NCBI GenBank assembly: GCA_002716285.1 | Contig: PBAM01000033.1 | Coordinates: 1 to 33,160, forward strand | DNA: 33,160 bases | Reading direction: 5' to 3' | DNA from: Acidimicrobiaceae bacterium | GTDB lineage: Bacteria; Actinomycetota; Acidimicrobiia; Acidimicrobiales; MedAcidi-G1 | In this document: positions 1 to 33,160 of the stretch, piece by piece | How the letters are laid out: every line of letters starts with the position of its first letter | How positions within the stretch are numbered: position 1 is the first letter of the stretch | Notes under the pieces: model-generated | What the model saw: only the letters and a program-made list of their open reading frames with translations | What the model was told of the DNA's origin: nothing | Databases searched by the model: none | Program-made: the position numbers and the translations under genes

Positions 1-416
1 ATTATGAGTGGTATCTCCCTTTCGGTGCGTTTTTGATAATTCTGATAGTCAGGCCATTCAGCAACTGCAACAGGCCACAACTCTTCTTTTTCAGTTGGAG
101 TAGCAGTGCGAGCTGTTAGATAGTGAACTTCACCTTTGTCTTGGATAGTGACCTCCGGATCATCTAGAAGGTTTAAGTACCACATTGGATTTTTCGGCGC
201 CCCTCCCATAGAAGCAACAGCTAGATAGCTGTCCCCTTCGCGCACTCGGACGATAGGACTACGTCGGATTGCACCTGTACGACGTCCTTGCGTTGTCAAA
301 ATTACACATTTAGCTCCATGGAAATCATAGCCGTCGACCCCATCTGTTTCTAGATAACGTTCTACGTGTTCGGCTGCTGTATCCCATGTACTAGGTATGT
401 ACTCTCCTTCAGTCAT
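1..416 (-). CDS. Nitroreductase/deazaflavin(F420)-dependent oxidoreductase family protein (C-terminus off the window edge)
   Basis: Manual minus-strand translation from ATG at 416: MTEGEYIPSTWDTAAEHVERYLETDGVDGYDFHGAKCVILTTQGRRTGAIRRSPIVRVREGDSYLAVASMGGAPKNPMWYLNLLDDPEVTIQ...; the TTxGRRTG.xR.. and GGAPKNPxWYLNLxxxPEV motifs are typical of DDN-like proteins. Absent from the ORF track because it runs off the edge. Confidence 0.85.
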   Translation of the reverse strand, partial: MTEGEYIPSTWDTAAEHVERYLETDGVDGYDFHGAKCVILTTQGRRTGAIRRSPIVRVREGDSYLAVASMGGAPKNPMWYLNLLDDPEVTIQDKGEVHYLTARTATPTEKEELWPVAVAEWPDYQNYQKRTEREIPLI

Positions 417-564
417 GGATGCACTTTAGATTCGAAATTTTTTAATGTCTAGCACGAGAAAGAATTAGTCAGGGTTAGTAATTTTTAATTTCAAGTTTGG
501 ATCTTTTCCTCAGACTACTAAATTTAACTTCGTAATTAATTATTAGAAAATAGAAAGGTTTCCG

Positions 565-858
565 ATGCTTTTTCATGTAACACACCATCACACAGAGGCA
601 ACGTGTCCTGCTAAGGATGATGAGGTAATGGCAAAAACTTTCGGTGTAGTTTTGGACTCACTCAGAGAAAATGTAAATGAGGTTATAGGTGCTTGGGTAG
701 CTCCTCCTGAACATGATTTCTTTTTTGTTGTAGATGCAGATGATGCTTCACAAATTTTCGCTGGTTTGTTCCCAATTGTGGATATAGGAACTGCAAAGGT
801 CCAGCTTGTAAGTGATTACACTGAAGCTTTGAGATTACGTGCAGAGTTAGCTTCATAA
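565..858 (+). CDS. Small conserved protein, DUF3303-like
   Basis: 97 aa ORF, MLFHVTHHHTEATCPAKDDE...; general resemblance to small DUF3303/dimeric-fold proteins. Confidence 0.6.
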   Translation: MLFHVTHHHTEATCPAKDDEVMAKTFGVVLDSLRENVNEVIGAWVAPPEHDFFFVVDADDASQIFAGLFPIVDIGTAKVQLVSDYTEALRLRAELAS

Positions 859-885
859 CAGGGAGCACACAAGCTTTCTTAAAAC

Positions 886-1269
886 GGTGGAGCTGGGGGG
901 AATCGAACCCCCGTCCGTCGGAGTGCAACCGCTTGCGATACGACCATTCCCGTGGTTGTGTCTTTAGGCTGTCACACTGCCGGATCAGTTAGCACAAGGC
1001 CTGCCTCAAGGTCTTTCCCTTAAGTCAGCGTTCTTTCGCGCCGTCAGCGGTCTGTCCCTGCGGTCTCCTCCGCTTCTGTTGCCAGGCTGCGGTGGATCGG
1101 CCCCGCGTGCCGTTACCGGTCGCGATGACTCTCTACAACTTGACTAGGTCAGGCTGCGAGAGCGAGATCATCCGTGTTGGAGTCTCTTTTTAAGCCCCGT
1201 TTAAAGAGTCTGAGCAACTCTGGTCGCACAAAACGGATACTGTCACCGGCGTCGAAACCGATCAGCCCC
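886..1269 (-). ncRNA. ssrA: transfer-messenger RNA (tmRNA)
   Basis: Minus strand starts GGGGCTGATCGGTTTCGACGCCGGTGACAGT and ends GGACGGGGGTTCGATTCCCCCCAGCTCCACC; the GGGGCTG/CAGCTCC acceptor stem pairs. Internal tag reading frame ends ...DSNTDDLALAA-stop (stop at 1149-1151). Confidence 0.97.
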
Positions 1270-1284
1270 GTTAGGTAAAATATT

Positions 1285-1313
1285 TTTCTACGTTTTCACT
1301 ATTAAGTTGTCAA
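1285..1313 (-). promoter_or_regulatory. Candidate ssrA promoter (-35 TTGACA, 17-bp spacer, -10 TAGAAA)
   Basis: Minus strand TTGACA-ACTTAATAGTGAAAACG-TAGAAA, about 15 nt upstream of the tmRNA 5' end. Confidence 0.5.
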
Positions 1314-1332
1314 AAAAGCTCTTGATGAGCCT
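1312..1332 (-). terminator. Candidate rho-independent terminator of smpB
   Basis: Minus strand AGGCTC-ATCAA-GAGCTTTTTT: short stem followed by T-tract; overlaps the ssrA -35. Confidence 0.45.
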
Positions 1333-1376
1333 CAACCATGATAACTCTGACTTGAGACACTTTCCCCAAGTAACTA

Positions 1377-1856
1377 TCAGGTTCTGTTTCTTTGGTTTCT
1401 AGCTAAAGACCGCTCAGTTTCTCTCTGGGATTCACGTTTAGCAATCGCCTGTCTTTTGTCATGAAGTCGGCGACCACGCGCTAAAGCGATTTCGATTTTT
1501 GCACGACCTTTAGAGAAATAGAGTTTCAAAGGAATAACTGTCAAACCATCTCTGTCAATCCGACCAATAATCTGATTAATTTCTTTCCGATGCATAAGAA
1601 GTTTTCTGGGTTGATCTGGCTCATGTCCAGTTGCTAGGTTGCCAGTTTTCGAATAGGGATTTATATGAAGTCCTATAAGCCACAACTCTGGGCCTTCTGG
1701 ACGAACATAGGATTCAGCTATCTGAACTTTAGATTCCCTTAAAGATTTGACTTCGCTACCTTGAAGCACAAGGCCTGCTTCCCAAGTGTCGAGAATATCG
1801 TACTCGTGACGGGCTCTACGGTTCGTAGCGACAGTCTTATCGTTTATATCAACCAC
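1377..1856 (-). CDS. smpB: SsrA-binding protein SmpB
   Basis: 159 aa; NRRARHEYDILDTWEAGLVLQGSEVKSLRESKVQIAESYV.. is characteristic of SmpB; adjacent to ssrA. Confidence 0.97.
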   Translation of the reverse strand: MVDINDKTVATNRRARHEYDILDTWEAGLVLQGSEVKSLRESKVQIAESYVRPEGPELWLIGLHINPYSKTGNLATGHEPDQPRKLLMHRKEINQIIGRIDRDGLTVIPLKLYFSKGRAKIEIALARGRRLHDKRQAIAKRESQRETERSLARNQRNRT

Positions 1857-1931
1857 AGAACATGAGCGTAGTAGACAGGGAAGTGCGGTTACCCTAAAAG
1901 AAAGAATAATTTATTCCAATTAGGAGGCTTT

Positions 1932-2654
1932 GTGAGAGCTGATGGGCGAAAACATAACGAATTAAGACCATTTGGGTTTGAACGCGATTTTACAGAAATG
2001 GCTAACGGCTCATGCTTGGTCACTTTCGGTAAGACACGGGTGCTTTGCACAGCTTCGGTTGATGAAGAAGTACCTCGTTGGCTTAGAGACACAGGCAAAG
2101 GCTGGGTGACAGCAGAATACTCAATGTTGCCAGGCTCAAGCCCTGAAAGAGTTAGAAGAAAGAATTCAGGTAGAAGTCAAGAAATTCAAAGGTTAATTGG
2201 CCGTTCTTTAAGAGCAGCGGTTGACTTATCAGCTATACCTGAACGTCAGGTAACAGTCGATTGTGATGTTATTCAGGCTGATGGAGGAACGCGAACGGCT
2301 TCCATATGCGGAGGATTTATTGCATTGCATGATGCGTTCACGCGAATGATCTCCGCAAGTCAAATGGCAGAGCATCCCATTACAGAAGAACTAGCAGCTG
2401 TTTCAGTGGGCGTGGTTGACGGAGAAGTTTGTTTGGATCTCCCATATGTTGAAGATTCAACAGCAGAAGTTGACTTGAATGTCGTCATGACAAGTTCTGG
2501 AAAGTTTGTAGAAGTGCAAGGAACAGCTGAAGATGGCCCATTCGAGAGAAAAAGTTTGGAAGAAATGCTAGATGCTGCTGAAGTAGGAATCAAAGAGATC
2601 ACTGAAGCTCAACGAAATCTCTTATCTTCCCCACCAGTTGATCGCTCCAATTGA
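1932..2654 (+). CDS. rph: Ribonuclease PH
   Basis: MRADGRKHNELRPFGFERDFTEMANGSCLVTFGKTRVLCTASVDE...; GTG start with AGGAGG upstream. Confidence 0.97.
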   Translation: MRADGRKHNELRPFGFERDFTEMANGSCLVTFGKTRVLCTASVDEEVPRWLRDTGKGWVTAEYSMLPGSSPERVRRKNSGRSQEIQRLIGRSLRAAVDLSAIPERQVTVDCDVIQADGGTRTASICGGFIALHDAFTRMISASQMAEHPITEELAAVSVGVVDGEVCLDLPYVEDSTAEVDLNVVMTSSGKFVEVQGTAEDGPFERKSLEEMLDAAEVGIKEITEAQRNLLSSPPVDRSN

Positions 2655-3241
2655 TGCCTATTCCGAAATTGGTAATAGCAAGTGCTAACCCCGACAAGGT
2701 AGCTGAGATAGCAATTGTTTTGGAAGGGTTAGCGGTTTTAATTCCCAGACCGGAAGGTATGCCAGACGTAGTTGAAGATGGTGACGATTTAGAAGACAAC
2801 GCAAGACTAAAGGCCGTGGCGGTATGTGAATTTGCCGGAAAACCTTCAGTAGCGGACGACACAGGACTTGAGATAGACGCTTTAGATGGTGCGCCTGGAG
2901 TGCATTCAGCTCGTTTCGCAGGTGCTGATGCTACATATCAACAGAACGTAGAAAAAGTTCTTACCGATCTTGATGGTTTTCAAATGGGGCAAAGAACAGC
3001 GAGGTTCAAAACTGTGGCTATTGTTCGCTATCCAGATGGAAGGGAATTAATAGCGAACGGCACTGTAGAAGGGCACATAGCCCAAAACCCTTCAGGAGAG
3101 GAAGGGTTCGGTTACGACCCGATATTTGTTCCCGTAGAAGGCGATGGATCTACTTTCGCTCAGATGGGTGAAGAGAAACACAGGTTTTCCCATAGAGGAC
3201 GAGCATTTCGTAACCTTGGTTACATATTGGGTGAAAACTAA
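2651..3241 (+). CDS. rdgB: XTP/dITP diphosphatase (RdgB/HAM1 family)
   Basis: LVIASANPDKVAEI..., SVADDTGLEIDALDGAPGVHSARFAG, GEEGFGYDPIFVP, FSHRGRA motifs; 4-nt overlap with rph. Confidence 0.95.
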   Translation: MMPIPKLVIASANPDKVAEIAIVLEGLAVLIPRPEGMPDVVEDGDDLEDNARLKAVAVCEFAGKPSVADDTGLEIDALDGAPGVHSARFAGADATYQQNVEKVLTDLDGFQMGQRTARFKTVAIVRYPDGRELIANGTVEGHIAQNPSGEEGFGYDPIFVPVEGDGSTFAQMGEEKHRFSHRGRAFRNLGYILGEN

Positions 3242-3245
3242 AAAA

Positions 3246-5693
3246 TTAGTTACTGGAAATTGGGTTCGGACTCCAAGAATGATTTAAGAACCTGTCGAAT
3301 TCAGCATCAGTTACAGGTTCTGAAAAATGAAAACCCTGAGCTAAATCACATTGAAGTTTTTGCAACTGTTGCAATTGAGGCTCTGTTTCAACTCCCTCAG
3401 CTACAACCTGAAGACCCAGACTATGTGCAAGAGCGACAGTGCCAGTAACAATGGCGGTGTCGTCATCGTTACTGTCAAGGCCAGCAACGAAAGTCCTGTC
3501 AATCTTCAAAAAGTTTATTGGGAACCTTTTCAGGTAAGTCATCGAAGAGAAACCGGTTCCGAAATCATCAAGTCCCATACGTATGCCCAGTTCTGTTAGC
3601 TCTCCCAGAACCTGCTCTGTAACTGGATTAGCAGCTATAAGAGCACTTTCGGTGAATTCAAGAGCTACTTGTTGTGGTTCTAAATTGTTAGTTTTTAGTG
3701 CTTCGCTTACTAGATCTGGAAAGGCTGGGTCAGATAATTGTCGTGCTGAAACGTTTACAGCCATGGAAAATGGCCTGTTAGCGTCTTTGCTCCATCGAGC
3801 AACACGTTGAAAAGCGAGCGTTAAAACTTGACTGCCAAGATCTGCTATCAATCCACTATCTTCGGCTACATCAATAAATTCCACGGGTTGGAGGAGCTCA
3901 CCTTCAGGTGTGCGAATACGAGCTAAAGCTTCAGCTCCCACCACGGACCCGTCAGAAATCCTGACTACAGGCTGAAAATGAACTTCAATTCTCTTATTTT
4001 CGAGGGCGGACCTCAGAGTTTGTTCCACGGAGTGTCTTCGAACAGCTTGAGCTCGGAGATGGTCATCAAACATTTCTGCTCTATCTCTGCCACCTTCTTT
4101 GGCTCTGTACATTGCGGTGTCGGCATCTTGTAAAAGTTCAGCTGGCGATTCATCACCGAAGGCGATCGCTATACCAACACTTGTGGTGACTACAGTAGAT
4201 TCGTTGCCGAGAGTGACAGGTTGAGCGACCGCAGAGCGCACTCTTTCTGCAGCGACGAGTGCGTCGGTAGTTCTGACCATATTGCCTATTACAACTACAA
4301 ATTCGTCGCCACCCAGACGAGCGACGGTGTCATCGGGTCTGATTGTTTGTTCGAGTCTTCTTGCTGTTTCGCTTAGAAGTTCATCTCCTACGCTGTGACC
4401 TAAGGAATCATTAACAACTTTAAAACGGTCGAGGTCAAGGAATAAAACTCCTACCATCCGATCGTGTCTAGAAGCTCTATGCAAAGCGTCGGCTAGACGC
4501 TCCAGTAGTAATGAGCGGTTCGGTAGTCCAGTTAACTCGTCATGGAATGCTTTTTCTTCTAGTTGTGCTGCAACTTCGACGCGTTCAGTAATATCCCTAG
4601 CATTAATAACAATCCCTGAAACGGCAGGGTTGTTAAGAAGGTTGGTGGTTACAACTTCCATATGTCTCCATCCGCCATCTGCATGCGCCACACGAGCTTC
4701 AAGTGAAGGGGAAATCCCAGGTGTATTAACTATTTCTTCCATTTTTCCCATCAGGTTTTCCCTGTCATCAGGGTGTACAAGATCAAAAACTGGTGTTCCC
4801 TCCAACTCAGAAGCACTCAGATTTAATACCCTTGCCACAGCAGGGCTTGCATAGATAACCCGTCCAACATCGTCGGCAACACACACAAGGTCTGAAGCGT
4901 GTTCTACGAGTGCAGCTAATCGTATTTCAGATGCTTCCACTCGCTGTTCAGCGGCTTTCAGTTCGGAAAGGTCTCGAGCGACCATGGAAATCGCTTCTAT
5001 TTGGTTTTCTTCGTTCCGATGAGCGACCAAAAGCGTCGAAATGGGCAGAATTTGATTTTGAGAAGTTGACAATCGTAATTCTCCTCTCCAAATCCCAGTA
5101 GATCTAACAGTAGGCAGAGCAACGGTCGCATATTGAGCTTGTGACCAACTGTCTAGAGAGTCCAAAAGCTGTTCGTTGGATTTGAAATTTAGATGATTCG
5201 CAATTGCATCGTTTGCCCAAGTTATCGATCGACCTAATGAGTCAAGTATTGCTACAAGGTCTGGGCTCGCTTCCAGAACCCGAGTTAGTTCCTTTGCTCT
5301 TTTTGCTTCTTCCATTTCTTCGGAAATATCTGAGAGCAGCATCACACTTCCTTTAGGAGTGCTGGAAGAATCTGTTAGAGGAATGGTTGAGACATCCACC
5401 CATCTTGTTTGTCCGGAAATATTTTGAAGTTTCAATCTTCCTCTAATTGAAGACCCGTTCTTTAGGGAATTATTTAAATCAGTTAGGAAGTCTTCTCGAC
5501 TTTCTTCATCCAACATTTCCATCCATCCAAATTCAAGACCGGATTCGCTGGCTTGTCCTGTAGAAACAGACCATTGTGAGTTAATTTGAATAGCAGAAGC
5601 ATCTGACCTTAAGTGGATCATGGCTGTGGGCGCGGCCTCAATTAGATCCTCTAGACCTTGCATCTTGGACGTTGAGTCACCTTTATTATTCAT
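3246..5693 (-). CDS. PAS-GGDEF-EAL sensor protein (putative diguanylate cyclase/phosphodiesterase)
   Basis: Multiple PAS-like repeats; RLGGDEFVVVIG; GAEALARIRTPEG; DDFGTGFSSMTYLKRFPINFLKIDRTFV. True start may be the Met at 5663. Confidence 0.95.
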   Translation of the reverse strand: MNNKGDSTSKMQGLEDLIEAAPTAMIHLRSDASAIQINSQWSVSTGQASESGLEFGWMEMLDEESREDFLTDLNNSLKNGSSIRGRLKLQNISGQTRWVDVSTIPLTDSSSTPKGSVMLLSDISEEMEEAKRAKELTRVLEASPDLVAILDSLGRSITWANDAIANHLNFKSNEQLLDSLDSWSQAQYATVALPTVRSTGIWRGELRLSTSQNQILPISTLLVAHRNEENQIEAISMVARDLSELKAAEQRVEASEIRLAALVEHASDLVCVADDVGRVIYASPAVARVLNLSASELEGTPVFDLVHPDDRENLMGKMEEIVNTPGISPSLEARVAHADGGWRHMEVVTTNLLNNPAVSGIVINARDITERVEVAAQLEEKAFHDELTGLPNRSLLLERLADALHRASRHDRMVGVLFLDLDRFKVVNDSLGHSVGDELLSETARRLEQTIRPDDTVARLGGDEFVVVIGNMVRTTDALVAAERVRSAVAQPVTLGNESTVVTTSVGIAIAFGDESPAELLQDADTAMYRAKEGGRDRAEMFDDHLRAQAVRRHSVEQTLRSALENKRIEVHFQPVVRISDGSVVGAEALARIRTPEGELLQPVEFIDVAEDSGLIADLGSQVLTLAFQRVARWSKDANRPFSMAVNVSARQLSDPAFPDLVSEALKTNNLEPQQVALEFTESALIAANPVTEQVLGELTELGIRMGLDDFGTGFSSMTYLKRFPINFLKIDRTFVAGLDSNDDDTAIVTGTVALAHSLGLQVVAEGVETEPQLQQLQKLQCDLAQGFHFSEPVTDAEFDRFLNHSWSPNPISSN

Positions 5694-5694
5694 G

Positions 5695-5776
5695 TGCGGA
5701 CGGGGGGACTCGAACCCCCACGCCTTGCGGCGCCAGCTCCTAAGGCTGGTGCGTCTGCCAATTCCGCCACGTCCGC
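5695..5776 (-). tRNA. tRNA-Leu (anticodon TAG)
   Basis: Minus strand GCGGACGTGGCGGAATTGGCAGACGCACCAGCCTTAGGAGCTGGCGCCGCAAGGCGTGGGGGTTCGAGTCCCCCCGTCCGCA; acceptor, anticodon and T stems pair, class II variable arm; CCA not encoded. Confidence 0.95.
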
Positions 5777-5794
5777 AGACCAGCTATTAGTTGG

Positions 5795-6406
5795 TCAGTG
5801 CATCTCGCCCCGTCGGACGATTACTTTGTCAATGATTCCATAGTCGCTGGCTTCTTCAGCTGTAAACCAACGATCACGGTCACTGTCTGTTTCTATTGTT
5901 TCTATTGATTGACCTGTATGTTCAGCTATCCGTTGTTGAAGTATTTGCTTTGTGAAAGCCATTTGTTCAGCTTGGATAGCTATATCGGTTGCATCACCGC
6001 GCACACCACCTAGAGGCTGGTGCATCAAGATGCGAGCATGTGGCAAGGCGAATCGTTTACCTTTAGCTCCCGCACAGAGTAGGAATTGACCCATTGAAGC
6101 CCCTAATCCCATGCATATGGTTCCCACTTCAGGTTCCACGAATTGCATAGTGTCATATATGGCCATGCCGGATGTGACTGAACCTCCTGGCGAGTTTATG
6201 TACAGCCAAATAGGTTTCTCTTGATCTTGTGCTTCCAAGAAGAGCATTTGGGCGATAATGAAGTTAGCAACTTCGTCGTCTACGGCAGTACCTAAAAAAA
6301 CTATTCGGTCTTTTAGGAGTCTTTGAAATACATCAAATCGATTTAAATCCAATCGATCTATTTCGCTTGACATTCTGGTTGTTTGGTTTGGTGATATTTC
6401 ATTCAT
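5795..6406 (-). CDS. clpP: ATP-dependent Clp protease proteolytic subunit ClpP
   Basis: [55 protein letters not shown]. Confidence 0.97.
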
Positions 6407-6442
6407 TACTATGCAGGTTAGCGGGACAGAGGCCTGTGAAGG

Positions 6443-7114
6443 TCAAGATTGAGACGCTTCTGCCTTACTTCTTAATTCTTTTACAGCATTTTCAAGACCT
6501 TTAGGGTCCTTGTAGAGAGCGCTTCCGGAAACTAAAACGTTTGCACCAGCTTGAACTGCACCGGAAACTGTCTCAATACCAATGCCGCCATCAACTTCGA
6601 TATCACAATCTAAGCCATCGAGCATCTCTGCCACGTGTTTAATTTTTGGCTCCATTGATGAAATATATTTCTGACCTCCGAAACCTGGATTGACAGTCAT
6701 GACTAAAGCTAAACCAAGTAGATCTTTTACTTCATTGATGAGTTCTGGTGGAGTGTGAGGGTTGAGTGCAACTCCTGGAACAGCACCGGCATCTGCAATA
6801 TATTTGAGAGTTCTGTGTAAATGTAAACACGCTTCAGCATGAACAATAACTATCTCACAACCGGCATCTATATAACGGTCGATTAGATTGTCTGGCTCAA
6901 CTACCATTAGATGTGCTTCAAATGGGACTTTGACCAGAGGTCGGATTGATTTAATAACATCTGGCCCGAAAGTTAAATTTGGGACGAAAACTCCGTCCAT
7001 TACATCAAACTGAATTCGGTCCACGCCCGCTTTTTCTAAGGCTATGCATTCTTCGCCTAGGCGCGAAAAATCTGCTGGTAAAACGGATGGGGCAATAGCA
7101 ATTGGTCTCTTCAC
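6443..7114 (-). CDS. rpe: Ribulose-phosphate 3-epimerase
   Basis: IAIAPSVLPADFSRLGEE...FDVMDGVFVPNLTFGP...HLMV..., MTVNPGFGGQKYI, DGGIG. The longest ORF runs to 7198, but homology begins at VKRPIAIAPSVL (GTG at 7114); start uncertain. Confidence 0.93.
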   Translation of the reverse strand: MKRPIAIAPSVLPADFSRLGEECIALEKAGVDRIQFDVMDGVFVPNLTFGPDVIKSIRPLVKVPFEAHLMVVEPDNLIDRYIDAGCEIVIVHAEACLHLHRTLKYIADAGAVPGVALNPHTPPELINEVKDLLGLALVMTVNPGFGGQKYISSMEPKIKHVAEMLDGLDCDIEVDGGIGIETVSGAVQAGANVLVSGSALYKDPKGLENAVKELRSKAEASQS

Positions 7115-7124
7115 AACATAGACA

Positions 7125-8852
7125 TTAGACCGAATAAGCTCCCAAATCATGACTAAATCTGAGATCCTCTGGATAAGGGAAGAATTCCGGCAAATCACCG
7201 TCGGCTAATTGATTTTGAACCCTTTGCCAAAATTCAACTGTAAAAAGGTCTTTATGCGACTCTTTGAAATTTTCCCAAATTTCGATAGGGACAGTTTTCG
7301 GAAAACTCATAAATGTTTCGAATTGTTCAGGAAATGCATCTCCCTCTTGAACAGCGAACCAAGGTTGAGCGCGCATTTCATCTTCATGGTCTTGAGTGTC
7401 GGGAATACTTCGAAATCGGCATTCTTCGAGCAGTGCAAGTTCGTCATAGTCGTAGAAAACCACGTTTCCATGTCGCGTAACCCCAAAGTTTTTCGTGAAC
7501 AAATCGCCCGGCCAAACATTCGCAGCCGCTAAGTCTTTAATCGCGTAACCCCAGTCGATAGCTGCTGCCTCAGCTTTCTCTTGAGACATCTCTTGAAGGT
7601 AGAGATTTAAAGGGTAGACGTGACGCTCTGTGTAAGCATGTTTGATAATCACTTTGTCGTCGTCTACGAATACAGATTCGCTCGCATCTTCTAGTAGTTC
7701 TGAAAGGAGCTCAGGGTCAAAACGGTCACGGTTAAAAGAGAGGTTTTCGAATTCTTGTGTGTCCACCATTCTGCCAACTCGGTCACGACTGTAAACGAGA
7801 TCGTATCGACGTCTCACAGCATCCCTTGTGGTGTTCTTCGGAGGGTCGAAGTGGTCTTTGATGATTTTGAAAACGACATTAAAAGAAACCAAAGTGAAAA
7901 CAGCCATTACCATTCCAGGAGTTCCACGGGCTTTTACGAATCTGTCATTAGAGGTTTGCAAGTGGCGATATAAAGAACGGTAAAGACTGCTTTTACCATG
8001 TTGCGGATAGCCGAGTGCGGTGTAGATCTGGTGTAACGACTTGGTGGGAAGTAAGGATTTCAGGAAACCGACCACTTCTGAAGGATTTGGCCAGTCAACG
8101 AAAAAATATGACCTTGTAAATCCGAAAAGTCGACTACCTAAATCTTCTGTTAGTAATACTGTGTCTACGACTAATCCATTGGGTCCATGAAGGATTGGAA
8201 GAATGAATGGTGTTACTCGGTTTAAGAATCTAACTCTTCCAATTAGATAGGCTCCCCGATTTCTGTAAAACACGGGTTTAAGCATGTCTATTCCGTCTAG
8301 CTTGAGACCTCCCCATGAATCCATTAGAAAAGCATCTAAACGACCAGCTACGAGTTTTACATCGCGTGAAAGGTCTTCCCATTCAACATTTATTTCATAA
8401 GAGGATAAGAGAGAGTCAACTAGCGCAGCTGAATCTCCACGACGTGTCCAAGTGCTGAATACCTCGGCTTTAGATTCACCACGTGAGATTGTTGTCGCAC
8501 CGAACCATCTGATTTCCACATCGTTGTCGATTCCGATTGTTGTAAAAACACGTCTGGCGACTGAGTTGAAAAAGGTCTCAGCGAGCCCTTGGTCCGGTCG
8601 TCTGGCTACAAGCTGTTGGTATATGTCGCGGGAGTTTCGCCATTCTCCACGTTTGTCGGTTACCTGATCCAATAAATCCTTGATCTGTGAAACCACTTCT
8701 AAAACTTTTATCTGGTGAAGTCCTAGGCGTTCGCTTGCGTTGACTTCATTTACGGACCACTTTTTTGAAGCAAAGTGTTCACCTGCTTTTTGAGAGATTT
8801 CTTGCACGGATTGCATGTAAGAAATGAAAGAAGAGAAGATTATTTCCGACAT
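7125..8852 (-). CDS. aceK: Isocitrate dehydrogenase kinase/phosphatase
   Basis: ESFFNSV-like ETFFNSVARRVF, FGFTRSYFFVDWPNPSEVVGFLKSLLPTKS, GMVMAVFTLVSFNVVFKIIKDHFDPPK, DRVGRMVDTQEFENL, LAAANVWPGDLFTKNFGVTRHGNVVFYDYDE, the hallmark AceK blocks. Start set at MSEIIFSSF (8852); the longest ORF reaches 9008 but overlaps the upstream gene. Confidence 0.95.
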   Translation of the reverse strand: MSEIIFSSFISYMQSVQEISQKAGEHFASKKWSVNEVNASERLGLHQIKVLEVVSQIKDLLDQVTDKRGEWRNSRDIYQQLVARRPDQGLAETFFNSVARRVFTTIGIDNDVEIRWFGATTISRGESKAEVFSTWTRRGDSAALVDSLLSSYEINVEWEDLSRDVKLVAGRLDAFLMDSWGGLKLDGIDMLKPVFYRNRGAYLIGRVRFLNRVTPFILPILHGPNGLVVDTVLLTEDLGSRLFGFTRSYFFVDWPNPSEVVGFLKSLLPTKSLHQIYTALGYPQHGKSSLYRSLYRHLQTSNDRFVKARGTPGMVMAVFTLVSFNVVFKIIKDHFDPPKNTTRDAVRRRYDLVYSRDRVGRMVDTQEFENLSFNRDRFDPELLSELLEDASESVFVDDDKVIIKHAYTERHVYPLNLYLQEMSQEKAEAAAIDWGYAIKDLAAANVWPGDLFTKNFGVTRHGNVVFYDYDELALLEECRFRSIPDTQDHEDEMRAQPWFAVQEGDAFPEQFETFMSFPKTVPIEIWENFKESHKDLFTVEFWQRVQNQLADGDLPEFFPYPEDLRFSHDLGAYSV

Positions 8853-8923
8853 TTCCAGCGCAACACTAGTTTCATTTTTTGAATCGACAGCGAGAGAACT
8901 GTTTTTAAGTTTGGAAAAGAAAC

Positions 8924-9373
8924 TCAATTTTTTTCTTCCAAACGTTCGGCGGCCCAACCTCCTGGAAGCCAACCGTCGGTTTTCACACGCCGGTAGACAA
9001 ACATCCATTTACCACCTATATTTTCGAATTTGTCTTCGTAACGCCCCCAGTGGTCTATGCCATGCGAAAGAAAGACCGAGAAATAACTTTTGGAGTTTGC
9101 TCTCTCGGTTCCTTCAAATTCGATATGAGTGGATGCAGTATGATGTTGGATATATGAAGGTGAATCACCTTTTGATAAAGAATCGTTAGTATCAGTAAAT
9201 ATTTTTTTTATCTGGCCTATGCCCTCGTATAGTCGGCCGTCATCAATATCCATCACAGCATGCTCAGCAAAAAGGCTCAGCATCTCATCGAAACGACCAC
9301 GATCGCCGAAAGAGTTATAAGCGGATATGAGATTGCGAATTTCCGCATAAGCTTCTAATTGCCATAATTCCAT
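8924..9373 (-). CDS. SnoaL-like/NTF2-like domain protein
   Basis: 149 aa; IRNLISAYNSFGDRGRFDEMLSLFAEHAVMDIDDGRLYEG...; typical SnoaL_4-like layout. Confidence 0.8.
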   Translation of the reverse strand: MELWQLEAYAEIRNLISAYNSFGDRGRFDEMLSLFAEHAVMDIDDGRLYEGIGQIKKIFTDTNDSLSKGDSPSYIQHHTASTHIEFEGTERANSKSYFSVFLSHGIDHWGRYEDKFENIGGKWMFVYRRVKTDGWLPGGWAAERLEEKN

Positions 9374-9382
9374 ACATCTAGG

Positions 9383-10552
9383 GTGCCTCCAATGAACGAT
9401 TTAACCGACATTCAAACACGATTTCCAGCTTTATCTGATGGCTGGGCCCGTTTTGATGGGCCTGCAGGCACTCAAGTAGTTGATACGGCGATAGACGCGA
9501 TGAGCGACTGGCAACGCAGTGGAAGAAATGCGAATAGCCATGGAGCTTTCCCGGCGGCACAAGCTTGCGATGATCTTGTCGATGAGACAAGTGAGATAAT
9601 GGGTGAACTCCTTTCTGCGGATCCTGCAGGAATGACCTTTGGACCAAGTACAACTGCCAACATGATGGCATTGACAAGAGCAGTTGCGGTAAACCTTAAA
9701 CCAGAAGATGAGATTATTTGCACCACTCTTGACCATGATGCAAATGTTGCACCTTGGATGTTGGCAGCTCGTGATTCAGGATCCACAATTCGAATGGCAG
9801 AATTTGATCCCAGCACTGGGAGACTCGAATCAGAATCTGTTATCAATTTGATAAGTTCGCGGACGAAATGGATTGCAGTAACAGGTTCATCAAATGTTAT
9901 TGGCTCGATTCCTGATGTCGCTTCCATAACAACAGCCGCACATGAAGTAGGTGCAAAAGTAGCTGTAGATGGAGTGCATTTAACACCACACAGAAAAGTT
10001 GACATCAATGAAATGGGTTGCGATGTTTATGCAACTTCTTCGTATAAGTGGTACGGACCACACGCTGGAATCATGTGGATCGAGCCTGAAGCACTGAACG
10101 ACTTACCTGTGTACAAAGTACGCCCATCTCCTGAAAGAGGAGCTGGGCGGTTCCAATATGGAACACCTCCATGGGAAACCCTGGCCGGGATAAAAGAAGC
10201 TGCAAAATTTTTGCTTAGTGTAGGTTTCGACTCGATAGTTGAACACGAATCTGCAAGGTTTGAGCGATTGCTTTCAGGTCTCATAGGCATGCCAAAGGTT
10301 CGAGTGTTGGGACCTAATGACAATAAAGATAGAGCGCCCACATTGATGTTTCTTGTAGATGGAAAAGAACCAGAAGAAACAGCTCAAAAAGTTGCAGAGG
10401 CTAAAGTAGCGGTTTGGGATGGGCACAATTATGCAGTTGAAGCTATGGATCCTTTAGGGCTCGACGAAAAAGGGGCAGTTCGAGCAGGTGTTTGTATTTA
10501 CATTGGCGACAAAGACGTTGATCGATTGTTGGAAGCAGTTTCATTAATTTGA
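9383..10552 (+). CDS. Class V aminotransferase / cysteine desulfurase-like protein (VC1184-like) lacking the canonical catalytic Cys
   Basis: PLP fold motifs VDGVHLTPHRKVDINEMGCDVYATSSYKWYGPHAGIMW; C-terminal GHNYAVEAM replaces SufS GHHC. Start GTG 9383 or ATG 9392. Confidence 0.9.
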   Translation: MPPMNDLTDIQTRFPALSDGWARFDGPAGTQVVDTAIDAMSDWQRSGRNANSHGAFPAAQACDDLVDETSEIMGELLSADPAGMTFGPSTTANMMALTRAVAVNLKPEDEIICTTLDHDANVAPWMLAARDSGSTIRMAEFDPSTGRLESESVINLISSRTKWIAVTGSSNVIGSIPDVASITTAAHEVGAKVAVDGVHLTPHRKVDINEMGCDVYATSSYKWYGPHAGIMWIEPEALNDLPVYKVRPSPERGAGRFQYGTPPWETLAGIKEAAKFLLSVGFDSIVEHESARFERLLSGLIGMPKVRVLGPNDNKDRAPTLMFLVDGKEPEETAQKVAEAKVAVWDGHNYAVEAMDPLGLDEKGAVRAGVCIYIGDKDVDRLLEAVSLI

Positions 10553-10611
10553 AAAAAGCCTGAAAATTTACGAGTAGTCGCCTACTCTGAACTTAGATCA
10601 AGGAGGTTTGC

Positions 10612-11646
10612 ATGAGACTGACACAATTCAGCCATGGTGCTGGTTGAGGCTGCAAACTCTCTCCGAGTGACCTGGAGCAGGTTCTGCACCGACTTAAACC
10701 ACAAAAATCAAAAAATCTTATCGTCGGGTCGTCGACAGGCGATGATGCTGCAGTTTGGCAGTTAGATGAAGATAGAGCGCTAGTAATGACAGCGGATTTT
10801 ATAACTCCTGTTATTGATGACGCTCTCACATGGGGGAAAGTAGCCGCAACTAATGCCGTTTCAGACATTTATGCAATGGGTGCGAAACCATTAATGGCGA
10901 TTAATTTGGTTGGCTGGAATTCTGAAGAACTTCCAACAGAACTGTTATCTGAAGTTTTGGAAGGCGCCAATCAGGTTGCTGAAGAAGCAGGTTTTGTAAT
11001 TGCTGGTGGGCACACAGTTGAAGACCCTGAGCCAAAATTCGGATTGGCTATTGTGGGTGAAGTGGATCCGAAAAATTTGTTAAGGAATTCAGGGTTTCGT
11101 GAAAATGATTTGTTAATACTTACGAAAAAGCTTGGTGTCGGAGTAATAACTACAGCAATAAAGAATCAAGAATCAACCGAAGAAGCTACGGATGCAGCAA
11201 TTGCATCGATGCTCAGACTTAACGATCAGGCAGCAAAAATAGCGATTGAATCTGGAGCGACTGGGGCTACCGATATAACTGGGTTTGGACTATTAGGACA
11301 TCTGGGAAGAGCTGCAAGAGAATCAAAAGTTGACGTAGAAATAAATGTTTCAGAAGTGCCCATATTGCCCGATGCACGAGATCTAGCTTTAGCGGGAAAT
11401 TTGCCCGGTGGGAGTAAGAGGAATCTTGAGTGGGTTGAAGCACAATTGGATGTCGGTTCCGTCGAGGATATAGACGTTCATCTTTTGGCAGATGCGCAGA
11501 CTTCAGGTGGTCTTTTATTCGGTGTAGAACCTGAAGAAGTTGAAACAACTCTTAACAAGCTGATCGAAGCAGAACATGATGCTGCGGTGATCGGACGGAT
11601 GAATTCCGGGAGTGGCATGATTAGATTGTCTAGTCAGTGCAAATAA
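10612..11646 (+). CDS. selD: Selenide, water dikinase (selenophosphate synthetase), selenoprotein with Sec at TGA 10645-10647
   Basis: ATG preceded by AAGGAGG; translation MRLTQFSHGAG(U)GCKLSPSDLEQVLHRLKPQKSKNLIVGSSTGDDAAVWQLDEDRALVMTADFITPVIDDALTWGKVAATNAVSDIYAMGAKP.... The TGA is in frame with the 10786-11646 ORF (offset 174 nt = 58 codons). Confidence 0.95.
10648..10690 (+). promoter_or_regulatory. Candidate bacterial SECIS element of selD
   Basis: Immediately 3' of UGA: GG(C)UGCA-AACUCU-CUCC-[GAGUGACCU]-GGAG-CAGGUUC-UGCACC; two helices, with an apical loop starting with G at +18 nt from the UGA. Confidence 0.75.
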
Positions 11647-11660
11647 ACTAACTTGGTATT

Positions 11661-12872
11661 GTGACTCGGAAGCTAAAGAAGTTCATTCCTCAAACAGAAG
11701 AGGAGATGACAGCTGAATGGTTTACAGAGTCGTTTAGGGAATCAGGAATAGGTAACAATTCGAACGTTATTTCATTTTCATCTAGAGAACCTGAAAGTGG
11801 CGAAGGTTTTTCAGGTTTGACATTGCGGGTTGATTTAGAGTGGGACAATTTCGAAGAAGGAATGCCAAAAACGGTATTAGTGAAATTTCCTTCTACTGAT
11901 CCTAAGAATCGTGCCTTGATTGAACGCGATGGTGCATATGACAGAGAGTTTGATTTTTATGAACGTTTCTCGGATCGATTTCCTGTAAGAGTGCCAAAAC
12001 TCATCTATTCCGTTCGTGACCCAATTTCAGATATTGAATCACGACGAAAACTAAATAAGAGGCTTGAGTCGCTACCAGACAGCGCTTCTAAGTTTTTAGG
12101 AGGAAATGCTAGAAAGTTCATACGTCCTTCAAGTCGAAGATATGCATTGATTACCGAGTTCATCGAAAATGCTCGAACCACGACAACAGAAAATCTTGCC
12201 CCAGAGGAAGATTTGCTTGAAATACTCAACTCGTTAGCAGTTGTTCATGCCCATTGGTGGGGGCATCCTCTGTTGGGTGACGACGAAGAGGGGATTCCAT
12301 GGCCAACCGTTACGCATACTCCGAAATTGATGAATGGCCTATATAGGGGTTCAAGGGAGAGCGTTATTGAAAAGAACCCAGAACTTTTCAGTTCGGACAT
12401 GATTCGTCTAACTGATTGGTTCTCAGACAATGTTGTTGATGCTGTCGCTTTCTTAAATGAGAACATGACCCTTTTAAGAGGAGATACACGTACTGACAAC
12501 ATGTTATTTACTGCTGAGGGTTTAGTCATGGTCGATTTTGGGAGTTTTAGTTCTGGTAGGCCTAGTTGCGATGTTGCTAATCTGCTTTCTTCTTGCATAG
12601 AACCGGGCCCCAACTCATTAAATACTTATCATCAATTGTCGGACTTTTATTACGACTCCCTGGTTTCAAATGGTGTAACAGACTACTTAAAAGCTCAGCA
12701 TGAAAATGATATGCAAGTCTGTTTGGCGCTTCAGGCATATCTTTTGCTTCTGGCAGCAGCGCACTACGAGGCTGATTATGGCGAAAGTTCTTTGGCGAAA
12801 ATTTGGTCAGAAAGGTTGACGAATCTGGTCCCCTTGAAGAATCCTCTTTTAGGGCAAGTCGCTACTGTCTAA
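11661..12872 (+). CDS. Phosphotransferase family protein (aminoglycoside phosphotransferase/ecdysteroid-kinase-like fold)
   Basis: LVKFPSTDPKNRAL...YDREFDFYERF, LLRGDTRTDNMLFTAEGLVMVDFGSFSSGRPSCDVANLL (HGD.RxDN...DF-type kinase motifs). Confidence 0.85.
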   Translation: MTRKLKKFIPQTEEEMTAEWFTESFRESGIGNNSNVISFSSREPESGEGFSGLTLRVDLEWDNFEEGMPKTVLVKFPSTDPKNRALIERDGAYDREFDFYERFSDRFPVRVPKLIYSVRDPISDIESRRKLNKRLESLPDSASKFLGGNARKFIRPSSRRYALITEFIENARTTTTENLAPEEDLLEILNSLAVVHAHWWGHPLLGDDEEGIPWPTVTHTPKLMNGLYRGSRESVIEKNPELFSSDMIRLTDWFSDNVVDAVAFLNENMTLLRGDTRTDNMLFTAEGLVMVDFGSFSSGRPSCDVANLLSSCIEPGPNSLNTYHQLSDFYYDSLVSNGVTDYLKAQHENDMQVCLALQAYLLLLAAAHYEADYGESSLAKIWSERLTNLVPLKNPLLGQVATV

Positions 12873-13693
12873 CGTAATCTAGGTTCTGTCCGTTCCCCAG
12901 TAGAAAAACTTTCAGCACCTTCTTGCAAAGCTTGTGAGTCCATTGAAGTAGAAAGTAATGATGGTGCTATAGATCGACCGCCTAACCTGCCTAGATCGAG
13001 CGCAGCCCAGATTGCTCTTAGAGTTCCCTGAACTGCCGATGGAGGTGACGCTGCGATTGATAGAGCTAGTTCATGTGCTTTAGATTCCAGATCGGATGAA
13101 GCCACAACTTCTGTCACTAGACCCATTCTTAAAGCTGTGTCTGCAGAAATCCGTTCAGAGTTTCCTGTTAACGACATTCTCATCACTTCCCCAAAAGGCA
13201 TTTTGTTCAACATGCTCATTGGCTCATATATCGCCGGCATTCCGTAAGACACGTGCGGGTCAAAAAAAGTAGCGTGTTCAGCTGCGATCAAAATGTCGCA
13301 TTCGCCGAGAAAGTAAAAAGCCCCGCCGCATGCCATGCCATTTACTGCGCCTATAACCGGTTTCCAAAGGTCGTTAGATTTTGGTCCTAACCAGTCACCA
13401 GGGTCGTCGTACATAAAGTTATTAGAAGTTCCATAAAATCCTTTTTCTTGGTCGATGGCTGTAAAAGGTTCATCCCTGTCGATTCCAACGCAGAATGCCT
13501 TTTCACCTGAACCTGTAAGAACAATTACGTTGATCTCATCATTTGAACGCAGAGATTGCCACAAAGAGCGAAACTCTTTTTGCATTTCTGAAGTAAAAGA
13601 ATTATGGGCTTCAGGTCGATTAATCGTTACCCAAGCAACAGAATCCTTCTCTTCATATATAAGAGTTTTGTAATTATTCATAAAAGACTCCAA
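12869..13693 (-). CDS. Enoyl-CoA hydratase/isomerase family protein
   Basis: VAWVTINRPEAHNSFTSEMQKEF..., VIVLTGSGEKAFCVGID, AVNGMACGGAFYFLGECDILIAAEHATF. Confidence 0.92.
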   Translation of the reverse strand: MESFMNNYKTLIYEEKDSVAWVTINRPEAHNSFTSEMQKEFRSLWQSLRSNDEINVIVLTGSGEKAFCVGIDRDEPFTAIDQEKGFYGTSNNFMYDDPGDWLGPKSNDLWKPVIGAVNGMACGGAFYFLGECDILIAAEHATFFDPHVSYGMPAIYEPMSMLNKMPFGEVMRMSLTGNSERISADTALRMGLVTEVVASSDLESKAHELALSIAASPPSAVQGTLRAIWAALDLGRLGGRSIAPSLLSTSMDSQALQEGAESFSTGERTEPRLR

Positions 13694-13802
13694 TTTGTAA
13701 GGTCATGCCCTCTGACGATGATATTCGAATCTAAGCACTCCTAGTAACTCAGAATAGTTCATCATGGGTAACCTTTATGTAACCAGCACAAATGGAGACC
13801 TT

Positions 13803-14987
13803 ATGAGCAGGGAATTAACTTTCGAACCTTTTGACTGCGACAACCATTATTACGAAAGCGAAGATGCTTTCACTCGCCATGTGCCAGAAGAAATGCAAGC
13901 CCGAGTGGTGCAGTGGGCGGAAGTAAACGGCAGAAAATATCATGTAGTGGGAGGTAAGTTAAGCAAGGCTGTAACAAATCCGACTTGGGATCCAATAGCA
14001 AAACCTGGTGCTCTGCATAAGTACTTTCGAGGAAATCCAGAAGGTAAGAATCCTATGGAATATTTAAAAGACAGGGAGCCACTTCCGGCAGCCTATGTAG
14101 ATAGAGATGCAAGATTGAAAGTTGTAGAGTCGCAAAATCTTGAATCAATTTGGCTATTTCCAACTTTAGGAGTGCTTTATGAAGAATTGTTGAAAGATGA
14201 CTTACAGGCTGTTGTGGCACTGATGCAGGGATTTAACAGGTGGATTGAAGAAGACTGGGGGTTTGATTATAAAGAGAAAATATTTGCGTCACCTTATATT
14301 TCTTTGATGGATGTAGATCAAGCGGTATCAGAGTTGGAATGGTGTTTAGGAAAAGGAGCGCGAACTATTGTGATGCGCCCAGCCCCGATATGGACTGAAG
14401 GAGGTCAGTTGTCTCCTGGTGATCCAGTCTTCGACCCATTTTGGTCACTTGTCAATGAAGCAGGAATCACAACTGTTATCCATGCGGGCGACAGCGGATA
14501 TTCATCTCAGGGCTACGCAGAAGACACCTTCGGAAGCAATATGACTGGCCGTTACCGGCCATCAATAAAAGCTTTCAGTATTGAAAGAGCGGCACATGAC
14601 TGGTTAATTACGATGTCGATGGAACGTATGTACACGCGTTTTCCGAATTTACGCATAGCTTCAGTCGAAAATGGCGCAGATTATTTAGACATGCTTTTTA
14701 GAAAACTTAAACAACAGGCGAAGAAATCTCCCAGCTGGTTTGATGAAGACCCAGTTGAACTTTTTCGTCAACATGTATGGATGAATCCATTTTGGGAAGA
14801 CAACGTTTATGAGGTTATTGAATTAATGGGTGCTAACCATGTAATTTTCGGCTCCGACTGGCCACATATCGAAGGCATGCCAACTCCTCTTGACTATTTA
14901 GAAGAGGTAGAGGATCTGAACGATGATGATCTGCAGCTTGTAATGAGAGATAACACAAGGTATTTGAATACTCTTAGAAACCTCTAG
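13803..14987 (+). CDS. Amidohydrolase family protein (TIM-barrel metal-dependent hydrolase)
   Basis: FDCDNHYYESEDAF, TTVIHAGDSGY, NLRIASVENGADYLDML, VIFGSDWPHIEGMPTPLDYLE. ORF opens at 13764, but ATG 13803 has a GGAG Shine-Dalgarno and homology starts there. Confidence 0.9.
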   Translation: MSRELTFEPFDCDNHYYESEDAFTRHVPEEMQARVVQWAEVNGRKYHVVGGKLSKAVTNPTWDPIAKPGALHKYFRGNPEGKNPMEYLKDREPLPAAYVDRDARLKVVESQNLESIWLFPTLGVLYEELLKDDLQAVVALMQGFNRWIEEDWGFDYKEKIFASPYISLMDVDQAVSELEWCLGKGARTIVMRPAPIWTEGGQLSPGDPVFDPFWSLVNEAGITTVIHAGDSGYSSQGYAEDTFGSNMTGRYRPSIKAFSIERAAHDWLITMSMERMYTRFPNLRIASVENGADYLDMLFRKLKQQAKKSPSWFDEDPVELFRQHVWMNPFWEDNVYEVIELMGANHVIFGSDWPHIEGMPTPLDYLEEVEDLNDDDLQLVMRDNTRYLNTLRNL

Positions 14988-15003
14988 AAAGAAAATAAGC
15001 AAT

Positions 15004-16602
15004 ATGTCCGAATGGGAACCTGAACTAGAAGAACTAAATCTCCGTGAATCTTTGGCCGAAAAAATGGGCGGCATGGAAAAAGTTGAACGCCAGAACCAAA
15101 GAGGGAAGCTAAATGTAAGAGAAAGAATAGAACTTTTACTGGACGAAGATTCTTTTCACGAAATTGGGAAAATAGCGGGCAGGGGAACATATGACGAGAA
15201 TGGAGAACTGCTCGACTTACAGGCCTCAAATTTTATTTTTGGGAGAGGGCGAATAGACAGTCGAATAGTTGTAGTGGCAGGGGATGACTTCACGGTCAGA
15301 GGTGGAGCAGCAGATGCATCGATAATTTCAAAACAAGTAAATGCCGAGCAAATGGCCAATGAGCTACACATTCCAATAATCAGGTTGATTGATGGAACGG
15401 GAGGAGGCGGTTCTGTTAAAACGCTTGACCCTAATGAGCATTCCAAAGGGTCTATAAGTACCAATACTTATGGCAGGGGTGCTAGAACCTATGTGCCTTT
15501 AAATCCTGGATGGGAGTACGTGGTTTCAAATCTTGCGACAGTCCCCACGGTTTCTCTATGTTTAGGCCCAGTGGCGGGATTGGGAGCTGCCCGGGCAGTT
15601 TCGAGCCATTATTCGGTGATGGTTAAAGGTCTCTCCCAGCTTTTTGTAGCCGGGCCGCCAGTTGTAAATGCATTAGGGATAGAGGAAGTTGACAAAGAAA
15701 GCCTGGGAGGCAGCCGAATCCAAACCCGAAACGGTTCCATAGATGATGAAGTTGATTCTGAAGAAGAAGCATTTGAGGCTGCGCGAAAGTTTCTTTCTTA
15801 TCTTCCATCTTCTGCATTTGAAAAAGCAGAAAGATTATCGACAGAGGATCCGGCGTCACGAACTGATCCAGACCTGAATGGCATAATCCCGAGGGATAGG
15901 CGAAAAGTCTACAAAATGAGGAACATAATAGAATCGGTTTTCGACGAGAATTCCTTCTTTGAAATGTCATCATCCTTTGGACGTTCTGCAATCACGGGGT
16001 TCGCCCGATTGGATGGTTGGCCTGTGGCTTTACTAGCGGGAGATCCTTACCATTATGGCGGAGGATGGACAGCAGAAGCTGCTCAAAAAGTTGTCCGTTT
16101 TGTCGATCTAGCTGAAACTTTTCACTTGCCTGTTGTGCACTTAGTGGACAACCCAGGGTTTGTTATCGGAACAGAGTCTGAAAAACAGGCAACGATCCGA
16201 CATGGTGCACGGGCTTTAGCGGCTATATATCAGGCAAGTGTCCCTTGGTGTTCTGTCCTTATACGCAAGGCCTTCGGTGTGGCAGGGGCTGCACACTCCC
16301 CAGGCCACAGATTCCAATATCGTTATGCGTGGCCGTCAGGCGACTGGGGGTCTCTTCCCGTCGAAGGAGGGGTTGAAGCTGCCTACAGTGCGGAGTTGGA
16401 AAATTCAGAAAATCCGGAGCAACTACTTGAAGAGATAACAGAAAGACTGAATAAGGTTCGTTCACCCTTTAGAACAGCGGAAGCATTTTTGGTAGAAGAA
16501 ATCATCGAACCCGCTAAAACCAGGCCACTTTTGTGCGAATTCGCTAACCTTTCAGCACCACTTCGAGGTGGACCTTCCTCCGGTTTTGGATACAGGCCAT
16601 AA
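15004..16602 (+). CDS. Acyl-CoA carboxylase carboxyltransferase subunit (PccB/AccD-like)
   Basis: RGKLNVRERIELLLDEDSFHEIG, IPIIRLIDGTGGGGSVKTL, LPVVHLVDNPGFVIGTESEKQATIRHGARALAAIYQASVPWCSVLIRKAFGVAGAAH. Confidence 0.95.
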   Translation: MSEWEPELEELNLRESLAEKMGGMEKVERQNQRGKLNVRERIELLLDEDSFHEIGKIAGRGTYDENGELLDLQASNFIFGRGRIDSRIVVVAGDDFTVRGGAADASIISKQVNAEQMANELHIPIIRLIDGTGGGGSVKTLDPNEHSKGSISTNTYGRGARTYVPLNPGWEYVVSNLATVPTVSLCLGPVAGLGAARAVSSHYSVMVKGLSQLFVAGPPVVNALGIEEVDKESLGGSRIQTRNGSIDDEVDSEEEAFEAARKFLSYLPSSAFEKAERLSTEDPASRTDPDLNGIIPRDRRKVYKMRNIIESVFDENSFFEMSSSFGRSAITGFARLDGWPVALLAGDPYHYGGGWTAEAAQKVVRFVDLAETFHLPVVHLVDNPGFVIGTESEKQATIRHGARALAAIYQASVPWCSVLIRKAFGVAGAAHSPGHRFQYRYAWPSGDWGSLPVEGGVEAAYSAELENSENPEQLLEEITERLNKVRSPFRTAEAFLVEEIIEPAKTRPLLCEFANLSAPLRGGPSSGFGYRP

Positions 16603-16626
16603 AGATTTGTTCCACTTACTTCTTAG

Positions 16627-16899
16627 TTAGGAAATATCTATAACGGCAACGACACTGTCTTGCTCTACTTGATCCCCTTCAGAAACGAAAAGTTCGCTAA
16701 CAATTCCGGAGCTGGGGGAGTCGACAGGGATTTCCATCTTCATCGACTCAACTATTAGAACTGTTCCACCTGCTTCAACGTTTTGCCCTACTTTTGTTAC
16801 AACTTTCCAAACAGTCCCTTGTACAGGTGTCTCAAGTTTTAGTTCATCCACAACTAGATTTGAGCAGCAAGTTAGGTAGAGAATGTTATTGGACATCAA
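16627..16899 (-). CDS. Small standalone biotin/lipoyl carrier protein (TB7.3-like BCCP)
   Basis: LETPVQGTVWKVVTKVGQNVEAGGTVLIVESMKMEIPVDSPSSGIVSELFVSEGDQVEQDSVVAVIDIS; biotinylation motif ESMKME. Confidence 0.9.
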   Translation of the reverse strand: MMSNNILYLTCCSNLVVDELKLETPVQGTVWKVVTKVGQNVEAGGTVLIVESMKMEIPVDSPSSGIVSELFVSEGDQVEQDSVVAVIDIS

Positions 16900-16923
16900 A
16901 TATTTTTGAATTAGAGGTTTAGC

Positions 16924-17451
16924 ATGTCAGCTTGTCCAACTTTAGAGACAGAAAATCTCATATTAAGACCATTTAAGGACGAGGACGTGGACGACTACTT
17001 CGGCGTGCTGGACAGCCCTGAGGTGCGACGCTGGCTGCACCTCCGGGAGAGCCTGGACCGGAGCGATGCCTGGCAGCAGATGGCCGGGTTCTTGGGCCAG
17101 TGGGAGTTGCGCGGCACGGGCAACTGGGCACTTGAGGAGAAGAAATCAGGGCAATTTGTCGGACGGGCAGGGTTGCATAGACCTGAACGTCATGATTGGC
17201 CCGGTGTAGAGGTTGGCTGGACACTCCACCCCGACTATTGGGGGCGCGGATATGCCACTGAGGCAGGGGCAGCAGCAGTTCGCTACGGATTCGATGAACT
17301 TGAAGTAGACAAACTATTTAGTTGCATTTTGCCAGAGAACTATAAGTCACAGACTGTAGCAAAGCGGCTTGGCTTTGAATTTCTGGAAGAGAGGGTTTTG
17401 GCATTTTTTCCAAAATTACCTCACGGGATATGGGTATTAAACAGGAATTAA
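16924..17451 (+). CDS. GNAT family N-acetyltransferase (RimJ/RimL-like), with an internal GC-rich tract
   Basis: LETENLILRPFKDEDVDDYF..., GRAGLHRPERHDWPGVEVGWTLHPDYWGRGYATEAGAAAVRYGFDEL. Confidence 0.92.
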   Translation: MSACPTLETENLILRPFKDEDVDDYFGVLDSPEVRRWLHLRESLDRSDAWQQMAGFLGQWELRGTGNWALEEKKSGQFVGRAGLHRPERHDWPGVEVGWTLHPDYWGRGYATEAGAAAVRYGFDELEVDKLFSCILPENYKSQTVAKRLGFEFLEERVLAFFPKLPHGIWVLNRN

Positions 17452-17458
17452 TTGCAAC

Positions 17459-17962
17459 TTAGTTTGCAAGTATTAATGGGTCGGCATCTGATTTGTTTAT
17501 AACTAGTTGGTCGCATACAGGGTCTTTTATGACTGTCATGCCGGATGCTCCCTCTATTTGCCGTATCAAAGATGCTTCTTTTATATTGCTTTTCGCCCAA
17601 CTATCAAAACGAAAAAGCTCCCCGGTTGAAACTCTTAAAAGCCAAGGGAGTTTCGTCCCGTTGCATTCACGCACAGCGACCATATCTCCTGGCTCACCAA
17701 ATTGGTAACGGTAACCTGAGTGTTCAATTATTGGCCCGTCAGTTGAGACAACAATAGATACCTCAATGGAATCCTCTGCCTTTTTACGACTGTCAAAAGT
17801 AGTGAAATAGATTATTAAACCGATGAGAAGCAACAGTATACCTATTTGGAATGCTGTCTTTTTTTTCGACCATGTTGGTAACTCTCCGACTAGAGCGGAA
17901 ATTTCGTCCGCATCGGATTGGTTTTTCAGACTTTCGTTCATTCTTTTCTTATGGATAGACAT
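17459..17962 (-). CDS. Hypothetical protein with one TM helix
   Basis: 167 aa; FQIGILLLLIGLIIYFTTF hydrophobic segment; opposite strand only gives short serine-rich antisense ORFs. Confidence 0.65.
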   Translation of the reverse strand: MSIHKKRMNESLKNQSDADEISALVGELPTWSKKKTAFQIGILLLLIGLIIYFTTFDSRKKAEDSIEVSIVVSTDGPIIEHSGYRYQFGEPGDMVAVRECNGTKLPWLLRVSTGELFRFDSWAKSNIKEASLIRQIEGASGMTVIKDPVCDQLVINKSDADPLILAN

Positions 17963-18074
17963 TTGCCGACATGCAAACCATACGCCTTGGAGCGGGGATC
18001 ACAAAATTTTTGAAAAAAGGGAAAATGAAATAAGTATGCATAAGATCGATTTTCAGATGGTCTAACATTCAAAA

Positions 18075-18305
18075 ATGGACGAGGAATTAACGACTTCAAA
18101 CCTGAGAGTTAAATGGATGAGTAGTAATGAAGCCGCTGAACGTCTGGGTGTTACGACGGCCACTCTGTACAGGTTTATAGATGAAGGTCGTTTACCCGCA
18201 TACCGAATGGGAAGAGTGATAAGACTTAAAGAAAGTGAACTAGAAGAATTTGAAAGAACTTGCCGCATAGAACCAGGTTCTTTATCCCATTTAATTCAAG
18301 AGTGA
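18075..18305 (+). CDS. Excisionase-family/MerR-like helix-turn-helix DNA-binding protein
   Basis: WMSSNEAAERLGVTTATLYRFIDEGRLPAYRMGRVIRLKESELEEFE, a classic HTH_17. Confidence 0.88.
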   Translation: MDEELTTSNLRVKWMSSNEAAERLGVTTATLYRFIDEGRLPAYRMGRVIRLKESELEEFERTCRIEPGSLSHLIQE

Positions 18306-18314
18306 CCAAATACT

Positions 18315-18346
18315 CTGTATAAAGCGAATTATTCCTATACAGATAG
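18315..18346 (+). promoter_or_regulatory. Candidate operator/promoter of the sufD arm: CTGTATA-N14-TATACAG inverted repeat containing CCTATACAGATAG
   Basis: CTGTATA at 18315-18321 and TATACAG at 18336-18342; 13-mer CCTATACAGATAG (18334-18346) also occurs in the same relative orientation upstream of the sufC2 arm (23553-23541). Confidence 0.6.
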
Positions 18347-18395
18347 GGTAAATTCATAGGGAGAATTTTCGAAAATATTACCCAGCAGGTTTTAA

Positions 18396-19667
18396 TTGAA
18401 CCCTTTTTCTAATCAAATCGAGGATATTTTTCCAGACACTGTCCCACTCAGTGAAGCGCGTAATTCGGCGTTAGAACAACTTTCAAAAACTGAATTTCCA
18501 AAACCGGAACAAGAGGTGTGGAAGTACTCGAAAATCTTTGACTTGGATTTGGAATCCCTTACGCCTTCTTTTAAAAATCCTGCTGACAAAAAAACCGAGC
18601 CAAGTTTTCTAGACACCAAAGAGTCGGGGTTGGTGGAGATTAGTGATGGATGGCTGACAGAACAAAAAACCAGTACTTTTTCAGATTCTTCTGGAGTGTA
18701 CGTAGGTTCTTTAGCGAATATGGGTGTAGATTCAGGTCACATTGAAAAACACCTTAGTAAGCCTAAAGATTTTTTCGATTGTTTAAATTATTCATATAAT
18801 CCTGAAACTTTACTGATACACGTGCCAGATGGAGTGACTCTCGAATCACCGATATACATAAAAGTTCAATCCGTCACCGCCGGATTAGTTGCATGCCCAA
18901 GAATAATTGTCAATTTAGGTGAGGACTCTGAAGCGAAAATAATCGAACATCATTTGTCTAGCAGCGGTGAGTCTCTCTCAGTTCCTGTTTTGGATGCCCA
19001 CGTTGGTCAGAACAGCCGTTTGAAACATCGTGTTGTGCAAGACTTAGGAGAAAAAACGTGGCAGGTATCTAAACAAAACTTCCGACTAGAGAAAGACTCT
19101 TACGTTGAAATATTTGCCGCTGCCTTCGGAGGCGACTATGCACGAAACGAAATACGCTGCGAGCTCAAAGGAAGAGGGTCAGAAGCTTATTTGTCAGCTG
19201 CATATTTTGGAAATAAGGAACAAACTTTAGATTTCCGTACTTTTCAAAAACACGAAGCTCCGAATACAACAAGCAAATTGCTTTTCAAAGGAGCTTTAGA
19301 TGGGGATTCAAGGTCAATCTATTCAGGCCTGATAAAAGTCCTGCCAGAAGCCGTCGGAACAAAAGCTCAACAGACAAATAGGAATATAAAACTTTCTGAA
19401 AATGCTTGGGCTGAAAGTGTCCCCAATCTTGAAATAGAAACCAATGATGTAGTTTGCAACCATGCATCAACTGTTGCAGGAATAGATGAAGAACAACTGT
19501 TCTATTTAGAGAGCAAAGGAATCGAAACCTTAGTAGCGGAACGTCTAATAATTGCGGGCTTTTTTAATGAAGTCACTTCAAAAGTAGACGATCCTCTGCT
19601 TGTAGAAGAAATTGATTCCATAATGACAGAAATATTAGAAAATCGTTTTAAGAGTCAGGGCGAGTGA
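18396..19667 (+). CDS. sufD: Fe-S cluster assembly protein SufD
   Basis: KPEQEVWKYSKIFDLDLESL N-terminus and SufBD core (GSRSIYSGLIKVLPEAVGTKAQQTNRNIKLSENAWAESVPNLEIETNDVVCNHASTVAGIDEEQLFYLESKGI-type block); TTG start. Confidence 0.92.
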   Translation: MNPFSNQIEDIFPDTVPLSEARNSALEQLSKTEFPKPEQEVWKYSKIFDLDLESLTPSFKNPADKKTEPSFLDTKESGLVEISDGWLTEQKTSTFSDSSGVYVGSLANMGVDSGHIEKHLSKPKDFFDCLNYSYNPETLLIHVPDGVTLESPIYIKVQSVTAGLVACPRIIVNLGEDSEAKIIEHHLSSSGESLSVPVLDAHVGQNSRLKHRVVQDLGEKTWQVSKQNFRLEKDSYVEIFAAAFGGDYARNEIRCELKGRGSEAYLSAAYFGNKEQTLDFRTFQKHEAPNTTSKLLFKGALDGDSRSIYSGLIKVLPEAVGTKAQQTNRNIKLSENAWAESVPNLEIETNDVVCNHASTVAGIDEEQLFYLESKGIETLVAERLIIAGFFNEVTSKVDDPLLVEEIDSIMTEILENRFKSQGE

Positions 19668-19981
19668 TGAAAGAATTAAAGATTTGTGACTTAACAGATC
19701 TTGAGGAAGCAGTTCCTCGTTGTATTGAAGTCGAAGGAAAAAAACTATCGTTGGTTTTATTAAATGAAAGAATTTATGCATTAGATGATATATGCAGTCA
19801 TGAAGACGTTTCTTTGTCCGAAGGGGAGGTTGATATTGACGAATGTGCACTGGAATGTTGGAAGCACGGGAGTCTCTTCTCCTTGGAGACAGGTGAAGCT
19901 CTCAGCCTCCCAGCTACGAAAAGTGTAAAAACTTATGAGGTCCACATTATTGATAATGATGTTGTGTTGGTGACTGAATGA
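19664..19981 (+). CDS. Rieske [2Fe-2S] ferredoxin-like protein
   Basis: DICSHEDVSLSEGEVDIDECALECWKHGSLFSLETG: CxH...CxxH Rieske motif; overlaps sufD by 4 nt. Confidence 0.9.
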   Translation: MMKELKICDLTDLEEAVPRCIEVEGKKLSLVLLNERIYALDDICSHEDVSLSEGEVDIDECALECWKHGSLFSLETGEALSLPATKSVKTYEVHIIDNDVVLVTE

Positions 19982-20715
19982 CAAATGAAAAATTTCTCAA
20001 TATTGAAGGACTTTGCGCTAAAGCGGGTGGGAAGAAAGTTCTTAATGGTGTAGATATCCAAATCAAACCTTCAGAAGTGCATGCGGTAATGGGTCCAAAT
20101 GGCTCCGGCAAGTCAACCCTTGCTCATGTCCTAATGGGGCGCCCAGGCTACGAAGTGACTTCTGGTTCAATTACGATTGACGGACTGGATGTTCTTCCTC
20201 TTAAAACATGGGAGCGCGCTCAAGCCGGCATGTTCATAGTCATGCAACAACCCATCGAAGTGCCAGGTGTGAAGATCTCCGACTTGCTTACTGAAGTGGC
20301 AGTTGCATCTGAACTCGACCCACAGGAGTCATTGTCTTTGCTTCGTGAGGAAGCAGTTAATCTTGGAATAGATGAAAGTCTTTTAAGTAGAGAGTTGAAT
20401 GTTGACCTATCAGGTGGAGAGAAGAAAAGAAATGAAGCACTTCAACTTTTAGTTTCTGAAGCTAGCTATGCAATATTAGATGAAATAGATTCCGGATTAG
20501 ATTTAGATTCACTTGCCTTAGTTGCAGAACGAATTAACAGAGCCGCAAAAGATGACCAACTTGGTGTGCTGGCAATAACACACTTCAATCGTTTGTTAGA
20601 CATTCTCGAGCCTGATCAAGTTCATGTGCTAGTAGATGGGTGCATAGTGGAGACGGGACCAGCAGAACTGGCATTGCAATTAGAAAAAGATGGATATCAA
20701 AAGTTTTCGAAGTAG
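19978..20715 (+). CDS. sufC: Fe-S assembly ATPase SufC (paralog 1, divergent Q-loop)
   Basis: GPNGSGKSTLAHVLMG, VMQQPIEVPGV, DLSGGEKKRNEALQLL, YAILDEIDSGLDLDSL. Confidence 0.92.
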   Translation: MTNEKFLNIEGLCAKAGGKKVLNGVDIQIKPSEVHAVMGPNGSGKSTLAHVLMGRPGYEVTSGSITIDGLDVLPLKTWERAQAGMFIVMQQPIEVPGVKISDLLTEVAVASELDPQESLSLLREEAVNLGIDESLLSRELNVDLSGGEKKRNEALQLLVSEASYAILDEIDSGLDLDSLALVAERINRAAKDDQLGVLAITHFNRLLDILEPDQVHVLVDGCIVETGPAELALQLEKDGYQKFSK

Positions 20716-20723
20716 GCAGGTAA

Positions 20724-21014
20724 GTGCAAAATCAATTGTTAAAGCCAGAAGAGTTGGAAATGTTAATGAAAACTTTTCCTAAATGGGAACATCATGACAA
20801 GTGTTTAAAACGAATTTTCGAATTTAAAGATTTCAAAGAAGCATTCGACTTTATGATTCGAGTAGCCGAGATAGCTGAAACTTTAGACCACCACCCTGAT
20901 TGGTCGAACTCTTGGAATGAAGTGTCAATTCAGATTTCTACTCATTCAGCTAATGGTTTGACTCATCTTGATCACAGATTTGTAGAAGAGGTCGAATCAG
21001 TTATTGAGGGTTAG
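20724..21014 (+). CDS. Pterin-4a-carbinolamine dehydratase-like protein
   Basis: 96 aa; FKEAFDFMIRVAEIAETLDHHPDWSNSWNEVSIQISTHSANGLTHLDHRFVEEV: PCD motif HHPxW.N....V.I.L.TH...GLT..D. GTG start. Confidence 0.9.
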   Translation: MQNQLLKPEELEMLMKTFPKWEHHDKCLKRIFEFKDFKEAFDFMIRVAEIAETLDHHPDWSNSWNEVSIQISTHSANGLTHLDHRFVEEVESVIEG

Positions 21015-21026
21015 ATAACTCCACCG

Positions 21027-21488
21027 TTATTCTTTAGGAGTAATTATTTGATCGAAGGTATTCCAACCCAAGGTTGCGCACTTGATTCTCACCGGATATT
21101 TAACGACACCTTTTAATGCTTGCAGATCACCTAGAGAATTTTCGTTATTATCTTCAGATAGTTCCGCGGAGTCTATGTTGCTTTCATGAGCAGACATCAT
21201 TTCTTTGAATCTTTCAATCAAATTCTTTGCCTCTTCTAAAGTTTTATTGAGAACTGATTCCGCCATCATCGATGCAGACGCCTGACTTATGGAACAACCC
21301 TGGACACCTATTCGTATATCTTTGATCACATTTCCATCAGTAAGTACATAAACTTTTACTTCATCACCACAGAGAGGATTGAAACCCTCTTCCATAATTG
21401 CTGGAGGCACTGAAAGCTCTCCTTGATTGCGAGGATTTTTGTAATGATCCAGAATTATCTCTTTATATAAATCTTCAAGCCCAGGCAC
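21027..21488 (-). CDS. sufU: Fe-S assembly/sulfur transfer protein SufU
   Basis: LYKEIILDHYKNPRNQGEL...NPLCGDEVKVYV...GVQGCSISQASASMMAE...RIKCATLGWNTF. Confidence 0.95.
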   Translation of the reverse strand: MPGLEDLYKEIILDHYKNPRNQGELSVPPAIMEEGFNPLCGDEVKVYVLTDGNVIKDIRIGVQGCSISQASASMMAESVLNKTLEEAKNLIERFKEMMSAHESNIDSAELSEDNNENSLGDLQALKGVVKYPVRIKCATLGWNTFDQIITPKE

Positions 21489-21505
21489 AATTTCTCCAGA
21501 TCTGG

Positions 21506-22744
21506 TTAACTAAATATCTTTCCAGCTTCATTTATAGCGTCGGCTAGAACCTTTATGTCAGACTCATCATTATAGATGTACAGAGAGGCTCTGGCAGTGG
21601 CATTGACTCCTAACAACGTCATCAAAGGTTTGCAACAATGGTGACCAGCTCTCACACAAACTCCATACTGGTCTAACACCTGACTTATGTCATGAGGATG
21701 GATGTCGCGATAAGAAAACGAAATGACTCCTGACCTCTCAACTGCGGCTTCAGGCCCATATATTATCAAATCATCTCCGAATCTGTCAGTTAACAAATCA
21801 AGAGCGTAAGAGGTGAGATTTTGCTCATGCTCTCTAATAGCTTTCATCCCAATTTTTTCCAAGTAGGTGACTGCAACACCTAACCCGATTATTTCAGCAA
21901 TGGGTGGGGTGCCGGCTTCAAACTTCCAGGGAACTTCATTAGTGGTAAAACCATCTGAAGTTACATTAAGAATCATTTCACCCCCACCGAGGAAAGGCGG
22001 CATTTTTTCTAGTAGGTCTAAACGGCCCCAAAGAACACCAACACCGGTAGGGCCACACATTTTATGTCCGCTAAAAGCTAGAAAATCAGCTCCTAACTCA
22101 GCCACATCAGTTTCAAAATGGGGAACTGACTGACAAGCATCAACGAGACAAATGGCTCCCACCTGATGGGCCGCATCGGTTAATTGTTTTACGGGGTTTA
22201 TCGTTCCTAAAGCATTAGATACTGCTGAAACGCATAAAAGTTTTACGTCAGCTAATAATTCATCCATACTGCTTAGGTCGAGTTGACCATCTTGTGTGAT
22301 GGGTATCCAACGGATTTGGATATTGCGTTCGCTGGAGAGTTGCTGCCACGGAACTATATTTGAATGATGTTCCAGTGAACTTAAAAGGATCACATCTCCT
22401 TCGTTAAGCTGACTTCTCGCCCAAGTGTAAGCAACTAGATTTATTGCTTCTGTCGCATTCTTAGTAAAGACAATTTCTTTTTCGGAAGAGGCATTAATAA
22501 AGCGAGACACTTTGGCACGTGTCTCTTCCATCTCGGAAGTTGCAAGTTCTGCTATGTGATAAGCACCCCTATGAACGTTTGCGTTTATCTGCTTGTAATA
22601 ATCTGTCATCTTGTCAATTACTTCGATCGGCTTTTGAGAAGTTGCTGCTGAATCTAGGTAAACAATTGGTTTCCCATTCACCTCGCGTTCAAGAAGGGGG
22701 AAGTCTCCTTTGATTTTTTCAGATTCAAAAATAGATCCAGTCAT
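21506..22744 (-). CDS. sufS: Cysteine desulfurase SufS
   Basis: VYLDSAATSQKP, ANVHRGAYHIAELAT, SLEHHSNIVPWQ, DFLAFSGHKMCGPTGVGVLWG, VCVRAGHHCCKPLM (canonical active-site Cys). Confidence 0.97.
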   Translation of the reverse strand: MTGSIFESEKIKGDFPLLEREVNGKPIVYLDSAATSQKPIEVIDKMTDYYKQINANVHRGAYHIAELATSEMEETRAKVSRFINASSEKEIVFTKNATEAINLVAYTWARSQLNEGDVILLSSLEHHSNIVPWQQLSSERNIQIRWIPITQDGQLDLSSMDELLADVKLLCVSAVSNALGTINPVKQLTDAAHQVGAICLVDACQSVPHFETDVAELGADFLAFSGHKMCGPTGVGVLWGRLDLLEKMPPFLGGGEMILNVTSDGFTTNEVPWKFEAGTPPIAEIIGLGVAVTYLEKIGMKAIREHEQNLTSYALDLLTDRFGDDLIIYGPEAAVERSGVISFSYRDIHPHDISQVLDQYGVCVRAGHHCCKPLMTLLGVNATARASLYIYNDESDIKVLADAINEAGKIFS

Positions 22745-23508
22745 TGCTTGACACTCCTAAAGGACTCATATCCGGAAGATTCAAGTTCTTTAGCAATTTC
22801 GGTTCCACCCCTTGCCACGATTTGTCCGTCTAAAATTACATGAACAAAATCTGGATCTAGGTGATCCAAGAGTCTTTGATAGTGGGTAATGGTAAGAACA
22901 CCTAAATCAGGATTTCCCTCACGGACTTTTGAAACACCATTAGCCACTACGGACAACGCATCAATATCCAATCCTGAATCTGTTTCATCTAAAATTGCCA
23001 TTTCAGGTTCAAGTATTGCCATTTGAAGGATTTCATTTCTTTTCTTCTCTCCACCTGAAAATCCTTCATTTAAATAACGCTCGGCAAATGAAGGATCCAT
23101 GTCTAATCTTTCCAGCCATTCCATGATTGAAAGCCTTAATTCCAAAACCGACATTTTCATGTCTTTGCGTGCCGAAAGTGCTTGTCGTAGGAAGTTAATT
23201 ACTGAGACTCCAGCTACTTCATGTGGATATTGAAAAGCCAAGAAAATTCCAGACTTGCCTCGCATTTCTGTAGACCAGCTTGTTATATCTTCCCCGCGGA
23301 AGTGTATTGAACCTCTTGTAATTGAATATTCGGGACTTCCTAGAAGGACAGAAGCGAGAGTTGATTTTCCTGAGCCGTTTGGGCCCATTAGAGCATGGAG
23401 CTCGCCTTTATTGACAGTGAGGTCTATCCCGTTGAGAATACTTGTGCCATCTTCGGCACAAGCGTGTAAGTCGTTGATTTCGAATAATGGTTGGCTGGGA
23501 TTAGGCAC
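22741..23508 (-). CDS. sufC: Fe-S assembly ATPase SufC (paralog 2, canonical)
   Basis: GPNGSGKSTLASVLLG, FLAFQYPHEVAGVS, FSGGEKKRNEILQMAIL, MAILDETDSGLDIDAL; GTG start. Confidence 0.95.
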   Translation of the reverse strand: MPNPSQPLFEINDLHACAEDGTSILNGIDLTVNKGELHALMGPNGSGKSTLASVLLGSPEYSITRGSIHFRGEDITSWSTEMRGKSGIFLAFQYPHEVAGVSVINFLRQALSARKDMKMSVLELRLSIMEWLERLDMDPSFAERYLNEGFSGGEKKRNEILQMAILEPEMAILDETDSGLDIDALSVVANGVSKVREGNPDLGVLTITHYQRLLDHLDPDFVHVILDGQIVARGGTEIAKELESSGYESFRSVKQ

Positions 23509-23540
23509 GTTTTAAGTCTATTGAGAGCTTTTAATTACCA

Positions 23541-23553
23541 CTATCTGTATAGG
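23541..23553 (-). promoter_or_regulatory. Second copy of the SUF-associated motif CCTATACAGATAG
   Basis: Minus strand AATTAAACCTATACAGATAGTGGTAA, 33 nt upstream of the sufC2 start codon; matches 18334-18346. Confidence 0.6.
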
Positions 23554-23567
23554 TTTAATTATGTGAC

Positions 23568-23969
23568 CTAGTTTTTGAGAGATATTTTCCAAGATCTAAA
23601 ATTTGTGTAATTTTTGCCATCGCCTCCTATGCCATTCCCTGTGCCGTCAGGAAAAATTCGAAAGGTACAGATTTCCTGATTCTTGTCAAGGGATACGGCT
23701 ACGTACCTAGCATCACTTCGGCGAGCGGGTCCAGCGCGCCAAAGTAACCATTTGCCGATTTTTCGTTTATAAGCAATTTTTACCGACCCCAGATCATCCC
23801 CAGATGATAGAAGGCTCTTTGGGGCTTCTATCCATGCCTGTGCAGCTATATTTTTATCCCTTACAGGAGTGTCAGGCAGTTCCCATGTATGAATAGGTGT
23901 GTAGTCGAAAGGTCTTTCGTCAGCTGGAAGCGCTGACGGTTTTTGCCTCACCAGCCTCGAGCTGCCCAT
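23568..23969 (-). CDS. Hypothetical conserved-looking protein
   Basis: 133 aa, codirectional with and 22-nt overlapping the upstream MBL-fold gene; no recognised domain. Confidence 0.65.
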   Translation of the reverse strand: MGSSRLVRQKPSALPADERPFDYTPIHTWELPDTPVRDKNIAAQAWIEAPKSLLSSGDDLGSVKIAYKRKIGKWLLWRAGPARRSDARYVAVSLDKNQEICTFRIFPDGTGNGIGGDGKNYTNFRSWKISLKN

Positions 23970-24649
23970 TCATCTAAGGAAGGGCTCTCATTAGCAATAG
24001 TTGTGTCATTTCCATGGCCTGGCAGAACTAAAGTTTCTGGGGGAAGTTGACTAAAGAGACGATTATCTATTGACTGAATTATTTGTTCAAAATCGCCGCC
24101 TTCGAATTCTGTGGTTCCCGGCCCTCCAGGGAAAAGTGTGTCCCCTGAAAAAAGAATAGGAGAGTCTTCCAAACGAAAACAGATAGATCCTGGCGTGTGT
24201 CCAGGGGTCATGATTGTGTGAAGTCGGAGTCGCCCTATTTCGATAACAGATTGATCTTCAAGCAGGTAGTCGTAGCTTGGGAGCATTTCTGCATCGGCAT
24301 TTGTTACACCGACTTCATATCCAGCTTCCCTTATAGCGGGAACAGCCTGTATATGATCCCAGTGTCCGTGAGTCTCTAGAACTGTTTTGACATTTAGAGC
24401 CTTACATAAATCAAGTAATTTATCGTGTTCATTCGCAGCATCAATAAGAACGCTTTCACCTGTTTCACGGCAACGCAGAAAAAAAACGTTATTGTCCAAA
24501 TCACCGACGACGATTCTATGAATTTCAGACTGAGTGTCACAATAATGCAAAGAAACGCCAGGAACCCCAGTTTTAGGGTGATCCGTGTGAGAACAAGGTG
24601 ATGAAAAAGGCGAAGAGGGTATTTGCTCAGGTTTTTCGTTATTATCCAT
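23948..24649 (-). CDS. MBL-fold metallo-hydrolase (glyoxalase II-like)
   Basis: ETHGHWDHIQAVP, TPGHTPGSICFRLEDSPILFSGDTLFPGGPG, VLPGHGNDTTI. Confidence 0.93.
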   Translation of the reverse strand: MDNNEKPEQIPSSPFSSPCSHTDHPKTGVPGVSLHYCDTQSEIHRIVVGDLDNNVFFLRCRETGESVLIDAANEHDKLLDLCKALNVKTVLETHGHWDHIQAVPAIREAGYEVGVTNADAEMLPSYDYLLEDQSVIEIGRLRLHTIMTPGHTPGSICFRLEDSPILFSGDTLFPGGPGTTEFEGGDFEQIIQSIDNRLFSQLPPETLVLPGHGNDTTIANESPSLDEWAARGW

Positions 24650-24760
24650 TATGACTCATGTTAGCAATGAGAGACCAAGAGTGGTTTCACCCCGATAACG
24701 TCGAGTATTGAAATTTAAATAAGTGTATATTTCCTGATATTAGATTTAAGGAGCCAAAAA

Positions 24761-25876
24761 GTGAATTTTGCCTTTACAGAGGAACAGGAACAGCTACGGG
24801 AATTCGTTAATCAATTCATGGAGAGTTATTCGCCTGAATCCAAAGTAAGAGAACTGATGGAAACTGATCTTGGATATGACTCGGAAACATGGTCAATGAT
24901 GGCTGAACAGTTAGGTCTTCAAAGCCTGATAATCCCTGAAGAGTATGGAGGACAAGGTTTTGGATACGTCGAACTAATAGTGGTTTTGGAGGAAATGGGA
25001 AGAGCTTTATTGTGCTCACCTTTCTTTTCAACTGTTGTTCTTGCGGCCAATACCCTCATTCATTCTGGTGACAATGATGCGAAGGCTGAGCTTCTCCCGG
25101 GAATAGCAAGCGGTGAGACGATTGCTACTTTGGCCTTCACAGAAGAAAGTGGAAAATGGGGAAGTGACGGCATAACAATGCTTGCCTCTGCTTCGAGTGG
25201 CGCTTGGGAACTTAATGGAACAAAAATGTATGTTCTTGACGGGAATGCTGCTTCTCTGATTATTGTTGCAGCTTGCACGGACAAAGGGATTTCATTGTTC
25301 AAAGTTGATGGTGACGCTGACGGGTTATCACGTACACAGCTAGCCACTATGGATATGACCAGAAAACAGTCACGTTTAGATTTTGAAAATGTTAAAGCAA
25401 CCCTCATAGGTGAAGAAGGAGAGGGTTGGAGCACTCTTGAAAGAGTTCTAGATCTAGCTGCTGTTGCACTTGCAGCTGAACAAGTAGGTGGAGCCCAACA
25501 GTGTCTCGATACAGCAGTTCAATATGCCAAAGACAGAGTTCAATTTGGTCGCCCAATAGGTAGCTTCCAGGCTATTAAACACAAGTGTGCGGATATGTTA
25601 TTAGAAGTTGAGTCTGCTAAATCAGCTGCCTATTACGCCGGTTGGTGTGCTGCTGAAATGAACGACGAACTACCTTCTGTGGCAAGCTTGGCAAAGGCTT
25701 ATTGCTCTGAAGCCTATTTCAATACGACAGCTGAAAATATTCAAATTCATGGAGGTATAGGTTTCACCTGGGAACATCCTGCACACCTGTATTTCAAAAG
25801 AGCGAAAAGTTCTGAGCTTCTGTTCGGAGACCCCACCTACCACAGGGAACTTTTAGCACAAAGAATTGGAATTTAG
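24761..25876 (+). CDS. Acyl-CoA dehydrogenase family protein
   Basis: FAFTEEQEQLREFVNQFM, AAEQVGGAQQCLDTAVQYAKDRVQFGRPIGSFQAIKHKCADM, ENIQIHGGIGFTWEHPAHLYFKRAK. Confidence 0.95.
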   Translation: MNFAFTEEQEQLREFVNQFMESYSPESKVRELMETDLGYDSETWSMMAEQLGLQSLIIPEEYGGQGFGYVELIVVLEEMGRALLCSPFFSTVVLAANTLIHSGDNDAKAELLPGIASGETIATLAFTEESGKWGSDGITMLASASSGAWELNGTKMYVLDGNAASLIIVAACTDKGISLFKVDGDADGLSRTQLATMDMTRKQSRLDFENVKATLIGEEGEGWSTLERVLDLAAVALAAEQVGGAQQCLDTAVQYAKDRVQFGRPIGSFQAIKHKCADMLLEVESAKSAAYYAGWCAAEMNDELPSVASLAKAYCSEAYFNTTAENIQIHGGIGFTWEHPAHLYFKRAKSSELLFGDPTYHRELLAQRIGI

Positions 25877-25975
25877 ACTATTTTAAATAGTTAAATTTTT
25901 ATAGCTAACTAGTCTTGGAATTAATGTCGATTCAATTGACTAGGGAAATATAAGCAGAATTTACTTAAAGCGTGA

Positions 25976-26464
25976 GTGATGCAACTTGGATGTTGCTATA
26001 ACCGAAGTGTGCTTTTATTATTTGCGATTTTCGGATGTTTGCTAGTTCTTTTGATCGCCTTCGTATCCGTTGCTTCTACAGTAAGGAATTTAAGCGAGAT
26101 TTCGTTTCCCTCTGTCCTTGAAGTGGACGATGCAGTTGAATGGATATCAGAAAGACTTCCTGAAGAGGCAGCTTCACAGTTACGAAAGGATGAGGTCTTT
26201 GAAATAATTAGATGGTGGCTTGACTCGATAGATTCAGCAGGTTTGGCATCAGAACATGGAGAAGAAATAGGTGAAGGTAGAGCGAAAAATAATAAATCAG
26301 AATCAGTTGCAGACCTTGACATAGCGGTGGATGAAGTTGTTGCTAGAGCTTTAGACAGTCCAGAACCTTTAAATGAGGTAGCTGTAGTCGTGGTTCTTGA
26401 TCTTCTCATTGTTTATTTGACCGAGATCGGTGCGATTGGTAGTCAACCGACAGAACAGGGGTAA
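25976..26464 (+). CDS. Hypothetical protein with N-terminal TM helix
   Basis: 162 aa; LLLFAIFGCLLVLLIAFVSVAS; ends 10 nt before the fcl start, codirectional. Confidence 0.65.
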   Translation: MMQLGCCYNRSVLLLFAIFGCLLVLLIAFVSVASTVRNLSEISFPSVLEVDDAVEWISERLPEEAASQLRKDEVFEIIRWWLDSIDSAGLASEHGEEIGEGRAKNNKSESVADLDIAVDEVVARALDSPEPLNEVAVVVVLDLLIVYLTEIGAIGSQPTEQG

Positions 26465-26473
26465 CTTCAATAC

Positions 26474-27424
26474 ATGATTGATCGCAAAAGTCCAGTTTTT
26501 GTTGCAGGTCACAAAGGACTTGTCGGGTCTGCAATTTTGCGCAGATTGGAGTCCGAGGGATTTTCAGACTTGAGAGTTGTGGAAAGAAAAGACCTTGATT
26601 TGCGCGATCAGTCGGCAGTGGATACATGGTTTGAAAGTGAGAGACCTAAATACGTCTTTCTCGTCGCCGGAACAGTTGGCGGAATAATGGCCAACAGCAC
26701 ACGTCCAGCGGATTTCATTTATGACAACTTGATGATTCATGGGACAGTTGTACACGCGAGTCATAGGGTGGAAGTCGAGAAGTTGATCTATCTTGGCAGT
26801 TCATGCATCTATCCGCGCGAAGCAGATCAACCTATAACTGAAAGTTCTTTATTAAGCGGACCGTTGGAACCTACAAATGAGAGTTACGCTCTAGCAAAAA
26901 TTGCGGGAATAAAACTTTGTGAGGGTTACAGAAGACAGTACGGAGACGATTTCATTTCTGCCATGCCAACCAATCTGTACGGACAGGGCGATAATTTTGA
27001 TGAAATAAATGGACATGTCTTACCGAGTTTGATGAGGCGTTTTCATGAAGCTAAAGAAGAACAACAGGCCACTGTTGAAGTCTGGGGAACTGGAAAAGCC
27101 AAACGAGAATTTTTGCATGTAGATGATCTTGCTGATGCTTGTTTATTCCTAATGGATAATTACTCTGATTTGGAACATATAAATGTAGGCACAGGCGTGG
27201 ACCTCAGCATTCAAGAATTGGCGGAAAACATAAGAGATTTAATTTACCCCGAAGCGGAAATTGTATTCGATTCCTCTAAGCCTGATGGGATGCCTAGGAA
27301 AGTTCTGGATGTTTCAAAACTGACAGAATTGGGTTGGAAGGCAAGAGTTCCTTTATCTGAGGGTCTGACTAGCACTTATAAGTGGTTTTGCGACGCTAAG
27401 GCAAGAGGAGAAATAAGAGAATAA
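26474..27424 (+). CDS. fcl: GDP-L-fucose synthase
   Basis: VFVAGHKGLVGSAILRRLE, DLDLRDQ, AGTVGGIMANSTRPADFIYDNLMI, YLGSSCIYPREADQPITE, PTNLYGQGDNFDEINGHVLPSLMRRFHEAK. Confidence 0.95.
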   Translation: MIDRKSPVFVAGHKGLVGSAILRRLESEGFSDLRVVERKDLDLRDQSAVDTWFESERPKYVFLVAGTVGGIMANSTRPADFIYDNLMIHGTVVHASHRVEVEKLIYLGSSCIYPREADQPITESSLLSGPLEPTNESYALAKIAGIKLCEGYRRQYGDDFISAMPTNLYGQGDNFDEINGHVLPSLMRRFHEAKEEQQATVEVWGTGKAKREFLHVDDLADACLFLMDNYSDLEHINVGTGVDLSIQELAENIRDLIYPEAEIVFDSSKPDGMPRKVLDVSKLTELGWKARVPLSEGLTSTYKWFCDAKARGEIRE

Positions 27425-27428
27425 TCTT

Positions 27429-28016
27429 TTATTCTTGTTTTGATTTACCAGCGGCTTTCTGTGCTTTTTTCCATGCTCTTACTTTGGTTAACGACTCAGG
27501 GCTATTTATATCTGCTACAGATCTAGGTGTTTTGTCTGCAAACGGTCCGGCACATTTTTGCCAACCAGGAGGAGCGCAGTCCATTCGTTTAGCTAAAAGA
27601 GCGGTAAATATCATCGACTTCTCATCACCAAATCCTGGAAGGTCTATTAGACGGTTATACAGAATTTCACCAGAATCTGAACCAGCCCAAAGCTTTTCGG
27701 CATCGCCGTTATAATTTTCAACCAAGTGTTCACAAAGGTCTTGAATGCGACCTGCCATTGAAGATGGGAAACGATGAATGGCCGGTTTTTCTTTACAGAT
27801 CGATTCAAATTTTTCAGGATCCATTGAAGCTATTTGCGAGGCATCGAGTTTCCCTAGCCTTTCCAGAAGCGTGTAAGGCCCCTTAAAGGCCCATTCCATC
27901 GGAATCTGTTGGTCAAGAAGCATTCCTAATAAGAGGGCAAGAGGGTTCTTGTTTAAGAGTTGATCTGCTTCGTCACTACCAGTAACAGCAAGATCACCTG
28001 AAAATTTAGATGTCAT
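27429..28016 (-). CDS. HhH-GPD-type base excision DNA repair-like protein
   Basis: NPLALLLGMLLDQQIPMEWAFKGPYTLLERLG..., LPGFGDEKSMIFTALLAKRM, RAWKKAQKA; resembles the uncharacterised actinobacterial HhH-GPD family. Confidence 0.88.
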   Translation of the reverse strand: MTSKFSGDLAVTGSDEADQLLNKNPLALLLGMLLDQQIPMEWAFKGPYTLLERLGKLDASQIASMDPEKFESICKEKPAIHRFPSSMAGRIQDLCEHLVENYNGDAEKLWAGSDSGEILYNRLIDLPGFGDEKSMIFTALLAKRMDCAPPGWQKCAGPFADKTPRSVADINSPESLTKVRAWKKAQKAAGKSKQE

Positions 28017-28122
28017 ATTTAGAAGAATAGTTCGAAAGAAAGAATTTTGAAATTAGTTCTTGTTAAATGAAAAAAGAAAACTTGTCGAACGTTTGACATG
28101 GGGACCGGATTAGGGTTTAGAA

Positions 28123-28593
28123 ATGGATAATCGAATCACAGTTGTATACACAGATGGAGCCTGTTCTGGGAATCCTGGTCCAGGGGGATGGGCTTGGGTG
28201 GTGCCAGATGGAGAATTTGCAGCTGGAAGCGATTCGGAGACAACTAATAATCGTATGGAGTTAACAGCTGCTTTGGAAGCTGTTAAGGCATTTCAGGAGG
28301 AAATCGTCATTGCCAGTGATTCGGAATATGTGGTCAATTGTTTTCGTGACCGTTGGTGGGAAGGGTGGATACGGAGAGGTTGGGTGAATTCTGCAAAAAA
28401 ACCTATTAAGAATAGAGACCTCTGGGAACCGCTAATTGAAAATTATTGTGAACGTGGCAATATTTCTTTCAGGTGGGTTAAAGGTCACTCAGCTAGCCAT
28501 GATTACGATAGGCGATGGAATGATGAAGCTGACCGTTTAGCTGTGCAAGCAGGTGCTGAGCAGAGTTCATTGAAGGGAAATCTTTCCTTTTAG
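28123..28593 (+). CDS. rnhA: Ribonuclease HI
   Basis: VYTDGACSGNPGPGGWAWV, NNRMELTAALEAV, VIASDSEYVVNCF, WVKGHSASHDYDRRWNDEADRLA. Confidence 0.97.
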   Translation: MDNRITVVYTDGACSGNPGPGGWAWVVPDGEFAAGSDSETTNNRMELTAALEAVKAFQEEIVIASDSEYVVNCFRDRWWEGWIRRGWVNSAKKPIKNRDLWEPLIENYCERGNISFRWVKGHSASHDYDRRWNDEADRLAVQAGAEQSSLKGNLSF

Positions 28594-28643
28594 CAACTTA
28601 AAAGATTGTCGCAAATTGATGACCGCTTCTTTTTTCGCGCCTA

Positions 28644-28783
28644 TAGTCGGAATTACCGAGGAGAGGAGGTGGTCCAGATTAGTAGTAAACGTTATGGGAC
28701 TTCGGAGGTGGGTGGCCGCTAGGCGGTTCTGGACCATCTGGCGAAATTCCGCCAGCCACCCTCAGGTTTGATTGCTAGTTCTG
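28644..28783 (+). ncRNA. Candidate structured RNA of unknown class (enclosing helix, long hairpin, pseudoknot)
   Basis: Complementary segments: 28645-28650 AGTCGG / 28777-28782 CCGACT; 28667-28678 AGGTGGTCCAGA / 28728-28739 TCTGGACCATCT (12 bp, one GU); 28740-28743 GGCG / 28750-28753 CGCC; 28710-28715 GGGTGG / 28756-28761 CCACCC (pseudoknot). No ORF spans it. Confidence 0.5.
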
Positions 28784-28840
28784 GTCCCGACTGGTGAATA
28801 GATCTATCTGAGAAATCCAGAAATAGTTCCAATATTTTAT

Positions 28841-28872
28841 TTTCGGGGGTGCGCTTAAGCGCATCCCCGAAA
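28841..28872. repeat. 14-bp near-perfect hairpin with TTAA loop (terminator-like, no T-tract)
   Basis: TTTCGGGGGTGCGC-TTAA-GCGCATCCCCGAAA; one GU pair. Confidence 0.8.
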
Positions 28873-28900
28873 TGCTTTACACACAGGTATCATCTTTCTA

Positions 28901-29104
28901 ATGAAGCGTATGAGTGTTTTTGAAAACAACAGGTTTATAGGTGATAAGAGAACTCAGGAGGTTTATGACCTTGATGAGTTAGATGAAACTGAATCCATGC
29001 AGGTTCTTATTGATGAGCTTCTTGAAAATGAAACCTTTATTTGTTTCGCTCCTGACACACTTGCTGAAGCTCGTAATCGGGGATATCGACTTAGAAAAAT
29101 CTAA
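28901..29104 (+). CDS. Small acidic hypothetical protein (67 aa), possibly leaderless
   Basis: MKRMSVFENNRFIGDKRTQEVYDLDELDETESMQVLIDELLENETFICFAPDTLAEARNRGYRLRKI; TATCAT-N7-ATG upstream, stop overlaps the convergent aconitase stop. Confidence 0.65.
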   Translation: MKRMSVFENNRFIGDKRTQEVYDLDELDETESMQVLIDELLENETFICFAPDTLAEARNRGYRLRKI

Positions 29105-31380
29105 CCGTTGGTTTTTTGGCGTATTAAATTAAGAGCGCTCCCTGCCCTGAACCATTCGATCTGATCTTCTGACATTGAGTGGTTTGTTTCTATATTGGTG
29201 ACAACACCTTCAGAATTAGTGACTGTCACTTGCACAGGTTTATTTGCGCTCAGGTCTTTGAGGGCAATTACTGAAATTTTGTCTTCCTGTTCTATTGAGT
29301 CATAGTCAGCAGGATTGGCGAAAGTCAATGGCAGTATTCCTTGTTTCTTCAAGTTGGTCTCGTGGATTCGTGCAAATGAGCGAGCTATTACTACACGACA
29401 TCCCCTGAATCTTGGCTCCATTGCGGCATGTTCCCTGGAAGATCCTTCACCTATATTTTCATCGCCAATTGCAACCCACTCAATACCTGCTTCGTGGTAA
29501 CGCTTTGCTATTTCAGGAAAAGGTCTTATTTCATTGTCTGTGATGTCTATCCCAGTTCCGATTTCTCCGGTGAATGAGTTAACCACTCCTAAATAGAGGT
29601 TCCCAGAAATATTTTCTAGATGTCCTCTGTATTTCAACCAAGATCCTGCCATAGAAATATGATCAGTAGTGCATTTCCCTTTTGCCTTCATCAGAACGGG
29701 CAAATTTTCAAAGTCATTTCCATCCCAGGGGGCGAAAGGAGTAAGAACTTGAAGTCTTTCGCTTTCCGGAGGTATGGAAATCTCAATTTCAGAATCTTCA
29801 GATGGGGGAGGTTTAAACAAACCTTCTTCTCCTGAATCGAAACCTTTAGTTGGAAGTTCCTCTCCAATATCCACAGAAAGTTTCACTTCTTCACCGTTTT
29901 CTGAGGTTAATGAATCAACTGCAGGATCAAAATCGAGCTTTCCAGCGATACTCAAGGCGACAACAGTTTCAGGTGAAGTAACAAAAGAAAATGTAGAAGC
30001 GTATCCATCATTTCTTTTTGGAAAGTTACGGTTATAGCTAGTGACAATACTGTTAGGCACACCATCATCAAGGTCTTGTCGGTCCCATTGACCTATGCAT
30101 GGACCGCAAGCATTTGCAAGAACCGTAGCTCCTATAGCTTCAAGGTCAGCAAGAAGGCCGTCTCTTTCAATCGTTGCTCTAACTTGTTCTGAGCCGGGAG
30201 TGACTAGAAGAGGTATTTTTGATTTCAATCCTTTGGAGAGAGCATCTCGTGCTATCCCAGCTGCTCGAGTTATATCTTCATAACTCGAATTAGTGCATGA
30301 CCCAATTAAGCCGGCGCTCACCTCTAGAGGCCAACCATTCGCAGTTGCCTCTTCTCCGAGATCACCAACAGGTCGAGCCAAATCAGGTGTATGAGGGCCA
30401 TTAATATGAGGTGTCAGATCGGAAAGATTTATTTCAATAACACGATCAAAGAAGCTGTGAGGGTCTTCTTCCACCTCTGGATCGGCTTGCAAGTCACTGT
30501 TAACAGAGTCAGCTGCTTCAGCAGTGTCCCCACGATTAGTTGCATTCAGGTAACGAGAGATGGCTTCGTCATACGGGAAAAGAGAGGTAGTGGCACCAAT
30601 TTCCGCACCCATGTTGCAGATGGTTCCCTTACCCGTTGCTGAAAGCGTTCTGGCTCCAGATCCGAGGTATTCCACTATTGCACCAGTACCACCTTTAACA
30701 GTAAGAATTTCTGCAACCTTTAGGATCACGTCTTTAGGTGATGCCCATCCGCTCAGCTCTCCTGTCAAATGGACGCCGATTAATTTCGGCCACTTAATAT
30801 TAAACGGAAATCCTGTCATGACGTCAACAGCATCAGCTCCTCCAACGCCGATAGCTAGCATTCCCAAACCTCCGGCATTTGGAGTATGACTATCAGTGCC
30901 GATCATCATCCCGCCTGGAAAGGCATATTGTTCAAGAATCACTTGATGAATGATGCCAGATCCGGGTTTCCAGAAACCTGCTCCGTACTTAGCGCAAACT
31001 GATTCGAGGAAGTTGTACACTTCGTAATTGTCATCGACCGCAACGCTCAGATCAGTTTCAGCATCTATACGAGCTTGAATCAAATGATCACAATGAGTGG
31101 TTGTAGGAACCTGCACTTCTTCAAGACCAGCGGTCATAAATTGCAACCAAGCCATTTGAGCAGTGGCATCTTGCATTGCAACTCGGTCGGGATGAAGATC
31201 AACATATGAGACCCCGCGGTTCATCTCAGTGGAATTTGGATCTTTTAAGTGATTAATCAGAATTTTTTCTGCCAATGTCAAAGGTCTACCCAAAGCCTTT
31301 CTGCCCGCGGATAGACGATCTTCAAGATTTAAGTAAACGCTCTTTACGAGTTCTGTCGGAGTCTGGGATTGAACTGCCAT
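29101..31380 (-). CDS. Aconitate hydratase, mitochondrial-type
   Basis: 759 aa; VPTTTHCDHLIQA, MMIGTDSHTPNAGGLGMLAIGVGGADAVDVM, SCTNSSYEDITRAAGIA, NACGPCIGQWDR, TSYNRNFPKRNDGY, GEGSSREHAAMEPRFRGCRVVIARSFARIHETNLKKQGILPL. Confidence 0.95.
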   Translation of the reverse strand: MAVQSQTPTELVKSVYLNLEDRLSAGRKALGRPLTLAEKILINHLKDPNSTEMNRGVSYVDLHPDRVAMQDATAQMAWLQFMTAGLEEVQVPTTTHCDHLIQARIDAETDLSVAVDDNYEVYNFLESVCAKYGAGFWKPGSGIIHQVILEQYAFPGGMMIGTDSHTPNAGGLGMLAIGVGGADAVDVMTGFPFNIKWPKLIGVHLTGELSGWASPKDVILKVAEILTVKGGTGAIVEYLGSGARTLSATGKGTICNMGAEIGATTSLFPYDEAISRYLNATNRGDTAEAADSVNSDLQADPEVEEDPHSFFDRVIEINLSDLTPHINGPHTPDLARPVGDLGEEATANGWPLEVSAGLIGSCTNSSYEDITRAAGIARDALSKGLKSKIPLLVTPGSEQVRATIERDGLLADLEAIGATVLANACGPCIGQWDRQDLDDGVPNSIVTSYNRNFPKRNDGYASTFSFVTSPETVVALSIAGKLDFDPAVDSLTSENGEEVKLSVDIGEELPTKGFDSGEEGLFKPPPSEDSEIEISIPPESERLQVLTPFAPWDGNDFENLPVLMKAKGKCTTDHISMAGSWLKYRGHLENISGNLYLGVVNSFTGEIGTGIDITDNEIRPFPEIAKRYHEAGIEWVAIGDENIGEGSSREHAAMEPRFRGCRVVIARSFARIHETNLKKQGILPLTFANPADYDSIEQEDKISVIALKDLSANKPVQVTVTNSEGVVTNIETNHSMSEDQIEWFRAGSALNLIRQKTNG

Positions 31381-31437
31381 GGTTCAAGTTTACAGCAGAA
31401 ATTTTAAGGCATTAATAATTGTGACGAATTTGACGGA

Positions 31438-32367
31438 CTAGATTACAGGCCAACGACGTCGACGTTTTCTCGTTTTCCCGTCATTGTCACTTAGCGCCCA
31501 GGATCTCCTCCACGCTCCGATTTCAGGTCCTGTAAGAGATGGTGAGGAATCCCTGTAGGACCGCTGCCTAGCATCCCACCAGCTGGAGGCTTTTTCATCT
31601 GCAAGACTTCTAACCTCTTTTTCAATTCGGGTGTTGAAAGATCTAGCGCTTTCATCATTTTCGGGTTCCATTGGGTGTCCAAAAGTCACGGTACTTTTAG
31701 AGCGTCTTGGCAGATTTTTTCCTTTTCGAAGGATCTTTCCTGTTCCGGAAATATGTATTGGTACAACTGGCACTCCACATCGGATAGCGAGATAGGCAGC
31801 GCCTCCTCTGAAAGGTTGGCCCCATCCGTCTGGACTGCGTCCCCCTTCGGGGTATATCAGCAGGCTCCATCCTTCGCCTATTAACTTTGAAATCATGTCA
31901 CCAGATTGCCTGCCAACTTTGGTTCGATCTATCGGGACCGCTCCGATGGCTAATGCTGAGATTGCGCTAGTTGCTTTAGTGTTGAAGAAATAATCAGCAG
32001 CAGCACCAATTATAAGTTCATGCCGCCATGGTTCAGGAATTGAAGTAATCAGTAGAGGAGTGTCTGCATGACTCTGGTGATTAGCAGCAAATATTGCTGG
32101 ACCTTCAAGGTTCTCGAGGCGATCTAAGCCTTTGCGTGTAGGTGTAGCTAGAAAAGACATTACAGGTCTCATTAGAGTTTCCACAATGACTGCCCTGGCT
32201 AAGCGAGCAGCGGGTCGACGCGCCCACTCGGTGTCATAATTAGCACCGAGTAAGTTATTTTTTGATTTTGAATCAACGCCTATAGGAGTTGAAGCCGAGA
32301 CCCAAGGAAAGCCAAGCCTTAAAAATTTCTTTTTAAAACCATCAGCAAGGGAATATACGGATTTCAT
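31438..32367 (-). CDS. 1-acyl-sn-glycerol-3-phosphate acyltransferase family protein (PlsC-like)
   Basis: AIFAANHQSHADTPLL (HX4D), LLIYPEGGRSPDGWGQPFRGGAAYLAIRCGVPVVPIHI. Confidence 0.92.
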   Translation of the reverse strand: MKSVYSLADGFKKKFLRLGFPWVSASTPIGVDSKSKNNLLGANYDTEWARRPAARLARAVIVETLMRPVMSFLATPTRKGLDRLENLEGPAIFAANHQSHADTPLLITSIPEPWRHELIIGAAADYFFNTKATSAISALAIGAVPIDRTKVGRQSGDMISKLIGEGWSLLIYPEGGRSPDGWGQPFRGGAAYLAIRCGVPVVPIHISGTGKILRKGKNLPRRSKSTVTFGHPMEPENDESARSFNTRIEKEVRSLADEKASSWWDARQRSYRDSSPSLTGPEIGAWRRSWALSDNDGKTRKRRRRWPVI

Positions 32368-32368
32368 T

Positions 32369-33160
32369 TTAAATCACGTCCGCCATAACGAGGGGAGGAG
32401 TCTTTAGGTGTGTAATGGTTGGTTGAGGTCCCACGACATCTGAAGCTATTTCGAGTGCGTCTTGAAGAGTCGATGCAGATTGGAAGCCTAAACGACGAAC
32501 AGCTTTTTGATCACCGCCAACGATAATAATTCTCCCTAGATGTTGCATTGCATGACTACCCCAGTACCACATGTAAAGCGGATGAACTCCGTGGTAGGCA
32601 TATGAGTTTCGATAAAGATGGATGTACCATTCATCTTCCGCAAATTGCTTCTCGTATCTTTTTTCAATTTCAATTGGATCGGTAGTTTCGGTTAGAACCT
32701 GTTCAAAAAAATCTATGTAACTAGGGTGGTGAACAGGGTGAAACTCCCAAGGTGTTGGGTGGCTCATTATGAGAACTCCACCTTCACGAACCAAAGGCTT
32801 CCCTTTATAAAGATTAAAGAAATACCCAAGCCCAAGACACATAACCAGAATGGGGTTCATTATTGAGTTCACGTTGTATGGGCAGATGTAGGGGAGACCC
32901 ATCGTGAGTATGTCAGTTTGGCCTTCAACGGTTACGAGTTGTTGAGCGTATACGTTTTCAATAGTTTTCTTATGTACGGCTTCTACTTCACCTGCCTGAA
33001 CCGACGTCAATTCATAGGGTGATTGCCATCCTCCGAAAATACGCCTTTTCGCTTTAACCGGCAATAGATCTAAACCTCGCTGCATGGCTATGAACTGGCC
33101 TCGGTCTCTAGCACTCCACTCCCATTCGCGTTTTTGGAGAAGGGCGAGAGGGCCTTCACG
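32369..33160 (-). CDS. Lactate racemase (LarA/DUF2088)-like protein, N-terminus off the window edge
   Basis: Frame stays open to the window edge (…EWEWSARDRGQFIAMQRGLDLLPVKAKRRIFGG...), so Met at 33085 is internal; VREGGVLIMSHPTPWEFHPVHHPSYIDFF resembles the C-terminal half of LarA-type proteins. Confidence 0.6.
   Translation of the reverse strand, partial: REGPLALLQKREWEWSARDRGQFIAMQRGLDLLPVKAKRRIFGGWQSPYELTSVQAGEVEAVHKKTIENVYAQQLVTVEGQTDILTMGLPYICPYNVNSIMNPILVMCLGLGYFFNLYKGKPLVREGGVLIMSHPTPWEFHPVHHPSYIDFFEQVLTETTDPIEIEKRYEKQFAEDEWYIHLYRNSYAYHGVHPLYMWYWGSHAMQHLGRIIIVGGDQKAVRRLGFQSASTLQDALEIASDVVGPQPTITHLKTPPLVMADVI

Follow-up and report, generated by a model that had tools for sequence, protein, structure and literature searches.

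The locus raises the question of whether the TGA triplet that interrupts selD close to its 5' end marks a broken gene or a codon for selenocysteine (Sec). Within the window, by which we mean the whole 33,160-nucleotide stretch of DNA analysed, selD occupies 10612..11646 on the forward strand: translation from the ATG at 10612 to the TAA at 11644-11646 meets a single internal stop among 345 codons, the TGA at 10645-10647 (+), and read through this codon the frame specifies 344 residues with the TGA at residue 12. A Shine-Dalgarno motif (AAGGAGG; 10600..10606, +) can be read directly 5 nt ahead of the ATG. The initial annotation had proposed a selenoprotein gene with an in-frame TGA at its active site, an ATG preceded by AAGGAGG and in frame with the 10786-11646 open reading frame, and a supplied gene call that starts 58 codons late and so loses the catalytic segment. 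All of this is borne out by our reading and translation: without readthrough the open reading frame is confined to 10786-11646 (286 instead of 344 amino acids), and 58 codons are missing.

The read-through protein is recognised by the selenophosphate synthetase model TIGR00476 over residues 2-309 (383.4 bits, cut-off 125), and it carries the N- and C-terminal AIRS domains of Pfam (PF00586, PF02769). The alignment of the full-length protein to characterised SelD, a check suggested by the initial annotation, agrees with this: the product aligns to the solved structures 3u0o and 2yye, and its residues 1-312 match chain 3u0o with 257 bits, such that residue 12, the TGA, comes to lie opposite chain residue 17. 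Here, the HGAGUGCK loop pairs with HGAGCGCK and the TGA takes the place of the first Cys, Cys17 of E. coli SelD, an established catalytic residue. Homology is continuous on either side of the TGA. The E. coli enzyme is the same protein, except that it has Cys17 in place of Sec and manages without UGA recoding. Compared with known Sec-containing SelD/SPS2 proteins (TIGR00476), we see likeness in the full-length match, in the position of TGA at the Cys of HGAG(U/C)GCK and in Sec machinery encoded by the genome, and no essential difference; here the protein comes from a marine acidimicrobial lineage that is uncultured.

That a 286-codon frame begins at 10786 might be taken to mean that translation truly starts there, downstream of the TGA, to yield a shorter protein with another role. 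Such a product would lack the catalytic loop, and codons 1-30 are the most conserved stretch of selD; moreover, a strong Shine-Dalgarno motif precedes 10612 and the genome has Sec-decoding genes (see below), so to our minds a late start is exceedingly improbable.

As for the codon itself, the column that holds the catalytic residue in 123 SelD loci from Acidimicrobiia and other phyla contains TGA (68 loci), TGT (38) or TGC (17) and no other codon. This excludes chance, and the column is most directly read as interchange between Sec and Cys. The six closest named relatives, which include MedAcidi-G1, Acidimicrobiaceae NP20 and AG-414-N20 and are 85-97% identical, all have the identical TGA although they derive from separate assemblies, and close relatives show hardly any amino-acid changes to either side of it. 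These data bear on a scenario in which selD was misassembled or misread, or was made a pseudogene by a nonsense mutation, the true codon being TGC or TGT. The source assembly (Acidimicrobiia; 1.48 Mb, 39 contigs, about 80% complete) is indeed fragmented and incomplete, and unknown bases occur in other genes; yet the TGA is also found in those checked family members whose selD was in reach, and, apart from the TGA, selD is undamaged and its protein sequence strongly constrained. With the TGA common to separate assemblies, an error or pseudogene, which the initial annotation had itself allowed for in the form of a misread TGA, is already refuted, and the restricted codon column together with the six relatives renders it untenable; we give it next to no credence. 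It is almost certain, therefore, that selD is intact here and specifies a selenoprotein form of selenophosphate synthetase, with UGA predicted to be decoded as Sec.

An in-frame TGA alone does not give the identity of the residue inserted, and the codon might have been reassigned, or some other mechanism might read it as another amino acid (e.g. Trp, Gly or Cys). Against this, TGA also serves as the normal stop codon of 10 of the 33 window genes, which excludes a genome-wide recoding of TGA, and the same assembly encodes a full Sec pathway. Its tRNA-Sec gene (contig C35, 55899-55990) scores 66.1 bits, above the Rfam cut-off, is called tRNA-SeC with a TCA anticodon by ARAGORN and folds with a long extra arm; since the tRNA-Sec model gives weak scores to many tRNAs, in control genomes as well, we counted the one match above cut-off. 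On another contig (C14) lie selA (382 bits, cut-off 268) and, beginning 18 nt downstream of it, selB (296 bits, cut-off 242), whose product ends in the SECIS-binding winged helix (PF09107). In addition, the in-frame TGAs found in this genome occupy known Sec/Cys redox positions. Taken together, an amino acid other than Sec at residue 12 is highly implausible. The initial annotation had predicted an organism that decodes UGA as Sec, with selA, selB and tRNA-Sec elsewhere, and had seen a lack of SelB or tRNA-Sec as evidence to the contrary; both are present, and the prediction of Sec decoding is supported.

On this basis, a ribosome starting at 10612 would reach the UGA at codon 12, where a downstream SECIS hairpin would recruit SelB-GTP together with Sec-tRNA(Sec); Sec would be inserted into the HGAG-U-GCK loop and translation would continue to the TAA at 11644. 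The resulting SelD would convert selenide and ATP into selenophosphate, the donor that SelA would use in making Sec-tRNA(Sec), so that SelD may be envisaged as both producer and user in the Sec pathway. The reading frame, the catalytic position of the TGA, the conserved codon and the decoding genes of this assembly are observed; the SECIS, Sec insertion into SelD and catalysis by it are inferred.

Bacterial SECIS elements sit inside the coding region, directly 3' of the UGA, and a candidate hairpin is found just there (10648..10688, +; stem at about 10651-10688), based on folds compared with synonymous randomisations, on low synonymous variation and on alignment. Among seven close sequences, synonymous variation in selD codons 12-31 amounts to 0.07 against a mean of 0.30, the third lowest value of 324 windows, and in codons 21-30 it is 0.08 as opposed to 0.44 and 0.44 in the genes on either side. 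These neighbours, used as a control, are likewise low in their first 20 codons, and so it is the depression over codons 21-30 alone that is specific to selD. When the 45 nt from the TGA were folded, many relatives folded far better than their synonymous randomisations (z down to -4.5). The window's own hairpin shows a modest effect on synonymous randomisation (z -1.8, p 0.05), which is invisible on plain shuffles (z -0.41). RNAalifold run on 21 relatives gave no single clear common hairpin, and the consensus fold received little covariation support (-0.67 kcal/mol); folding each sequence against its synonymous randomisations was more informative than this consensus. The hairpin after the TGA and the low synonymous variation fit a bacterial SECIS, which is the likely identity of this element.

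Sec use in this organism appears not to be confined to SelD. The initial annotation had recommended a search for other selenoproteins, and a family-by-family survey of the same genome turned up at least six further genes with in-frame TGA, all at redox Cys positions. They include two different UGSC-family selenoproteins with the TGA in ADUGSC (L149, 251-799 on C36; L150, 409-942 (-) on C10; 158 and 130 bits, cut-off 125), two formate dehydrogenase alpha genes that are almost identical and have CNRTUH (L151 and L152, on C17 and C8; L151, the copy scanned, scored 659 bits with TIGR01591, just below the cut-off of 666), a BCP/PrxQ-like peroxiredoxin with an in-frame TGA in an STPGU motif, and a ResA-like protein with WUGC (L154, 348-1406 (-) on C16; 179 bits with NF041054 (WAxxUGC), below the cut-off of 300). 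Contig C8 ends shortly past its formate dehydrogenase copy, and the pair may be either a true duplication or an assembly or strain duplicate. When the window was scanned for further genes that a TGA interrupts at Cys-like motifs, no other convincing selenoprotein emerged. Throughout the 13 family genomes searched (13/13), the UGSC protein, the PF00578 peroxiredoxin and the formate dehydrogenase-like gene have the TGA. Apart from correcting a truncated selD gene call, this identifies marine Acidimicrobiia of the host's family as full Sec users with several selenoproteins, which makes selenium supply part of their physiology.

How common is the Sec form of SelD in this class? A SelD-like match is present in 235 of 296 Acidimicrobiia genomes; for the best 150 of these 235 matches, 106 have an in-frame TGA and 44 have none. 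Where the catalytic codon was examined, it is TGA in 24 of 30 class loci and TGT or TGC in the other six. Thus, Sec-SelD is the usual form in the class as sampled and not exceptional for the lineage. It was long known, too: Sec-containing SelD has been described from many bacterial phyla including Actinobacteria (PMC1794560), and in the Global Ocean Sampling data no selenoprotein was more widespread than it and SelW-like proteins (PMC2398784). So the initial annotation, which thought the gene notable for a marine actinobacterial-like genome, did not hold up in this respect. Judged by titles and counts, open literature that names Acidimicrobiia and selenoproteins together is nearly absent and consists of incidental mentions, and we found no selenoproteome description for the host's acidimicrobial lineage in the openly searchable literature. 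The class-wide extent of Sec-SelD is useful annotation and no new mechanism. Very small genomes (about 1 Mb) of the same class (genus g66, family f29) also have a SelD with in-frame TGA, and Sec use may therefore survive strong genome reduction. Matches with two TGAs in genus g3 at first suggested a double-Sec SelD, an idea set aside because in L019, the single case inspected, the additional TGA falls at the C-terminal end of the frame.

Upstream of selD, 59 nt from its start and possibly co-transcribed with it, ends a gene for a NifS-like, cysteine-desulfurase-like PLP protein (9383..10552, +; TIGR01976, 353.7 bits). Where type II desulfurases have GHHCA (motif table in PMC8300815), this protein reads GHNYA and is without the catalytic Cys; GHNYA, with its invariant Tyr, recurs at every locus examined (34/34). 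Hence the Cys-bearing GHHCA loop that marks a type II cysteine desulfurase or Sec lyase is not found in the neighbour. For orphan SelD, the proximity of a cysteine-desulfurase-like gene to selD had already been remarked on (PMC5029168), and a selD-containing operon of Enterococcus faecalis encodes SclA, a candidate Sec lyase (PMC13188914). Like SclA or the NifS-SelD fusion, our neighbour is a PLP gene of the class V aminotransferase fold that adjoins selD, but it belongs to TIGR01976, reaches a mere 83 bits with the SclA model (cut-off 525) and has Tyr at the position of the SufS catalytic Cys. In five genera of the family the gene immediately precedes selD; in a sixth it is found on the same strand, about 1.5-2.4 kb upstream. 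In other families, orthologues reside on contigs other than that of selD, or their genomes show no recognisable Sec-SelD; within the order, many genomes that encode Sec-SelD yield SufS-level matches only. With orthologues outside the family thus unlinked to selD or lacking a recognisable Sec-SelD, a dedicated SelD partner is doubtful, and we consider it unlikely that the Cys-less protein is a selenium-delivery enzyme, i.e. a Sec lyase that feeds SelD without a catalytic Cys. Elsewhere in the window, a tmRNA gene at 885-1269 (-) is recognised by Rfam with 92 bits, whereas the ARAGORN scan of the window overlooked it.
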